From Falsirhodobacter sp. alg1 (GTDB taxonomy: Bacteria > Pseudomonadota > Alphaproteobacteria > Rhodobacterales > Rhodobacteraceae), in assembly GCF_000739715.2 (NCBI RefSeq), contig NZ_BBJC02000004.1, positions 226,831 through 290,830 of the forward strand: 64,000 nt of DNA, in the 5' to 3' direction. Shown one piece after another: positions 1 to 64,000 of the stretch. Positions within the stretch are counted from its first letter, which is position 1; every line of letters begins with the position of its first letter. Both the position numbers and the translations under genes were made by a program. The notes below the pieces were generated by a model that was not told the DNA's origin, ran no database searches, and worked only from the letters and a program-made list of their open reading frames with translations.

Positions 1-11
1 TTTTTATCAGA

Positions 12-695
12 TCACGCCGCTTCCTTGGCCGAAATCTCGGCCCATGCCTGATTGATATGGACCAAACGCTGCTCTGCCAGCTGCACCGCCTCGGCCGGGA
101 CGCCCCGTGCGATCAGACGGTCAGGGTGGTTATCCCGAACCGCCCGCTTCCATGCAATGCGGATGGTCGACATGTCCGAATCCGGTGACACGCCCAGCAC
201 ATCATAGGGGTCGCAATTTTCACCCGGGGCATAGCGGCGGCGCAGAATGCGGAAACAGCGGTCACCGACGCCGAAGATCCGCGCGACTTCGCGCAGAAAG
301 ATGTCCTCCGGTTCCGAATAGGTTCCATCCGCACTGGCGATCTGGAACAGCCCCTCAAGCACATCGGTCAGAACCTCGGGGTCGCCGGCGAACATCCGGG
401 CGATCATTCGGGCATATACCTCAAATCCCGCCACATCCTGCCGTGCCAGATTGAACACGCGGGCAGCATTTGCCTCTTCGCCCGCCGGAATGGCAAAGAC
501 GCGCCGGAAGGCCGCAACCTCACCGCGCGTTACCTCACCATCTGCCTTTGCCATCTTGGCCCCCAGCCCGATGACGGCAATGGTAAAGCCGACCGATCGG
601 TCGGGCGGGGCGCGCAGCAGGCCGAACACCTCCGAAAGGGGTTCACCATTGGCGAGGGCAGCAAGCGCCGCCGATATGCGGGACCAGATGGACAT
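12..695 (-). CDS. TerB / J-domain (DjlA-like) co-chaperone
   Basis: A 227-residue protein with two recognisable parts. Residues about 35-150 are helical and acidic and resemble the TerB/DjlA central domain (two similar segments containing KADGE and SADGT). Residues about 163-225 form a C-terminal J domain opening with YDVLGVSPD and carrying the HPD motif at 190-192, which in this family stimulates the ATPase of DnaK. Unlike E. coli DjlA no N-terminal membrane segment is evident, so it is probably cytoplasmic. It lies 31 bp downstream of an acetyltransferase gene on the same strand and may be the end of the ppk-ppx transcription unit. The specific client is unknown. Confidence 0.85.
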   Translation of the reverse strand: MSIWSRISAALAALANGEPLSEVFGLLRAPPDRSVGFTIAVIGLGAKMAKADGEVTRGEVAAFRRVFAIPAGEEANAARVFNLARQDVAGFEVYARMIARMFAGDPEVLTDVLEGLFQIASADGTYSEPEDIFLREVARIFGVGDRCFRILRRRYAPGENCDPYDVLGVSPDSDMSTIRIAWKRAVRDNHPDRLIARGVPAEAVQLAEQRLVHINQAWAEISAKEAA

Positions 696-726
696 GGGTT
701 TATTGTAACGCCAAAATTGTCCCTTG

Positions 727-1212
727 TCAGAGAAATTTCTGCATCAGCACCAGATCGAGCCATTGGCCCCATTTGTACCCGGCACGCGGCACAAGGGCAA
801 CGTGCTGATATCCGAGCGCTTCGTGAAATGAAACGCCGTCGGAGTTCTGGGCGGTGATGGCTGCCAGCATCGAATGCGCGCCCATGGCCCTGGCATGGTC
901 CTCGACCGCCTTCATCAGCGCACGCCCAATGCCCCGCCCTTTGAACCTGGGGTTCGTGGCAATCGTATGTTCCATTGTCAGCCGATAGCCATGGCCGGGC
1001 CTGAACTGCGCATAGGTGGAGAAGCCGGTAATCTCGCCTTCCTCTTCGGCCACGAAAACGGCAAATCCCTGTACCGGACGTTCGCGGATTGCGGTCTCCA
1101 CCTCGGCCGGTGTCTTTTCCACCTCGGAAAAATTGGCAAGGCTGTCGGTTATCATGGCATTCCAGAGCGCGCGGATCTGGGGGGCATCAGCCAATGTGGC
1201 AGGGCGTATCAT
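727..1212 (-). CDS. GNAT family N-acetyltransferase (phosphinothricin acetyltransferase-like)
   Basis: A 161-residue single-domain GNAT protein. It starts with MIRPATLADAPQIRALWN and has the acetyl-CoA binding signature RFKGRGIGRALM at about residues 93-104, then a C-terminal strand with GYQHVALVPRAGYKWGQW. The aromatic tail and overall plan match the Pat/YncA-like subgroup that acetylates small amines such as phosphinothricin or methionine sulfoximine, but substrate cannot be told from sequence. The start is supported by an AAAGG about 8 nt upstream. It follows ppx by 30 bp on the same strand. Confidence 0.85.
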   Translation of the reverse strand: MIRPATLADAPQIRALWNAMITDSLANFSEVEKTPAEVETAIRERPVQGFAVFVAEEEGEITGFSTYAQFRPGHGYRLTMEHTIATNPRFKGRGIGRALMKAVEDHARAMGAHSMLAAITAQNSDGVSFHEALGYQHVALVPRAGYKWGQWLDLVLMQKFL

Positions 1213-1242
1213 CGGGCAACCTTTCGCAGGGATTCCCCAGCG

Positions 1243-2814
1243 TTAGCGGGCGTCAGCGTCCTGCGCAAGATCGGGAAACACGACATCTGCCTCTGCCTGC
1301 AACGAGGAGACCAGCGATTTGAAGCGCGACTGCGCCACCTCGCCAAACAGATGCTGCCCGCGCTCGGTCAGCGTCAGGGTCAGGATGCGCTTTTTCGGTT
1401 TCCATTTCAGCGTTCCCGTGTCGGCAAGGTCATCCATCGCAAACATCGCGCCGAACCGCATGGCCTTGCCCAGAACCTCGGCTTCGCGGATCTCATCCTC
1501 TGACAGCAGCGAGAAAAGCGCATCGAAACGCGTCCCTGACCGGTTGTTCTTGTAGCGGTGCAGCAGCGCAAGGCCCAGGAATACCCGTCCGGGGTGATCC
1601 AGCCCCCCCAGGTTTGCCCGCGTTGCATTGTCAAAACACAGCTCTGCCCGGTAATCCGGATGGGCACGCCATGTGGTATCATGCAACAGGCAGGCAGCCT
1701 TGATCAGCCGCAGACGGTCCGAGGGGGCATCCTCGAAAATCGGCAGCAGAAATTTGAACAATGTCTTGCCAAAGCCCGGAATGCGCGCCGATCCGGCTTC
1801 GGTGGCGCGGGCCGCCTCGATCAACGGATCCCGTTCACGAAGCTGGTCGGGCATCTGTTCGTACAGCAGCCCCTCACGGATACCGTAGGAGGAAATGTTG
1901 ATCTCGGAAGGCTCGAAGATGCTGACCAGTTCGCGCAACACTTCGCAGGCAAGGGGAACCAGCTCCATCCGCTCGGTCGAGGTGCCGGTTGCCGAGCGCA
2001 GGGCCGAAAGATCCGATTTGGCGATCCAGTCCAGCGTGTCCAGCAGATCGCGCGGCGTCATCCGGTATTCATGCAGTACCCGTAGCGGGTAGCTGCGCCG
2101 CTCCATGTCCAGCCTTGCGATCACCCGCCATGATCCGCCGACCAGAAAGATGCGGTCATTGTCCGGCTGGATCAGCTTTTTCAGATCCTTGAGAATGCCC
2201 TGGATATGGGCGCGACGTTCCTTGGCACCACCTTCGATCTGCTGCAGGCGGAAAGGGCCGAGGGGGGAGGTGCCCCGCAGGCTGACCTTGCCTTCGCCAA
2301 TGCGGGCCAGCTCCATGGAGTTTCCGCCGATATCGCAGACGATTCCCTGTGCGCCCGGCCAACCCAGCAGGACACCCTGGGCCGAAAGGCGCGCTTCCTC
2401 ATCTCCGTCGATGACCCACAGCTTCAGGCCGGTTTCCGCCTCTACCTGTGCCTGAAACGCGGGGCCGTCCTCGGCCTCACGGACGGCGGCGGTGGCCACC
2501 ACTGTCATATCGGCAATTCCCATGCCCCGTGCCAGTGCCGCGAACCGTTTCAGCGCGGCCAGCGCCCGGACCGCACCGCGCGGGTTCAGCCTGTTGGTTT
2601 CGGCAAGGCCAAGGCCCAGACCGCACATCACTTTTTCATTGAAGAAATAGGCGGGGCTGCGTGCAGCCCCGTCAAACACCACCATCCGGACAGAGTTCGA
2701 ACCGACATCCACAACACCTACACGCCGCAAGGCACGAACCGACGGATCGTTGAACAGCGGGCGCCCGAACAGGGCGACCTCCTCGGCCTTTGTCAGCATG
2801 GTTTCAAACGTCAT
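1243..2814 (-). CDS. ppx: Exopolyphosphatase / guanosine pentaphosphatase family (Ppx/GppA)
   Basis: Member of the ASKHA Ppx/GppA phosphatase family, which hydrolyses terminal phosphates of polyphosphate and/or pppGpp. The N-terminal phosphate-1 loop (VGVVDVGSNSVRM, near residue 33) and the second glycine-rich motif (CDIGGNSMEL) are intact. A C-terminal helical HD-type region of about 200 residues follows, giving about 523 residues as in full-length Ppx. An upstream GTG/ATG would add residues, but GGAG lies 6 nt before the ATG at 2814, so that start is preferred. It is 42 bp downstream of ppk1 on the same strand, the standard synthesis/degradation pair. Which substrate dominates is inference. 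Confidence 0.93.
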   Translation of the reverse strand: MTFETMLTKAEEVALFGRPLFNDPSVRALRRVGVVDVGSNSVRMVVFDGAARSPAYFFNEKVMCGLGLGLAETNRLNPRGAVRALAALKRFAALARGMGIADMTVVATAAVREAEDGPAFQAQVEAETGLKLWVIDGDEEARLSAQGVLLGWPGAQGIVCDIGGNSMELARIGEGKVSLRGTSPLGPFRLQQIEGGAKERRAHIQGILKDLKKLIQPDNDRIFLVGGSWRVIARLDMERRSYPLRVLHEYRMTPRDLLDTLDWIAKSDLSALRSATGTSTERMELVPLACEVLRELVSIFEPSEINISSYGIREGLLYEQMPDQLRERDPLIEAARATEAGSARIPGFGKTLFKFLLPIFEDAPSDRLRLIKAACLLHDTTWRAHPDYRAELCFDNATRANLGGLDHPGRVFLGLALLHRYKNNRSGTRFDALFSLLSEDEIREAEVLGKAMRFGAMFAMDDLADTGTLKWKPKKRILTLTLTERGQHLFGEVAQSRFKSLVSSLQAEADVVFPDLAQDADAR

Positions 2815-2856
2815 CATTGTCTCCGGTAGGCGGGATATTGGGTCGGCACGCACGTG

Positions 2857-5067
2857 TCAGTCGTTGTCGAGATCTAGATCATGGTCCGCCGAACCGAAAA
2901 GGTGGGAAAGGCGTGACACATCCTTGTCTCCGGCGGTGCCGCGCCCCGAAAGGGACGGATTCTCCATGAAGAACCGATGGCAGGAGAACAGGTTGTCATC
3001 CGCCTCACCTTCGGGTCGGCTGTAGTTTCCGTCGGGGCCGAGGATCCAGCTCTGCGCTTCATCCGCCATGTTGGCAGCCATGATCTGGTCCACGATCTGG
3101 GCCTTGACCGTCGGGTTCTTGGCTTCGACCAGGGTTTCCACGCGGCGGTTCAGGTTGCGGCCCATCCAGTCGGCCGAAGAGAAGAACACGCGCGCCTTGG
3201 GCGAGGGGAGGGCATCCCCATTGCCGAAGCACATGATCCGGCTGTGTTCCAGAAAACGCCCGACGATGGATTTGACGCGGATATTCTCCGAAAGGCCCTT
3301 GATGCCGGGACGTACGCCGCAGATTCCGCGGATCACGAGGCTGATCTTCACACCCGCCTGACTGGCATCATAAAGTGCATCGATGATTTCCGGTTCGATG
3401 ACCGAATTCATCTTGGCCCAGATCTCGGCCGGTTTGCCGGCACGCGCATGTGCCGCCTCGGCTGCGATCAGATCCAGCAGGCGGGGTTTCAGGCTGATCG
3501 GAGAGATCGCCAGATTTTCCAGCTTTTCGGGTTGCACGTAGCCCGACAGGTAGTTGAAGACCCGTGTGGCATCGCGGCCAAGCGCAGGATCGCAGGTAAA
3601 GAACGACAGGTCGGTATAGATCCGTGCGGTAATGGGGTGGTAGTTGCCCGTCCCGTAGTGGGTATAGGTGACCAGCTTGTCCCCCTCACGCCGCACCACC
3701 GTGCTGATCTTGGCATGGGTCTTGTAGTTCATGAATCCGTAAACCACATGCGCGCCGGACCGTTCCAGGCGGCGGCTTTGGCGGATGTTGGCGGCCTCGT
3801 CGAAGCGGGCCTTCAGCTCCACCAGCGCGGTGACGGATTTTCCGGCCTCTGCCGCCTCGCACAGCGCGCCCACGATCGGGCTGTCGGTGGATGTCCGGTA
3901 CAGCGTCTGCTTGATCGCCAGAACATTCGGATCGCTAGCGGCCTGCTGCAAGAAGCGGACGACCATGTCGAATGTTTCATAGGGGTGATGCAGCAGCATG
4001 TCCTTCTGCTGGATCGCGGCGAACATGTCACCTTCGAAATCCTGAACCCGTTCCGGTACGCGGGGCGTGAAGCTGGGCCACAGAAGGTTCGGGTGGGATG
4101 ATACCACCAGTTCCTTGAGGTCCGCCATGCCGATCAGGCCGCGAACGGCGACGATCTCGCTGTCCTTCACGCCAAGTTCGCTCTTGATCAGGGCAAACAG
4201 TTCGGGCGGTGCACCTGCGCTGATCGTCAGGCGGATGACGTCGCCGCGGCGGCGCCGTTTCAATGCGGTCTCGAACTCCCGCACCAGATCCTCGGCTTCT
4301 TCCTCCACCTCCAGATCGCTGTCCCGAAGCACGCGAAAGCTGCAGTGACCGCGTGCGGCATAGCCGGGGAACAGCATGTCCAGATGCAGCAGCAACAGCT
4401 CTTCCAGCGGCAGAAAGCGCGTTTCATCCGCCGTCCGTCCCGGAAGCGGAATGAAGCGGTCGATCTGCTGCGGAATGGGCAGCAGGGCCTGTAGCCGACG
4501 CTGATCCGAAGTGCGTTCCAGTTGCAGGCCCAGACAGAATCCGGTGTTCGGAATAAAGGGAAAGGGGTGCGCCGGATCGATTGCCAGCGGCGACAGAACC
4601 GGGAAAACAGCTGAAAGGAAGTGCTGTTCAAGATATTGCAGATCGCGCCGCGTCAGCTTGGAGCGCGTCATGAGGCGCAGGCCTTCGCTTTCCATCTGGC
4701 GGCGGATACGGTTGTAGACGACCTGCTGCGTCCGCATCAGGCGCCGTGCCTCGGTATGGACCAGTTCCAGCTGCTGGCTGGGGGAACGCCCATCCTCTGA
4801 CAGGCCCGGTTTGGACCGACGGGCCAGCGCGCGCAGACCTGCGACGCGGACGGTATAGAATTCATCAAGGTTGGCATCGGAGATCGACAGGAACCGGAGC
4901 CGCTCCAGCAATGGTACGGCCGGGTTCGACGCCTCCTCCAGCACGCGCCAGTTGAAGCTGAGCCAGCTGAGTTCACGGTTGAAAAAGCGCTTCGGGCCCT
5001 GGATTTCCGACAACGGAAGGGTCACAGGCTCGGCGAACGGGGTGCGGAGGAAATCGGCGGCGGTCAT
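2857..5067 (-). CDS. ppk1: Polyphosphate kinase 1
   Basis: A 736-residue Ppk1, reversibly transferring the gamma-phosphate of ATP to polyphosphate. The four-domain layout is visible: N-terminal helical domain starting at FFNRELSWLSFNWRVL, the head domain, and two phospholipase-D-like domains. The autophosphorylated histidine corresponds to H451 in YKTHAKIS, and the second conserved histidine to H608 in LEHSRIM. Length is normal for the family. hdaA lies 80 bp upstream in the same orientation and ppx follows, so polyphosphate turnover is probably one transcription unit. The intergenic region before it contains a single CTGTCAT but no clear two-repeat Pho box. Confidence 0.96.
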   Translation of the reverse strand: MTAADFLRTPFAEPVTLPLSEIQGPKRFFNRELSWLSFNWRVLEEASNPAVPLLERLRFLSISDANLDEFYTVRVAGLRALARRSKPGLSEDGRSPSQQLELVHTEARRLMRTQQVVYNRIRRQMESEGLRLMTRSKLTRRDLQYLEQHFLSAVFPVLSPLAIDPAHPFPFIPNTGFCLGLQLERTSDQRRLQALLPIPQQIDRFIPLPGRTADETRFLPLEELLLLHLDMLFPGYAARGHCSFRVLRDSDLEVEEEAEDLVREFETALKRRRRGDVIRLTISAGAPPELFALIKSELGVKDSEIVAVRGLIGMADLKELVVSSHPNLLWPSFTPRVPERVQDFEGDMFAAIQQKDMLLHHPYETFDMVVRFLQQAASDPNVLAIKQTLYRTSTDSPIVGALCEAAEAGKSVTALVELKARFDEAANIRQSRRLERSGAHVVYGFMNYKTHAKISTVVRREGDKLVTYTHYGTGNYHPITARIYTDLSFFTCDPALGRDATRVFNYLSGYVQPEKLENLAISPISLKPRLLDLIAAEAAHARAGKPAEIWAKMNSVIEPEIIDALYDASQAGVKISLVIRGICGVRPGIKGLSENIRVKSIVGRFLEHSRIMCFGNGDALPSPKARVFFSSADWMGRNLNRRVETLVEAKNPTVKAQIVDQIMAANMADEAQSWILGPDGNYSRPEGEADDNLFSCHRFFMENPSLSGRGTAGDKDVSRLSHLFGSADHDLDLDND

Positions 5068-5147
5068 GGGAAAAGTATATATCCAAAGCTGCGTGCAGTC
5101 ATGGGTGAATATGTATCCTGTATGACATGACAGGGGCGTGACGAGGG

Positions 5148-5825
5148 TCAGGCGGCACGGTCTTCGATGATTTCTCCGGCCAGTTGTCGTGTGATGGGGC
5201 GGCGCTCGGCAAGCGAACGGGAGTCGAGTGCGGCAACGATGGCGCGTGCGGTGCCAAGATCGCGATCCATGCGCGCCACCAGGAATTGGACCAGTGCAGG
5301 TTGCACTGCAATCTGCCGGTCTGCAAACAATTTCACCAGAACGGCGGATAACAAGGCATCATCCGGCGCATCCAGCCGGGCCAGCGGGGCGGCAAGCATC
5401 CGGCTGCGGATATCGGCAAGCTCCAGCCCCCAATCGCGCGGCGGGGCCGAAGCGGTAACCAGAAACGGGCGTTTTCGTTCGGCCAGTAAGTTGTGCAGGT
5501 GGAACAGCGCCGCCTCCGCTTCGGGTTCGCCTGCCAGACGGTCGGCATCTTCCAGCACCAATGCAGGCTCTCGTGACAGGGCGGTGATGTCGGCACCGGG
5601 CAGGGCACCCGAATCCACCAGTACGGCATTCGCCTCGGCGGCCCAGACGTGGGCCAGATGGGTCTTGCCCGCGCCGTGCGGACCGGACAGCACCATTTTG
5701 CCCTGTGGCCAGTTGCGCCAGCCTTCCAATGCGGCAAGGGCAAGCGCATTGGCGGGGGAGACGAACAGATCCTCCCTTCCCAAGGCGGGCCGTGCCGGCA
5801 GATCGAAGGCCAGTTGTCGTGTCAT
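5148..5825 (-). CDS. hdaA: DnaA-related replication regulator HdaA
   Basis: A 225-residue AAA+ protein related to the ATPase domain of DnaA but lacking the DNA-binding domain IV, as in Hda/HdaA. It opens with the short clamp-binding-like segment RQLAFDLPARPA, which in Hda proteins docks on the beta sliding clamp. The Walker A GPHGAGKT is at residues 48-55 and a Walker B-like LVLEDAD at 89-95. The family promotes hydrolysis of DnaA-ATP after initiation (RIDA). Its start overlaps the stop of the upstream membrane protein gene by 4 nt, so the two are translationally coupled. Confidence 0.88.
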   Translation of the reverse strand: MTRQLAFDLPARPALGREDLFVSPANALALAALEGWRNWPQGKMVLSGPHGAGKTHLAHVWAAEANAVLVDSGALPGADITALSREPALVLEDADRLAGEPEAEAALFHLHNLLAERKRPFLVTASAPPRDWGLELADIRSRMLAAPLARLDAPDDALLSAVLVKLFADRQIAVQPALVQFLVARMDRDLGTARAIVAALDSRSLAERRPITRQLAGEIIEDRAA

Positions 5826-6901
5826 CCCTGATCTTCACGATAGGGCTGGTCATCCACGCCCTGATACATCCTGCTGGATTTATACTGGGCAACGGCAAAG
5901 CGCATCAAGACGCCCAATGCAGCCGCAACGGGCACCGCCACCAGCATCCCGACAAAGCCGAACATCGCACCGAAGGCGGAGAGGGCGAACAGCAGCCATA
6001 CCGGGTGCAGCCCGATGGAATTGCCCACCAGCCGCGGCGTCAGAATATTGCCTTCGACGAACTGGCCGGACTGGAAGATGGCCCAGATCAGGATGATCGA
6101 CCACCAGTCTCCCCAGAACTGGAACAGTGCCAGTCCGATGGCCAGACCGCCACCCACCAGCGCGCCGACATAGGGGATGAACGTCAGGAAACCGGCGATC
6201 GCCCCGACAACGGCCCCGAAGTTCAGCCCCGCCGCCATGAGCGTCAGGGCATAATAGGTGCCAAGGATGACGCAGACCGTGGTTTGCCCGCGGACAAAGC
6301 CTGCCAGCGCACGGTCGATTTCCTTGCTCAGCTCCCGGATCGTGGGTGCATGTTCACGGGGCAGCAGGGTGTCTATCTTTGCCACCATCTTGTCCCAGTC
6401 CAAAAGCAGATAGAAGGCGACGACGGGCACCACGATCATGAAGACGACGGCGTTGATGACCGAGAACACCGATGCCAGCAGCGAGTTCGCCATCTGCCCG
6501 CCGCGTTGCTGGATCGTCTGGCCCAGCGAATCGAGGGTCTGGCGGATGGTGGAGGTTTCGTCGTTCAACTGCGGAAACCTGTCCAGCAGGAACGCCTGAA
6601 GCTGGCGGAAGATTTCGGGGGCGGCATTGATCAGCTGGGTCAGCTGGTTGGCAAGCGTCGGAATGACAGCAAGGACCAGCAGCACGAAAATCAGCACCGT
6701 GGCAATGGCGATGATGGCGGTGGAGACGGTGCGGCTCAGCCCTAGACGTTCCAGTTTATCCGCCAGCGGATCAAGGAAATAGGCAACCGCCCCCCCCACG
6801 ATGAACGGCAGGATGACGTCGCCCATGACCCAGAGCATCCCCAGAAAGACAACCGCAGCGATCCCCCACCATTTCGCCTGTTCGAGTTGCGTTGCCCGCA
6901 T
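5822..6901 (-). CDS. AI-2E (PerM/TqsA) family transporter
   Basis: A 359-residue polytopic membrane protein of the AI-2E transporter family. The N-terminal pair of hydrophobic segments (from about residue 12), the long amphipathic region, and the conserved C-terminal block ([20 protein letters not shown], then [20 protein letters not shown]) are typical. Despite the name, substrates are mostly unknown; some members export autoinducer-2 and others are Na+/H+ antiporters. The reading frame extends further upstream, but AGAGGG sits about 6 nt before the ATG at 6901 and the family's N terminus fits here. It is the first gene of the run leading into hdaA-ppk1-ppx and is divergent from proS. Confidence 0.9.
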
Positions 6902-6949
6902 TGTCACCCTCTTGAATGTTATGGCAAGGAATGGCCCATACCCCGCGAT

Positions 6950-6980
6950 GCTGCAAGCAAAAGCGCGTTGCGCTTGCAGC
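6950..6980. repeat. 9-bp perfect inverted repeat in the proS/AI-2E divergent region
   Basis: GCTGCAAGC (6950-6958) and its exact reverse complement GCTTGCAGC (6972-6980) are separated by 13 nt. It lies between the divergent AI-2E transporter and proS genes, within 50-85 bp of both start codons. It could be an operator or an mRNA hairpin in the proS leader. There is no T-run, so a terminator is unlikely. Confidence 0.5.
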
Positions 6981-7034
6981 GTGTGCGCCAAGGCCGTACA
7001 CCGCAGTTTGACCCTTTTTCTCTATGAGGCCCCA

Positions 7035-8372
7035 ATGCGCCTGAGCCGTTATTTCCTGCCTGTCCTGAAGGAAAACCCGTCCGAGGCGCAAATTGTGTCT
7101 CACCGCTATATGTTGCGCGCTGGCATGATTAAGCAACAGGCTGCAGGGATTTATTCCTGGCTGCCGTTGGGCTTCAAGGTTCTGAAGCGGATCGAGCAGA
7201 TCGTGCACGAGGAGCAGATCCGCGTCGGCCATATTCCGTTGATGATGCCGACGCTGCAACCTGCGGATCTTTGGCGGGAATCCGGCCGTTATGACGACTA
7301 CGGCCAAGAAATGCTGCGCATCAAGGACCGGCAGGGGCGCGAGATGCTCTATGGCCCCACGAACGAGGAGATGATCACCGACATCTTCCGCAGCCATGTG
7401 AACAGCTACAAGGAGCTGCCGCTGACGCTGTATCATGTGCAGTGGAAATTCCGTGACGAGATGCGCCCGCGTTTCGGCGTAATGCGTGGTCGCGAGTTCC
7501 TGATGAAGGACGGCTATTCCTTCGACATCGACCGTGATTCCGCGCTGCATGCCTACAACCGCCATATGGTCAGCTATTTGCGGACGTATGAGCGGATGGG
7601 GCTGACCGCCATTCCAATGCGCGCGGCCTCCGGCCCCATTGGCGGCGACAATACCCATGAATTCCTGGTTCTGGCCGAAACCGGCGAGAGCGAGGTGTTC
7701 TATGACAGCGCCGTCACCGATCTGCGTCTGGGAACGCGTGAGTTCGACGCCGAGGATCGTGAAACCGTGGCAGAAATCTGCGCCGAGTTCACATCATCCT
7801 ATGCGCGCACCGACGAAACCCATGACGAGGCTTTGTTCAACGAGGTCCCGGAAGAGCGTCGCCGCGTGGCCCGCGGGATCGAGGTCGGCCAGATCTTCTA
7901 CTTCGGAACCAAGTATTCCGAAGCCATGGGGGCCAATGTCGTGACCTCTTACGGCAGCCGCGTGCCTGTGGAAATGGGCAGCCACGGGATCGGCGTCAGC
8001 CGTCTGCTGGGCGCGATCATCGAGGCGAACCACGATGACAAGGGCATCATCTGGCCCGAGGGTGTTACCCCGTTCCACGTGGGCATCGTGAACCTGAAGC
8101 AGGGCGATTCTTCGACCGATAGTGCCTGCAACGCGCTTTATTCCGCGCTGGTCGGCAAGGGGTTGGAGCCGCTGTACGATGACCGCGAGGAACGTGCCGG
8201 TGCCAAGTTCGCCACGATGGATCTGATCGGTCTGCCATGGCGGATTACGGTCGGTCCGCGCGGTCTGGCGGCGGGCAAGGTGGAACTGACATCGCGCCGC
8301 ACCGGGGAAAGCGAAGAAGTATCGCTGGAAACTGCAGTGGAGCGTGTTGCCCAGATCTACGGCGTGCTCTGA
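7035..8372 (+). CDS. proS: Proline--tRNA ligase (short alphaproteobacterial type)
   Basis: Class II aminoacyl-tRNA synthetase charging tRNA-Pro. The protein starts [15 protein letters not shown] and includes motif 1 ([20 protein letters not shown]), motif 2 ([16 protein letters not shown]) and motif 3 ([17 protein letters not shown]), followed by the anticodon-binding domain. At 445 residues it lacks the YbaK-like editing insertion found in the 570-residue E. coli enzyme, as is normal for alphaproteobacterial ProS. The frame is open for 78 codons upstream, but the conserved N terminus and a GAGG 6-7 nt upstream fix the start at 7035. The lolC/E gene follows after 32 bp. Confidence 0.97.
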
Positions 8373-8404
8373 ACACCTGCTCGCGAACAGAAATGAGGCC
8401 ATAG

Positions 8405-9685
8405 ATGGCAACGAAACCGTTTTCACGTTTCGAATGGATGATCGCGTGGCGCTATCTGCGCGCGCGTCGTGCCGAGGGCGGCGTGTCGGTCATGACCTGG
8501 ATCAGTCTGATCGGCATCACGCTGGCGGTTTTCGCCCTGATCGCCACCCTGTCTGTTCGCGCGGGCTTTCGCGCCGAGTTCGTGGATACGATCCTGGGCG
8601 CGAACAGCCATGTCACCGTCTATACGCAGGATACGGTCAACGCCGACGGCGTAAGAGAGCGGGGGATCAGGGATTACGACACCGAGGCTGCCAATCTGGC
8701 GGCTGTGGAGGGTGTGACCCGTGCCGCCCCCCTGATCCGTGGCCAGGTCATGGTCACCTCGGGCGATGTGTCAGGGCTTGGGGATGTCTATGGCATCCGG
8801 CTGGAGGATCTGCGGGCCATTCCGCGTATCGGAGACGGTGCCGAGGCGCGGGGGTCACTGGATAATTTCCAGAACGGCGTCGCCGTGGGGGAGCAGATGG
8901 CCCGTGACATGGGCCTCAAGGTGGGGGATGTCATCCGCCTGACCTCTGCGAACGGGGTGCGGACGGCCTTCGGTACAAGCCCCCGCGTCAACGGATATAC
9001 CATCGAATACATCTTCAGTGCCGGTCGCTACGACATCGACAAGACGCGCCTGTACATGCCCTTTGCCGAGGCCCAGAGCTTTTTCAACCGCGAAGGTTTC
9101 GCGGATGAGATCGAGGTGATGGTGGAAAACCCCGAGCAGGTCGAAAGCTATATGCCGGCGCTCATGAATGCCTCCAGCCCGACAACATTCTTCTGGACGT
9201 GGCGGGACGGGGCAGGCTCTTTCCTGCGGGCCCTGGACGTGGAGGATAACGTGATGTTCGTGATCCTCTCGATCCTCGTGCTGATCGCGACGATGAATAT
9301 CGTGTCCGGCCTGATCATGCTGGTAAAGAACAAGGGCCGCGACATCGGCATCCTGCGGACCATGGGGCTGACCGAAGGATCCATCCTGCGGATCTTCTTC
9401 ATCTGCGGGGCCGGAACGGGCATTGTCGGCACGCTGGCCGGGCTGATCTTGGGCTGTCTGTTCGCCATCTACATCGATCCTATCTTCAGCCTTGTGAACT
9501 ACGTGTCCGGCGGCAACGTCTGGGATCCCGAGATCCGGGGGATCTATCACCTGCCGGCCAAGCTGCAATTGCACGATGTGCTGACGGCCATTTCGCTTTC
9601 GTTGGGCCTGTCATTCATCATCACGATCTTTCCGGCCCGTCGTGCGGCGCGGATGAACCCTGTGGAGGCCCTGCGTTATGAATGA
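8405..9685 (+). CDS. lolC: Lipoprotein-releasing ABC transporter permease (LolC/LolE type)
   Basis: A 426-residue inner-membrane permease of the MacB/FtsX-type family. It has an N-terminal transmembrane segment near residues 25-47 ([20 protein letters not shown]), a periplasmic domain of about 230 residues, and three C-terminal membrane helices beginning at [20 protein letters not shown]. The family extracts outer-membrane lipoproteins from the inner membrane and hands them to LolA. Alphaproteobacteria usually have a single LolC/E gene that forms a homodimer; only one is present here, so the symbol is approximate. It overlaps lolD by 8 nt. Confidence 0.93.
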
Positions 9686-10352
9686 GATGCTGGTGCTTGA
9701 GGGGCTGCGCAAACGCTACAACACAGGCCTGCCGAACGAGATCACGGTCTTGGATTACGCCAGCCTGACCGTGGGCAAGGGAGAGGTCGTGGCAATGGTT
9801 GCACCCTCGGGGGCAGGAAAATCCACGCTTCTGCATATTGCCGGATTGCTGGATTCCCCTGATGAAGGGCAGGTCCGGATCGATGGCGTGGATTATGCGG
9901 GCAAGAACGATCGCGCCCGTACCGCAGCGCGGCGCCGCGATATCGGGTTCATCTACCAGTTCCACCATCTGCTGCCCGAATTCACAGCAGCGGAAAATAT
10001 CATCCTGCCGCAGCTTGCCAATGGTGTGCCGCAGGCGGCGGCCCATGCCCGTGCTGACACCCTGTTGGGCCACGTGGGTGTGGGGCACCGAAGCAACCAC
10101 CGTCCCGCAGCCATGTCAGGCGGCGAACAGCAACGTGTCGCGTTCTGCCGGGCGCTGGCGAACGGCCCCAAACTGCTGCTGGCGGATGAGCCTACGGGAA
10201 ACCTGGACCCGAACACGTCGGATCGGGTGTTCGAGGCGCTGATGTCACTGGTGCGGGAAACGGGCCTGTCGGCGCTGATCGCGACGCATAACCTGGCGCT
10301 TGCCGCGCGGATGGACCGTGTCGTCCGTCTGGAAGGCGGCAAGCTGGTCTAG
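9678..10352 (+). CDS. lolD: Lipoprotein-releasing ABC transporter ATPase LolD
   Basis: A 224-residue ABC ATPase of the LolD/MacB subfamily that powers lipoprotein release with the adjacent permease. Walker [10 protein letters not shown] is at residues 42-50 (Ala replaces the usual first Gly), the signature SGGEQ at 147-151, and Walker B LLLADEP at 166-172, with the switch histidine in ATHNLALA. The 8-nt overlap with the permease gene indicates translational coupling. Length and motifs are normal and no degeneration is seen. Confidence 0.95.
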
Positions 10353-10369
10353 GGCGGCAATCCGGCCCT

Positions 10370-11101
10370 TCAGGCGCAGCAGGCGGTCTGTTCGGGCCAG
10401 CTTGCGATCTCGGCAGCTACCAGATGGTCCAGCCTGTTCAGGTTCCGGTCATGCAGGCCGAACTCGGCCATTTTGCGAACTGTATTGTGCAGATATTGCG
10501 CGCCCGATCCGCCATGGCCACAGGCGCGCGCCAACCGTCGGGCCTGCTCCTCGGGCGGGAGGGTGATGACCATATCGCCCTGCGGACCGGCCCAGAAGGT
10601 CAGCACATTCTCCAGCCCACGGTGTGACCGCGCCTTTACCCAGCGGATGTTGGAGACCATCTCCTTTGCCACCAGCTCCCGACGGAGCAGTGCATCCAGC
10701 GCCTCTGCCTCATGGCCCTTCGCAATATCCATTATCAGCCCCGTGGCAGAGCCGCCCTTGGCCAGAGCCATCATCAGACCCGGCTGTTCGGGCGTTCCAC
10801 GCCACTGGCGGATATCCAGACAGAATGAGCGGTGCCAGCCATGAGCCACAGCCTTGCGCACATCCCCCACTTCGAAGTTGGGGTTCCAGATCAGGGAACC
10901 ATAGGCGAAAATCGGGATGGGCCCGAGATGTGCCTTGATGATGTCATGCGCCAGCGCGGCGTAATCATCATCGGTCAACGGGGTCCACTCCGGGTTGGGT
11001 CCGGGATCGGTCACTACGCGCAAAGTGCGTTCAACCAGGGTGTCGGTCAGCGAAAGGCGGGGGAATGTCTTGCGGGGCATATGCGGTAGATGGGACCGCA
11101 T
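10370..11101 (-). CDS. Gamma-glutamylcyclotransferase, ChaC-like
   Basis: A ChaC-family protein of about 243 residues (236 if the internal ATG at 11080 is used). The diagnostic glycine-rich motif FAYGSLIWNP and the downstream FEVGD are present, followed by the conserved histidine-rich core (GWHRSFCLDIRQWRGTPEQPGLMMAL). ChaC proteins cleave glutathione to 5-oxoproline and Cys-Gly. The C terminus reads GSGAQYLHNTVRKMAEFGLHD, also typical. No good ribosome-binding site marks either start. It lies 18 bp downstream of parE on the same strand. The activity is from family knowledge. Confidence 0.87.
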   Translation of the reverse strand: MRSHLPHMPRKTFPRLSLTDTLVERTLRVVTDPGPNPEWTPLTDDDYAALAHDIIKAHLGPIPIFAYGSLIWNPNFEVGDVRKAVAHGWHRSFCLDIRQWRGTPEQPGLMMALAKGGSATGLIMDIAKGHEAEALDALLRRELVAKEMVSNIRWVKARSHRGLENVLTFWAGPQGDMVITLPPEEQARRLARACGHGGSGAQYLHNTVRKMAEFGLHDRNLNRLDHLVAAEIASWPEQTACCA

Positions 11102-11119
11102 ATGCCCGAAATCCAGAGG

Positions 11120-13075
11120 TTATACGTCCAGCTCTTCGACGAAACGGGCGTTTTCCTGAATGTACTGGAACCGGAGCTCCGGTTTCTTGCCCATCAAGCG
11201 TTCCACCAGATCCCCGGCTTCGCTGTCCTCGTCGATGGAAACGCGGATCAGCTTGCGGCTGGCAGGGTTCATCGTCGTATCCTTCAGGTCCTTGGCGTCC
11301 ATCTCGCCCAGCCCCTTGAAGCGCTGCACGTCGATCTTGCCTTTGCCCCCCAGCCCCTTTTTCAGCCATTTCTCCTTTTCGGCATCGTCCGCCACATACA
11401 TCCGCCGTGCGCCCTGCGTCAGGCGGTACAGCGGCGGGCAGGCCAGATACAGATGACCCTTGTCGATCAGGGGCCGCATCTGCGTGAAGAAGAACGTCAT
11501 CAACAGGGAGGCGATATGCGCGCCGTCCACATCGGCATCGGTCATGATGATGATCTTGTCATAGCGCAGATCATCAAGGTTGAACCGCGATCCCATCCCG
11601 ACGCCCAGCGCCTCGCAGATATCGCGGATCTCGGCATTGTCGTTCAGCTTGCCTGATGCGGCGCCCAATACGTTCAGGATCTTGCCCTTGAGCGGCAGCA
11701 GCGCCTGTGTTTCCCGGGATCTGGCACCTTTGGCCGACCCACCGGCCGAGTCCCCCTCGACGATGAACAGTTCGGTGTTGGAGCGGTTCTTGGCGGTGCA
11801 ATCCGTCAGCTTTCCGGGCAGGCGCAGCTTTTTCGTGGCCGATTTTCGCTGCGTTTCCTTTTCCGCACGGCGGCGCAGACGTTCCTCGGCGCGCAGAACC
11901 AGAAAATCGAGAATGGCACCCGCTGCCTTGGTGTCCGAGGCCAGCCATGTATCGAAATGGTCCCGTACCGAGGATTCAACCCAGCGCACGGCCTCGTCCG
12001 AGGATAGGCGATCCTTCGTCTGGCCGACAAACGACGGTTCGCGAATGAAAATGGAAATCAGGGCGCATCCGCCCGTCAGCATATCCTCACGCGTGATGTC
12101 CGATGCCTTGCGGTTCTTCACCCGCTCGCCATAGGCCTTCACACCTTTGAGGATGGCAGCCCAGAACCCCTGTTCGTGGGTGCCGCCTTCGGGCGTCGGC
12201 ACGGTATTGCAGTAGGAATGTATCGACCCATCCCGCGAGGGCGTCCAGTTTATGGCCCATTCGATCCGGCCGGGAACATTGAACTTGTCCTGAAAACTGA
12301 CAGTCCCTGCAAAGGGCTTGTCCGAATAGGTCGTCACGCCCGCGAGGTTTTCGTTCAGGAAATCCGCAAGCCCGTTCGGGTACTGGAAGGTGGCTTCACG
12401 CGCGGTTTCCCCGTCGTCGATCGCGGTTTTCCACCGGATCTCCACCCCCGAAAACAGATAGGCCTTGGAGCGGACCAGCTTGTACAGACGCGCGGGTTTT
12501 AGCAGCAGATGGCCGAAAATGACAGGGTCTGGGTGGAAGGTGACGGTCGTTCCCCGACGGTTCGGCGCAGGGCCGACCTTGGTGACGGGGCCTTGTGGCA
12601 CGCCGCGGGCAAATTCCTGGACATAAAGCTCGCGGTTGCGTGCAACCTCTACGCGCATCCGGTCCGACAGGGCGTTGACCACCGAAGAGCCGACGCCGTT
12701 CAGACCCCCCGAGGTGCTATATGCCTTGTTCGAGAATTTGCCGCCTGCATGCAGCGTGCACAGGATAACCTCCAACGCCGATTTATCCGGAAACTTCGGG
12801 TGCGGATCGACGGGGATGCCGCGCCCGTTGTCACGTACCGTCACCGAGTGGTCGGCGTGCAGCTCCACCTCGATGCGGTTTGCGTGGCCGGCAACGGCCT
12901 CATCCATGGCATTGTCCAGAACCTCGGCCACAAGGTGGTGCAGGGCGCGTTCATCGGTGCCACCGATATACATGCCCGGACGTTTGCGGACAGGCTCCAG
13001 CCCTTCCAGCACCTCGATAGAGGACGCGTCATAGGTCTCACCCACGGTGGAGGAGGACAGTAGATCGTCGGACAT
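11120..13075 (-). CDS. parE: DNA topoisomerase IV subunit B
   Basis: A 651-residue type IIA topoisomerase ATPase subunit. The GHKL ATP site is visible as EVLDNAMDEA near residue 51 and DNGRGIPVD at 82-90. The Toprim domain carries EGDSAGGSAKGARSRETQA and DADVDGAHI. LPGKLTDCTAKNRSNTELF before the Toprim EGD and the length under 660 residues favour ParE over GyrB (about 800 residues). With ParC it decatenates replicated chromosomes. A GST gene ends 73 bp upstream in the same orientation and a ChaC-like gene follows. Confidence 0.95.
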   Translation of the reverse strand: MSDDLLSSSTVGETYDASSIEVLEGLEPVRKRPGMYIGGTDERALHHLVAEVLDNAMDEAVAGHANRIEVELHADHSVTVRDNGRGIPVDPHPKFPDKSALEVILCTLHAGGKFSNKAYSTSGGLNGVGSSVVNALSDRMRVEVARNRELYVQEFARGVPQGPVTKVGPAPNRRGTTVTFHPDPVIFGHLLLKPARLYKLVRSKAYLFSGVEIRWKTAIDDGETAREATFQYPNGLADFLNENLAGVTTYSDKPFAGTVSFQDKFNVPGRIEWAINWTPSRDGSIHSYCNTVPTPEGGTHEQGFWAAILKGVKAYGERVKNRKASDITREDMLTGGCALISIFIREPSFVGQTKDRLSSDEAVRWVESSVRDHFDTWLASDTKAAGAILDFLVLRAEERLRRRAEKETQRKSATKKLRLPGKLTDCTAKNRSNTELFIVEGDSAGGSAKGARSRETQALLPLKGKILNVLGAASGKLNDNAEIRDICEALGVGMGSRFNLDDLRYDKIIIMTDADVDGAHIASLLMTFFFTQMRPLIDKGHLYLACPPLYRLTQGARRMYVADDAEKEKWLKKGLGGKGKIDVQRFKGLGEMDAKDLKDTTMNPASRKLIRVSIDEDSEAGDLVERLMGKKPELRFQYIQENARFVEELDV

Positions 13076-13116
13076 GGCGGGAACTCTTTTCTGATGGTCC
13101 GGCCATTAGACAGGCA

Positions 13117-13142
13117 ACAGGGCGGGGGGGCAACCCGCCCCG
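13117..13142 (-). terminator. Possible weak terminator after the glutathione transferase gene
   Basis: A GC-only hairpin: GGGCGGG at 13120-13126 pairs with CCCGCCC at 13134-13140 around a 7-nt loop. On the minus strand it follows the transferase stop codon and precedes parE. There is no proper T-run, so it may only be a partial terminator or stabilising hairpin. Confidence 0.35.
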
Positions 13143-13148
13143 AGATGG

Positions 13149-13808
13149 TCAGGCGGGTTCCTGTGCGACCTTTGCCATCATCGCGCCATGGGCCGGACGG
13201 GCCTGGCAGCGCTTCAGCCATGAATCCAGCGCCGGATACTGTGCAATCAGCGCGGAATGCGATTGGGCATAGCGCAGGCATTCGGCAACATTCAGGTCGG
13301 CCACAGTAAAGCGTTCGCCGACCAGCCATTGGTGGGCAGCGGTGTACTTGTCCAACCGTGCCAGCGGGCGGCGGAGTTTTTCGGTTGCGGCCGCAATCGT
13401 TGCCTGACCTTCGGGGGTGTCCTGTCTGCCCTGACGGATCGTATAGAGGATTTCCAGCCCGGCAGCTTCCAGCCCCGTAGCCGCAAACAACGACCATTGT
13501 TCGATCAGCGCCTGTTCCTGCGGGGTTTGCGGCCCAAGCGGCCCGCCGTATTTGCGGGCGATATGCTGGGTAATGCCCAAGGATTCCGTCAGGATCAGGC
13601 CGTCATCCTCCATGACCGGAATCTGGCCCATCGGATTGAGCGTCAGAAACTCTTCCGATGCCGTGTTGAACGCCGCATCCGCCTGCAGCGGGTCATCCAG
13701 CCGGTAGCTCTGGATGACGGGGACATGGTGGAAATCCATTCCGATTTCGCCCAGCAGCCACAAGGGGCGCGTGGCGCGTGACCGGTAGACACCATAGATC
13801 GTCAGCAT
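13149..13808 (-). CDS. Glutathione S-transferase family protein
   Basis: A 219-residue protein with the thioredoxin-like N-terminal GST domain (MLTIYGVYRSRATRPLWLLG, then GQIPVMEDDGLILTESLGI, the cis-Pro and glutathione gamma-Glu binding segment) and an all-helical C-terminal domain containing FTVADLNVAECL. The second residue-rich loop S-R-A-T-R suggests a Ser/Cys-type active site, but the substrate is unknown. The start is supported by AAGGAG about 7 nt upstream. It is divergent from the MATE gene. Confidence 0.88.
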   Translation of the reverse strand: MLTIYGVYRSRATRPLWLLGEIGMDFHHVPVIQSYRLDDPLQADAAFNTASEEFLTLNPMGQIPVMEDDGLILTESLGITQHIARKYGGPLGPQTPQEQALIEQWSLFAATGLEAAGLEILYTIRQGRQDTPEGQATIAAATEKLRRPLARLDKYTAAHQWLVGERFTVADLNVAECLRYAQSHSALIAQYPALDSWLKRCQARPAHGAMMAKVAQEPA

Positions 13809-13942
13809 AGGGTAACTCCTTGTAAGCAGTCAGATCAGCATGTTTCCGACCGTTCCGAAAGGGTGTGCCGCAACGGCGCGCAACGAAGCCGGTTCACATT
13901 GCGGCAATCTTGCCCCCATAAGACGGGGTAAGAGGTGCCTGT

Positions 13943-15286
13943 ATGTCATTGACCGTTCCACAACATCTACGCGCTACGCTCATTCTCGGACTGCCGCTGA
14001 TCGGCAGCAATATGGCGCAGATGCTCCTGCATATCACCGACTCGGTCATGATGGGCCGATACGGCGTGACCGAATTCGCGGCAGTGGTGCTTGGCACCTC
14101 CACGTTTTTCGTGACGTTCATCCTTGGGGGCGGCTTCGGGCAGGCCGTCATGCCGATGGTCGCCTCGGCGCTGGGCCGCGGGGATGAGGTGCAGGTGCGC
14201 CGCGATGCGCGGATGGGGCTGTGGCTGTCCATTCTTTACGGTGTGCTGGTCTATCCGGTGTTCTGGTTCTCCGGTGCCCTGTTTCTGGCGCTGGGCCAGC
14301 AGCCCGAGGTTGCGGCATTGACGCAGCAGTTCCTGCGGATCGCGGGGTTGGGCATGGTGCCAGCCCTCGTGGTGGTGGCCATGCGCAGCTATCTGTCGGC
14401 ACTGGACCGGACCCAGGTTGTGTTGTGGAGTACGATCGCGGCTGTCCTGGTGAATATCGCCATCGGCCTGCCGCTGATCTTCGGGTTGTTCGGCCTGCCG
14501 GAAATGGGGGTGCGCGGGGCGGCGATATCGAGCGTTGCCGTACAGACCCTGAACATGACGGTTCTGGCGGTCTATGCGGCGCGCCTGCCGGAATTGCGGC
14601 GGTTCCACCTGTTCCAGCGGTTCTGGCGGCCGGATTGGGCGGCGTTCAAGCAAGTGGCCCTGCTGGGGGCGCCCATCGGCGCCACAGGCTTTGCCGAGGC
14701 CGGCATGTTCCAGGCCACCGCCGTCATGATGGGCTGGATCGGCACGATCGAACTGGCGGCTCATGGTATCGCACTGGAGGTGGCCGCAATGTCCTACATG
14801 ATCCATCTCGGTGTCTCCAGTGCGGCGACGGTGCGTGTAGCGCGATATCAGGGGATGGGGGATCTGCCCAATCTGCACAGGGCGGCCAAGGTGGCCATAG
14901 GCCTGTCGGTGGTCGTGGGCTGCGCCGTCGTCGTCATCTATCTGAGCCTGCCGCAATTCATCATCTCGTTGTTTCTGAGCGAGGCCAATCCGGCCACATC
15001 GCAGATCATCGCCTATGGCACGGGGCTACTGGCGCTGGCCGCGCTGTTCCAGTTCGGGGATGCAATGCAGGCGGTGGCGATCGGTCTGTTGCGGGGGATG
15101 CGTGATACGCGGGTGCCGATGCTGCTGGCCGTCATCAGCTATTGGGCGATCGGGCTGCCAGCGGGGTACATCCTTGCGTTTCCCTTGGGCCTCGGGGGGC
15201 ATGGGCTGTGGTTGGGGCTGGCCTTCGGGCTGGCGGTGGCGGCGGCCCTGATGATGACCCGCTTCTGGCGGCGCGTGCCGCGCTGA
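13943..15286 (+). CDS. MATE family multidrug/Na+ efflux transporter
   Basis: A 447-residue protein with about twelve hydrophobic segments in the two-repeat MATE arrangement. The N-terminal region TLILGLPLIGSNMAQMLLHI followed by DSVMMGRYG matches the NorM-like group, and the second half repeats the pattern (LGAPIGATGFAEAGMFQ). These inner-membrane antiporters expel cationic drugs or metabolites using Na+ or H+. AGAGGT about 7 nt upstream supports the start. rpiA begins 68 bp downstream on the same strand. Confidence 0.93.
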   Translation: MSLTVPQHLRATLILGLPLIGSNMAQMLLHITDSVMMGRYGVTEFAAVVLGTSTFFVTFILGGGFGQAVMPMVASALGRGDEVQVRRDARMGLWLSILYGVLVYPVFWFSGALFLALGQQPEVAALTQQFLRIAGLGMVPALVVVAMRSYLSALDRTQVVLWSTIAAVLVNIAIGLPLIFGLFGLPEMGVRGAAISSVAVQTLNMTVLAVYAARLPELRRFHLFQRFWRPDWAAFKQVALLGAPIGATGFAEAGMFQATAVMMGWIGTIELAAHGIALEVAAMSYMIHLGVSSAATVRVARYQGMGDLPNLHRAAKVAIGLSVVVGCAVVVIYLSLPQFIISLFLSEANPATSQIIAYGTGLLALAALFQFGDAMQAVAIGLLRGMRDTRVPMLLAVISYWAIGLPAGYILAFPLGLGGHGLWLGLAFGLAVAAALMMTRFWRRVPR

Positions 15287-15354
15287 TTGTGCCTTGGGCG
15301 GTGTTTGCCTATAACCGGGGCATGACACCATTCCCGTATGCGCCAGAGGTTCTG

Positions 15355-16143
15355 ATGCCGAGCGATCTTTCCCCCATCGAAAAGGCGAAGTTCACCGCCG
15401 CCCGCCACGCCGCCGGATTGATACAGGACGGAATGAAGGTGGGCCTTGGAACAGGTTCCACTGCCGCCTGGCTGGTCCGGTGTCTGGCCGAACGCGTGCG
15501 CGATGAAAAGCTGCAGATCACCAGTGTCGCCACATCCACCCGCACGGCAGAGCTGGCCCGCAGCCTCGGGCTGACGGTCAGCACGCTGGATGAGGTGATG
15601 CGTCTGGATCTAACCATTGATGGCGCGGATGAATTCGACGGAAATCTTGGCCTGATCAAGGGCGGCGGCGCGGCGCTGCTGCAGGAAAAGATCGTGGCCA
15701 CCGCATCGGACCGGATGGTGGTGATCGCCGATGCGGCCAAGCATGTGGCAACGCTAGGGGCCTTTCCCTTGCCGGTTGAGGTTATCCCCTTCGGCTGGCG
15801 CGCTACGTCCCGTCTGGTCGAGGAGGTTCTGGCCGGGCAGGACGTGCTGGGCCATGAGGTCGTCCTGCGGATGGCGGGCGACGTGCCCTTGCGTACGGAT
15901 GAGAACAATTACATCCTCGACCTCCATCTCAAACGGATCGGAAATCCGCAGTCTCTGGCGCTGGCGCTGAACCAGATTGCCGGCGTGGTGGAAAACGGCC
16001 TGTTCCTGAACATCTGCGATACGGTTGTGGTGGGGCATCCCGATGGCCGTGTCGAGGTGACCGAGCATGGCAGCCCTGCACGGCAGGTGGCGCAGATCGA
16101 TCTGGCCACCACATCGAATATCTTTTCCGATCTGGGAGACTGA
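15355..16143 (+). CDS. rpiA: Ribose-5-phosphate isomerase A
   Basis: A 262-residue RpiA interconverting ribose-5-phosphate and ribulose-5-phosphate in the pentose phosphate pathway. Signature segments are VGLGTGSTAAWLV (phosphate binding), DLTIDGADEFD (catalytic Asp pair) and IKGGGAALLQEKI (catalytic Glu/Lys). The frame is open upstream into the MATE gene, but AGAGGT 7 nt before the ATG at 15355 and the family N terminus decide the start. gor begins 3 nt after its stop, so the NADPH-generating and NADPH-using steps are co-transcribed. Confidence 0.96.
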   Translation: MPSDLSPIEKAKFTAARHAAGLIQDGMKVGLGTGSTAAWLVRCLAERVRDEKLQITSVATSTRTAELARSLGLTVSTLDEVMRLDLTIDGADEFDGNLGLIKGGGAALLQEKIVATASDRMVVIADAAKHVATLGAFPLPVEVIPFGWRATSRLVEEVLAGQDVLGHEVVLRMAGDVPLRTDENNYILDLHLKRIGNPQSLALALNQIAGVVENGLFLNICDTVVVGHPDGRVEVTEHGSPARQVAQIDLATTSNIFSDLGD

Positions 16144-16146
16144 GCC

Positions 16147-17505
16147 ATGCCCTTCGATTATGATCTGTTCGTCATCGGTGGCGGTTCGGGCGGCGTGCGG
16201 GCGGCACGGGTTGCGGCCGGCGATCACGGGGCAAAGGTTGCCCTTGCCGAAGAATACCGGATGGGGGGCACCTGTGTCATCAGGGGCTGCGTGCCGAAAA
16301 AGCTGATGGTTTTCGCCAGCGAATACGGCGAGATGGCCAAGGATGCACAGGCCTATGGCTGGGATATGGACGTGCGCGGCTTTGACTGGCAGCGTTTCCA
16401 TGCCGGGCTTGCGGCCGAGCTGGACCGTTTGGAAGGTGCCTATCGCAACACGTTGAAGAATGCAGGCGTGACCACCTATGACCAGCGTGCCACCGTGGTG
16501 GACCCGCATACGGTGGCGCTGGCCGATGGCACCCGGATCACGGCCAAGCATATCCTGATCGCGGTAGGGGGGCGGCCGTTCGTGCCGACCTTTGAAGGAT
16601 CGGACCTTGCCATCACCTCGAATGAAATCTTCCATATGCCGCAGTTGCCGAAAAAGGCGCTGATCGTGGGCGGTGGATATATCGCGTCGGAATTTGCCTG
16701 CATCCTGAACGGATTGGGCGTGGATACGCACCAGTATTACCGCGGCGGACAGATCCTGCGCGGCTTTGACGAAGAGTGTCGTAACCATATTGCCAGCCAG
16801 ATGCAGGCCGATGGCGTATCGATCCGCTGCGGCACCGATATCGTGAAGCTGGTACGCGAAGGCGATGCCATCGTGGCCCATGCCACCGACGGTTCTGCCG
16901 AAAGGTTCGATCTGGTGATGTATGCGACGGGCCGCGTGCCCAATACCGACGGGTTGGGGCTGGAGAATGCCGGTGTCCGTCTGGGCCAAAAATCCGAAAT
17001 CACGGTGGATGACTACAGCCAAAGCTCGGTTCCGTCGATCTTTGCCGTGGGCGATGTGACAGACCGCATTTCCCTGACGCCGGTCGCGATCCGTGAGGGG
17101 CATGCCTTTGCGGATACGGTGTTCGGCGGGCAGAAACGGACTGCGGATTGGGATCTTGTCCCTTCGGCGGTTTTCACCCAGCCGGAGTTCGGCACCGTGG
17201 GCCTGTCGGAAGAGGCGGCGGCGCAGAACGGACCGATCGAGGTCTATACCGCCGCGTTCCGCCCGATGCAGACCCTGTTTGCCGGGCGGCAGAATCGGGT
17301 GCTGATGAAGCTGGTGGTCTGTGCCGGAACCCGTGTGGTTCTGGGCTGTCATATCGTCGCACCCCATGCGGGTGAAATGATCCAGCTTGCAGGCATCGCA
17401 ATCAAGATGGGCGCGACAAAAGAGGACTTTGACCGCACCGTAGCGGTGCATCCATCCATGTCCGAAGAACTGGTCACACTAAGAAAACCTGTCCGTAAAA
17501 CTTGA
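16147..17505 (+). CDS. gor: Glutathione-disulfide reductase
   Basis: A 452-residue class I flavoprotein disulfide reductase that regenerates GSH with NADPH. The FAD site is GGGSGG at residues 11-16, the redox disulfide C43/C48 lies in GGTCVIRGCVPKK, the NADPH fold in VGGGYIASEFACIL, and the catalytic His/Glu in VHPSMSEEL near the C terminus. The GCVPKK context distinguishes Gor from lipoamide dehydrogenase and mercuric reductase. It is 3 bp downstream of rpiA. Confidence 0.95.
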   Translation: MPFDYDLFVIGGGSGGVRAARVAAGDHGAKVALAEEYRMGGTCVIRGCVPKKLMVFASEYGEMAKDAQAYGWDMDVRGFDWQRFHAGLAAELDRLEGAYRNTLKNAGVTTYDQRATVVDPHTVALADGTRITAKHILIAVGGRPFVPTFEGSDLAITSNEIFHMPQLPKKALIVGGGYIASEFACILNGLGVDTHQYYRGGQILRGFDEECRNHIASQMQADGVSIRCGTDIVKLVREGDAIVAHATDGSAERFDLVMYATGRVPNTDGLGLENAGVRLGQKSEITVDDYSQSSVPSIFAVGDVTDRISLTPVAIREGHAFADTVFGGQKRTADWDLVPSAVFTQPEFGTVGLSEEAAAQNGPIEVYTAAFRPMQTLFAGRQNRVLMKLVVCAGTRVVLGCHIVAPHAGEMIQLAGIAIKMGATKEDFDRTVAVHPSMSEELVTLRKPVRKT

Positions 17506-17560
17506 TTTCACGGGCTGAATGGCCAATTTGGCCAGAGTTTCAAAGAGGGAAGACACATCA

Positions 17561-18700
17561 ATGTCGAATGGCGGGCCGTGGGGCGGCGGAGGCGGCGGTG
17601 GACAGGATCCACAGGATAACCGCAATGACGGGCGTAAACCCGAAGCCGGCGGGCGGTCCGATATCGACGATCTGATGCGTAAGGGGCAGGACCAGCTTCG
17701 GGTCATTCTGGGCGGCAAGAAAACCGGATCGGGCGGTCCGCGCGGGCCTGTGGGTTCGGGTGGCGGCACGGGCGGTATTCCGCCCCGCCTGATCGGGCTG
17801 GGGGCTGTTGCGGCGTTGGTGGTGATGTGGGGCTTTGCCTCCATCTATACCGTCCGGCCCGAGCAGCGTTCGGTTCAGCTGTTTCTTGGCGAATTCTCCG
17901 AGATCGGCCAGCCGGGTCTGAACTTCGCGCCATGGCCGCTGGTCACGCACGAGATCGTGGAAGTAACGGGAGAGCGGACGACCGATATCGGTATGGGCTC
18001 TTCGGGTGAAAACGACACGGGCCTGATGCTGACGCAGGATCAGAATATCGTGGACATCGGTTTCCAGGTTGTCTGGAATGTGGCCGATCCGGCCGAGTTC
18101 CTGTTCAATCTGGAAGATCCGAGCGAAACGATCCGTGCCGTTGCCGAAAGTGCGATGCGCGACATTATTGCCCGTTCCAACCTCTCGCCCATTCTGAACC
18201 GTGATCGTGGTGCGATCGCGAACGAATTGCTGGGCGCGGTACAGGGAACGCTGGATACCTATAGCGCAGGCATCCAGATTATCCGTATCAACTTCGAACG
18301 GGCCGATCCCCCGGGTGAGGTTATCGACAGCTTCCGCCAGGTACAGGCCGCGCAGCAAGAGCGTGTCCGGCTGGAGAATGAGGCCGAGGCCTATCGCAAC
18401 CGCGTGACTGCGGGTGCGCGTGGTGAGGCGGCACGTGTGCTGGAGGGGGCCGAAGGCTTCCGTGCGCAGGCTGTGAACACCGCCGAGGGTGAGGCCAGCG
18501 GCTTCAACTCGGTCTATGACCAATACATCAATGCCCCGGATATCACCCGTGAGCGGATGTATCTGGAAATGATGGAGCAGGTACTGGGTAAGATGAACAC
18601 CACGATCCTTGACGGTGTGACAGGGGAAGGTGGGGTCGTACCCTATCTGCCGCTGAACGAGCTGAACCGTGGATCGGCGACGACGGGAGGAGGAAACTGA
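17561..18700 (+). CDS. hflK: HflK, SPFH-domain regulator of FtsH
   Basis: A 379-residue membrane-anchored SPFH protein. It has a Gly-rich, disordered N terminus (SNGGPWGGGGGGGQD), one transmembrane segment near residues 80-100 (LIGLGAVAALVVMWGFASIY), the SPFH/band-7 domain, and a coiled-coil region rich in Ala/Glu/Arg. With HflC it forms a large complex around FtsH and modulates membrane-protein degradation. The ATG at 17561 fits the family N terminus better than one 14 codons upstream. The stop overlaps the hflC ATG by 1 nt. Confidence 0.95.
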   Translation: MSNGGPWGGGGGGGQDPQDNRNDGRKPEAGGRSDIDDLMRKGQDQLRVILGGKKTGSGGPRGPVGSGGGTGGIPPRLIGLGAVAALVVMWGFASIYTVRPEQRSVQLFLGEFSEIGQPGLNFAPWPLVTHEIVEVTGERTTDIGMGSSGENDTGLMLTQDQNIVDIGFQVVWNVADPAEFLFNLEDPSETIRAVAESAMRDIIARSNLSPILNRDRGAIANELLGAVQGTLDTYSAGIQIIRINFERADPPGEVIDSFRQVQAAQQERVRLENEAEAYRNRVTAGARGEAARVLEGAEGFRAQAVNTAEGEASGFNSVYDQYINAPDITRERMYLEMMEQVLGKMNTTILDGVTGEGGVVPYLPLNELNRGSATTGGGN

Positions 18701-19635
18701 TGGGACGTTCAATCTATCTTCTTCCCGCTGTGATCCTGATCGCGGCACTTGGCCTGCTGTCTGTCTACATCGTGGATGAACGGGAAAAGGCGCTGGTCCT
18801 GCAGTTCGGCCAGGTAAAGGCCGTGCGTGAGGAGCCGGGCATCGGCTTCAAGATTCCCTTCATTCAGGAGGTGGTCCGCTACGACGGGCGTATCCTGGGG
18901 CTGCAGACGCGCCCGCTGGAGGTTACGCCCCTGGATGACCGCCGGGTGATCGTGGATGCCTTTGCCCGCTGGCGCATCGTCGATCTGGTAGAGTTCCGTG
19001 AAAGCGTCGGTAATGCCGGTATTCCTGCGGCACAATCGCGGCTGGACCGGATCATGACCGCAGCCATCCGTCAGGTGCTGGGCGGGGTCAATTCCGACCG
19101 CGTCCTGTCGGAGGATCGTATTCCGCTGATGGTGCAGATCCGCGATATTGCCCGCCAGCAGGCCGCCAGCCTCGGGATCGAGGTGATCGATGTGCGTCTG
19201 ACACGGACCGACCTGCCGCAGCAGAACCTTTCGGCCACCTATGCCCGTATGCGTGCCGAGCGTGAGCGTGAGGCTGCCGACGAGATTGCCCGCGGAAACG
19301 AGGCCGCGCAACGCATCCGGGCTGCCGCTGACCGTGAGGTGATCGAGGTGACGTCCAAGGCAAACAGCCAGGGCGCTGTGATCCGCGGTCAGGCCAATGC
19401 CGAACGGAACCGTATTCTGGCCGAAGCCTATGGCCGCGATGCCGAGTTCTTCGCCTTTACCCGGTCGTTGGAAGCATATCGCACCGCATTGGCCCGCGAA
19501 GGCAGCTCTATCGTGATGACACCGGACAGTGCGTTTTTCCGCTATCTGGACCTGCCGCAGTTGCCCGGCCTGAACGGTCAGGCCCCGGCGGCCCCGGCAC
19601 AGCCACCCACGCAGCAACCTGCACCGCAGCAATGA
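18700..19635 (+). CDS. hflC: HflC, SPFH-domain partner of HflK
   Basis: A 311-residue SPFH protein with an N-terminal membrane anchor (IYLLPAVILIAALGLLSVYIV), the band-7 domain (DEREKALVLQFGQVKAV onward), a charged coiled-coil (ARMRAEREREAADEIARGNE), and a proline/glutamine-rich C-terminal tail (QAPAAPAQPPTQQPAPQQ). It pairs with HflK, with which it is translationally coupled (TGATG). A strong terminator follows 6 nt after the stop, closing the hflKC unit before the DegP gene. Confidence 0.95.
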   Translation: MGRSIYLLPAVILIAALGLLSVYIVDEREKALVLQFGQVKAVREEPGIGFKIPFIQEVVRYDGRILGLQTRPLEVTPLDDRRVIVDAFARWRIVDLVEFRESVGNAGIPAAQSRLDRIMTAAIRQVLGGVNSDRVLSEDRIPLMVQIRDIARQQAASLGIEVIDVRLTRTDLPQQNLSATYARMRAEREREAADEIARGNEAAQRIRAAADREVIEVTSKANSQGAVIRGQANAERNRILAEAYGRDAEFFAFTRSLEAYRTALAREGSSIVMTPDSAFFRYLDLPQLPGLNGQAPAAPAQPPTQQPAPQQ

Positions 19636-19641
19636 TGAACT

Positions 19642-19668
19642 GGCCGCCTTCGGGCGGCCTTTTCTTTT
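19642..19668 (+). terminator. Rho-independent terminator after hflC
   Basis: GGCCGCC-TTCG-GGCGGCC hairpin followed by TTTTCTTTT. Both the stable tetraloop and the T-run are textbook. It separates hflKC from the protease gene downstream. Confidence 0.9.
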
Positions 19669-19825
19669 ACAGACGCCCTTTTGCACGTTACAATCTTTCA
19701 CACCCAAGTGACGCATCGCGACGGCAGTTTGCATTGTATGAAACCCAACCTAGCTGCCATGTCTAAGGCGCAAAGACCCGGCGTGCTGTCGGGCCGCGTT
19801 ACGATAACGAAGAAGGAGTTTCGGG

Positions 19826-21310
19826 GTGCCGTCCAACGCCATGTCCCTTACCCGCCGCAACAAGATCACCCGCTCGATGACTGCCATCGGTCTTGCAGGC
19901 ACGCTTGCTTTCGGCGCATTGCCAATGGCAACGCTTCCCGCCGCTGCACAGGATGCACCGGCCAGTTTCGCTGACCTTGCCCAGAAAATCAGCCCGTCGG
20001 TGGTCAATATCACCACGACGACGACGGTCGCGGCCAATACCGACCGTCGACCGATCATTCCCGAAGGTTCGCCGTTCGAGGATTTCTTCCGCGACTTCAT
20101 GGACCCGCGTGGCCAGCAACCGCAGGAGTCGCATCGCGCCGAAGCGCTCGGGTCCGGTTTCGTCATTTCCGAGGACGGCTATATCGTCACAAACAACCAC
20201 GTGATCGAAAATGCCGATGACATCCAGATCGAGTTCTTTTCCGGTGAAAAGCTGACGGCCAAGCTGATCGGTACCGATACCAGCACCGATATTGCGCTGC
20301 TGAAGGTCGATAGCGACAAGCCACTGCCTTTCGTGCCCTTCGGCGACAGTGACCGGATGCGCGTAGGTGACTGGGTTCTGGCAATGGGGAACCCGCTGGG
20401 GCAGGGCTTCTCGGTTTCGTCGGGGATCGTATCGGCGCGAAACCGTGCGCTGCAAGGCACCTATGACGATTACATCCAGACTGATGCCGCGATCAACCGC
20501 GGAAACTCGGGCGGGCCGCTGTTCAACATGCAGGGGCAGGTTATCGGTGTGAACACGGCCATCCTGTCGCCCAACGGCGGTTCGATCGGTATCGGCTTCT
20601 CCATGGCGTCCAGTGTCGTGCAGAAGGTCGTCGACCAGCTTCGTGAATTCGGCGAAACCCGCCGCGGCTGGCTGGGCGTGCAGATTCAGGATGTGACGCC
20701 GGATGTGGCCGAAGCGATCGGACTGGCCAATGCCAAAGGGGCGCTGATTACCGATGTTCCCGATGGCCCCGCCAAGGATGCAGGCATCCAGTCGGGTGAC
20801 ATCGTCACCTCCTTTGCAGGTAACGAGGTAACGGATACCCGTTCGCTTGTGAATCGCGTGGCGGATGCCCCCATCGGGCAATCGGTTCCGATCACCGTCA
20901 TGCGCGATGGCCGCAGCCAGACGCTGAACGTGACACTGGGCCGTCGTGAGGAAGCCGAAAGCGCCAGCGCGGGCCGCGGAAACAACCAGCAAGCCCCCCA
21001 GACCGAGGGTGAATTGCTGGGAATGAACGTCACCGCCCTGACGCCCGATATGGCACAAGAGCTTGGCCTGTCCCCCGATGCAACCGGTCTGGCCGTGACA
21101 CGTGTGGACGAGATGGCCGATGCATTCAGCAAGGGCCTGCGTTCGGGCGATGTGATTACCGAGGCGAACCAAGCGCCTATCCGGTCTGTCTCCGACCTGA
21201 AGGACGGGATCGAGGCCGCGAAAGAGGCCGGGCGCAAGTCCATCCTGTTGCTGATCCGCCGTGACGGCGCGCCCCGCTTTGTCGCACTGCCGCTTGACGA
21301 AGCGAACTGA
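19826..21310 (+). CDS. degP: Periplasmic serine protease/chaperone, DegP (HtrA/Do) family
   Basis: A 494-residue Do-family protease. It has a signal peptide (about residues 1-41, cleavage near AAAQDAP), a trypsin-like domain with catalytic H125 (NNHVIENAD), D155 (TDIALLKVD) and S228 (RGNSGGPL), and two PDZ domains. The family degrades or refolds damaged envelope proteins. The GTG at 19826 has AAGGAG 7 nt upstream, which favours it over the ATG at 19841. It follows hflKC, a common order in Rhodobacterales, and is closed by its own terminator. DegQ/MucD-like naming is equally possible. Confidence 0.93.
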   Translation: MPSNAMSLTRRNKITRSMTAIGLAGTLAFGALPMATLPAAAQDAPASFADLAQKISPSVVNITTTTTVAANTDRRPIIPEGSPFEDFFRDFMDPRGQQPQESHRAEALGSGFVISEDGYIVTNNHVIENADDIQIEFFSGEKLTAKLIGTDTSTDIALLKVDSDKPLPFVPFGDSDRMRVGDWVLAMGNPLGQGFSVSSGIVSARNRALQGTYDDYIQTDAAINRGNSGGPLFNMQGQVIGVNTAILSPNGGSIGIGFSMASSVVQKVVDQLREFGETRRGWLGVQIQDVTPDVAEAIGLANAKGALITDVPDGPAKDAGIQSGDIVTSFAGNEVTDTRSLVNRVADAPIGQSVPITVMRDGRSQTLNVTLGRREEAESASAGRGNNQQAPQTEGELLGMNVTALTPDMAQELGLSPDATGLAVTRVDEMADAFSKGLRSGDVITEANQAPIRSVSDLKDGIEAAKEAGRKSILLLIRRDGAPRFVALPLDEAN

Positions 21311-21325
21311 TCCGGAAAGGCCGCC

Positions 21326-22308
<983 letters not shown>

Positions 22309-22363
22309 CCACCCAAGATGGCCTTTGCAGGATCCGGTTTCAAGATTGGACTCTGTTCGTTGA

Positions 22364-23470
22364 ATGTTCCATGATGCCGCCATGGGACCAACTGACGAAA
22401 CCGTGCCCTCGGGGCTTCGTACACGCGCGCGTGCGGCGACCAGCAATGCCACAGGGCGGTATGAAACATGCAGCCGTACGAATTTCGATGACGGCTGGGA
22501 AATGGCCGAAGACGAACGGCTGCTGCGTACGGAAGTTACCTTCGAGCGTCCCCGGTCCGCCATAAGCTATAACCGTTCTCCCGATTTGCCGTTCGACCGG
22601 TCTATCAATCCGTATCGCGGGTGCGAACATGGCTGCATCTATTGCTTTGCACGGCCGACGCATGCCTATCTGAACCTGTCGGCGGGCCTTGATTTCGAGA
22701 CGCGGCTGATTGCCCGGCCCGGCATTGCAGCGGTGCTGGAGCAAGAGTTGCGGGCAAAATCCTACGCGCCGCGGACGATCGCGCTTGGTACCAACACCGA
22801 CCCGTACCAGCCCATCGAGGCCGCCCATCTGCTGATGCGGCAGATCCTCGAGGTTCTTTCGGTCCATAATCACCCGACGGCGATCGTCACGAAGGGCGCG
22901 ATGATTGAACGGGATATCGACATCTTGGCCCCCATGGCGGCAAAGGGACTGTTGCGGGTGGGCATATCCCTGACGACGCTGGATGACACACTTGCCCGGC
23001 GGCTGGAGCCGCGCGCCGCCGCGCCCCGGCGCAGATTGGCCGTGATCCGCCGGTTGGCCGATGCCGGCATTCCCGTGCGGGTGATGATGTCCCCGATCAT
23101 TCCCGGCCTGACAGATCATGAAATCGATCCACTGCTGGGGGCAGCGGCCAAGGCTGGGGCCACCGCCGCCAACTGGGCAATGTTGCGTTTGCCGCTGGAG
23201 GTGGCCCCCCTGTTTCGTGAATGGCTCGGGCTCCATTACCCGGATCGTGCGGCCAAGGTGATGGGGCGCATACGCGATACACATGGCGGCAAGGACTATG
23301 ATCCGGAATGGGGCAGGCGGATGCGGGGGCAGGGGATCTGGTCCGATACCATACGGGCACAGTTCGATCTGGCGATGCGGCGGCATGGTCTGGATCTGCA
23401 TCATCCGCCTATGCGGCTGGATCTGTTCCGCCCGCCCCCGCGTGCCGGCGATCAACTGTCCCTGTTCTGA
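22364..23470 (+). CDS. PA0069-family radical SAM protein
   Basis: A 368-residue radical SAM enzyme with the CxxxCxxC cluster motif at C87, C91 and C94 (YRGCEHGCIYCFARP). The conserved downstream segment LGTNTDPYQPIE is characteristic of the SplB-like/PA0069 group (Rv2578c-type), whose reaction is not established. The C terminus is basic and Pro-rich. An alternative ATG at 22382 would shorten it by 6 residues. purC follows 94 bp downstream on the same strand, but no functional link is evident. Confidence 0.88.
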   Translation: MFHDAAMGPTDETVPSGLRTRARAATSNATGRYETCSRTNFDDGWEMAEDERLLRTEVTFERPRSAISYNRSPDLPFDRSINPYRGCEHGCIYCFARPTHAYLNLSAGLDFETRLIARPGIAAVLEQELRAKSYAPRTIALGTNTDPYQPIEAAHLLMRQILEVLSVHNHPTAIVTKGAMIERDIDILAPMAAKGLLRVGISLTTLDDTLARRLEPRAAAPRRRLAVIRRLADAGIPVRVMMSPIIPGLTDHEIDPLLGAAAKAGATAANWAMLRLPLEVAPLFREWLGLHYPDRAAKVMGRIRDTHGGKDYDPEWGRRMRGQGIWSDTIRAQFDLAMRRHGLDLHHPPMRLDLFRPPPRAGDQLSLF

Positions 23471-23564
23471 TGGTTGCGGCCACACCTGCCTTGCCTTATA
23501 TCGCAGGAGAGCAGCAAGGGTGGCCGATGTGCCGCCCTGTCTGCATTTGGTTTTCGGAGTTGGT

Positions 23565-24308
23565 ATGGCGCGCCGCATAAAGGTTTACGAAGGTAAGGCC
23601 AAGATCCTGTTCGAAGGCCCCGAACCCGGCACCCTGATCCAGTACTTCAAGGATGAAGCGCAGGAACATGATGACAGCCGTCCCGAGGGGCGGGGGGTTC
23701 TGAACAACCGTCTGTCGGAATTCTTCATGACCGGGCTGAACAGTGTTGGCGTTCCCACACATTTCATCCGCCGGATGAACATGCGCGAGCAGCTTGTCCG
23801 CATGGCGGAAATGGTACCGCTGGAGGTGATGGTTCGCAACTATGCCGCTGGCGGCATTTGCGAACGGCTGGGTATTCCCGAAGGGACGCCGCTGCCGCGT
23901 CCTGTGGTCGAATACTACTTCAAGGATGAAAAGCTTGGGACTCCGCTTGTCTCCGAGGAACATATCACCGCGTTCAACTGGGCAAACCAGCAGGACCTGG
24001 ATGATATTGTCGCACTTATCCTGCGTCTGAACGATTTCCTGTCAGGCGTCATGATGGGCGTCGGTGTGCGCCTTGCGGATTTCCGCGTCGAGATCGGCCG
24101 CATCTGGGAGGGCGATTTCATGCGTCTGATCATCGCCGATGAAATTACGCCCGACAATTGCACCCTGTGGGACATGCGCGGCCTGGATAGCGAGGGGAAC
24201 CTGCGCGATCCGGGGCCGGTATCCGATATGTCCACGGAATTGGCACGGCGCTTGGGGGTTCTGCCTTCCAATGTTACGCATACTATCAAACCCACGCTTA
24301 TTAACTGA
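23565..24308 (+). CDS. purC: Phosphoribosylaminoimidazole-succinocarboxamide synthase
   Basis: A 247-residue SAICAR synthetase, step 8 of de novo purine synthesis: CAIR plus Asp plus ATP gives SAICAR. Recognisable segments are YEGKAKILFEGPEPGTL, EVMVRNYAAGG, and the C-terminal signature LRLIIADEITPDNCTLWD. Length is right for the bacterial single-domain enzyme. GGAG about 6 nt upstream of 23565 marks the start within a longer open frame. purS follows after 9 nt. Confidence 0.97.
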   Translation: MARRIKVYEGKAKILFEGPEPGTLIQYFKDEAQEHDDSRPEGRGVLNNRLSEFFMTGLNSVGVPTHFIRRMNMREQLVRMAEMVPLEVMVRNYAAGGICERLGIPEGTPLPRPVVEYYFKDEKLGTPLVSEEHITAFNWANQQDLDDIVALILRLNDFLSGVMMGVGVRLADFRVEIGRIWEGDFMRLIIADEITPDNCTLWDMRGLDSEGNLRDPGPVSDMSTELARRLGVLPSNVTHTIKPTLIN

Positions 24309-24317
24309 GGTGACTCG

Positions 24318-24557
24318 ATGAAAGCCCGCGTTCATATCATGCTCAAGGACGGCGTTCTTGACCCGCAAGGCGAAGCGGTGCGTCACGCACTGGGTACGCT
24401 TGGTTTTGCCGGTGTGGAAGGTGTCCGCCAAGGCAAGGTGATCGAATTGGATCTGGCCGCAACCGACAAGACCGCGGCCGAGGCCGAGGTTCGTGCGATG
24501 TGCGAAAAGCTTCTGGCGAATACGGTTATCGAGAAATATTCGGTCGAGATCGCCTGA
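24318..24557 (+). CDS. purS: Phosphoribosylformylglycinamidine synthase subunit PurS
   Basis: A 79-residue PurS, the small structural subunit that couples glutaminase PurQ to PurL in FGAM synthetase of alphaproteobacteria and Gram-positives. MKARVHIMLKDGVLDPQGEA and the central GVRQGKVIELDL match the family along the whole length. It is 9 nt downstream of purC. The partner purQ is 12.6 kb away at 37156, and purL is not in the window. Confidence 0.95.
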   Translation: MKARVHIMLKDGVLDPQGEAVRHALGTLGFAGVEGVRQGKVIELDLAATDKTAAEAEVRAMCEKLLANTVIEKYSVEIA

Positions 24558-24663
24558 ATGTGAAGGCTGCGGCGGGCAGAAATCCGCCGCAGATGCCATA
24601 GCCGGGTACGATTGCCCGCCTGCTTCTGTTACGCCTGAATCTCAACACGGAGAAGATGCGGAC

Positions 24664-25005
24664 ATGGCCACCAATGCCAAGACAGAGCCTTCGGCACCCG
24701 AAGATGTGCTGCACGATGGCCGGACCGTGTTCCAGCCGGCCCCCGAATTGAACCGCCCCGCACCCCTGGATGCCACAGCCGCCAGCCTTCTGGACACGCA
24801 TCTGCGCGCCATCGATACCGTTCGTATCCGTGTGCTTGGGAATGATCTGTCGCCCTCGGCCTCGGTGCAGGACTACCTGCTGGCCAAGGGGATCAGCGTC
24901 GAAGTGTCTTTGGCGGAACAGATGATTCCGCCACCACGGTCACGCTACGTTTTCCGGTATGAGGGGCGAACAGCCTTTCTGACCATCGCCCCTGATATCG
25001 ATTAA
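24664..25005 (+). CDS. Hypothetical protein (113 aa)
   Basis: I do not recognise this protein. It is a soluble, proline-rich and acidic 113-residue product without signal peptide or membrane segment. The N-terminal third looks disordered (many Pro, Ala, Asp); the C-terminal two thirds (LLDTHLRAIDTVRIRVLGND onward) look like one small alpha/beta fold ending in strand-like YVFRYEGRTAFLTIAPDID. It follows purS by 106 bp and overlaps the convergent esterase gene by 4 nt at the stops. A GGAG lies about 13 nt before the ATG, rather far. Confidence 0.65.
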   Translation: MATNAKTEPSAPEDVLHDGRTVFQPAPELNRPAPLDATAASLLDTHLRAIDTVRIRVLGNDLSPSASVQDYLLAKGISVEVSLAEQMIPPPRSRYVFRYEGRTAFLTIAPDID

Positions 25006-25769
25006 GCGTCGAGGAAGGCCATCACGGCCGCTTCGAATTCCCGTGGTGCCTCGGCATGCAGCCAGTGGCTGGCCTCGGGCAGCGTCACGATATCCGCCGC
25101 AGGGAACAGCTTGCTGATCGCAGGATGCTCCTGTTCCGTGATGTAATCCGATTTACCACCCGCAATGAACAGGGTCGGTTTCGCAAAGGGGCCTTCGGCA
25201 TCGGTCCAGCCGATGATTTTCGGAATATCCTGTTCCAGCACGTCCAGATTCAGTTTCCAGCGCGGTGGCTCTGCCTTCAGATCCAGCGATTGCAGAAAGA
25301 ACGCCCGCAGGCCGGGGCTTCCAAGTGTTTCGGCCAGTCGGCGGTCAGCTTCGCCCCGGGTGGTCAGGTCTTCCAGGTTCAACCCGCGCATGGCGTGGAT
25401 ATATTGCGTCTGGTCATGATCATAGGCGACAGGGGCGATATCCGCCACGACCAGCCGGCGCACCAAGGCAGGCTGCGTCAGTGCCAGGTGCATCACGGCC
25501 TTGCCGCCCATCGAATGGCCAAGCAGGTCCACGGGGCCGTTCCCGATCATCTCGGCCAGATCAGCGGCCATTGCGGGGTAATCATGCGTATCGAACCAAG
25601 GGCTGTCGCCATGGTTGCGCTGATCGACCAGAATGACGTCGCGGGTTTCGGACAATGTCCGCGCGATGGAATTGAAATTGCGGCCCAGACCGTAAAGCCC
25701 GTGCACGATGACAAGCGGCACGTTTCCGGAGGGGGTGCGGGCGGGGTGTGTGACTGTGTTCAGCATCAT
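25002..25769 (-). CDS. Alpha/beta-fold hydrolase (YbfF-like esterase)
   Basis: A 255-residue alpha/beta hydrolase with oxyanion segment VHGLYGLGRNF, nucleophile S86 in GHSMGG, and a C-terminal histidine in EASHWLHAEAP. The DQRNHGDSPW motif is characteristic of the YbfF/ABHD11 group, which acts on short-chain acyl esters. Its start codons (ATGATG) lie directly after the glyA terminator T-run with no ribosome-binding site or promoter room between, so expression probably depends on read-through or a promoter inside glyA. Confidence 0.87.
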   Translation of the reverse strand: MMLNTVTHPARTPSGNVPLVIVHGLYGLGRNFNSIARTLSETRDVILVDQRNHGDSPWFDTHDYPAMAADLAEMIGNGPVDLLGHSMGGKAVMHLALTQPALVRRLVVADIAPVAYDHDQTQYIHAMRGLNLEDLTTRGEADRRLAETLGSPGLRAFFLQSLDLKAEPPRWKLNLDVLEQDIPKIIGWTDAEGPFAKPTLFIAGGKSDYITEQEHPAISKLFPAADIVTLPEASHWLHAEAPREFEAAVMAFLDA

Positions 25770-25770
25770 G

Positions 25771-25795
25771 AAAAAGGGGCCTTTCGGCCCCTTCC
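25771..25795 (-). terminator. Rho-independent terminator after glyA
   Basis: On the minus strand GGGGCC-GAAA-GGCCCC is followed by TTTTT, just downstream of the glyA stop codon. The T-run ends 2 nt before the ATG of the co-directional esterase gene. Confidence 0.85.
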
Positions 25796-25799
25796 TTGT

Positions 25800-27095
25800 T
25801 CACATGTTCGGGTACAGCGGGAAGCGGGCGCAAAGGGCCTTCACTTCGGCTGCAACCTTGTCTTCGACGCTCTGGTTGGCATCTTCGCCATTGGCGGCAA
25901 GGCCATCCACCACTTCGACGATCCAGTCGGCAATCTGCCGGAACTCGGCCTCGCCAAAGCCGCGAGTGGTGCCCGCAGGGGCCCCCAGACGGATGCCCGA
26001 GGTGACGAAGGGCTTTTCCGGATCGAATGGAACGCCGTTCTTGTTGCAGGTGATATGCGCGCGGCCCAAGGCCTCCTCGGCGGCTTTGCCCGTTACTTTC
26101 TTCGGACGCAGGTCAGCCAGACACAGGTGGTTGTCGGTACCGCCGGAAACGATGTCGATCCCGCCCTTCATCAGTTGGTCGGCCATGGCCGCGGCGTTCG
26201 CCTTGACCTGTGCGGCATAGGCCTTGAACTCGGGGCGCAGCGCCTCGCCAAAGGCAACGGCCTTGGCTGCGATCACGTGCATCAACGGCCCACCCTGCAA
26301 ACCGGGGAATACGGCAGAGTTGATCTTTTTTGCCATGGCCGCATCATTGGTCATGATCATGCCGCCACGCGGTCCGCGCAAGGATTTATGCGTGGTGGTG
26401 GTCACGACATGGGCATGCGGAACGGGCGAGGGATGTACGCCACCGGCCACGAGGCCCGCGATATGCGCCATATCCACCATCAGGATTGCACCGACTTCAT
26501 CGGCGATCTCGCGGAACGCGGCCCAATCCCAGAAGCGGCTGTAGGCGGTGCCGCCGGCCACGATCAGCTTCGGTTTATGGGTCCGGGCCTTTTCACGGAT
26601 GTCATCCATGTCCAGCATATGGTCCTGCGCACGCACGCCGTAGCTGACCACGTTGAACCATTTTCCCGACATGTTGACGGGGCTGCCATGGGTCAGGTGG
26701 CCGCCGGAGTTGAGGTCGAGACCCATGAACGTGTCACCGGGTTGCAGCAGCGCCAGAAACACGGCTTGGTTCATCTGGCTGCCGGAGTTCGGCTGGACGT
26801 TCACGAACTCTGCCCCGAACAGTTCCTTGGCGCGTTCGATTGCCAGCGTTTCGGTCACATCCACATGCTGGCAGCCGCCGTAGTAGCGTTTGCCCGGATA
26901 GCCTTCGGCATATTTGTTGGTCAGGACCGAACCCTGCGCCTGCAGAACGGCAAGGGAGACGATGTTTTCGGACGCGATCAGCTCGATTTCGTCGCGCTGA
27001 CGGCCAAGTTCGTCAGTGATGGTTGCAAACAGCGCGGGATCGCTGTCGGCAAGCTGTTGGGTGAAATAGCCGGCTTCGATGTGCGGGGCGGTCAT
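25800..27095 (-). CDS. glyA: Serine hydroxymethyltransferase
   Basis: A PLP enzyme of 431 residues converting serine plus tetrahydrofolate to glycine plus 5,10-methylene-THF. The substrate segment IASENIVS (near residue 41), [15 protein letters not shown], and the PLP-lysine motif [16 protein letters not shown] (Lys near residue 237) are all intact. GGAG lies 6 nt before the second of two tandem ATGs, so 27095 is preferred over 27098. It is divergent from nadK. It ends in a clear terminator. Confidence 0.97.
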
Positions 27096-27232
27096 CATGC
27101 TCTCCTACGCTGTCGTTGGCGGTTGTTTACCGCAGGCGTGCGCGGGTCGGAAGGGGTGGAATTGTCCCAGTGCCGCTTTGTCCCGAACTTCGCTGCTTGA
27201 GTTTTCCGAAAGCGCGCCGCAAGACTGTCGGC

Positions 27233-28000
27233 ATGACAACCTTCAAGCGTATCCGTTTCGTCGCTAGCAACGTTCCCTCGGCCTGCGATGCCTTCGCCTG
27301 GCTGGTTGCGGCCCATGGTCAGGCAGAGCTTCACGAGGCGGATGTGATCGTCGCCCTTGGGGGGGACGGCTTCATGCTGCAGACGTTGCACGACATGCGG
27401 GAAAGCGAGCTGCCCGTTTATGGCATGAACCGTGGTACGGTCGGCTTTCTGATGAACGAATTCGCGCTGGAGGATCTGCCGGCCCGTTTGGCCGCCGCCG
27501 AGGAAGAGATCATCAACCCGCTTGTCATGCATGCCGAAACCGTAGACGGAGAGGCACGATCGGCGCTGGCAATCAATGAGGTCAGCCTGCTGCGTCAGGG
27601 GCCACAAGCCGCCCGATTGCGAATTTCCGTAGATGGCAAGGTCCGCATGGAAGAACTGGTGTGTGACGGTGCCATGCTGGCCACGCCTGCGGGGTCAACA
27701 GCCTATAACTATTCCGCGCATGGGGCGATCCTGCCCATCGGGGCGGCGGTGCTGGCGTTGACGGCGGTTGCCGCATTCCGTCCGCGCCGCTGGCGGGGCG
27801 CATTGCTGCCCAAGACCGCGGTGGTACGGCTGGATGTGATCGATCCGGCCAAGCGGCCCGTAATGGCCGATGCCGATGGCCGGTCTGTACGGAACGTGTC
27901 TTTCGTTGAGATCCGCTCCGAACCCGCGGTCCGGCATCGAATATTGTTCGATCCGGGCCACGGGCTGGAAGAGCGGTTGATCAGCGAGCAGTTCGTCTAG
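27233..28000 (+). CDS. nadK: NAD kinase
   Basis: A 255-residue ATP-NAD kinase producing NADP. It carries the catalytic GGDG motif at residues 43-46 (VIVALGGDGFMLQ), the conserved NE of LAINEV, and the second signature CDGAMLATPAGSTAYNYSA. The frame extends upstream, but the short alphaproteobacterial NadK N terminus begins at 27233. It is convergent with the malic enzyme gene, the stop codons overlapping by 4 nt: an NADP-making and an NADP-using gene tail to tail. Confidence 0.94.
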   Translation: MTTFKRIRFVASNVPSACDAFAWLVAAHGQAELHEADVIVALGGDGFMLQTLHDMRESELPVYGMNRGTVGFLMNEFALEDLPARLAAAEEEIINPLVMHAETVDGEARSALAINEVSLLRQGPQAARLRISVDGKVRMEELVCDGAMLATPAGSTAYNYSAHGAILPIGAAVLALTAVAAFRPRRWRGALLPKTAVVRLDVIDPAKRPVMADADGRSVRNVSFVEIRSEPAVRHRILFDPGHGLEERLISEQFV

Positions 28001-30276
28001 CCGTAATGCGAAACGGGCGTGCCTGCGATCGCAGACATGTTCAGCAGGCCGCGTGCCGTTACCGCAGGCGTCACGATATGCGCGCGGTTTCCCATTCCGA
28101 TCAGCAACGGGCCGACTTCCAGCGCGTTGGACTTGATCTTCAGGATATTGCGAACGCCTGATGCCGTGTCCGAATTGGCAAAGACCAGAACGTTCGCCGG
28201 CCCGTCGAACCGTGAACCGGGGAAACTGCGCGCGCGGGAGGCGGGGTCCAGCGCGGTATCGATGTGCATCTCGCCCTCATAGGTGAAATCCACATGCTTT
28301 GCGTCCAGCATTGCCAGCGCCTCACGCATCCGGCGACCGGATCCGTTATCAAGGTTGCCGAACTGCGAGGAAGAACATAGCGCCACCTTCGGCGCGATGC
28401 CGAAGCGTTTGACGTGCCGCGCCGCCCCGATCACCGTTTCGGTGATCTGCTCGGGCGTGGGTTCCGAATGGATGTGCGTATCGGCCACGAACAGCGGCCC
28501 GTCCTCCAGGATCATCAGGCTGAGGGCACCCACAGGATGCAGACCGTCGCGCGCAAGGATCTGTTCCACGTATTTCAGGTGCCACAGATACTGGCCGTAG
28601 GTGCCGCAGATCAGGCTGTCGGCTTCACCCCGGTGAACCATGGTCGCGGCAATCGCGGTGGTGTTGGTCCGCATGACCGAACGGGCAACATCGGGCGTAA
28701 CCCCCTGCCGCGCCATCAGGCCCAGATATGTTTCCCAGTAGTCGCGGTACCGCGTATCGCTTTCAGGATTCACGATGTCGAAATCCACCTCGGGGCGGAT
28801 GCTGAGCCCGGCGCGTTCCGCGCGCATCGCCACGACGTCCGGGCGCCCGATCAGGATCGGCTTGTCGCGGGTTTCTTCCAGCATGGCATTGGCGGCCCGC
28901 AGTACGCGTTCGTCCTCGCCCTCGGCGAATACGATGCGACGTGCGTGCTGGTTGGAGGCTTCGAAAACGGGGCGCATGATCAGCGAGGACCGGATCATCG
29001 ATGCATCCAGCCCGCGTTTATAGGCGTCCAGATCCTCGATCGGGCGGGCAGCAACACCGCTTTCCATCGCGGCACGGGCCACGGCGGTTGCGACCACACC
29101 CATCAGGCGCGGATCGAAGGGTTTGGGAATCAGGTAATCCGGGCCGAAGGTCAGCTGTTCACCCTGATAGGCTGCGGCTGCCTCGGCACTGGTGGTCGCG
29201 CGGGCAAGGGCGGCGATGCCCTCGATGCAGGCGATCTTCATTTCGTCGTTGATCGTGCTGGCCCCCACATCCAGCGCGCCGCGGAAAATGAACGGAAAGC
29301 AGAGGACGTTGTTGACCTGGTTCGGATAATCGGACCGGCCCGTGGCGATCAGGGCGCCGGGGCTTGCCTCGCGTGCCAGTTCGGGCAGGATTTCCGGCGT
29401 CGGGTTCGCGAGGGCGAAGATGATCGGCTTATCCGCCATCTTCGCAACCATCCCGGGCTTCAGCACGCCGGGGCCGGACAGGCCAAGGAACAGATCGGCC
29501 CCTTCGATAACCTCATCCAGCGTCCGCAGGTCGGAGTTCTGCGCATAGGCGGATTTCTGCGGCGTCATTTCTTCGGTCCGGCCCTCATAGACCAGTCCGG
29601 CAATGTCACAGAGCCATACGTTTTCGCGTTTCACGCCCAGTTTCAGCAACATGTTCAGGCAGGCAATGCCCGCGGCTCCGCCCCCGGTGGATACGACCTT
29701 GATGTCGGAAAACTTCTTGCCCGACACATGCAGCGCGTTGGTCGTGGCCGCGCCCACGACGATGGCGGTGCCGTGCTGGTCATCATGGAACACCGGAATG
29801 TTCATGCGTGCGCGGCACAGCTCCTCGACGATGAAACAGTCGGGGGCCTTGATGTCTTCCAGATTGATGGCACCAAAGGTCGGCTCCAGCGCACAGACGA
29901 TATCAGCCAGTTTGTGGGGATCGGATTCGTTCAGCTCGATATCGAAACAGTCGATATTGGCGAACTTCTTGAACAGGACGGCCTTGCCCTCCATCACCGG
30001 TTTGGATGCCAGCGCGCCGATATTGCCAAGGCCCAGAACCGCAGTCCCGTTCGAGACAACGGCCACCAGATTGCCACGCGCGGTGTAGCGGCTCGCGTCC
30101 TGCGGGTTCGCCTTGATTTCCATGCAGGCCTCGGCCACGCCGGGGGAATAGGCAAGCGCCAGATCACGGCCATTGGCAAGGGGCTTGGTTGCCCGCACCT
30201 CAAGCTTTCCGGGGCGCGGAAACTCGTGATAGTTCAGCGCGGGGTGGCGGGGTTTGTCCTGCCGCTGGTCTTCCAT
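27997..30276 (-). CDS. maeB: NADP-dependent malic enzyme fused to phosphotransacetylase-like domain
   Basis: A 759-residue MaeB-type enzyme. The N-terminal 430 residues are malic enzyme ([28 protein letters not shown], nucleotide site [19 protein letters not shown]), oxidatively decarboxylating malate to pyruvate. The C-terminal 320 residues are phosphotransacetylase-like ([16 protein letters not shown]); in this family that half is usually a regulatory, acetyl-CoA-sensing domain rather than an active Pta. GGAGG 6 nt upstream fixes the start at 30276. A perfect palindrome lies just upstream, suggesting direct transcriptional control. Confidence 0.96.
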
Positions 30277-30292
30277 AGCGTCCTCCGAAAAC

Positions 30293-30310
30293 TGGTTTAA
30301 CATTAAACCA
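30293..30310. promoter_or_regulatory. Perfect 18-bp palindrome upstream of maeB (candidate operator)
   Basis: TGGTTTAA-CA-TTAAACCA reads the same on both strands apart from the 2-nt centre. It is 17 bp upstream of the maeB start codon on its strand and about 90 bp upstream of cdd on the other. The AT-rich arms stand out in GC-rich DNA. This is the size and symmetry of a dimeric repressor site (GntR, LacI or TetR types all possible). The regulator is not identifiable here. Confidence 0.6.
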
Positions 30311-30397
30311 TCTGTTGCAGGGCACAACCCGCCTATGGCGTACTTGCATCCCGACTGTCGCGGCCCCACACTTGCCCCGAACCATACGAGGTGTGCA

Positions 30398-30805
30398 ATG
30401 ACCAACCCCGACCCGAACCTGCTGACTGCCGCAACCGAGGTGCGATTGAACGCCTATGCACCCTATTCAAAGTTTCGTGTAGGGGCAGCCGTCAGAAGTG
30501 TGTCCGGTCGCATCTATGCCGGGTGTAACGTGGAAAACGTGGCCTATCCAGAAGGGACCTGCGCCGAGGCGGGGGCCATCGCGGCCATGGTTGCCGCCGG
30601 TGAAACGCGCATTGCCGACGTTCTGGTCATCGCCGACAGCCCCGATCCCGTGCCGCCCTGCGGAGGGTGCCGCCAGAAGATCGCGGAATTCGCGGGGCCT
30701 GAGGCTATGGTCACGCTGTGTACGACCGACGGGGTTGTGCGGTCCATGATGGTGGCGGACATGCTGCCCGGCAGCTTTTCTGCCGATCATATGACCCGGG
30801 CCTGA
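30398..30805 (+). CDS. cdd: Cytidine deaminase
   Basis: A 135-residue zinc cytidine deaminase converting (deoxy)cytidine to (deoxy)uridine. The active-site CAE is at residues 55-57 (YPEGTCAE) and the other zinc cysteines are C88 and C91 in PPCGGCRQ, with substrate loop CNVENVAY. This is the small homotetrameric type. GAGGT about 6 nt upstream supports the start. It is the first gene of a four-gene salvage operon; deoA begins 2 nt after its stop. Confidence 0.95.
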   Translation: MTNPDPNLLTAATEVRLNAYAPYSKFRVGAAVRSVSGRIYAGCNVENVAYPEGTCAEAGAIAAMVAAGETRIADVLVIADSPDPVPPCGGCRQKIAEFAGPEAMVTLCTTDGVVRSMMVADMLPGSFSADHMTRA

Positions 30806-30807
30806 GA

Positions 30808-32115
30808 ATGGACCCCAGAACGGTTCTTTCTGCCCTGCGCCGGGGCACGGATGCCGACCCGGCAGATATTGCGGCCTTTGCCGCTGCCCTTGGAACCGAC
30901 CGGATCAGCGATGCGCAGGCAGGGGCCTTTGCAATGGGTATCTGTACGCGCGGGCTGGCCGAAGCGGGGCGCGTGGCGCTGATGCGCGGTATGCGCGATT
31001 CGGGGCATGTCATGTCGTGGGATTTGCCCGGGCCTGTCATCGACAAGCATTCGACCGGCGGTGTCGGGGATTGCGTATCCCTTTTGCTGGCCCCGGCATT
31101 GGCGGCCTGCGGGGCCTATGTTCCGATGATATCGGGCCGCAGTCTGGGCCATACAGGTGGTACGCTGGACAAGCTGGAGGCAATTCCCGGCTTCCGGACC
31201 GAACTGGATGAAACCGCGTTGCGCCGACAGGTAGAGGATGTGCGCTGTGCCATCGTGGCCGCCAGCAGCACCATCGCGCCTGCCGATCGCAGGCTGTATG
31301 CGCTGCGTGATCTGACGGGCACCGTCGAGAGCCTTGATCTGATGACGGCATCGATCCTGTCGAAAAAACTGGCGGCAGGGCTGGAAGGGCTGGTGCTGGA
31401 CGTCAAGGTCGGCTCGGGCGCATTTGCCAAGACCATGCCCGAGGCGGAGGCGCTGGCCCGCGCGCTTGTATCCACTGCCCAGGGGGCTGGCTGCATGACC
31501 TCGGCACTGATCACGGACATGTCGCAGCCCCTTGCGACCGCTGTGGGCAATACGCTGGAAGTGGCCGAGATCATGGAAACCCTGACGGGGGTTTCGGTGA
31601 ATATGGCGCTTTGGGAGGTGACCGTGGCCCTTGGTGGCGAGGCACTGGCCTTGGGTGGTCTGGCGGCCGATGCCGAGGAAGGAGAGGGTCGCATTGCCGA
31701 AGCGCTGGAATCCGGTCGTGCCGCCGAATATTTCGCACGCATGATTACCGCGCAGGGTGGACCGGCCGATTTTGTCGACCGCTGGCCTGACCGTCTGCCT
31801 GCCGCCCCCGTTACGCGTGAAATTCCCGCACCGGTTGACGGTTTCGTGGCAGCCATCGATGCCGAGGCAATCGGCCGCGCCGTTCATGCGCTGGGGGCGG
31901 GGCGGTCCCGTCCCGGGGGGCGGATAAATCCCTCGGTCGGCCTTTCGGAGCTGGCGGCCATTGGCGAGGATATGGAAGAAGGCGTACCGCTGGGGATGGT
32001 ACATGCCGCAACCGAGGCAGAGGCGCTTCGGGCTGTGGCTGCCGTGCAGGCCGCATATCGCCTATCCCCCGCAACGCCGGAAGAACCTCCGCTTGTACAT
32101 ATGAGAATCCGATGA
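30808..32115 (+). CDS. deoA: Thymidine phosphorylase
   Basis: A 435-residue nucleoside phosphorylase-II family enzyme releasing thymine or uracil and 2-deoxyribose-1-phosphate. Signature segments are DKHSTGGVGDCVSLLLAP, the thymidine/pyrimidine-nucleoside phosphorylase signature SGRSLGHTGGTLDKLEAIPG, and the phosphate site KLAAGLEGLVLDVKVGSGAF. It starts 2 nt after cdd without its own strong ribosome-binding site, indicating translational coupling, and overlaps deoB by 4 nt (ATGA). Confidence 0.95.
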   Translation: MDPRTVLSALRRGTDADPADIAAFAAALGTDRISDAQAGAFAMGICTRGLAEAGRVALMRGMRDSGHVMSWDLPGPVIDKHSTGGVGDCVSLLLAPALAACGAYVPMISGRSLGHTGGTLDKLEAIPGFRTELDETALRRQVEDVRCAIVAASSTIAPADRRLYALRDLTGTVESLDLMTASILSKKLAAGLEGLVLDVKVGSGAFAKTMPEAEALARALVSTAQGAGCMTSALITDMSQPLATAVGNTLEVAEIMETLTGVSVNMALWEVTVALGGEALALGGLAADAEEGEGRIAEALESGRAAEYFARMITAQGGPADFVDRWPDRLPAAPVTREIPAPVDGFVAAIDAEAIGRAVHALGAGRSRPGGRINPSVGLSELAAIGEDMEEGVPLGMVHAATEAEALRAVAAVQAAYRLSPATPEEPPLVHMRIR

Positions 32116-33254
32116 GCCGCGCATTTCTTCTGGTCATGGACAGTGTGGGCATCGGGGGGGCGCCGGATGCAACGGTATTTGGCGATGAGGGGTCCAACAC
32201 GGTCGGCCATATCGCGCAGACTGTCCCGCTCAAGTTGCCGACGCTGGACAGGCTTGGCCTTGGCGCCGCGTTGCATCTGGCAAGCGGGCTGAAGGTGCAT
32301 GGTCTGGGGGCGGCACCCGCGGGCATGTGGGGGGCCGCGACCGAGGTTTCACCGGGCAAGGATACCCCGTCGGGCCATTGGGAACTGACGGGCGTTCCCG
32401 TTCCATGGGACTGGACCTATTTTCCTCGCGCGCCCTTTGATGACGAGCTGGTGGCCGAGATTTGCCGTCTGGCAGATGTGGACGGCATTCTGGATGGTGG
32501 CCATTCCGGCGGGCTGGCGGTGATCGACCGCTTGGGCGCCGAGCATATGCGGAATGGCCGGCCTATCTGCTATACCTCCAGCGACAGTGTCTTTCAGATC
32601 GCGGCACATGAGGAAACCTTCGGACTGGACCGGCTTCTGGCCCTGTGTGAGCGGTTGGCCCCGATGCTGCACGCGCGCCGGGTGGGGCGGGTCATTGCCC
32701 GGCCCTTCGTGGGGGCGCCGGGTTCCTTCCAGCGCACCCCCCACCGGCGGGATTACGCGATTGCGCCACCATCCCCCACCTTGCTTGATCGAGCGCAGGA
32801 GGCGGGCCATGTCACCCATGCGGTTGGCAAGATCGGCGACATCTTCTCGCATCGGGGTATCACACATCTGCATAAGGGCGCGAATGATGCAGCCCTGTTC
32901 GACCACGTTCTGGAACTGGCCGATACGGCAGAGGACGGTGCCTTCGTCTTTGCCAATTTTGTAGAGTTCGACAGTGTTTACGGCCATCCCCGCAATGTGC
33001 CGGGGTATGCCCGCCATCTGGAATGGTTCGATGGGGCCGTGGCGCAACTTCTTCCGCGTCTGCGCCCCGATGATATCGTGGTCATTACCGCCGACCACGG
33101 TAATGATCCGACATGGCATGGAAACGACCATACCCGCGAACGTGTGCCGGTACTGGTCGCGGGCCTGACCGGAGAACTGGGGCTGATTCCGTTTGTCGGT
33201 GTCGGAAAACTGATTGCGGATCACCTGGGGATACCGGCATTAAGCCGCACCTGA
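32112..33254 (+). CDS. deoB: Phosphopentomutase
   Basis: A 380-residue alkaline-phosphatase-superfamily phosphopentomutase converting (deoxy)ribose-1-phosphate to the 5-phosphate. The N-terminal metal-binding segment MDSVGIGGAPDA, the phospho-threonine region KDTPSGHWE, and the C-terminal metal ligands in ITADHGNDPTWHGNDHTRE are all present. It handles the sugar phosphate made by deoA; deoC is not in the window. Confidence 0.96.
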   Translation: MSRAFLLVMDSVGIGGAPDATVFGDEGSNTVGHIAQTVPLKLPTLDRLGLGAALHLASGLKVHGLGAAPAGMWGAATEVSPGKDTPSGHWELTGVPVPWDWTYFPRAPFDDELVAEICRLADVDGILDGGHSGGLAVIDRLGAEHMRNGRPICYTSSDSVFQIAAHEETFGLDRLLALCERLAPMLHARRVGRVIARPFVGAPGSFQRTPHRRDYAIAPPSPTLLDRAQEAGHVTHAVGKIGDIFSHRGITHLHKGANDAALFDHVLELADTAEDGAFVFANFVEFDSVYGHPRNVPGYARHLEWFDGAVAQLLPRLRPDDIVVITADHGNDPTWHGNDHTRERVPVLVAGLTGELGLIPFVGVGKLIADHLGIPALSRT

Positions 33255-33274
33255 CCGCCCGAAGGAGATAGTCG

Positions 33275-33907
33275 ATGGATAACCACCTTACCGTTGTAAG
33301 CCACCCGCTGGTGCAGCACAAACTGACGCTGATGCGCAGGCGTGAGGCCTCCACCGCCGAGTTCCGTCGCCTGCTGCGCGAGGTGAGCCTGCTGATCGGC
33401 TATGAGGTGACGCGCAATCTGGCAATGACCACGGTCAAGATCGATACGCCGATGATGCCGATGGACGCGCCGATTCTGGACGGAAAGAAGCTGGCGCTGA
33501 TTTCGATCCTGCGGGCGGGGAACGGGCTGCTTGACGGTGTGCTGGAGCTGGTTCCGGCCGCGCGTGTGGGTTTCATCGGTCTGTACCGTGATCCGGAAAC
33601 CCTGAAGCCGGTGCAATATTACGCCAAGGTGCCGGATGCGCTGGAGGACCGTCTGACGATTGCCGTCGATCCGATGCTGGCGACAGGCAATTCATCGGTG
33701 GCGGCCATCGACCTGCTGAAGGCCAAAGGGGCGAAGAACATCCGCTTCCTGTGCCTTCTGGCCTCGCCCGAAGGGATTGCGGTGATGAAGGCCGCGCACC
33801 CGGATGTGCCGATCATCACGGCTGCGGTGGATGACCGGCTGGACGATCACGGCTATATCGTGCCGGGGCTCGGTGATGCGGGCGACCGGATGTTCGGCAC
33901 GAAATAA
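33275..33907 (+). CDS. upp: Uracil phosphoribosyltransferase
   Basis: A 210-residue UPRTase making UMP from uracil and PRPP. The PRPP-binding loop appears as [18 protein letters not shown] and the C-terminal uracil loop as [19 protein letters not shown] 7 nt upstream supports the start. It closes the cdd-deoA-deoB-upp operon: cytidine is deaminated, uridine cleaved, and the freed uracil recaptured as UMP. Confidence 0.97.
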
Positions 33908-33913
33908 GCGTAT

Positions 33914-33943
33914 CTCCCCTGCGCCATTGTCCGGCGCAGGGGA
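33914..33943 (+). terminator. Hairpin terminator after upp (possibly bidirectional)
   Basis: TCCCCTGCGCC (33915-33925) pairs perfectly with GGCGCAGGGGA (33933-33943) around a 7-nt loop. The following TGCTTGT is only weakly T-rich. Because the gene on the other strand ends at 33950, the hairpin may serve both transcripts. Confidence 0.65.
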
Positions 33944-33949
33944 TGCTTG

Positions 33950-34984
33950 TCAGCGACAGATGTTCGACAGGCTGATCCATTCGTTATCCGTCAGGATCGG
34001 GGGCTTGGCCCCATCGCGATAGGGATCGGCGGCCATCAGCGCGGCCGTCTGGTCACTGCCGGCCCCCATGCTGCGCAAGTAGGGTGTCAGCGGAATCCTT
34101 GCTGCGGCAAAACGGCTGAGCAGTACATCGCCAGAGACTCCTTTCGCCGCAGAATCGGCCAGAAACTCCGCATATCCGTCCAGCGCGCCTTCGGGCAGTT
34201 CGCCTGTGGTCAGCAGCCGCAGGGTGGCAAAGAAGCCCGCATATTCCAGAAGCGGCCGCAGCGGATCCTCCAGCGTGGAGAGCATCCCTTCGGTCAGGGC
34301 CGCACCGGCCACAGCCTCGGGGCCGTCTTGCTGTTCTACCAGTGATGCAGGGACAAGGATCTGGCGGTTCGGCAGATGAACGGGATGCGTCAGCCCGCTC
34401 CGCATGACCATGATTTTGACCGATGCCGCCCCGAATACCCGTGTGGCCAGCGTTTCCGTGGCAGCCCGGCCCAATGGCGCACTGCAGGGGGCCCCCGTCA
34501 GATGCAGCATTTCCGTCAGCGCCAGATCACCCAGCTTGGTGCGCGTGGCCTGCGGAACAACCTCGATCGTATGGGAGCGGATGGCCCCCGGCACGAAAAA
34601 GGCCGCGACAACCACGAGAATCAGCCCGGTTCCTAAAAGCGCATTGCGCAGCCTGCCCGGATGGGGCCGCGCTGCGCGGATTGCGCCATGCACGGTTTCC
34701 AGGGCATCGATCATCGCGGTTTCTTCGATTTCCAGAGTTTCGCCTTCGTCGCCGCCGCCCGGGCCGTAGATGGCAGGCACCCCGTCATTCATGCGCTGCA
34801 CCGCAGGCAGGGACCAATGGGTCAGCGGCTGGTCACTGCGTGGATCTGCCAGGATCAGGGATGATTCGCGAAAGAAGACGACCACTTCGCGGCGTTCGGC
34901 GCTTTCGCTCTCCCGCCATAGGCCGGAACATTCCAGCCGTGCATATCGCCGAAGTGCGGTAGAGGTATTGCGCCGTATCAGCAT
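33950..34984 (-). CDS. Membrane-anchored protein resembling an M48 metalloprotease without the HEXXH motif
   Basis: A 344-residue protein. Residues 1-110 are probably cytosolic, containing a strand-rich start and an acidic Gly-rich linker; a transmembrane helix spans about 114-133. The remainder has the look of M48-type domains: the stretch HLPNRQILVPASLVEQQDGP (203-222) parallels the LPGG-I-x-x-x-GLL segment, and GAALTEGML (227-235) falls where LAHEIGH would be, with both zinc histidines replaced (Thr and Leu) and the Glu kept. It would therefore be a non-catalytic relative. Starts 12 nt after the tdk stop. The M48 relation is my inference from motif spacing and remains tentative. Confidence 0.6.
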   Translation of the reverse strand: MLIRRNTSTALRRYARLECSGLWRESESAERREVVVFFRESSLILADPRSDQPLTHWSLPAVQRMNDGVPAIYGPGGGDEGETLEIEETAMIDALETVHGAIRAARPHPGRLRNALLGTGLILVVVAAFFVPGAIRSHTIEVVPQATRTKLGDLALTEMLHLTGAPCSAPLGRAATETLATRVFGAASVKIMVMRSGLTHPVHLPNRQILVPASLVEQQDGPEAVAGAALTEGMLSTLEDPLRPLLEYAGFFATLRLLTTGELPEGALDGYAEFLADSAAKGVSGDVLLSRFAAARIPLTPYLRSMGAGSDQTAALMAADPYRDGAKPPILTDNEWISLSNICR

Positions 34985-34996
34985 CTGGCAATCCGT

Positions 34997-35590
34997 TCAG
35001 TCGCAGGGATCACGAAGGCTGGCCCTTTCTTCAACCGCTTCGCGCCAGTGGCGACGACAAAGCGACACATAGGTTTCGTTTCCGCCGATTTGCACCTGCG
35101 CACCGGTCCGCGCTGCATGGCCCTCCGCATCAAGGCGGACGACCATGGTCGCCTTGCGGCCACAATGGCAGATGGTGCGAATTTCACGCAAGTCATCCGC
35201 CAGCGCGAGCAATGTTGCGGAACCGGGGAAAAGTTGCCCACGAAAATCGACCCGCAGGCCATAACACATGATTGGCAGGTTCAGATCATCCGCGGCACGG
35301 GCCAGCTGCCAGACCTGTTCGGGGGTCAGGAACTGCGCCTCGTCCAGAAAGACGCAGGCAACCTGTTCGGCCCGGAGCCGTTCGAACAGGTCACAGGTGG
35401 TGGTGAATGTGCTGGCCGTTTCGGCAATGCCGATGCGGCTTGCGATCCGCCCTGCGCCCGCGCGGTCATCCAGCGCGGCCGTCAGGGTCAGGACCTGCAT
35501 TCCCCGTTCACGGTAATTATGCGCCGCCTGCAGAAGCAGCGTCGATTTTCCCGCATTCATCGTGGAGTAGTGGAAGTAGAGCTTCGCCAT
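34997..35590 (-). CDS. tdk: Thymidine kinase
   Basis: A 197-residue type II thymidine kinase (TK1-like). The P-loop is MNAGKST at residues 11-17, the Walker B-type DEAQFL in VACVFLDEAQFLT, and the zinc-binding region includes CHCGRKATMVVRL and a C-terminal CRRHW. It phosphorylates thymidine to dTMP. It lies 41 nt after a DEAD-box helicase gene on the same strand and only 1.1 kb from the deoA-upp operon, giving the locus both catabolic and salvage routes for thymidine. Confidence 0.94.
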   Translation of the reverse strand: MAKLYFHYSTMNAGKSTLLLQAAHNYRERGMQVLTLTAALDDRAGAGRIASRIGIAETASTFTTTCDLFERLRAEQVACVFLDEAQFLTPEQVWQLARAADDLNLPIMCYGLRVDFRGQLFPGSATLLALADDLREIRTICHCGRKATMVVRLDAEGHAARTGAQVQIGGNETYVSLCRRHWREAVEERASLRDPCD

Positions 35591-35631
35591 GGTTTCCCAT
35601 AGCGCAGCCCGTTCTTGGAAGGAAGTGGCCC

Positions 35632-36942
35632 TTAGCGGCTGCGCGGACGGCGGGGAGCCGATGCGCCGCCGACCTTGGCCTGGGCAGCCGGCCGGGATTT
35701 GGGCTTGGCACCGGCAGGGGCGCCACCCGCCTTGGCCGGTGCACGACCACGGCCCTGCGGACGACCGCCACGATTCTGGCCGGGCTTGGGGGCTGCGGCA
35801 ATGGCATCAGCGGCCCAAGGCGCACCGCCCATAACCGGGATGGTGGTCTTCAGCAGCTTTTCGATGTCGCGCAGTTCGCCCATTTCGGCAGGCGCACAAA
35901 AGGCCATCGCCCGTCCTTCGGCACCGGCACGGGCCGTGCGGCCGATCCGGTGGACGTAGTTTTCAGGCACGTTCGGCAGATCGTAGTTGTACACGTGGCG
36001 CACATCCGGAATGTCGATGCCGCGCGCGGCCACATCCGTTGCCACCAGCACCTGCAGGGCCCCCGTGCGGAATTCCTGCAAGGTCCGGTCCCGCTGGTTC
36101 TGGCTTTTGTTGCCGTGGATCGAGCCGGCCGAGAATCCCCAGCTGACCAGAAGCTTCATCAGCTTTTCCGAACCATGCTTGGTGCGACCGAAAACGATCG
36201 AACGCTCACCCGGATGTTCCTTGAGGTAGCCTTCCAGCAGGCGCGCCTTGTCACCCTGCGGGGTGTAGTGAACACCTTGGGTCACCTTGTCGGCAGGCTT
36301 GTTGGCCGTCGAGACCTGAACCTTTACCGGATCGCGCAGATAGGTCTGGGCAAGCTCTTCGATATCCTTCGGCATGGTGGCCGAGAACAGCATCGTCTGA
36401 CGCTTGAGCGGAATATGCTTGGCGATTTTACGCAGCGAGTGGATGAAGCCCATGTCCAGCATGTGGTCGGCCTCGTCCAGCACCAGATAGCCGCATTTCT
36501 CCAGCGAGACGGCGCCACGCTCCAGCAGGTCGATCAGACGGCCGGGTGTTGCCACCAGCACATCTGTCCCGCGGGCCAGACGTTCGGACTGGCGGAAGAT
36601 CGAGGCACCGCCCACAACGGTCGTCACCTTGGTAGGTGTGCCCTTGGTGAAAATGGTGATGTTGTCGGAAATCTGGGTCACCAGTTCCCGTGTCGGGGCC
36701 AGAATGAGGGCGCGGACGTGACGCGGTCCGGGCGGGTGCTGCAGTTCCAGCAGGCGGTGCAGCAGCGGCAGGCCGAAGGCCGCCGTCTTGCCCGTACCGG
36801 TCTGGGCCAGCCCCATGAGGTCCGAGCCCTTCATGATATGCGGAATGGCCTGCGCCTGGATCGGCGTCGGTGTGGTCAGCTTCGTATGGCTCAACGCCTT
36901 CAGCAATGTCTCGCTAAGGCCGAGATCGGCGAATGTGGTCAT
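35632..36942 (-). CDS. DEAD-box ATP-dependent RNA helicase (RhlE-like)
   Basis: A 436-residue DEAD-box helicase. Motifs in order: Q motif (TTPTPIQAQAIP), motif I AQTGTGKT at 46-53, PTRELV, TPGR, DEAD (YLVLDEADHMLDMGF), SAT, and motif VI HRIGRTARAG. The C-terminal 75 residues are a disordered basic tail rich in Arg, Gly, Pro and Ala, typical of RhlE/CsdA-type proteins that remodel rRNA or mRNA. Regulation is not visible. It precedes tdk on the same strand. Confidence 0.95.
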   Translation of the reverse strand: MTTFADLGLSETLLKALSHTKLTTPTPIQAQAIPHIMKGSDLMGLAQTGTGKTAAFGLPLLHRLLELQHPPGPRHVRALILAPTRELVTQISDNITIFTKGTPTKVTTVVGGASIFRQSERLARGTDVLVATPGRLIDLLERGAVSLEKCGYLVLDEADHMLDMGFIHSLRKIAKHIPLKRQTMLFSATMPKDIEELAQTYLRDPVKVQVSTANKPADKVTQGVHYTPQGDKARLLEGYLKEHPGERSIVFGRTKHGSEKLMKLLVSWGFSAGSIHGNKSQNQRDRTLQEFRTGALQVLVATDVAARGIDIPDVRHVYNYDLPNVPENYVHRIGRTARAGAEGRAMAFCAPAEMGELRDIEKLLKTTIPVMGGAPWAADAIAAAPKPGQNRGGRPQGRGRAPAKAGGAPAGAKPKSRPAAQAKVGGASAPRRPRSR

Positions 36943-37155
36943 GGGTATCCCCTGAATTTGCGATGGGTTGCCCCTGCGTGATGGCGGAAACCGGATGACC
37001 GAAGCCCATTGGGAGGCTGCTCACGCGGCAGCGGGCGGTACGGTTGTTGCCCAAATGGCCCCGAAGCGGCAGGAAGTCAAGCCTTGGGTCTGGCTTCGCG
37101 CTTGCATATGCGGTATGCGCGGGCACCAATTCCCCATTTGTCGGAGTCCGCGCCC

Positions 37156-37824
37156 ATGAAAGCCGCCGTCATCACCTATCCCGGTTCCAACTGCGACCGC
37201 GATCTTGCTGTGGCCTTCCGCGATGCGGGGGCCGAGGTTGTCAGCGTCTGGCACAAGGAAACCGAACTGCCCGCAGGCGTGGATGTGGTCGGTGTTCCGG
37301 GCGGTTTTTCCTTTGGCGATTATCTGCGCTGCGGGGCGATCGCGGCACGTTCGCCCATCTCGGCGGCCCTGGCACAGCATGCGGAACGCGGCGGTTATGT
37401 GCTGGGCATCTGCAACGGGTTTCAGGTTCTGACCGAAACCGGTCTGCTGCCGGGCGCGCTGATGCGCAATTCCCGCCTGAAATACATCTGCCGTCAGGTA
37501 AAGCTGCGGGTTGAGACATCGGATAGCGCCTTTACATCGGAATATGCCAAAGGTGCCGAAATCACCGTTCCCATCGCGCATCATGACGGCAATTACACTG
37601 CGGATCTGGAAACGCTGGTCCGCTTGGCCGCCGAGGAGCGGATCGCGTTCAGCTATCTCGACAATCCGAATGGCGCCATGGAGAACATCGCGGGTGTCCT
37701 GTCGGCCAACCGGCGTGTGCTTGGCATGATGCCGCACCCGGAGCGTGCGATGGAGGATGCGGTGGGCAGTTCCGACGGTCGTGCGCTGTTCAGCAGCCTG
37801 CTGGGCAAGATGGCGCTTGCCTGA
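37156..37824 (+). CDS. purQ: Phosphoribosylformylglycinamidine synthase subunit PurQ
   Basis: A 222-residue class I glutamine amidotransferase supplying ammonia to PurL. The nucleophile is C86 in LGICNGFQ and the His/Glu pair is H194/E196 in [27 protein letters not shown] is the standard PurQ start and GGAG lies about 10 nt upstream. Its structural partner PurS is encoded 12.6 kb upstream on the same strand. The adjacent sensor kinase gene begins 46 bp downstream and has no obvious metabolic tie. Confidence 0.96.
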
Positions 37825-37870
37825 CCGTACGCCGCTTGAGGGTGGATCGCCCGGCGAATATCCTGCGCGT

Positions 37871-39637
37871 ATGATAAAGCAAGATCAGGAAGATAGATCG
37901 GAAGCGGAGGCGCGCACGGGTATTTCGTGGCGGCTTCGCATCATCATCTCCATCATGCTGGCGGTTGCCGTGGCCACCGTCCTGATCACGAACCGCCTGA
38001 TGACCGAGCGGGCGACCGAGACGACGCGCAATCGTGCCGAAGTCCGTCTGGCGCTATATTCCGGCAACATGATGAACGAACTGCAGCGGACATCGGTTGT
38101 TCCGCTGCTGCTGGCACGGGACGCGTCGCTGATCGGGGCGTTGTCATCGAATGAATATACCTCCACCTCGCAGCGACTGATCTCGTTCCAGACGGAAATC
38201 GGCGCAGCCTCCATTTCGTTGCTGGATCGCAGCGGGCGGGTGGTCGGGGCAACGAACCGCAACCTGCTGGGGGCAACCTACCGGTCGGAGCCGTTTTTTG
38301 TTGATGCGATGCGGACGAATGAAACCGTGTTCTCGGCCACGCGGCGCACCGAGGGCGCGTTCGATTTCACCTATTCCCGGGCGGTGGTGAAGGACAATCA
38401 GGTCATCGGCATCGTGGCCGTCGTGGTTGATCTGATGAAGTACGAACGTACCTGGGCGGGGTTGCAGGATGCGGTTCTGGTGACCGACAGTTCCGGCGTC
38501 GTCGTTCTTTCAACCGAGCCGCGCTGGCGGGGGCTGGACATCAAGGATGCCCTTGCGGTGCAGGATCCGCCCTCGGCCATCCTGCGGGCGTTTCAGGTGA
38601 CGGCGGACTGGGCACAGGAACCCCCCGATGCCTATCTGCGCGGAGAGGCTGTGCTGCGCACCGATGCACGCGTTCCGTTCCGTGGGTGGCGTCTGGTCAC
38701 ATATACCGCCTATGACACCGTGCGCGAACGGGTGAACGCGGTTCTGGCGCTTGAAATCATGGGATTTGCCATCCTGCTGGCCGCGACATTCTACATGCTG
38801 TCGCGCCGCGCATGGTCCCAGAGCATGTCCTTCCAGCGTGAATCCGCCGAACTGCGCCTGCTGAACCAGCGTCTGCAGCGGGAAATCGCTGAGCGGGAGA
38901 AAGCGCAGAAAGAGCTTGCCTCTGCCGAGGCGACGCTGGCGCAATCATCGAAATTGGCGGCCCTGGGAGAAATGTCGGCAGCCGTCAGCCACGAGCTGAA
39001 CCAGCCTCTGGCGGCGATGAAGACCTATCTGGCAGGTGCGCGGCTGTTGTTGCAGCGCCGCCGGACCGAAGAGGCGATGTCTTCCTTCCAGCGGATCGAC
39101 GATCTGATCGAGCGGATGGGGGCAATCACCCGTCAGCTGAAATCCTATGCCCGCAAGGGTGGTGAGGCGTTCGAACCCGTGGATGTGCGGCATTGCGTGT
39201 CGGCTGCGCTGTCGATGATGGAGCCGCAACTGAAGGTGCGGGTCGTCCGGATCAACCGCCAGATCCCGCGGCGTCCGATCATGGTGCTGGCGGACCGCCT
39301 GCGGTTGGAACAGGTCATCATCAACCTTCTGCGCAACGCGCTGGATGCCACAAAGGGGGTGAATGCCCCGCAGATCGATATCGCCCTGACCGAGGGCACC
39401 ACGGTCAGCCTGACCGTGCAGGACAACGGCAGCGGAATTGCCGATCTCTCGAATTTGTTCGAGCCGTTTTATACGACAAAAAAGCCCGGAGAGGGCGTGG
39501 GCCTTGGCCTCGCCATCTCGTCAGGGATCATAAAAGATCTAGGTGGTCGGCTGACTGCAACGAATGCAGACGGGGGCGGGGCTGTTTTTGAAGTGCAGCT
39601 GCCCCTATTTAACGATCGAACAGAAACAGTGGAATGA
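37871..39637 (+). CDS. dctB: DctB-like sensor histidine kinase
   Basis: A 588-residue membrane sensor kinase. Two transmembrane segments (about 22-41 and 289-310) enclose a periplasmic tandem-PAS (dCache) sensor of about 250 residues. A short coiled coil leads to HisKA with phospho-acceptor H374 (AVSHELNQPLAAMKTYLAGA) and an HATPase domain with DNGSGI and GVGLGLAISSGII. The domain plan and HELNQPL box match DctB, the C4-dicarboxylate sensor. The partner response regulator follows 7 nt downstream. No dicarboxylate transporter genes are in the window, so the ligand is inferred from family only. Confidence 0.88.
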   Translation: MIKQDQEDRSEAEARTGISWRLRIIISIMLAVAVATVLITNRLMTERATETTRNRAEVRLALYSGNMMNELQRTSVVPLLLARDASLIGALSSNEYTSTSQRLISFQTEIGAASISLLDRSGRVVGATNRNLLGATYRSEPFFVDAMRTNETVFSATRRTEGAFDFTYSRAVVKDNQVIGIVAVVVDLMKYERTWAGLQDAVLVTDSSGVVVLSTEPRWRGLDIKDALAVQDPPSAILRAFQVTADWAQEPPDAYLRGEAVLRTDARVPFRGWRLVTYTAYDTVRERVNAVLALEIMGFAILLAATFYMLSRRAWSQSMSFQRESAELRLLNQRLQREIAEREKAQKELASAEATLAQSSKLAALGEMSAAVSHELNQPLAAMKTYLAGARLLLQRRRTEEAMSSFQRIDDLIERMGAITRQLKSYARKGGEAFEPVDVRHCVSAALSMMEPQLKVRVVRINRQIPRRPIMVLADRLRLEQVIINLLRNALDATKGVNAPQIDIALTEGTTVSLTVQDNGSGIADLSNLFEPFYTTKKPGEGVGLGLAISSGIIKDLGGRLTATNADGGGAVFEVQLPLFNDRTETVE

Positions 39638-39644
39638 GGTCTGA

Positions 39645-40973
39645 ATGGCTCGGGCGATGAAAGTTGCGATTGTCGATGACGAGGCAGATTTGCGACAATC
39701 CGTCAGTCAATGGCTGGCCCTTTCCGGCTTCGACACGGAAACCTACGCCTCTGCCGAAGAGGCGCTGAAGGCGATCGGTCCGGATTATCCAGGCATCGTG
39801 GTCAGCGATATCCGCATGCCGGGCATGGACGGGATGGCCCTGCTGAAACGCTTCATGAGCCTTGATAGCGGCCTGCCTGTCATCATGATCACCGGACATG
39901 GCGATGTTCCCATGGCGGTAGAGGCAATGCGCCTCGGAGCCTATGATTTTCTGGAAAAGCCGTTCAACCCCGACCGGATGACCGAGCTGGCCAAAAAGGC
40001 GACGCAGGCCCGCCGCATGACGCTGGACAACCGTGCCCTGCGCCGCGAGCTTGCCGATGGCAGCATGATCATGAAGAAGCTGATCGGCGCCTCGCCTGCG
40101 ATGGAACGGCTGCGTGAGGATATTCTGGATCTGGGGCAGGCGGACAGCCATGTTCTGATCGATGGCGAAACAGGTACGGGCAAGACGCTTGTAGCCCATG
40201 CGCTGCATGCCGTGGGGCCGCGTGCGGGCAAGAAGTTCGTCACGATCTCTTGCGCGGCATGGACCGAGGACCAGCTTCAGGCGAAATTGTTCGGCCCGGT
40301 CGAGGAGGGCGGTCTGCCCCTCGTTGACGAGGCCCGTGGCGGAACCCTGTGCCTTGAGGATGTGGAGGCCCTGAGCCATCCGCTGCAATCCCGCCTTCTG
40401 ACCCTTATCAATGATCAGGCTGTTCCCCCGGAAACGCGGATCATCGCCATCTGTAACCAGCATGCCCCCGATTCCACACTGGAGGATGTGCTGCGCCCCG
40501 ATCTGTTCTATCGCCTTGGAGCAATGACGATCCTGTTGCCGCCCTTGCGGACGCGCGGAGAGGACATTCTGACCCTGTTCACGCGGATGTCCGAACAGTT
40601 TGCCGAGGAATATGGCTGCGAGGCTCCGCAGGTCACGGCACAGGAAGCGGCGCAGCTTTTGCAGGCCCCCTGGCCCGGAAACGTGCGCCAACTGGTGAAC
40701 ATCGCCGAGCGCGCCGTATTGCAGAACCGCCGCGGCTCCGGCTCCATCGCTTCGCTGCTCATGGCGGACAATGAGGCCTCCGGTCCTGCCCTGACAACCG
40801 AGGGCAAGCCGCTCAAGGATTATGTCGAGGCATTCGAGCGGATGCTGATTGACAATACGATGCGGCGCCACAAGGGCTCCATCGTCGGAGTGATGGAAGA
40901 GCTGTGTCTGCCACGCCGGACTCTGAACGAGAAAATGGCCAAATACAGCCTGCAACGGGCCGATTACGTCTGA
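39645..40973 (+). CDS. dctD: DctD/NtrC-type response regulator with degenerate AAA+ domain
   Basis: A 442-residue NtrC-type regulator. The receiver has phospho-acceptor D55 (VVSDIRMPG) and the KPF lysine near 105. The AAA+ domain keeps Walker A GETGTGKT (174-181) and the sensor II-like region (PWPGNVRQL), but the loop after LFG (215-217) is short and lacks the GAFTGA motif that contacts sigma-54. The second pre-sensor loop is also shortened, and Walker B reads LCLED. A Fis-type helix-turn-helix ends the protein (411-435, GSIVGVMEELCLPRRTLNEK). It may therefore act on sigma-70 promoters or not remodel polymerase at all, like the Rhodobacter NtrC case. Paired with dctB. Confidence 0.88.
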   Translation: MARAMKVAIVDDEADLRQSVSQWLALSGFDTETYASAEEALKAIGPDYPGIVVSDIRMPGMDGMALLKRFMSLDSGLPVIMITGHGDVPMAVEAMRLGAYDFLEKPFNPDRMTELAKKATQARRMTLDNRALRRELADGSMIMKKLIGASPAMERLREDILDLGQADSHVLIDGETGTGKTLVAHALHAVGPRAGKKFVTISCAAWTEDQLQAKLFGPVEEGGLPLVDEARGGTLCLEDVEALSHPLQSRLLTLINDQAVPPETRIIAICNQHAPDSTLEDVLRPDLFYRLGAMTILLPPLRTRGEDILTLFTRMSEQFAEEYGCEAPQVTAQEAAQLLQAPWPGNVRQLVNIAERAVLQNRRGSGSIASLLMADNEASGPALTTEGKPLKDYVEAFERMLIDNTMRRHKGSIVGVMEELCLPRRTLNEKMAKYSLQRADYV

Positions 40974-41402
40974 GGATTTCCGGAGCGTGGCCCCCACGCT
41001 CCGGACAAGCCTGTGGAAAACAGCCATTGTATTTGCTGCAAACCTGCCATTAAGGTGGGGAAATGCATGTATGCGCCGAAAAGGGCCTACCGCATTGTTA
41101 AGTTTTGCCGCTCTTGCGGACCATGGGGGAAGCCCCGAGGCCGCGACGGGCGCATTTTTCGGCCGCAAGGCCACAGATGTTTGCCCGCTGTCCTGACCGA
41201 TACCGGGCCTTTCACAAGGGCGCGGTTCGCGCCCGGGATAGAACCGCGATGGGCGAAGCAGAACGGACAGGACGCGAGAGGTGCTTGAACAGTGCCCCGT
41301 ATCCGCACCGCTCTCCCCCCGTTGCCTTTGCAAGACGCCACCGCCAGACAGCAGCCCGTCCCCATGGGATCGGCCGCGTCTGTCCGGGCGCATCGGAAGA
41401 CC
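40974..41402 (+). other. 429-bp intergenic region and probable 5' leader of rne
   Basis: No convincing gene is present. The first 31 bp are the post-dctD hairpin. The remainder probably holds the rne promoter and a long untranslated leader; GGAAGA lies just before the ATG at 41403. An open frame reads into rne from 41292, but it lacks the family N terminus. RNase E leaders in enterobacteria mediate autoregulation, so a structured leader is plausible, but I could not identify a specific element. Confidence 0.5.
40980..41004 (+). terminator. Perfect 11-bp hairpin after dctD
   Basis: CCGGAGCGTGG (40980-40990) pairs with CCACGCTCCGG (40994-41004) around CCC. It starts 7 nt after the dctD stop codon. 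There is no T-run, so it could be a factor-aided terminator or a 3'-end stabilising hairpin. Confidence 0.5.
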
Positions 41403-43844
41403 ATGGCCAAAAAAATGCTTATCGACGCAACGCACCCGGAGGAAACCCGGGTCGTTGTGGTGGACGGAAACAAGGTTGAAGAGTTCGACTTCGAGACGGT
41501 CAACAGACGCCAGATCTCGGGGAACATCTATCTGGCGAAGGTGACGCGGGTCGAGCCTTCGTTGCAGGCGGCCTTTGTCGATTACGGCGGCAACCGCCAC
41601 GGTTTTCTGGCATTCGCCGAAATCCACCCCGATTACTACCAGATCCCCGTAGCAGACCGTCAGGCGCTGCTGGACGAAGAGCGGGCGATGGCCCGTGACG
41701 AGGAGGAGGAGCGGGCGCCCGTATCCTCCAATGCGGATGACGAGGATGAGGACGACAGTGACGACGAGATCGAATCCGTCGCCGAAGAGGACATGGCCGA
41801 AGAAATTCGCGCCCCGCGCAAGCCGCGTGCCCGTCGCTACAAGATTCAGGAAGTCGTGAAGGTCCGCCAGATCCTTCTGGTGCAGGTCGTCAAGGAAGAG
41901 CGTGGCACCAAGGGTGCGGCGCTGACCACCTACCTGAGCCTTGCCGGGCGTTATTGCGTCCTGATGCCGAACACGGCGCGGGGCGGCGGCATCAGCCGCA
42001 AGATCACGCAGGTGGCCGACCGCAAGAAACTGAAAGAGATCGCAAGCGAGATGCTGGTACCCGAAGGTGCCGGTCTGATCATCCGTACGGCGGGTGCAAA
42101 ACGCACGAAGGCCGAAATCCGCCGCGATTACGAATATCTGATGCGCCTGTGGGAGCAGATCCGCGAGCTGACGATGAAATCCGTCGCTCCGGCCCCGATC
42201 TATGAAGAAGGCGACCTGATCAAACGGTCCATCCGTGACCTGTTCAACCGTGAGATCGACGAGGTTCTGGTCGAGGGCGAAGCAGGATTCCGGACCGCCA
42301 AGGACTTCATGCGGATGATCATGCCGCATCATGCGCGTCAGGTGATCCGCTACAATGATACGATGCCGCTGTTCGCCCGCTATCAGGTCGAAAGCTACCT
42401 GGGCGGGATGTTCAACCCGGTCGTGCAGCTCAAATCGGGTGGTTACATCGTGATCGGCGTGACCGAGGCGCTTGTGGCGATTGACGTGAACTCCGGACGG
42501 GCCACCAAGGAAGGCTCCATTGAGGATACGGCGCTGAAGACCAACCTTGAGGCCGCCGAAGAGGTTGCTCGCCAGTTGCGCCTGCGCGATCTGGCCGGGC
42601 TGATCGTGATCGACTTCATCGACATGGACGAGCGTCGGAACAACATCGCCGTCGAGAAGCGCATGAAAGAGCGGTTGAAAACCGATCGGGCGCGGATCCA
42701 GGTTGGTCGCATTTCCGGTTTCGGCCTGATGGAGATGAGCCGTCAGCGTCTGCACCCCGGAATGCTGGAATCAACCACGCAACCCTGTGCGCACTGCCAC
42801 GGTACGGGCCTGATCCGTTCGGATGACAGCCTTGCCCTGCAAATCCTGCGTCAGCTGGAAGAGGAGGGGACGCGCAAACGTTCCAAGGAGGTGCTGTTGC
42901 GCGCACCTGTCGCGGTTGTGAACTTCCTGTTGAACAACAAGCGGGAGCACATCGCCCTGATCGAGGCGCGTTACGGTATGGCCGTTCGGATCGAGGCCGA
43001 TCCGCATCTGGTTTCGCCGGATTACTCGATCGAGAAGTTCAAGACCGCGACCCGTATCGTTCCGGAAGCACCGTTGGTCGTGTCCGGTGATGCCTCCTTG
43101 ATGGGGGATCTGATCGAGGACGAAGACGATCTTCCGCTGGAAGAGGATGAGCCGGATCACGTCGAAGCGGAGGTCGAGAATGACGCCGAAGCGGAAGCCG
43201 TAGAGGCCGAGGCAGAATCCGATGCGCCGGCCAAGAAGAAGCGTCGCCGTCGCCGTCGTCGTCGTGGCGGAAACGGCAATGATGCGAACACGGGGGAATC
43301 CACTCCGGAAACCGTGACGGCAGAGGATACTGCCGGTGGCGAGAGTGTGGCCGTCGAGGTCGCCGAAGCCCCGGTGGAGCCGCAGACGCCCGAGCCCGCA
43401 CCCGTGGCTGAAACCGCCCCGGCAGTAGAAGAGCCTGCGCCGGAGCCCGAAGCCGAAGCGCCGAAACCGAAACGTGTGACACGCACGCGCCGGAAACCGG
43501 CAACCGAGGCACCGGCCGAGGCCGCTGCGGCAGAACCCGCAATGGCCGAAGAAGCACCGAAGCCGAAGCGCCGTCGCACATCGGCCAAGAAGACCGAAGA
43601 GGTTGCCGCGGCAGAAGAAGCTCCGGCACCGAAGCGCGCCCCGCGGACCCGCAAGAAGGCAGAGCCCGAGGCCGCGGCCGAAGAGGCGCCCAAGCCGAAA
43701 CGGACGCGCCGCACGAAAGCGGAGCCTGCCGCGGTCGAGGAAAAGGCAGTGGAGGCCGCCGTACCGGCCCCTGAACCTGCTGCAACACCGGAACCGGCCA
43801 CCGAGGAGGCGCCGAAGCGCCGCCGCGGTTGGTGGGCCAGCTGA
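41403..43844 (+). CDS. rne: Ribonuclease E
   Basis: An 813-residue endoribonuclease, scaffold of the RNA degradosome. The S1 domain (starting ISGNIYLAKVTRVEPSLQAA) is interrupted by an acidic insertion at about residues 97-135, as in other alphaproteobacterial RNase E proteins. Catalytic Mg2+ ligands are D361 (ALVAIDVNSG) and D404 (LIVIDFIDM); the Zn-link is C462/C465 (PCAHCHGTG). From about 560 the protein is a low-complexity tail of alternating acidic, Arg-rich (a run of arginines after KKK) and Ala/Pro/Lys segments, expected to be disordered and to bind RNA and degradosome partners. It ends RRRGWWAS. A strong terminator follows. Confidence 0.96.
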   Translation: MAKKMLIDATHPEETRVVVVDGNKVEEFDFETVNRRQISGNIYLAKVTRVEPSLQAAFVDYGGNRHGFLAFAEIHPDYYQIPVADRQALLDEERAMARDEEEERAPVSSNADDEDEDDSDDEIESVAEEDMAEEIRAPRKPRARRYKIQEVVKVRQILLVQVVKEERGTKGAALTTYLSLAGRYCVLMPNTARGGGISRKITQVADRKKLKEIASEMLVPEGAGLIIRTAGAKRTKAEIRRDYEYLMRLWEQIRELTMKSVAPAPIYEEGDLIKRSIRDLFNREIDEVLVEGEAGFRTAKDFMRMIMPHHARQVIRYNDTMPLFARYQVESYLGGMFNPVVQLKSGGYIVIGVTEALVAIDVNSGRATKEGSIEDTALKTNLEAAEEVARQLRLRDLAGLIVIDFIDMDERRNNIAVEKRMKERLKTDRARIQVGRISGFGLMEMSRQRLHPGMLESTTQPCAHCHGTGLIRSDDSLALQILRQLEEEGTRKRSKEVLLRAPVAVVNFLLNNKREHIALIEARYGMAVRIEADPHLVSPDYSIEKFKTATRIVPEAPLVVSGDASLMGDLIEDEDDLPLEEDEPDHVEAEVENDAEAEAVEAEAESDAPAKKKRRRRRRRRGGNGNDANTGESTPETVTAEDTAGGESVAVEVAEAPVEPQTPEPAPVAETAPAVEEPAPEPEAEAPKPKRVTRTRRKPATEAPAEAAAAEPAMAEEAPKPKRRRTSAKKTEEVAAAEEAPAPKRAPRTRKKAEPEAAAEEAPKPKRTRRTKAEPAAVEEKAVEAAVPAPEPAATPEPATEEAPKRRRGWWAS

Positions 43845-43850
43845 TCTGAT

Positions 43851-43877
43851 AAAAGGGCGCCTTCGGGCGCCCTTTTT
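43851..43877 (+). terminator. Rho-independent terminator after rne
   Basis: AAAAGGGCGCC-TTCG-GGCGCCCTTTTT: a stable stem with UUCG-type tetraloop, A-run on one side and T-run on the other, 6 nt after the rne stop codon. Confidence 0.95.
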
Positions 43878-43957
43878 CATGGGCCACGTCAATGTGACGG
43901 TGCAGGAGGGGTGACCTGAGGCATAAATCTGGTATTCGGAGATCCGAAGGAGAGATC

Positions 43958-44704
43958 ATGGCCGGATTTGAACTTTTAGATGCCGGGCTGCTGCCTGCGC
44001 TGATGATTGCCTTTGCCGCGGGCATCCTCAGCTTTCTGAGCCCCTGCGTCCTGCCGATCGTGCCGCCCTATCTGGCCTATATGGGCGGGATCAGCATGGC
44101 GGACATCCAGACCCAGCGTCGCCGTGCCATTCTTTTGCCTGCCCTGTTTTTCGTGCTGGGTCTCTCGACGGTCTTTCTGTTTCTTGGTCTGGCAGCCTCC
44201 GCGATCGGCGCAGCGCTGCTACAGTACCAGGGGATCATGACAAAGGTATCGGGCCTGGTCGTCATCGTATTCGGTCTGCATTTTCTGGGTGTATTCCGTA
44301 TTTCGATGCTGGACCGGGATACGCGGCTTGATGCGGGGGATCGGGGTGGTTCGGCGATGGGGGCCTATATCCTCGGGCTGGCCTTTGCCTTCGGCTGGAC
44401 ACCGTGCATCGGCCCGCAACTGGGAACCATCCTGTCGCTCGCCGCTTCCGAGGGGAATGTGGCGCGTGGTACAATGCTGCTGGGGATCTATGCCTTGGGG
44501 CTGGGGTTGCCGTTTCTTCTGGCGGCGCTGTTCATTACCCGCGCCATGGGGCTGATGAATCGGCTGAAGCCCTGGATGGGCGTGATAGAGCGGGTGATGG
44601 GCGTGCTGCTGATTGCCGTGGGCGTTGCGCTGCTGACAGGCCTGTTCTCGGCACTGTCGTTCTTCCTTCTGGAAAATGTGCCGGTATTGGGGCGTCTGGG
44701 CTGA
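43958..44704 (+). CDS. ccdA: Cytochrome c biogenesis protein CcdA (DsbD-type reductant conduit)
   Basis: A 248-residue, six-helix membrane protein that moves electrons from cytosolic thioredoxin to periplasmic thiol proteins, needed for cytochrome c maturation. The two redox cysteines are C30 in SFLSPCVLPIVPPYL and C150 in GWTPCIGPQLG, each in the conserved proline context. A GGAG lies about 8 nt before the ATG. It stands alone between the rne terminator and a convergent small gene, with no ccm genes nearby. Confidence 0.95.
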   Translation: MAGFELLDAGLLPALMIAFAAGILSFLSPCVLPIVPPYLAYMGGISMADIQTQRRRAILLPALFFVLGLSTVFLFLGLAASAIGAALLQYQGIMTKVSGLVVIVFGLHFLGVFRISMLDRDTRLDAGDRGGSAMGAYILGLAFAFGWTPCIGPQLGTILSLAASEGNVARGTMLLGIYALGLGLPFLLAALFITRAMGLMNRLKPWMGVIERVMGVLLIAVGVALLTGLFSALSFFLLENVPVLGRLG

Positions 44705-44708
44705 TGCC

Positions 44709-44921
44709 CTAGCGTGCCTGATACCATTCCAGGACATACACGCGAATAGCCGATGCCAGACCCGCATCGCCGCGGATTGCATCTATTTCCGCGGCAAGCT
44801 GGTTGACGGGCTGGCCCCGTTCGCCAGCGATGCTGCGGAATGCACGCCAGAACTGGGGTTCCAGCGTCACCGATGTGCGGTGGCCGTGCAACGTCAGCGA
44901 ATGCTTTTCCGGCCCGCTCAT
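44709..44921 (-). CDS. Ribbon-helix-helix domain protein (70 aa)
   Basis: A 70-residue protein with a ribbon-helix-helix fold: strand HRTSVTLEPQFW, then helix FRSIAGERGQP and helix LAAEIDAIRG-x-AGLASAIRVYVLEWY. It belongs to the RHH_4 group found widely in alphaproteobacteria, normally DNA-binding dimers of unknown target. Its ATG overlaps the upstream DUF4169 gene stop by 4 nt, and the pair sits at the tail of fumC. Possibly a small transcription regulator or nucleoid-associated factor. Confidence 0.85.
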   Translation of the reverse strand: MSGPEKHSLTLHGHRTSVTLEPQFWRAFRSIAGERGQPVNQLAAEIDAIRGDAGLASAIRVYVLEWYQAR

Positions 44922-45091
44922 TCTTTCTTGTGGGAATCGAGGGTGCGATCGGCCTTGTCGGCTTCTGCCTGCTGGCGAAGGCGTTCGGCCTTGGTCCGGC
45001 CGAACTTCGTCGCATTGGCGTCAGCCTGCGCACGCGCCTTGGCGGTGTCACGCGCCTTGCGGGCGGTGCGCAGGTTGACGATGTTCGTCAT
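44918..45091 (-). CDS. DUF4169 family protein (57 aa)
   Basis: A 57-residue, highly charged protein beginning [20 protein letters not shown] and ending LDSHKKE, the characteristic DUF4169 layout of one long Lys/Arg/Ala-rich helix. Its start codon overlaps the fumC stop (TGATG) and its stop overlaps the start of the ribbon-helix-helix gene (ATGA), so three genes are translationally coupled. Function unknown; the composition suggests nucleic acid or ribosome contact, but that is a guess. Confidence 0.8.
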   Translation of the reverse strand: MTNIVNLRTARKARDTAKARAQADANATKFGRTKAERLRQQAEADKADRTLDSHKKE

Positions 45092-46485
45092 CAGCCTTTG
45101 GGGCCGATCATGTCTTCGGGACGGACGACACGGTCGAATGTGTCACCATCCACAAGACCAAGCGCGATGGCTTCTTCGCGCAGTGTCGTGCCGTTCTTAT
45201 GTGCAGTCTTGGCAACTTTCGTCGCGTTGTCATAGCCGATCGTCGGAGCCAGTGCCGTGACCAGCATCAACGATTCGCGCATCAGCTGGTCGATCCGCGT
45301 GGTGTTGGCCTTTGTGCCCACAACCATGTTGTCGGTGAACGACCCTGCGGCATCGCCCAAAAGCTGCATGGATTGCAGCACGTTGTACGACATCATCGGG
45401 TTGTACACGTTCAATTCGAAGTGCCCTTGCGAACCGGCAAAGCCGATTGCCGCATCATTGCCCATGACATGCGCGCAGACCATGGTCAGGGCTTCGGCCT
45501 GGGTCGGGTTCACCTTGCCGGGCATGATCGAGGAGCCGGGCTCGTTTTCCGGCAGGATCAGTTCACCAAGGCCCGAGCGGGGGCCGGAACCGAGCAGGCG
45601 CAGATCGTTGGCAATCTTGAACAGCGATGCCGCAACCGTTTTCAGCGCACCCGAGAACATGACCATCGCATCATGGGCGGCCAGTGCCTCGAACTTGTTG
45701 GGCGCGGTCACGAAAGGCAGATCGGTGATCGCGGCGATTTCAGCCGCAACACGTGTATCCCAGCCCACCCGCGTGTTCAGGCCGGTTCCGACGGCGGTAC
45801 CGCCCTGTGCCAGTTCGTAGATGTCGGGCAGGCAGGCCTTGACCCGCTGGATGCCTTTTTCAACCTGCTTGGCATAGCCGGAGAATTCCTGCCCAAGCGT
45901 CAGCGGGGTGGCATCCTGCGTATGCGTCCGGCCGATCTTGATGATATCCTTGAATTCATCCGATTTTGCCGCCAGTGCCGCATGCAGCTTTTCAAGGCCG
46001 GGGATCAGTACGTCGCGGGCCATCATGCCGATGGCGACATGCATGGCCGTGGGGAACGTATCGTTCGAGGATTGGCCCATGTTGCAGTGATCGTTCGGGT
46101 GCACGGGCTTTTTCGAACCCATTGTGCCGCCCAGCATTTCGATCGCGCGGTTCGAGATGACCTCGTTCGCGTTCATGTTGGATTGCGTACCCGATCCCGT
46201 CTGCCAGACGACCAGCGGAAAGTTGTCGTCGAACTTGCCATCGATGACCTCGGTCGCGGCAGCGGCGATGGTATCCGCGATTTCGGCGTCCATATCGCCC
46301 TGCGCCTTGTTCACAAGGGCGCAGGCCTTCTTGATCACACCAAGGGCGCGAATGATCGCGACGGGCTGTTTTTCCCAGCCGATCGGAAAGTTCTGGATGG
46401 ATCGCTGTGTCTGCGCGCCCCAGTATTTGTCGGCGGGAACTTCAAGCGGGCCGAAGCTGTCGGTCTCGGTACGGGTCGCGGTCAT
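45091..46485 (-). CDS. fumC: Class II fumarate hydratase
   Basis: A 464-residue iron-independent fumarase interconverting fumarate and malate in the TCA cycle. It carries the superfamily signature [11 protein letters not shown] and the catalytic segment [20 protein letters not shown], and near the N terminus the [14 protein letters not shown] block. Two in-frame start codons exist; AAGGAGG overlaps the first and is 7 nt before the second (46485), so the second is chosen. Two tiny genes follow without a gap. Confidence 0.97.
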
Positions 46486-46570
46486 GACCATCCTCCTTCT
46501 ATCTGCGCATGTTGATAGGACGGAGAAAGGGAGGGGTCAATCGGCAGGCCGGACCAACCGCCGTCTGCGA

Positions 46571-47032
46571 TCAGTTTTTGCGGAACTGGTCCAGGCTGAC
46601 GACCTGCGCGTTATGGGGGGGCTGGGGGTCGTCGGGGGGGAGGTCGTCTTCTTCCTCTTCCTCGTCGTCATCCTCGCCTTCCTGCGTTTCGAACCGCAGC
46701 CCGAATTCCACGGACGGATCGACGAAGGTGCGCAGGGCATCGAACGGAATGATCATCGGTTCGGGCTGGTTGCCGAAGTTGAGCGTGATCGTGAAGCCTT
46801 CGTCCGTTACCGTCAGGTTCTCGAACCAGTGCTGGATGACGATCGTCATTTCCTCGGGGTAGCGTGCGCGCAGCCAATCGGCGATCTGCACATCGGGATG
46901 CGTCGTATCGAAGGTGATGAAGAAATGGTGCGCCCCGGGCAAACCGTTCTGCCCGACATCCGTCAGGACATTCTGGATCAGCGACCGCATCGCGCGGTGC
47001 ATCAGGTTTCCATAATCGATGCTGGTGGCCAT
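46571..47032 (-). CDS. sspB: SspB-alpha, ClpXP adaptor for ssrA-tagged proteins
   Basis: A 153-residue alphaproteobacterial SspB. The folded N-terminal domain (residues 1-115, with HHFFITFDTTHPDVQIADWL) binds the ssrA tag. An acidic linker of consecutive Asp/Glu (118-130) leads to the C-terminal ClpX-docking peptide VVSLDQFRK (144-152). The gene directly follows ssrA on the same strand, so the tag RNA and its delivery factor are adjacent. fumC starts 85 bp downstream. Confidence 0.93.
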   Translation of the reverse strand: MATSIDYGNLMHRAMRSLIQNVLTDVGQNGLPGAHHFFITFDTTHPDVQIADWLRARYPEEMTIVIQHWFENLTVTDEGFTITLNFGNQPEPMIIPFDALRTFVDPSVEFGLRFETQEGEDDDEEEEEDDLPPDDPQPPHNAQVVSLDQFRKN

Positions 47033-47094
47033 ACGCCTCTCCTTCGGTCTCAGGGTAGCATAAAGGCTACGTCACGGAAGGAAAGAGGGGAATA

Positions 47095-47410
47095 AGTGCA
47101 GGCTTCTGTTGCCAGGTGCCTGCGAACCCCGCCTTACGCGGCTAAGCGCAAGGACTTAAGTTTCGACAACTGGAACTGCTTACGCAGCAACAGCCATCGG
47201 AGCACGGTTGTCGTTTGCAACTGTACAAATCGGACCGATAACGGTGGTACCTCACCGAGCGAAAGCTGGCCCCTTTAGACGTTCGTCGATCCTGTTTCGA
47301 CCCCATCCGCCCCAAACGAGGGAGTATTGGTGGAGTCGCCGGGTACCGCCCCCGGGTCCGATCCGCTTATTACGGGTGCGTTTATCGCCATAGTCCGGGC
47401 AAGCCCGAAC
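47095..47410 (-). ncRNA. ssrA: tmRNA, circularly permuted two-piece form
   Basis: Minus strand. The tag reading frame is 47218-47180: GCA AAC GAC ... GCG TAA, encoding ANDNRAPMAVAA-stop, preceded by the non-templated Ala. The acceptor piece comes first and ends CCACCA with its CCA at 47330-47328; a 23-nt spacer (47327-47305) precedes the coding piece, whose 5' end GGGGTCG (47304-47298) pairs over 7 bp with CGACTCC of the acceptor piece. The T-stem CCGGG/CCCGG is also visible. The coding piece ends in hairpin GCAGGC/GCCTGC (47123-47098). This is the two-piece arrangement known in alphaproteobacteria. It rescues stalled ribosomes. Outer ends are approximate. Confidence 0.93.
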
Positions 47411-47416
47411 ACCCCC

Positions 47417-47445
47417 GATATAGGGCGGATCGGCCGGGCGGACAA
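47417..47445 (-). promoter_or_regulatory. Candidate sigma-70 promoter of ssrA
   Basis: On the minus strand TTGTCC (47445-47440) and TATATC (47422-47417) are spaced by 17 nt, each matching four of six consensus bases, and predict a transcript start near 47410, just before the acceptor piece of tmRNA. The -35 lies inside a 6-bp hairpin (47436-47454) that follows the upstream binding-protein gene. Confidence 0.5.
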
Positions 47446-47458
47446 GACCCGCCCTGTA

Positions 47459-48508
47459 TCAGAATCCGGCTTTGATCTCCTCGAAGGTCTGGACCATGCG
47501 GTCCCGCATCCGGTTGTCGATCGGGGTCTGGGCCAGAAGGGTGGTATCCACCGGATCCAGGTAGGCCGCCTTCAGATCCTCATCCGATACCATCGCCATC
47601 CCTTCGTCATTCGTATGGGCATAGCCGATGTTGTCCACCAGTACCTGCGCGGATTGCGGTTCCAGCCAGGCGTTCATGAAGTCGTAGGCCTTGTCCTCGC
47701 TGCCGGGGCCGTCCTTGAAATTGACATAACCGCAGAAGAACGACGCGGCGCCCTCGGTCGTCTGGCGATTGAAGGCGATGGGATAATTGTCGGCCTGCAT
47801 CAGGGCCACACCATCATTCCATGACCAGGCCACCTGCACCTGACCACCTGCCATCAGCTGCGTCAGCTCTGCCGGGTCGGCCCAATAGGCGACCACATTC
47901 GGATGCACGTCGCGCAGCCACTGGGCTGCTGCCTCGAATTGTTCCTCGGTGACATCGGACCAGTCGGAAACACCCGTCGCCAGATAGGCAAGTGACCAGA
48001 TGTCATCGGCATTGTCGGGCAGGGAGATGCGGCCTGCATATTTCGGGTTCTTGAACACATCGAGGCTCTGGACATCCTCGGCCGGAACCGTTTCGGGGTT
48101 ATAGGCAAGCGCGGTGTAGGCGTAATCGGTCGGGATGAACCAGACGCCCGTATCATCGGCGAAGATCGGCGAATTCTTGAAGCGGTCGGCAATCTTGTCA
48201 TAGGCCGGAATGCGGCTGACGTCCCATGGCTCGATCAGGCCCGCATCGCGGTATTTTGAAACCATCTGCGAACAGGGGTGCCCGATATCCGCATGGAACC
48301 CCGAGGCGACCTTCTGGAATGCCTCGTCATCATCACCGAACAGGGAATAGACGGGCGCATCGCCATGGGCCTCCACATATCCCGCCACCAGTTCGGGAAT
48401 GTCGAAACCTGCCCAGTCCAGCACGATCAGGTCACGGTCGGCGGCAAGGACGGGGGTGGCAAGGATCAGCGCGGTCGTGGCGCCCAGGAGGGTCTTGATC
48501 GGGGTCAT
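47459..48508 (-). CDS. PotD/PotF-like polyamine ABC transporter substrate-binding protein
   Basis: A 349-residue periplasmic solute-binding protein. It has a Sec signal peptide (residues 1-22, TPVLAA), then DLIVLDWAGFDIPELV and the PotD-like segments DIGHPCSQMVSKYRDAGLIEPW, TDYAYTALAYN and VQVAWSWNDGVALMQ. The family binds spermidine, putrescine or related amines. No permease or ATPase genes lie alongside, so it is an orphan component, or its transporter is elsewhere. ssrA follows immediately on the same strand, with a small hairpin between them. Confidence 0.88.
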   Translation of the reverse strand: MTPIKTLLGATTALILATPVLAADRDLIVLDWAGFDIPELVAGYVEAHGDAPVYSLFGDDDEAFQKVASGFHADIGHPCSQMVSKYRDAGLIEPWDVSRIPAYDKIADRFKNSPIFADDTGVWFIPTDYAYTALAYNPETVPAEDVQSLDVFKNPKYAGRISLPDNADDIWSLAYLATGVSDWSDVTEEQFEAAAQWLRDVHPNVVAYWADPAELTQLMAGGQVQVAWSWNDGVALMQADNYPIAFNRQTTEGAASFFCGYVNFKDGPGSEDKAYDFMNAWLEPQSAQVLVDNIGYAHTNDEGMAMVSDEDLKAAYLDPVDTTLLAQTPIDNRMRDRMVQTFEEIKAGF

Positions 48509-48656
48509 GCGGCGGCTCCATCAGGAATAGCGGGGATAACCGATGCTATGCGGGGATGCCCCGTCGCCGCAAGATACGATTGCTGCAGGGAAATGCCCCC
48601 TCGACCTTCGTGGCAGGGCGGCTACATGTGGAGACGGAACGAAGAAAGGGCTACCG

Positions 48657-49625
48657 ATGACCGAATTCCGCGCATTGCTCATGAATGGACCAGAAGGCGC
48701 GCAGCTGTGCACCCTGACCGAGGCCGATCTGCCCGAAGGTGATGTGACGGTCGCGGTGGAATATTCCTCGTTGAATTACAAGGACGGCATGGTCCTGATG
48801 GGGCAGGGCGGGCTGGCCAAGACCTATCCGCATGTGCCCGGGGTGGATCTGGCGGGCCGGGTGGCCGCCTCCGACGATCCGCGCTTTGCGGTCGGGGATC
48901 CCGTTATCCTGACAGGCTGGCATGTGGGAGAGCGGCATTGGGGCGGCTACGCGGGCCGCGCGCGGGTCAGGGGGGACTGGCTGGTCCATTTGCCCGACGG
49001 TCTCTCGCTCCGGGATGCGATGCTGATGGGCACGGCCGGGTTTACCGCGATGCAGGCGGTTGTGGCGATGGATCTGCCCCCGGAATCCGATGTGGTGGTG
49101 ACGGGCGCCTCGGGCGGCGTCGGTTCCGTGGCTGTTGCGTTGCTGTCGGCCCTTGGCCACTGTGTGACGGCCATCAGCGGGCGCGATGCGAAATACCTGC
49201 AGGATCTGGGCGCGGCCGAGGTGATCGCGCGCAAGGACTGGATGGCCGAACGTGCACGGCCCCTGGCCCCCAAGCGGTGGGCAGGGGCGATCGATACCGT
49301 GGGCGGCGAGATGCTGGCCCGTGTGCTTTCGTCGATTGCCGATGAAGGGGCGGTTGCATCGGTCGGGCTGGCCGGCGGAACCGAGGCGACCGTATCGATG
49401 ATGCCCTTCCTGTTGCGGGGGGTGAAACTGCTGGGGATCAACTCGGTCACCTGTCCGGCAGAGCAGCGCGCGCATATCTGGCGGCGCATCGCCACCGATA
49501 TGCCGATGGCCCAAATGAAGGATGCGGTGACCGAGGTGGGTCTGGATGCCCTGACCGATCTGGCCCCCCGCATCCTGTCCGGAGAGGTGCGCGGCCGGAC
49601 CATCGTCCGTTTGGGGGATGCATGA
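48657..49625 (+). CDS. acuI: Acrylyl-CoA reductase-type MDR oxidoreductase (AcuI/YhdH)
   Basis: A 322-residue zinc-independent medium-chain dehydrogenase/reductase. LNYKDGMVLMGQGGL and HVPGVDLAGRV with the NADPH fold GASGGVGSVAVALL match AcuI/YhdH, which reduces acryloyl-CoA to propionyl-CoA and detoxifies DMSP-derived acrylate. No acuR, ddd or dmd genes are adjacent, so the physiological role here is uncertain. AAAGGG before 48657 marks the start. It overlaps the photolyase gene by 4 nt. Confidence 0.87.
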   Translation: MTEFRALLMNGPEGAQLCTLTEADLPEGDVTVAVEYSSLNYKDGMVLMGQGGLAKTYPHVPGVDLAGRVAASDDPRFAVGDPVILTGWHVGERHWGGYAGRARVRGDWLVHLPDGLSLRDAMLMGTAGFTAMQAVVAMDLPPESDVVVTGASGGVGSVAVALLSALGHCVTAISGRDAKYLQDLGAAEVIARKDWMAERARPLAPKRWAGAIDTVGGEMLARVLSSIADEGAVASVGLAGGTEATVSMMPFLLRGVKLLGINSVTCPAEQRAHIWRRIATDMPMAQMKDAVTEVGLDALTDLAPRILSGEVRGRTIVRLGDA

Positions 49626-51031
49626 GCGCATCTCCGGTCATTCTATGGTTGCGGCGGGATCTGCGGCTCTCCGACAATCCCGCGCTGACGGCGGCACTGG
49701 AAACGGGGGCGCCGCTGATCCCCGTGTTCGTGCTGGACCCTGAAACGGAGGCGCTGGCTGCTGCGCCGAAATGGCGGTTGGGTCTGGCCATCGACTCCTT
49801 TGCCAAGACGCTGGCCACGCATGACAGCCGTCTGATTTTGCGTCGGGGGGCTGCGGACAGGGTGCTTTGTGATCTGGCGGCAGAAACAGGCGCACGAGAG
49901 GTGCACTGGACGACCCTGCACGACAAACCGTCGCGCGATCGGGACGCAAAGGTGGAGAAGGCATTGAAAAATGCTGATGTACGCGCCGTTGCGCACCACG
50001 GGCATACCCTGCACCATCCCGATGCAATCGCCACAAAGACGGGCGGATACTACAAGGTCTATACCCCGTTCTGGAATGCGCTGCGGGGTAAGGGGGTGGC
50101 GGCACCCGCCCCCTCGCACAGGGTCCTGCACGCGCCCTCTTCATGGCCCGCCTCGGACAAGCTGGCGGATTGGAATATGGGGGCTGCCATGCGGCGTGGC
50201 GCGGCGGTCGTTGCCCCCTATACGGTGGTTGGCGAGGCGGCTGCCGCCCATCGTTTCCGCGACTTCATGAAGCACCTGCCGGGCTATACCTCGGCGCGGG
50301 ATGACATGGGCCATCGTGGCACCTCCGGCCTGTCGGAAAACCTGACCTATGGCGAAATCGGCCCCCGCACCCTGTGGCACGCCGGGATGGAGGCGCTGCA
50401 TAACGGGACGAAGGGGGCCGAACTGTTCCTGAAAGAGCTGGCCTGGCGTGATTTTGCCCATCATTTGATCTGGCACACCCCGCATCTGCCCGACCGGCCG
50501 TGGCGGGAGGAGTGGAATGATTTTGCGTGGCGCCGTGACAATGCCGATGCCGAAGCATGGCGCCAAGGCCGCACTGGAGAGCCTATCGTGGATGCTGCCA
50601 TGCGCGAGCTGTTTATCACGGGCACCATGCACAACCGGGCGCGGATGATCGTTGCCAGTTATCTGACCAAGCATCTGCTGGTGGATTGGCGCGTGGGCCT
50701 GAAGTGGTTCGAGGAGACGCTGATCGACTGGGACCCTGCCTCCAACGCGCTGAACTGGCAGTGGGTGGCCGGATCGGGGCCGGACGCCTCGCCGTATTTC
50801 CGGGTTTTCAATCCGGCGACACAGGCGGATAAATTCGACAAGAAAAAGGAATACCGGTCCCGCTGGCTGGCCGAAGGGGAGCGTTCCCCCGCAGAAGAGG
50901 CGTTGTCCTTTTATGACGCGGCCCCCCGTGCATGGGGGCTGGACCCGAAGGATAAACCGCCGACGCCCCTGATCGACCTCAAGGAAGGGCGGGAACGGGC
51001 GTTGCAAGCCTATGCCGATCTGCGCGGTTGA
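49622..51031 (+). CDS. phrB: Deoxyribodipyrimidine photolyase (class I CPD)
   Basis: A 469-residue photolyase. The N-terminal antenna domain starts ILWLRRDLRLSDNPAL, and the C-terminal FAD-binding domain has WNDFAWRRDNADAEAWRQGR, the signature MHNRARMIVASYLTKHLLVDW, and DWDPASNALNWQWVAGSGPD. It repairs cyclobutane pyrimidine dimers using blue light. All FAD-contact segments appear intact. Translationally coupled to the acuI-like gene. A light-repair enzyme near carotenoid genes fits an organism exposed to light. Confidence 0.95.
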   Translation: MSASPVILWLRRDLRLSDNPALTAALETGAPLIPVFVLDPETEALAAAPKWRLGLAIDSFAKTLATHDSRLILRRGAADRVLCDLAAETGAREVHWTTLHDKPSRDRDAKVEKALKNADVRAVAHHGHTLHHPDAIATKTGGYYKVYTPFWNALRGKGVAAPAPSHRVLHAPSSWPASDKLADWNMGAAMRRGAAVVAPYTVVGEAAAAHRFRDFMKHLPGYTSARDDMGHRGTSGLSENLTYGEIGPRTLWHAGMEALHNGTKGAELFLKELAWRDFAHHLIWHTPHLPDRPWREEWNDFAWRRDNADAEAWRQGRTGEPIVDAAMRELFITGTMHNRARMIVASYLTKHLLVDWRVGLKWFEETLIDWDPASNALNWQWVAGSGPDASPYFRVFNPATQADKFDKKKEYRSRWLAEGERSPAEEALSFYDAAPRAWGLDPKDKPPTPLIDLKEGRERALQAYADLRG

Positions 51032-51106
51032 TGGGGCACGCATATGACAAAGGGGCTGGGCCATGTGCCCGCCCGGTAGATGAGTTGTTCAACACCACGA
51101 GGGTTC

Positions 51107-51928
51107 ATGACCGACCTGTTTCTGGATGATCCGGCGCGCCGCGCCTTTTTCGATGCAGCAACCGGCGGTGAGGTCGGGGATGATGCTGTGGGGCGGATAC
51201 TGGCGCGGGACGTAATGGCCCTGATGGGGCAGCGCTCTCCCGAACAGATCCGTGCACGCCTGGGGCAGATGCGGGTGGCCGCTTCCAGTCGGGTCAATGC
51301 CATGGCGGCCCCTGTCTCATTGCGCCATGCCGCCATGCCGGGCGATGTGACCGAACACAGACGCATCCAGCCCTATGCCAATTATTTCGCGGTAGAGGAA
51401 TACGACCTGACATTCCGCCGTTTTGACGGAAGCGAGAGTGCCGTTATCAATCGGGCGGTATTCCTGTCCGGTGATGCGGTGACCGTTCTGCCCTATGATC
51501 CGGTCCGGGACCGGGTACTGCTGATCGAACAGTTCCGGGCCGGCCCCTATGGGCGCGATGATGCCCAGCCGTGGCAACTGGAAGCGATTGCCGGCCGTAT
51601 CGACGCGGACGAGACGCCTGAAGAGGCGGCAAGACGCGAGGCTGTGGAAGAAGCGGGGCTGACCTTGGGTGCGCTGGAATATGTGGGCGGTTATTATCCG
51701 TCCCCGGCGGCCAAGGCCGAATTCATCACGTCCTATGTGGCCCTGACGGACCTGCCGGATGATGCGGCGGGTGTTTTCGGTGTGGCGGAGGAGGCCGAGG
51801 ACATCCGCGGCCACCTGATTCCGTTCGACCGCATGATGGATCTGGTCGCAACGGGGGAAATCCAGAACGCGCCCCTTCTGATCACAGCGCTTTGGCTGCA
51901 ACGCGAAAGGGCGCGCCTGCGGGCCTAG
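51107..51928 (+). CDS. Nudix hydrolase, ADP-ribose pyrophosphatase (TrgB-like)
   Basis: A 273-residue protein with a 90-residue N-terminal helical extension before a Nudix domain. The Nudix box is complete at 163-185: GRIDADE followed by [18 protein letters not shown]-like segment [20 protein letters not shown] and [13 protein letters not shown] match the ADP-ribose pyrophosphatase subgroup. The fused N-terminal part is seen in the Rhodobacter TrgB group, associated with tellurite resistance. GAGGG before 51107 supports that start. It converges on thrS with a 4-nt overlap. Confidence 0.88.
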
Positions 51929-53865
51929 CGCGGGATTTTTGCTTCCGCGGTCAGCGTTTTCACGATCTCGGGCAGATCCACACTTTCGGTGCGGGTTTCG
52001 CCCAGTCTGCGTACGGATACGCTGCGATTACCGACCTCCTGCATGCCGACGGCGAGGATGACCGGCACCTTGCCGACCGAATGCTCGCGGACCTTGTAGT
52101 TGATCTTTTCATTCCGCAGGTCGGTTTCGGCGCGTACCCCGGCTGCACGCAGGGCTTCGGCAACCTCGCGCGCGTAATCATCGGCATCCGATACGATGGA
52201 GGCGACGACCACCTGCCGCGGGGCCAGCCAGAAAGGCAGCTTGCCGGCATAGTTTTCCAGCAGGATACCGATGAACCGCTCAAACGATCCCAGAACGGCG
52301 CGGTGCAGCATGACGGGCATGTGCTTGGCCCCGTCTTCGCCGATGAACAGCGCGTCCAGTCGGTCGGGCAGGTTGAAGTCGGCCTGAAGGGTACCGCACT
52401 GCCATTCACGGCCGATCGCATCCGTCAGCTTGAAATCCAGTTTCGGGCCGTAGAAGGCGCCGTCGCCGGGGTTCACCTCATAGGGGTAGCCCGCCTTTTC
52501 GATTGCACTGGCAAGGGCGGTTTCGGCCTTGTCCCAGATCTCGTCCGAGCCGACGCGCACATCGGGACGTGTGGACAATTTGATATCGAATTTGGCAAAG
52601 CCGAGGTCACGGTAAACCGTTGACAGAAGCTCGAGGAATCGTGCCGTTTCGGATTCGATCTGGTCTTCGGTACAGAAGATATGGGCATCATCCTGCACGA
52701 AGCCGCGCACCCGCATCAGCCCGTGCATGGACCCCGAGGATTCGTAACGGTGGCATGAGCCGAATTCGGCCAGACGCAGCGGCAGATCACGATAGGATTT
52801 CAGCCCCTGGTTATACACCTGCACGTGGCAGGGGCAGTTCATGGGCTTCAGCGCATTGATGCGCTTTTCCTTGGCACCTTCCTCGTCCACCTCGACGATG
52901 AACATATTCTCGCGGTAGGCTTCCCAGTGGCCCGACCGTTCCCATAGAACACGGTCAACGACCTGCGGAGTGCGGATTTCCTTGTAGCCCCCATCGGTCA
53001 GCCGGCCCCGCATGTAATCTTCCAGCGTGCGGTAGATCTGCCAGCCGTTCGGATGCCAGAACACCATGCCCGGTGCTTCCTCCTGCATGTGGAACAGTTC
53101 CATCTCGCGGCCCAGCTTGCGGTGGTCGCGTTTGGCAGCCTCTTCCAGCATGGTCAGATGGGCCTTCAGATCCTCGCGGTTCTTGAAGGCGACGCCGTAG
53201 ATGCGTTGGAGCATGGGGCGGGTGCTGTCGCCCAGCCAGTAGGCCCCGGCAACGGTGGTCAGCTTGAACGCATCGGCCGGAAGCTGTCCGGTGTTCTGCA
53301 AGTGCGGGCCCCGGCAGAGGTCCATCCAGTCACCATGCCAGTACATGCGGATCGGCTCGTCGCCCGGAATACGGTCCAGCAGCTCCACCTTGAACGGCTC
53401 ACCCGCGGCTTCGTAATGGGCGCGGACACGCTCACGCTCCCACACCTCGGTTCTGACCGGATCACGGGCATTGATGATATGCTTCATCTTTGCCTCGATC
53501 TGGCCGAGGTCTTCGGGGGTAAACGGCTCGGCGCGGTCGAAATCATAGAACCAGCCCTGATCGCGAACCGGACCGATGGTGACCTTCACATCCGGCCACA
53601 GCTCCTGCACCGCCCGCGCCATGACATGCGCGAAATCATGGCGGATCAGTTCCAATGCCTGATCGTTATCCTGCATGGTGTGGATCGCCAGCGTCGCATC
53701 CCCGTCAATCGGCCATTGCAGATCGTGATGGGCGCCATTGACCGTGGCCGAGATTGCCTTTTTCCCGAGGCTTGTGGAAATGGCGGATGCCACCTCGCCC
53801 GGCGTGGTGCCTGCGGGAAATTCGCGGCTGTTGCCATCGGGGAAGGTGAGGGTGATCTGGGCCAT
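51925..53865 (-). CDS. thrS: Threonine--tRNA ligase
   Basis: A 646-residue class II synthetase. Domains in order: TGS ([19 protein letters not shown]), the editing domain (second additional domain, with [16 protein letters not shown] and [16 protein letters not shown]), the catalytic core (motif 2 [17 protein letters not shown] and zinc-binding [10 protein letters not shown]), and the C-terminal anticodon domain ([21 protein letters not shown]). Length is standard. Editing histidines are present, so misacylated Ser-tRNA-Thr can be cleared. Confidence 0.97.
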
Positions 53866-53996
53866 TCAGGGCCTCCTCGTCGGTTTGGCGCCCACGGAGC
53901 GCCCGATTGCGGGTTATATGCGGGTGGTTGTCATGGGGTGGGGCTGGAAAGTCAACCTGTCGCCGCGCTATGTCTGTATTCCAAAAGGAGACGCCC

Positions 53997-54725
53997 ATGA
54001 CCGATCACCTGACCACGCCCGAAGGCCGCCGTATTGCCTATGACCTTATCCCCGGTACCGGACCGGCGGTTGTCTTTCTGGGGGGCTTCAGGTCCGACAT
54101 GCAGGGAACCAAGGCGGCGGATCTGCATGACTGGGCCGTATCGCAGGGGCGGGCGTTCCTGCGCTTCGATTATTCGGGGCATGGCATGTCCGAAGGGCTG
54201 TTCGAGAATGGTGCCATCGGTGATTGGCTGGCGGATGCGCGGGCGGCCCTGTCACTGGTAACGGGGCCGGTGGTGCTGGTCGGATCCTCGATGGGGGGGT
54301 GGATCGCGCTGTTGCTGGCCCAGGAAATGCCGCAGCGGATTGCGGGGCTGGTCGGCATCGCCGCCGCCCCGGATTTTACCGAAGATCTGATGTGGGAAAG
54401 TTTTGACGAGACGCAGCGCGCGCAGGTCATGGCAGGCATGTGCCCGCTTCCCTCGGGCTATGGTGAGCCGGTGCCGATCACCCGCCGCCTGATCGAGGAT
54501 GGCCGGAACCGGCTGGTTTTGCGCGATCCACTGGCCCTGCCGTTTCCGGTGCGCCTGTTGCAGGGAACGGCGGATGCGGATGTTCCGGTGTCGGTTGCGA
54601 TGCGGCTGCTGGACCATGCCGATGCGGCAGATGCGCGTCTGACATTGGTCAAAGGGGCGGATCACCGGTTTTCCACGCCTGAATGCCTGGCATTGATCCG
54701 GCAGACCGTGGCCGATGTTGCCTGA
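53997..54725 (+). CDS. Alpha/beta-fold hydrolase (242 aa)
   Basis: An alpha/beta hydrolase with nucleophile S98 in GSSMGGW, the RFDYSGHGMS strand-loop, and a C-terminal KGADHRFSTPE histidine. The size and GFRSDMQGTKA segment resemble the YheT/palmitoyl-thioesterase ABHD10 group of small esterases. Substrate unknown. AAAAGGAG 7 nt upstream gives a strong start. It overlaps the next, unrelated-looking hydrolase gene by 11 nt, so both are made together. Confidence 0.87.
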   Translation: MTDHLTTPEGRRIAYDLIPGTGPAVVFLGGFRSDMQGTKAADLHDWAVSQGRAFLRFDYSGHGMSEGLFENGAIGDWLADARAALSLVTGPVVLVGSSMGGWIALLLAQEMPQRIAGLVGIAAAPDFTEDLMWESFDETQRAQVMAGMCPLPSGYGEPVPITRRLIEDGRNRLVLRDPLALPFPVRLLQGTADADVPVSVAMRLLDHADAADARLTLVKGADHRFSTPECLALIRQTVADVA

Positions 54726-55551
54726 TCTGGACGCATGGCTGGCCGCGCAGGAGGGGGGCATTCCCGATCTGCGTGCCGGTGATGCCAAGGAGATTGTCTG
54801 GGCGGCCGAGCGGGGGGCGGTTACGGATATTGCGCTGATCTACCTCCACGGTTTTTCGGCAACCAAATGGGAAATCGACCCTGTTCATCGCCATGTTGCC
54901 GCAAAATTGGGGGCCAACCTGTTTCTGGCACGCCTGGCCGGGCACGGCCGCAGTGCCGCAGCGATGGGAACGGTAAAGCTGGCCGATTGGCAGGCCGATC
55001 TGGCCGAGGCGATGGCGATTGCCCGGCAGATCGGGCGGCGTGTCGTGATTATCGGCACCTCTACCGGTGGAACGCTGGCTACACTGGCGGCGGCACGGCA
55101 GGACGTGGCGGGGGTGGTGCTGGTTTCACCGAACTATGCATTGAACCGTTATGTAAACTGGTTGTTTGCCTTGCCCGGCATCCGCGCATGGGGGCCGCGC
55201 ATTGCCGGAAAGGAACGTGGCTTCACTGCACTGAGCGTGGCCCATGCCGCCCATTGGACCACCCGCTACCCCACATCGGCCCTTTGGCCAATGATCGAGC
55301 TGATGCGCGTGGCTGATCCCGCTGCGGCGCGTGCCCCTGCGCTGTTCCTGTGGTCAAAGGCGGACCGTGTGATAGACCCGCGCGCTGTCGAACAGGCAGC
55401 AATGAAATGGGGTGGGGCGGTCACGCGCCAGCCGGTAACATTGGGGCAAAGGGATGATCCGTTCCGCCATATCCTGTGCGGAGATATCCTGTCGCCGGAT
55501 CAGACCGAACGGGTGACCGGTCTGATCGCCGCTTGGATCGGGCAGCTTTAG
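54715..55551 (+). CDS. Alpha/beta-fold hydrolase (278 aa)
   Basis: A second alpha/beta hydrolase: [17 protein letters not shown] at the oxyanion site, nucleophile S116 in GTSTGGTLA, acid/His region [17 protein letters not shown] and [12 protein letters not shown]. The GFSATK and GTSTGG motifs differ from the upstream gene, so it is not a recent tandem duplicate. A carboxylesterase or lysophospholipase role is plausible but unproven. Its start lies inside the upstream gene. It converges on rimO with stop codons overlapping by 4 nt. Confidence 0.85.
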
Positions 55552-56930
55552 ATACGGCTGCCCCAAAGGTCGTATTCGCTGGCCTCATCCACCCGGATGT
55601 TAAGCATATCGCCGGGCTTCAGATCCTCGAATCCCTGATCGATGAACAGGTTTCCGTCGATTTCCGGCGCATCTGCCTTCGTGCGGCAGGTGGCCCCTTC
55701 GGCATCCACCTCATCCACGATGACCTGCTGGATGGAGCCGACCTTGGCCTCCAGTTTTGCCTCGGAAATGGCCTGCGCCTTTTCCATGAACCGGTCCCAG
55801 CGGTCCTGCTTCACTTCGGCAGGAACATGGTCCGGCAGCAGGTTGGAGCGTGCGCCCGCCACATTCTCGTATTGGAAGCAGCCGACACGGTCCAGCTTTG
55901 CCTCATCCAGCCAGTCCAGAAGCGTCTGGAACTCTTCTTCCGTTTCGCCGGGATATCCGACGATGAAGGTCGAACGCAGGGTGATATCGGGGCAGGCTGC
56001 GCGCCATGCCGCAATTTCATCCAGCGTTCTGGCTGCTGCTGCAGGGCGGGCCATCCGGCGCAGGGTGTCGGGATGCGCGTGCTGGAACGGAATATCCAGA
56101 TACGGCAGCACCAGCCCCTCGGCCATGAGCGGAATCAGGTTGCGCACATGCGGATAGGGATAGACATAGTGCAGGCGCACCCAGGCCCCGAGCTTCCCCA
56201 GTTCTCTGGCCAGATCGGTGATATGCGCGCGCACTTCGGCGCCTTTCCAGGGGGCCATGTCATGCTTGCGGTCCACGCCATAGGCAGAGGTATCCTGCGA
56301 GATGACCAGCAGTTCCTTCACCCCGGCGTCCACCAGCTTTTCCGCTTCGCGCAATACGGCATGGGCCGGGCGGCTGGCCAGTTTGCCGCGCATGTCGGGA
56401 ATGATGCAGAACTTGCACGCGTGGTTGCAGCCTTCGGAGATTTTCAGATAGCTGTAATGACGCGGGGTCAGGCTGACGCTTTGGGCGGGCAGCAGATCGA
56501 TGAAGGGATCGGGCACGGGCGGCACGGCCTTGTGCACGGCATCCAGCACCGCCTCGTACTGGTGGGGACCGGTGACGGCCATCACCTTGGGGTGCGCCCC
56601 CGTGATGTATTCCGGCTCTGCCCCGAGGCAGCCGGTGACCAGAACCTTGCCATTCTCGCGCAATGCCTCGCCGATCGCATCAAGGCTTTCGGCCTTGGCG
56701 CTATCGAGGAAACCGCAGGTATTCACGATGACCGCATCGGCCCCCTTGTAATCGGGGCTGATCGCATATCCCTCTGCCCGCAGGCGGGTCAGGATGCGTT
56801 CGCTGTCCACCAGCGCCTTCGGACAGCCAAGGCTGACCATACCAATGGTTGGCTGGCCCGCGCGACGGGCTGGATCAATCACGATCTTGGGGGCAAGATC
56901 GGGGCGGAGTGAGGGCGGATTCTGGCTCAT
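55548..56930 (-). CDS. rimO: Ribosomal protein S12 methylthiotransferase RimO
   Basis: A 460-residue radical SAM methylthiotransferase that modifies an Asp of ribosomal protein S12. The N-terminal UPF0004 cluster ligands are C36, C72 and C101 ([30 protein letters not shown]); the radical SAM cluster is C168/C172/C175 ([10 protein letters not shown]); a C-terminal TRAM domain ends the protein. The CPKALVDSE segment distinguishes RimO from MiaB. The ATG at 56930 fits the family; upstream in-frame codons lack support. Confidence 0.95.
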
Positions 56931-57296
56931 GCCGCCCATATAGCGATGCATGGGCGCGCGCGGAAGGGGCCGCGTGGAAAGCGGCATCATCGCGCGGCAG
57001 GCGTTGCGAAAAGGCCGATCCACCCGCGCCGGACCTGCATTGCGGTCCATCGTCGCGGGCGCGCCGGCAGGGCGCGCGGAATTTCAACGTGATTTCAGCA
57101 TGCAAGGCGAAAGAAAGGCCGCATTCCTATGGGCCGATATGCCATAAAAGGACCTGTGATTGTGGTAAATAGGGGGCTTTGGCCTTGCACCCGCTTGTCA
57201 TGACGGGCTTTTGCATGGACGATGTTTGACATGGGGGGCGGTTCCTCCAGATAGTCAAATCGGACAGCCCGGCATACGGAAGCGATCAGCCCTGCA
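56931..57296. other. 366-bp divergent intergenic region between rimO and crtE
   Basis: No gene is supported here; a short frame at 56849-57172 has no recognisable product. It should contain both promoters. A candidate crtE promoter is at 57226-57255. I found no TGT-N12-ACA sites of the PpsR/CrtJ type and no GCGATAA motif, unlike the crtY side. Confidence 0.5.
57226..57255 (+). promoter_or_regulatory. Candidate crtE promoter
   Basis: TTGACA (57226-57231), an 18-nt spacer, then GATAGT (57250-57255, four of six consensus bases). It lies 42 bp before the crtE ATG. The perfect -35 is notable, but the -10 is mediocre and there is no clear ribosome-binding site before crtE. Confidence 0.4.
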
Positions 57297-58247
57297 ATGA
57301 ATATTACGCCCGACCTTTCTGCGATTACCGATCAGACCGGCCGCTTCACCGCCTTTCGTGCCGCGCTGGATTTGCGGATGCGCCGGCATCTCGTGGCCCC
57401 GTCCGAAGCCCCGGCGCATCTCATGGCGGCCTCGGGAGCGGCCATTCTGTCACAGGGAAAGCGGATGCGGCCCTACCTTGTGGCACTGGCGGCCGAAGGG
57501 GCGGGCAACTCCGAGGCAATTCTGGATGCGGGATGCGCGCTGGAGATGGTTCATTCGGCGTCGTTGATACTGGATGATCTGCCCTGCATGGATGATGCCC
57601 AGTTGCGCCGGAACCAGCCTGCCACGCATATGGAATACGGCGAGGCGACGGCGATGCTGGCCGCCGTGGGCCTTTTGTCACAAGCGTTCGGCATTCTGGC
57701 GGCCCTGCCGGCCAGCGATGCGCAGCGGGTGGCGCTGGTGGCTACGATGAACCGCGCCGTGGGCTGGGCCGGTCTGGTTGGCGGGCAGGAATATGACGTC
57801 AACGGCTTTGCCCCCGAGGATCAGACCGACGGATCGGCTCTGGGCCGTATCGCGCGGGTCAACCGGATGAAGACCGGTATCCTGCTGGTTGCGGCCGTGG
57901 AGATGGGGGCAATTCTGGGCGGTCAGAGCACCGAGCGCCGCCTGTCGCTGGCGCGCTTTGCCGAGGATATGGGGCAGGCATTCCAGATCGCGGATGATCT
58001 GGGGGACCAGTTGGGCACGGCGGATACGATGGGCAAGGATGTGGGCAAGGATGCCGGCAAGACGACCTTCGTGGCCGAACTGGGCACCGATATGGCCCTT
58101 CGCCGCTGTCTTGAGCTGTTGCGGTCGGCGCAGGCGGCCCTAGATACAGCCGGAATTGATGCCGAACCCTTCGAGTGGTTGATCGATCAGATATTTGATC
58201 GCGACCGGTTGGCGGCGCAGGCGGACTGCCATGCGGAGGCAAGCTGA
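57297..58247 (+). CDS. crtE: Geranylgeranyl diphosphate synthase
   Basis: A 316-residue polyprenyl synthase making GGPP, the precursor of phytoene. The first aspartate-rich motif is D93-D94-LPCM-D99-D100 (the longer bacterial DDxxxxD form) and the second is DDLGD at 233-237. LSQGKRMRPYLVALA and MVHSASLILDDLP fit short-chain synthases, and its place in the crt cluster supports GGPP. Its stop overlaps the crtZ start by 1 nt (TGATG), coupling the two. Confidence 0.93.
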   Translation: MNITPDLSAITDQTGRFTAFRAALDLRMRRHLVAPSEAPAHLMAASGAAILSQGKRMRPYLVALAAEGAGNSEAILDAGCALEMVHSASLILDDLPCMDDAQLRRNQPATHMEYGEATAMLAAVGLLSQAFGILAALPASDAQRVALVATMNRAVGWAGLVGGQEYDVNGFAPEDQTDGSALGRIARVNRMKTGILLVAAVEMGAILGGQSTERRLSLARFAEDMGQAFQIADDLGDQLGTADTMGKDVGKDAGKTTFVAELGTDMALRRCLELLRSAQAALDTAGIDAEPFEWLIDQIFDRDRLAAQADCHAEAS

Positions 58248-58756
58248 TGGACTGGATTTTGCCGGTTGTGATCATCGTAGGCACGGTGTCCACAATGGAA
58301 TACGTGGCCTGGGCGGCACATAAATACATCATGCACGGCTGGGGCTGGGGGTGGCATAAATCCCATCACGAAGAACGCCATGGCAAGTTCGAGCTGAACG
58401 ACATGTATGCCGTCGTATTCGCCTTTATCGCCATCGGGTTGTTTGTCGTGGGGCAATGGGCATGGCGCCCCGCCACATGGTTCGGAATCGGCGTAACGCT
58501 GTATGGTATACTGTATTTTATCGCCCATGACGGGTTGGTGCACAAACGCTGGCCGTTCCATTACATCCCCCGCAAGGGATATGCCAAACGCCTGTATCAG
58601 GCCCACCGGCTGCACCATGCGGTTGAAGGCAAAGACGGATGCGTCTCTTTCGGCTTTGTCTATGCCCCGCCTGTGAAAGAGCTGGTCAAGCAATTGGACG
58701 AAAACAAGCGCACCGATCGTGATCTGGTGCGCGAGGTTCAGGAAGAGGGGCGCTGA
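58247..58756 (+). CDS. crtZ: Beta-carotene hydroxylase
   Basis: A 169-residue integral membrane diiron hydroxylase adding 3- and 3'-OH to beta-carotene, giving zeaxanthin. The His-box set is complete: H25, H30, H37, H40, H41 and H45 (AHKYIMHG, WHKSHHEERH) and H94, H99, H105, H120, H123, H124 (AHDGLVHK, AHRLHHAVEG), with two to four hydrophobic helices. Its 3' end overlaps the 3' end of crtB on the opposite strand by 19 bp. No CrtW-type ketolase is seen. Confidence 0.95.
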   Translation: MDWILPVVIIVGTVSTMEYVAWAAHKYIMHGWGWGWHKSHHEERHGKFELNDMYAVVFAFIAIGLFVVGQWAWRPATWFGIGVTLYGILYFIAHDGLVHKRWPFHYIPRKGYAKRLYQAHRLHHAVEGKDGCVSFGFVYAPPVKELVKQLDENKRTDRDLVREVQEEGR

Positions 58757-59631
58757 TACAGCCCCTCGCGCGGTTTTGCTCCGATGAACCGGCTGCGCGC
58801 GACATCCCAGATGGCGGCTACGAATAGCGCCGCCTTTTCCGGTTTGCTGGTGCTGATGCGATTGTCCCATGCTTCAGGTCCGCCGTGGCGCAGCTTCTGC
58901 CCGATGGCCCGATACACCCGCCTTGCGGCAGCGATGGCCAGGGCGGACCGGAATGGCAGGACGCCTATGCCGGCAAGCGCACTGTCATAATAACGGTCGG
59001 CTTCGTCCAGCAGATGCAGCGCGGACCGGTGCAAGGCCGCGCGGTCGGTGCCGGTCAGCACCTCGTCCGGCAGATAGACCCGCCCTGCGGCCTGATCCTC
59101 AACCACATCCCGTGCGATATTCGTAAGCTGGAAGCCCAGGCCAAGGTCGGATGCCCGGTCCAGCACAGCCGGATCCGTAACGCCCATGACGCGGGCCATC
59201 ATCACGCCCACGCAGCCGGCCACGTAGTAGCAATAGTCCAGCAGATCATCCATCGTGGCATAATGGCGCTGATCCACATCCATGGCCATGCCTGTCAGCA
59301 GGGCCTGCGGATCGCGGTCTGGAATTGCATTGCGCGCCGAGACGCGCCGCAGGGATTCGAACACCGGATCATCCTGCGTCTCTCCACGCAGGGCCGAGGC
59401 GGTCTGCGCGCGCAATGTCTCCAGCCGCTGGCGCTGCCCGTCGCGAAAATCGGTGCGTTGTGCATGGCCCAGATCCTGCCCGTCGATCACATCGTCGCAG
59501 TGGCGGCACCATGCATAGAGCAGGACACAATCCTCGCGCGTGCGGGCATCGAAGATACGGGCGGCTGCGGCAAAACTCTTGGAGCCTTTTGCGATCGTGT
59601 CTTCGCCCATGGCGACAACGGCATCGGTCAT
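58738..59631 (-). CDS. crtB: Phytoene synthase
   Basis: A 297-residue squalene/phytoene synthase condensing two GGPP to phytoene. Diphosphate-binding motifs are DDVID at 46-50 (WCRHCDDVIDGQDLGH) and DVVED at 175-179 (LTNIARDVVEDQAAGRVYLP). It is the last gene of crtY-crtI-crtB, its ATG overlapping the crtI stop by 4 nt, and it ends against crtZ. Confidence 0.96.
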   Translation of the reverse strand: MTDAVVAMGEDTIAKGSKSFAAAARIFDARTREDCVLLYAWCRHCDDVIDGQDLGHAQRTDFRDGQRQRLETLRAQTASALRGETQDDPVFESLRRVSARNAIPDRDPQALLTGMAMDVDQRHYATMDDLLDYCYYVAGCVGVMMARVMGVTDPAVLDRASDLGLGFQLTNIARDVVEDQAAGRVYLPDEVLTGTDRAALHRSALHLLDEADRYYDSALAGIGVLPFRSALAIAAARRVYRAIGQKLRHGGPEAWDNRISTSKPEKAALFVAAIWDVARSRFIGAKPREGLYQRPSS

Positions 59632-61082
59632 ATCATCAGGCCTGCGGTCGCCTCGGCCGAGCCGATGACGCCGGGAATTCCCGCCCCCGGATGCGTGCCC
59701 GCGCCCACGATATACATGTTCGTCAGCTTTTCATCTCGGTTGTGCGGCCGGAACCAGGCGCTTTGCGTCAGGATCGGCTCGATGGAAAACGCGCTGCCGT
59801 GGTGGGCGTTCAGCTCGTCACGGAAATCGAACGGCGTGAAGTGGCGAACCGTCATCAGATCCCGTCGCAGGTCCGGGATGTAATGCTCTTCCAGATAATC
59901 CAGAATGCGGTCGCGGTACTGCGGCCCTACCACATCCCAATCGATATCCGCCTGACCGAGGTGGGGCACGGGGGACAGCACGTAATAGGCGCTGCACCCT
60001 TCGGGGGCGAGGCTGTCATCCGTCACGGACGGGGCGTGCAGGTACAGCGAGAAATCATCCGGCAGATCCTTGCCATGGAAAATCTCGGAGATCAGGTCGC
60101 GATAGCGGTTTCCGAACAGCACCATGTGATGCCGCAGGTCCGGACGCTCTCCTCGCAGGCCGAAGTAGGTGACGAACAGGGACATCGAATGGCGTTTTCT
60201 GGCCAACGTTTCGCCCTTGGGGGCCGAAAGCAGCTTTTTGTAGGTGTGGACGACATCCGCATTGCTGGCGATCATGTCGAATGCATGGCGAGTGCCATTG
60301 ACGCGCAGCGCGGTGGCGCGGTTGCCGTCCGTCTCGATCTCCTCGACCTCGGCATTCACGTGCAGCGTGCCGCCCAGATCCTGAAACAGGTTGACCATGC
60401 CCTGCACCAGCGCACCCGTTCCGCCCTTGGCGAACCAGACGCCGCCCTGACGTTCCAGCGCATGGATCAGGGCATAGATCGACGAGGTTTCGAACGGGTT
60501 GCCGCCCACCAGCAGCGTATGGAAGCTGAAGGCCTGCCTGAGCCTGTCATCCTTGATGAACTGGGCGACCATCGAATAGACCGACCGCCATGCCTGCAGC
60601 CGCATCAGTTGCGGTGCCGCTTTGATCATCGACTTGAAGTGCAGAAACGGTACGGTGCCCAGCTTTTCGTAGCCTTCGCGGTACACATCGCGCGAATAGG
60701 CCAGAAAATCGCGATACCCCTGAACATCGGCAGGGTTCTTTGCAGCGATCTGCGCGTCGATGGCATCCTGATCATCGGCATAATCGAAACGGTATCCGTC
60801 TTCCCAGCACAGCTGGTAGAAGGGGGCAACGGGCAGAAGGGTGACGTAATCTTCCATCCTGCGCCCGGACAGCGCCCACAGCTTCTTCAGGCAGTCGGGA
60901 TCGGTGATGACCGTCGGGCCGGCATCGAAGGTGAAGCCCGCATCCTTGTAGACATAGGCCCGCCCGCCCGGCATATCGCGTTTTTCGAATACGGTGGTGG
61001 CGATGCCCGCCGATTGCAGGCGGATGGCTAGGGCAAGGCCGCCAAGCCCTGCACCGATCACGGCGGCGGTTCTGTCAGACAT
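59628..61082 (-). CDS. crtI: Phytoene desaturase (lycopene-forming)
   Basis: A 484-residue FAD oxidoreductase introducing four double bases into phytoene to reach lycopene. The N-terminal FAD site is VIGAGLGGLALAIRLQSAG (GxGxxG at 10-15) and the C-terminal carotenoid dehydrogenase signature is GAGTHPGAGIPGVIGSAEAT. An AGAGGA ribosome-binding site lies before the ATG at 61082, within the last codons of crtY (8-nt overlap). Number of desaturations (four-step) is inferred from the presence of crtY and crtZ. Confidence 0.96.
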   Translation of the reverse strand: MSDRTAAVIGAGLGGLALAIRLQSAGIATTVFEKRDMPGGRAYVYKDAGFTFDAGPTVITDPDCLKKLWALSGRRMEDYVTLLPVAPFYQLCWEDGYRFDYADDQDAIDAQIAAKNPADVQGYRDFLAYSRDVYREGYEKLGTVPFLHFKSMIKAAPQLMRLQAWRSVYSMVAQFIKDDRLRQAFSFHTLLVGGNPFETSSIYALIHALERQGGVWFAKGGTGALVQGMVNLFQDLGGTLHVNAEVEEIETDGNRATALRVNGTRHAFDMIASNADVVHTYKKLLSAPKGETLARKRHSMSLFVTYFGLRGERPDLRHHMVLFGNRYRDLISEIFHGKDLPDDFSLYLHAPSVTDDSLAPEGCSAYYVLSPVPHLGQADIDWDVVGPQYRDRILDYLEEHYIPDLRRDLMTVRHFTPFDFRDELNAHHGSAFSIEPILTQSAWFRPHNRDEKLTNMYIVGAGTHPGAGIPGVIGSAEATAGLMI

Positions 61083-62205
61083 CGGAAATCCTCTCGGGCA
61101 GGGCGCGCAGGGCGCGGCGGATCGGAACCGGCGGTTTGCCGATCAGGATTCGCGCCATATCGGCAGGGGTGGTTCGGCCGGCATAGAACCGCTCTATCAA
61201 CGGTTCGGGCAGGCGGTAGAAACGGTTCATGACGTGGCGGCGCTGTGCAGGATCGGCCGCGCGGAACAGCATCCTGTTCAGCAGACGGTAGAAGCGCGTG
61301 GTGCGGGACAGGGCATCCTGCCGGATGGCATGGGCGAGGGCGTCCGATCCCTTGTGCCAATGTGCCTCTACGACCGCCGATGTGCGCACGGCATCAGGCA
61401 GGGAATAGCCGGTGACAGGATGGAACTGGGCAGCCCGCATGCCGATACGGGGCAGATGCGCATCGGCCCAGAAGGCCTTGGGATCAAAGCCGAGCATCAG
61501 GGGCAGGGCGCCCTGCTCCTCGGCCAGAATGCGGGTGATCGTCCAGCCCTGGCTGTTCGCATATTCCCCGATGGCGGCACGGACCCCTTCGGCCGAAAGG
61601 GTGGCCGTATCGGAATAGCGCGTATCCTCGATCAGCAGGCGGTTCGGGCCAAAGGGCAGCACATAGACGAAGCGGTAGCCATCGACCTGATCCACCGTGG
61701 CATCCATGATGATGGGGCGGGTCAGGCCGTGGGGGGCGTCCAGCTCCACCTCTTGTCCAAGGAATTTCTGAAAGGCGATATCCATTGCCGGATGTGCCAC
61801 AATCCCGCGGGCATCGATCACGCATCGGGTGTCTATACGTGTGCCATCGTCCAGCAGCATATGATCAGGTGACAGGCTTTGAACGCGCGCCTGCATCATG
61901 GTCAGCTGCGGATGCCGCAATGCCCCGGCCATGGAGGTCGGGGTGATGGTGGCATAGCCTGCACGCAGGCTGCGGATGTTTCCCGGAAACCGTACATCCT
62001 GCCCGGCCCATTGATAGGCAACGGCGGGTGCCAGCCATTCCCGATCGGAAGCGGAAATATCATGTTCATGGAAGGACCATGTCCGCCCCGTCAGCGGGGC
62101 AGGATCTGCCAGAATCACAGAGGGGCAATCCGGACGCGACAGCAGCCGCAGCGCCGTCAGGGCGGCGGCAAGGCCCGCCCCGGCAATGGCGATTTGTGTC
62201 TGCAT
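61075..62205 (-). CDS. crtY: Lycopene beta-cyclase
   Basis: A 376-residue bacterial CrtY cyclising lycopene to beta-carotene. It has an N-terminal nucleotide-binding site (QIAIAGAGLAAALTALRL), the mid-protein block GFDPKAFWADAHLPRIGMRA, FHPVTGYSLPDAVRTSAVV and the C-terminal FYRLPEPLIERFYAG typical of CrtY rather than the CrtL or YcYd types. A GTG at 62226 is possible, but GAGG 5 nt before the ATG at 62205 is better. First gene of the crtYIB unit; upstream DNA contains repeated GCGATAA half-sites. Confidence 0.94.
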   Translation of the reverse strand: MQTQIAIAGAGLAAALTALRLLSRPDCPSVILADPAPLTGRTWSFHEHDISASDREWLAPAVAYQWAGQDVRFPGNIRSLRAGYATITPTSMAGALRHPQLTMMQARVQSLSPDHMLLDDGTRIDTRCVIDARGIVAHPAMDIAFQKFLGQEVELDAPHGLTRPIIMDATVDQVDGYRFVYVLPFGPNRLLIEDTRYSDTATLSAEGVRAAIGEYANSQGWTITRILAEEQGALPLMLGFDPKAFWADAHLPRIGMRAAQFHPVTGYSLPDAVRTSAVVEAHWHKGSDALAHAIRQDALSRTTRFYRLLNRMLFRAADPAQRRHVMNRFYRLPEPLIERFYAGRTTPADMARILIGKPPVPIRRALRALPERISDV

Positions 62206-62286
62206 CCAATCCTCATCCGGTTTCACGGAAAGGTAGCGGATACGTCTGAAAAGGCGAGGGGGATACTGGAAATATGCACGGATGGC

Positions 62287-62332
62287 GCGATAATAATATC
62301 GACTTGTCCGGCAACATTATCGCAAGCGATAA
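62287..62332. promoter_or_regulatory. Cluster of GCGATAA half-sites upstream of crtY
   Basis: GCGATAA occurs at 62287-62293 (+), as the reverse TTATCGC at 62317-62323, and again at 62326-62332 (+). The latter two form a perfect 7-bp palindrome with a 2-nt centre; the first is part of CGATA-ATAA-TATCG (62288-62301), a second small palindrome. All lie 80-130 bp before the crtY start in locally AT-rich DNA. This looks like a tandem operator; the palindrome may alternatively be a hairpin after the tRNA-Glu gene. Confidence 0.5.
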
Positions 62333-62342
62333 AAGGGTACCC

Positions 62343-62417
62343 TGGCAGCCCGTAGGGGAGTTGAACCCCTCTTTTCAGGTTGAAAACCTGACGTCCTAAC
62401 CGATAGACGAACGGGCC
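62343..62417 (-). tRNA. tRNA-Glu (anticodon TTC), copy 1
   Basis: A 75-nt cloverleaf on the minus strand with encoded CCA. Acceptor stem GGCCCGT/ACGGGCT (with one G-U), anticodon stem TCAGG/CCTGA and loop TTTTCAA give anticodon TTC (Glu). T-arm GAGGGGTTCAACTCCCC is standard, followed by G73 and CCA. Identical to the copy at 62526. Confidence 0.97.
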
Positions 62418-62525
62418 ACTTGGGTAGCGGGCTTTTACGAAACCGCTCCGGCACTTGCAAGAGAAAAAATTCAGCAAAGCCGATTTTATTTCAGGGTATT
62501 TTTGATTTTTTGAGGGAGGAAGAAG

Positions 62526-62600
62526 TGGCAGCCCGTAGGGGAGTTGAACCCCTCTTTTCAGGTTGAAAACCTGACGTCCTAACCGATAGACGAACGGGCC
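62526..62600 (-). tRNA. tRNA-Glu (anticodon TTC), copy 2
   Basis: Base-for-base identical to the copy at 62343-62417, including the encoded CCA and three flanking 5' bases. The two are separated by 108 bp, and this copy is the upstream one on the minus strand. Confidence 0.97.
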
Positions 62601-62607
62601 ACTGTTT

Positions 62608-62646
62608 CTTGCGCGCTGTTTAGTCCGTGGATTATCGGCGCGCAAG
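62608..62646. repeat. 9-bp inverted repeat between recJ and tRNA-Glu
   Basis: CTTGCGCGC (62608-62616) and GCGCGCAAG (62638-62646) are exact reverse complements, 21 nt apart. It lies after the recJ stop codon and just before the tRNA-Glu genes on the minus strand. No T-run follows, so a terminator is doubtful; it could be an operator or RNA-processing hairpin. Confidence 0.45.
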
Positions 62647-62654
62647 AGGAAAAA

Positions 62655-64000
62655 TCATTTTTCTTCGGCGGCATCTTCCAGACGCAACTGGACCTTGTTA
62701 CGGCCGCCCCAGCTGTTCAGTTCCAACCGTCCGGCAAGGTGGAAACGCCGGTTGCCACCGGCTTCGAGCGCAGGGCCCAGAGGGCCATCGTAGGCGCCAA
62801 AGGCAATCGCCTCCACCCGGGCGCTGCCCAATCCGCCAAATGTCAGCTTCAAGTGGTTTTCCCCGATCTTGCGGGCGGAAACAGCCTGTGCGGCAAAGGC
62901 GAATCGCGGGGCGGGGGCCGAGGCGCCGAAAGGACCGGCGCTTTCGATCTGTTCCACCAGTTCGGGGTTGCATGCTTCCGGCATCAACAATCCGTCCAGC
63001 CGCAGGTCCGCAGGTCCGGCATCGCCCGCCCCCTGGCGGGCTAGCAGCTCGGACAGGCGCGCCATCGCTTCGGGCAGTTTCTTCTCGTCCACCGTCAGGC
63101 CTGCTGCCATTTTATGGCCGCCACCCTTGATCAGCAGCCCCTCGTCCGCCAGCCTGTGGATGGCTGCGCCCAGATCCACGCCGGAGACGGATCTGCCGGA
63201 ACCTTTGCCGATTCCGTTTTCCAGCCCGATGACGATGGCGGGGCGATTCGTCGCCTCTTTCATGCGGGCGGCCACGATACCGACCACACCGGGGTGCCAG
63301 CCTTCGCCCGCCGCCCAGACCAGCGGACCTTCCAGCCCCCGCGCTTCGGCCTGCGCCAAGGCTTCGGCGCGGACATTCGCCTCTATCTCGCGGCGTTCGC
63401 GGTTCAGCTCGTCCAGTCGTGCGGCAAGGGTGGCGGCCTCTCGTGGATCATCCGTTGCCAGAAGGCGCGCGCCCAGATCGGCCTGTCCGATCCTGCCGCC
63501 GGCATTCACCCGCGGCCCCATGACAAAGCCAAGCGCATAGGCGGTCGGAGCCTCGGTCATGCGTGCCACATCTGCCAGCGCCACCAGGCCGGCCCGTTCG
63601 CGCCGGGCCATCACCTTCAGGCCCTGACGCACCAATGCACGGTTCACACCGATCAGCGGTGCCACATCGGCCACGGTGGCCAGCGCCACCAGATCCAGCA
63701 GGGCGATGAGGTCGGGCGCCTTCGACCCCTCCAGCCGCAATCTGCGGTTCGCCTCTACCAGAACCAGAAATACCACGGAGGCCGCGCAGAGATGCGCCAA
63801 CGCTCCCGTTTCATCCTGACGGTTCGGGTTGACCACAGCCAGCGCCGGCGGCAGCGTTTCCGCGCCGAGGTGGTGATCCAGCACCAGTACATCCGTCCCC
63901 GCTGCTGCGGCAATCGCCTCATGGCTGAGGGTGCCGCAATCCACGCAGATGATCAGATCATGTCTGGATGCCAGATCCCGCATTGCGGGCGGATTGGGGC
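62655..64000 (-). CDS. recJ: Single-stranded-DNA exonuclease RecJ (5'-truncated by window edge)
   Basis: The last about 448 residues of RecJ; the open frame runs off the right edge of the window, so the N terminus is missing. The DHH-superfamily motifs DLIICVDCGTLSHEAI, VLDHHLGA, and the DHHA1 part (GIGKGSGRSVSGVDLGAAI, KGGGHKMAAGLTV) are present, then the OB-fold C-terminal domain. RecJ degrades single strands 5' to 3' in RecF-pathway recombination and mismatch repair. The segment seen shows no frameshift. Confidence 0.94.
   Translation of the reverse strand, partial: PNPPAMRDLASRHDLIICVDCGTLSHEAIAAAAGTDVLVLDHHLGAETLPPALAVVNPNRQDETGALAHLCAASVVFLVLVEANRRLRLEGSKAPDLIALLDLVALATVADVAPLIGVNRALVRQGLKVMARRERAGLVALADVARMTEAPTAYALGFVMGPRVNAGGRIGQADLGARLLATDDPREAATLAARLDELNRERREIEANVRAEALAQAEARGLEGPLVWAAGEGWHPGVVGIVAARMKEATNRPAIVIGLENGIGKGSGRSVSGVDLGAAIHRLADEGLLIKGGGHKMAAGLTVDEKKLPEAMARLSELLARQGAGDAGPADLRLDGLLMPEACNPELVEQIESAGPFGASAPAPRFAFAAQAVSARKIGENHLKLTFGGLGSARVEAIAFGAYDGPLGPALEAGGNRRFHLAGRLELNSWGGRNKVQLRLEDAAEEK

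Follow-up and report, generated by a model that had tools for sequence, protein, structure and literature searches.

A GAFTGA-less DctD-like regulator conserved across Rhodobacteraceae probably acts at sigma-70-type promoters

Introduction

What does a response regulator built like a sigma-54-dependent activator do when it lacks the loop with which such proteins contact sigma-54? This question is raised by a gene of Falsirhodobacter sp. alg1 that encodes a DctD-like response regulator without GAFTGA (P0001; 39645..40973, + strand; positions refer to the 64,000-nucleotide stretch analyzed here, called the window). GAFTGA is reported to be essential for sigma-54 contact, and the same paper names TyrR, DhaR, HupR and VpsR as relatives of bEBPs that lack it (PMC3162934). 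According to PMC10274813, NtrC of Rhodobacterales and Caulobacter is GAFTGA-less as well. Such relatives of bEBPs are already a known kind. In open-access papers, we recognized none that deals with the orthologue group described here. A first-pass annotation, made from the sequence of the window, had drawn a parallel with NtrC of Rhodobacter capsulatus and suggested a rewired dicarboxylate-type response.

Results

The regulator keeps its domains and lacks the remodelling loops

Domain profile searches of the 442-residue translation revealed a receiver (residues 7-115), a Sigma54_activat AAA+ domain (146-296; PF00158, 96 bits at a cut-off of 20.2), an AAA lid and an HTH_8 domain. The phospho-acceptor D55 (codon 39807..39809, +), the Walker A motif at residues 174-181 and the Fis-type helix-turn-helix (HTH), which had been listed as retained, were all found by domain search and alignment, as were both arginine fingers and sensor II. 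Walker A reads GETGTGKT (40164..40187, +) and ends in T, this position being T or S rather than the E usual in GAFTGA-bearing relatives. The HTH core with the recognition helix PRRTLNEKM maps to 40884..40940 (+).

The changes concern both loops and Walker B. In an alignment with DctD of S. meliloti, the remnant of loop L1 (residues 216-232; 40290..40340, +) lacks GAFTGA and is 7 residues shorter, with 14 residues between LFG (215-217) and GGT compared to 21, in line with the approximate figure of the first-pass annotation. The region of loop L2 (residues 253-263; 40401..40433, +) is shortened by 9 residues; in Walker B (TLCLED, residues 234-239; 40344..40361, +; LCLED at 235-239), the alignment shows E-D in place of D-E, so that it also bears out the earlier description of these two sites. 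A displaced copy of the motif was looked for as well; the pattern G[AS]F[TS]GA occurs in none of 174 sequences of the clade described below, the window protein included.

An AlphaFold model of the regulator, used for fold matching alone, had an only moderate mean pLDDT of 70 and reached 76-91 in much of the AAA+ core. The top structural match of this model was Brucella NtrX, and the best receiver-only chain among solved structures was S. meliloti DctD.

The genome of the window shows no RpoN

The genome comprises 2.92 Mb and is rated 100% complete. In a profile search of this genome, the DNA-binding domain of RpoN (PF04552) gave no match, and the full RpoN model TIGR02395 gave a best E-value of 0.19 at 11 bits, with a cut-off of 277. 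As far as the searches with these two models reach, strict rpoN dependence therefore cannot apply in this genome. The Sigma54_activat model found three strong proteins, namely this regulator, an NtrC and an NtrX (named by profile match, the NtrC scoring below its curated cut-off), besides four weaker matches of 25 bits or less. None of the three carries GAFTGA. The NtrC (L111:9950-11314) lacks L1, has a short L2 and ends Walker A in GKS, thereby converging with the window regulator; together with the missing RpoN match, this substantiates the proposed parallel with R. capsulatus NtrC. That the regulator is itself an NtrC misnamed as DctD was rejected, as a separate NtrC is found near NtrX and the regulator falls in the DctD subfamily. 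With GAFTGA and the usual Walker B gone and no RpoN detected, the regulator is by its defining features not a sigma-54 bEBP.

A family-wide clade shares the changes

We scanned 295 genomes of Rhodobacteraceae covering 294 genera. Every one of them contains a match to the regulator at E 1e-40. By a hand tally of best E-values, about 270 genomes hold a member of its clade (269 below 1e-100 and one fragment), and the other 25 hold only more distant relatives. RpoN exceeded the cut-off in 92 of the 295 genomes (100 at E 0.001) and stayed below it or was missing in 203. Among the 270 genomes with a clade member, again tallied by hand and some of them incomplete, 77 have RpoN over the cut-off and about 193 do not. 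The nearest named genome is that of Rhodobacter xinxiangensis at 95%, in a comparison that may omit the record of the window itself.

A total of 174 distinct clade sequences, the window's among them, was read after matches with fewer than about 330 aligned residues had been dropped; 18 duplicates were removed from 233 sequences, and near-identical copies from one species may remain. GAFTGA is absent from all 174, while D55 and the sensor II arginine R348 are present in all, the two arginine fingers (RR at 284/290) in 171 and the PRRTLNEKM helix in 172. Walker A ends in KT (155 sequences), KS (16) or RS (3), and Walker B reads ED in 159, EN in 7, EG in 3 and DE in 2, with EE, KN and DD found once each. 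Since the short loops recur across the whole clade, chance or a sequencing error is excluded as their cause. The same loop loss is seen in members from genomes with and without RpoN. The change that the first-pass annotation had presented as a feature of one regulator is thus real, and it is not special to that protein, the clade being family-wide and several other DctD-like lineages having lost GAFTGA separately.

Two side observations concern individual members. In L070 (genome G049), the orthologue is split over two overlapping frames (query residues 1-302 and 299-442), representing a frameshift or a sequencing error. The divergent members L073, L074 and L076 have the Walker A lysine replaced by arginine (GRS) and a degenerate Walker B (EN, KN and DD), as though even the capacity to bind nucleotide were on its way out.

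Mean column identity amounts to 86% among 32 diverse clade members. Of nine stretches compared over 159 orthologues, the L1 remnant (residues 218-227) scores lowest in conservation (0.60) and the HTH highest (0.94), with the receiver at 0.88. In 17 GAFTGA-bearing relatives, a smaller and more diverse set, so that stretches should be compared only within each set, the same L1 columns score 0.78 and the HTH 0.57. Judged from these sequences, the regulator gene is maintained for a purpose unrelated to sigma-54.

Loops and Walker A probably changed before Walker B

Two trees were computed, one of 215 sequences and one of 108 sequences in which the L1, L2 and Walker B columns were masked. The clade is placed next to GAFTGA-bearing regulators of other alphaproteobacteria, including those of Azospirillum oryzae and Azospirillum sp. 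B510. This sister group lies outside Rhodobacteraceae and carries both GAFTGA and the same PRRTLNEKM helix. Both trees support the joint group of clade and sister at 1.0; the sister group alone is supported at 0.93 in the larger tree and only weakly, at 0.62, in the masked one. The simplest reading of these trees would be a loss of GAFTGA on the stem of the Rhodobacteraceae clade.

The basal members L071 and L072, both from genomes with RpoN, have no L1, a short L2 and GKT, yet they keep FLDE. Because Walker B is intact here despite the loop loss, it was probably the last of these sites to change, after L1, L2 and Walker A. The last residue of Walker A pairs with Walker B, E going with D-E in 34 sequences and T or S with E-D in 159; shared ancestry accounts for much of this co-occurrence. 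Other GAFTGA-less DctD-like groups and NtrX behave differently. By the same measure, their L2 is 22-27 residues long compared to 13-19 in the window clade, and in the 108-sequence tree they have mostly GKE. Among the sequences of that tree, L1 loss, a short L2 and GKT or GKS are combined only in the window clade and in the NtrC of the same genome.

Kinase and regulator share a conserved sigma-70-type promoter

The gene order in the window is purQ (37156..37824, +), kinase (37871..39637, +), regulator and rne, encoding RNase E (41403..43844, +); the outer two are conserved neighbours that provide context only. The PurQ C-terminal motif MPHPE precedes the kinase in 75 of 80 named loci, and the rne start motif lies within 2.5 kb downstream in 56 of 80, some loci being cut by contig ends. 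These neighbour counts rest on motif searches, since antisense ORFs displaced real genes in the crude ORF-based gene calling.

A conserved pattern of the sigma-70 type, CTTGAG-N18-TATCCT (37835..37864, +), precedes the pair. Its general form, CTTGA[GC]-N15-19-TANNNT, precedes the kinase gene in 55 of 75 named loci, with a shuffled mean of 0.06 of 75; an E. coli-style promoter scan did not flag the CTTGAG promoter. The kinase start codon of the window is located 6 nt downstream of the -10 element. Of 54 loci whose spacer is 18 nt long, 49 have a first start codon that opens the kinase frame; in 40 of the 54, the first start codon stands exactly 6 nt past the -10 element, and 37 of these 40 are in the kinase frame. 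As the spacing puts the start codon this close to the -10 element, the kinase mRNA is probably leaderless, in the window and in many relatives alike. The -35/-10 promoter tells how the pair is expressed and not which genes it controls.

Downstream of the regulator stop, a strong hairpin (40979..41005, +; -27.4 kcal/mol, z -4.7) forms a possible transcript end and is not followed by a T run. Stems of at least 9 bp that lie no more than 80 nt from the stop occur in only 24 of 80 loci, compared to 3 for shuffled sequences. Between regulator and rne, no palindrome was common to more than 3 of 42 loci. The same interval (40974-41402 in the window) contains the conserved 10-mers AACCGCGATG (18 of 42 loci) and AGTTTCGCTG (17 of 42), which perhaps represent the rne leader. 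Elsewhere, the window holds an alphaproteobacterial permuted tmRNA at 47095-47449 (-) and two tRNA genes with identical scores at 62346-62417 (-) and 62529-62600 (-).

The ligand pocket of the kinase differs from that of DctB

The adjoining kinase (588 aa) consists of dCache, HisKA and HATPase_c domains. The dCache_1 model scored 43.7 bits, just under its cut-off of 45, and the domain matches solved structures of the DctB sensor domain. The kinase can accordingly be called DctB-like in architecture, as had been proposed. Its ligand pocket is changed. W138, R152 and K197 of S. meliloti DctB, which we take to be the ligand-holding residues of the sensor, were located in an alignment of this protein with 77 clade kinases. 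The stretch around W138 is deleted in all 77, and K197 is absent in all 77 with no basic residue within 3 columns. At the position of R152, an arginine is kept in 3 and a lysine found in 2 of the 77 kinases, and 56 have a basic residue within 3 columns; the loss of R152 is less sure than that of K197, as the alignment may have slipped here. Some clade kinases still have a match to Y149 or R152 of DctB. All three residues are kept in the kinase of A. oryzae and in the dctA-linked kinase of Azospirillum ramasamyi. According to the text of PMC8694187, the coordinating residues are shown in its Figure 2.

No transporter gene of the dctA or TRAP type was found beside the pair at the window locus; elsewhere, the genome encodes six TRAP proteins of the DctP type. 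In the window, the palindrome between dctA and dctB of S. meliloti, TGTGCGGATTTCCGCACA, showed no excess: TGTGCG-N6-CGCACA with up to 3 mismatches gave 33 matches at 52 expected. The DctD operator core GCGGA-NN-TCCGC, which is located between the symporter and kinase genes of S. meliloti, occurs with an A/T centre at six perfect places in the genome, compared to none for the backward control. All six fall within ORFs at least 90 codons long, a criterion that is weak where DNA is rich in G+C, and one of them lies in the window at 24075. The perfect core is absent from the six dctP loci (about 3.8 kb each) and from the surroundings of the pair, and it appears at scattered places in 4 of the 40 loci of orthologues and in 2 of the 80 named ones. 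Allowing 2 mismatches, one match was obtained upstream of the dctP gene of L160; the five remaining stretches, three of them short (25, 31 and 111 bases), gave no match. Across window, genome, dctP loci and orthologue loci, the operator searches pointed to no nameable regulon or target promoter.

With no adjoining transporter and no convincing DctD operator, a dicarboxylate role of the pair appears unlikely, and the ligand of the kinase is probably not succinate. The rewired dicarboxylate-type response suggested at first is hence not sustained by the equivalents of W138 and K197 (gone in all 77 kinases), by that of R152 or by the surroundings of the locus.

Further GAFTGA-less paralogues of DctD

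GCGGA-NN-TCCGC also occurs in Ruegeria pomeroyi and R. conchae, beside GAFTGA-less regulators linked to TRAP genes, and in several further genomes. A sigma-54-like promoter (score of 10 or more) lies close to the pair in 7 of the 14 loci that bear GAFTGA and in 3 of the 28 that do not (Fisher p 0.008). Because of the relatedness among the loci, and because one of these three promoters is far upstream, this comparison is an indication only. In a smaller, operator-centred set, all three sites of GAFTGA-bearing regulators had a sigma-54-like promoter above shuffles, the one in L255 at about 6 kb from the regulator, and none of the seven other sites reached a score of 10, two reaching 9. These promoter scores would fit the idea that operators are retained when a regulator loses GAFTGA and that the -24/-12 element disappears.

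Several groups of such paralogues were encountered. A second DctD-like clade with the helix GRRTLNEKI (L077, L078, L080, L084, L085, L088, L140, L252 from R. pomeroyi and L274 from R. conchae) has lost GAFTGA and kept GKE (GKD in L085), D-E and a long L2. Its two Ruegeria members (L252, L274) adjoin annotated TRAP genes, and a core of the type TGCGGAWWTCCGCAGG is found within about 100 nt past the regulator match in L078, L085, L088, L252 and L274. A third group (L079, L081, L082, L083, L086, L087, L089, L090, L149, L150, L247, L269, L275, L279) contains GAFPGA, GAFAGA or an otherwise damaged GAFTGA at about the original length of L1. A preference for proline at position 4 among defective GAFTGA copies is reported in PMC3162934. 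Finally, regulators from Paracoccus and Thioclava plasmids (L271, L272, L273, L276, L277) have the S. meliloti-type helix PRKTFYDKL and no GAFTGA, and in four of the five a dicarboxylate/amino acid symporter is annotated beside the kinase. This is a separate loss of GAFTGA, in an apparent true DctD.

Discussion

On balance, we consider it likely that a regulator of the DctD subfamily parted from sigma-54 along the stem lineage of Rhodobacteraceae and today regulates promoters of the sigma-70 type in a nucleotide-gated manner. Several observations count for this reading: neither model detects RpoN in a genome rated 100% complete, and GAFTGA occurs in none of the clade sequences; the kinase-regulator pair has a conserved -35/-10 promoter; and the alignments and trees offer a GAFTGA-bearing sister with the same helix, a joint support that persists after masking, and opposite constraint on L1 and HTH. 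Against it count the 77 clade-bearing genomes, out of 270, that do have RpoN, the operator searches, which yielded no target promoter, and the possibility that the regulator could be mainly a repressor.

Mechanistically, the DctB-like kinase would sense a periplasmic ligand, probably one other than succinate, and phosphorylate D55 of the regulator, a site that is present. Phosphorylation would then let the AAA+ domain oligomerize with ATP; the sites that this calls for, namely Walker A, the two arginine fingers and sensor II, are all present. As L1, L2 and the D-E form of Walker B are gone, ATP would probably serve as a structural ligand with little or no hydrolysis. The oligomer is predicted to bind DNA through the PRRTLNEKM helix and to contact or block RNA polymerase carrying the housekeeping sigma factor, as reported for R. 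capsulatus NtrC. That protein is described in PMC10274813 as acting through sigma-70, with a requirement for aspartyl phosphorylation and for ATP binding, not hydrolysis. Caulobacter NtrC, which has no GAFTGA, is reported to need Walker B (same source), and so a loss of hydrolysis does not follow from the loss of GAFTGA alone. In the window regulator, unlike in loop loss alone, Walker B itself is altered, as read from the alignment.

A more detailed scenario is offered tentatively, at a little under an even chance. Here, a sigma-54 motor would have become a nucleotide-gated switch for ordinary promoters, losing L1 and most of L2 and turning GKE into GKT or GKS (the state of the two basal members, reached in NtrC by convergence), and only then changing D-E to E-D, with the ligand pocket remade, a regulon unrelated to dicarboxylates and an old, family-wide class as the result.

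The regulator could instead be mainly a repressor or anti-activator that blocks promoters or other activators and uses its AAA+ domain only to assemble a ring or dimer. With the remodelling loops and the usual Walker B gone, the motor is gone too, as this reading would require, and for the GAFTGA-less NtrC of Caulobacter direct competition with CtrA at repressed genes has been proposed (PMC10274813). However, the closest functional match in loop state, R. capsulatus NtrC, is reported there to be an activator, and we regard a mainly repressive role as unlikely. Slightly more doubtful is the reading of the first-pass annotation, by which the protein is still a C4-dicarboxylate regulator merely moved from sigma-54 to sigma-70. 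The structural matches of receiver and dCache domain to DctD and DctB, the six DctP-type proteins, and the matched Y149 or R152 in some kinases with a basic residue near R152 in most, speak in its favour. These likenesses are set against a pocket that has lost the W138 stretch and K197 throughout, a locus with no adjoining transporter, and dctP loci with no perfect operator core; moreover, GAFTGA-less DctD paralogues beside dctA or TRAP genes could fill the role in some Rhodobacteraceae. It is very improbable that the protein still serves sigma-54 through another surface in the species with RpoN, numerous as these are, since the loop loss is the same with and without RpoN and GAFTGA is reported to be essential for this contact. 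A functionless relic decaying after the loss of sigma-54, which the loop and Walker B changes and the mostly RpoN-less genomes might suggest, is hardly credible for a gene with such conserved HTH, receiver and overall sequence that is retained in about 270 of 295 genomes, also where RpoN exists; one broken copy (L070) was seen.

Returning to the sigma-70 reading, these results have consequences beyond the locus. An annotation pipeline labels a clade member sigma-54 dependent, though RpoN over the cut-off is missing from 203 of the 295 family genomes. The clade presents a series of intermediates from an ATP-driven activator to a sigma-70 regulator, and it constitutes a second, independent case beside NtrC with matching changes at L1, L2 and Walker A; with two such cases, it becomes testable which changes are needed to leave sigma-54. 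The results also point to a conserved two-component system in an abundant bacterial family.

Among known systems, DctB/DctD of S. meliloti resembles the window pair in its receiver, AAA+ domain, Fis-type HTH and dCache kinase, and its DctD gave the best receiver-only structure match. Only S. meliloti DctD, however, has GAFTGA, GKE, FLDE, a long L2 and the helix PRKTFYDKL, and the divergent dctA-type symporter gene, palindrome and -24/-12-like promoter of its locus were not found in the window system. The Azospirillum-type regulators (A. oryzae, Azospirillum sp. B510) share the helix PRRTLNEKM and are the nearest GAFTGA-bearing relatives, but their GAFTGA, GKE, LDE and L2 are intact; in two members of the sister group, there then follow a sigma-54-like promoter and ORFs that resemble TRAP proteins by eye. 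One locus of a relative of the window regulator (L101) has TRAP-like clusters a few genes upstream, past the pur genes. Brucella NtrX (5m7n, 5m7o, 5m7p) was the top structural match, with no GAFTGA in the aligned stretch, whereas NtrX proteins keep a long L2 and GKE in the 108-sequence tree and have another HTH and other partners. VpsR (7v2b), reported to be GAFTGA-less, likewise has another HTH and other partners, and HupR, TyrR and DhaR, set beside the window regulator by description only, combine loss or change of GAFTGA with sigma-70 dependence (PMC3162934). R. capsulatus NtrC, compared by way of the NtrC of the window's genome and not through the R. capsulatus protein itself, shares the L1 deletion, the L2 shortening and a Walker A ending in S or T. 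The window regulator differs from it as a separate lineage of the DctD subfamily with a DctB-like kinase, E-D rather than D-E in Walker B and another HTH. By analogy, we infer that it works most like R. capsulatus NtrC.
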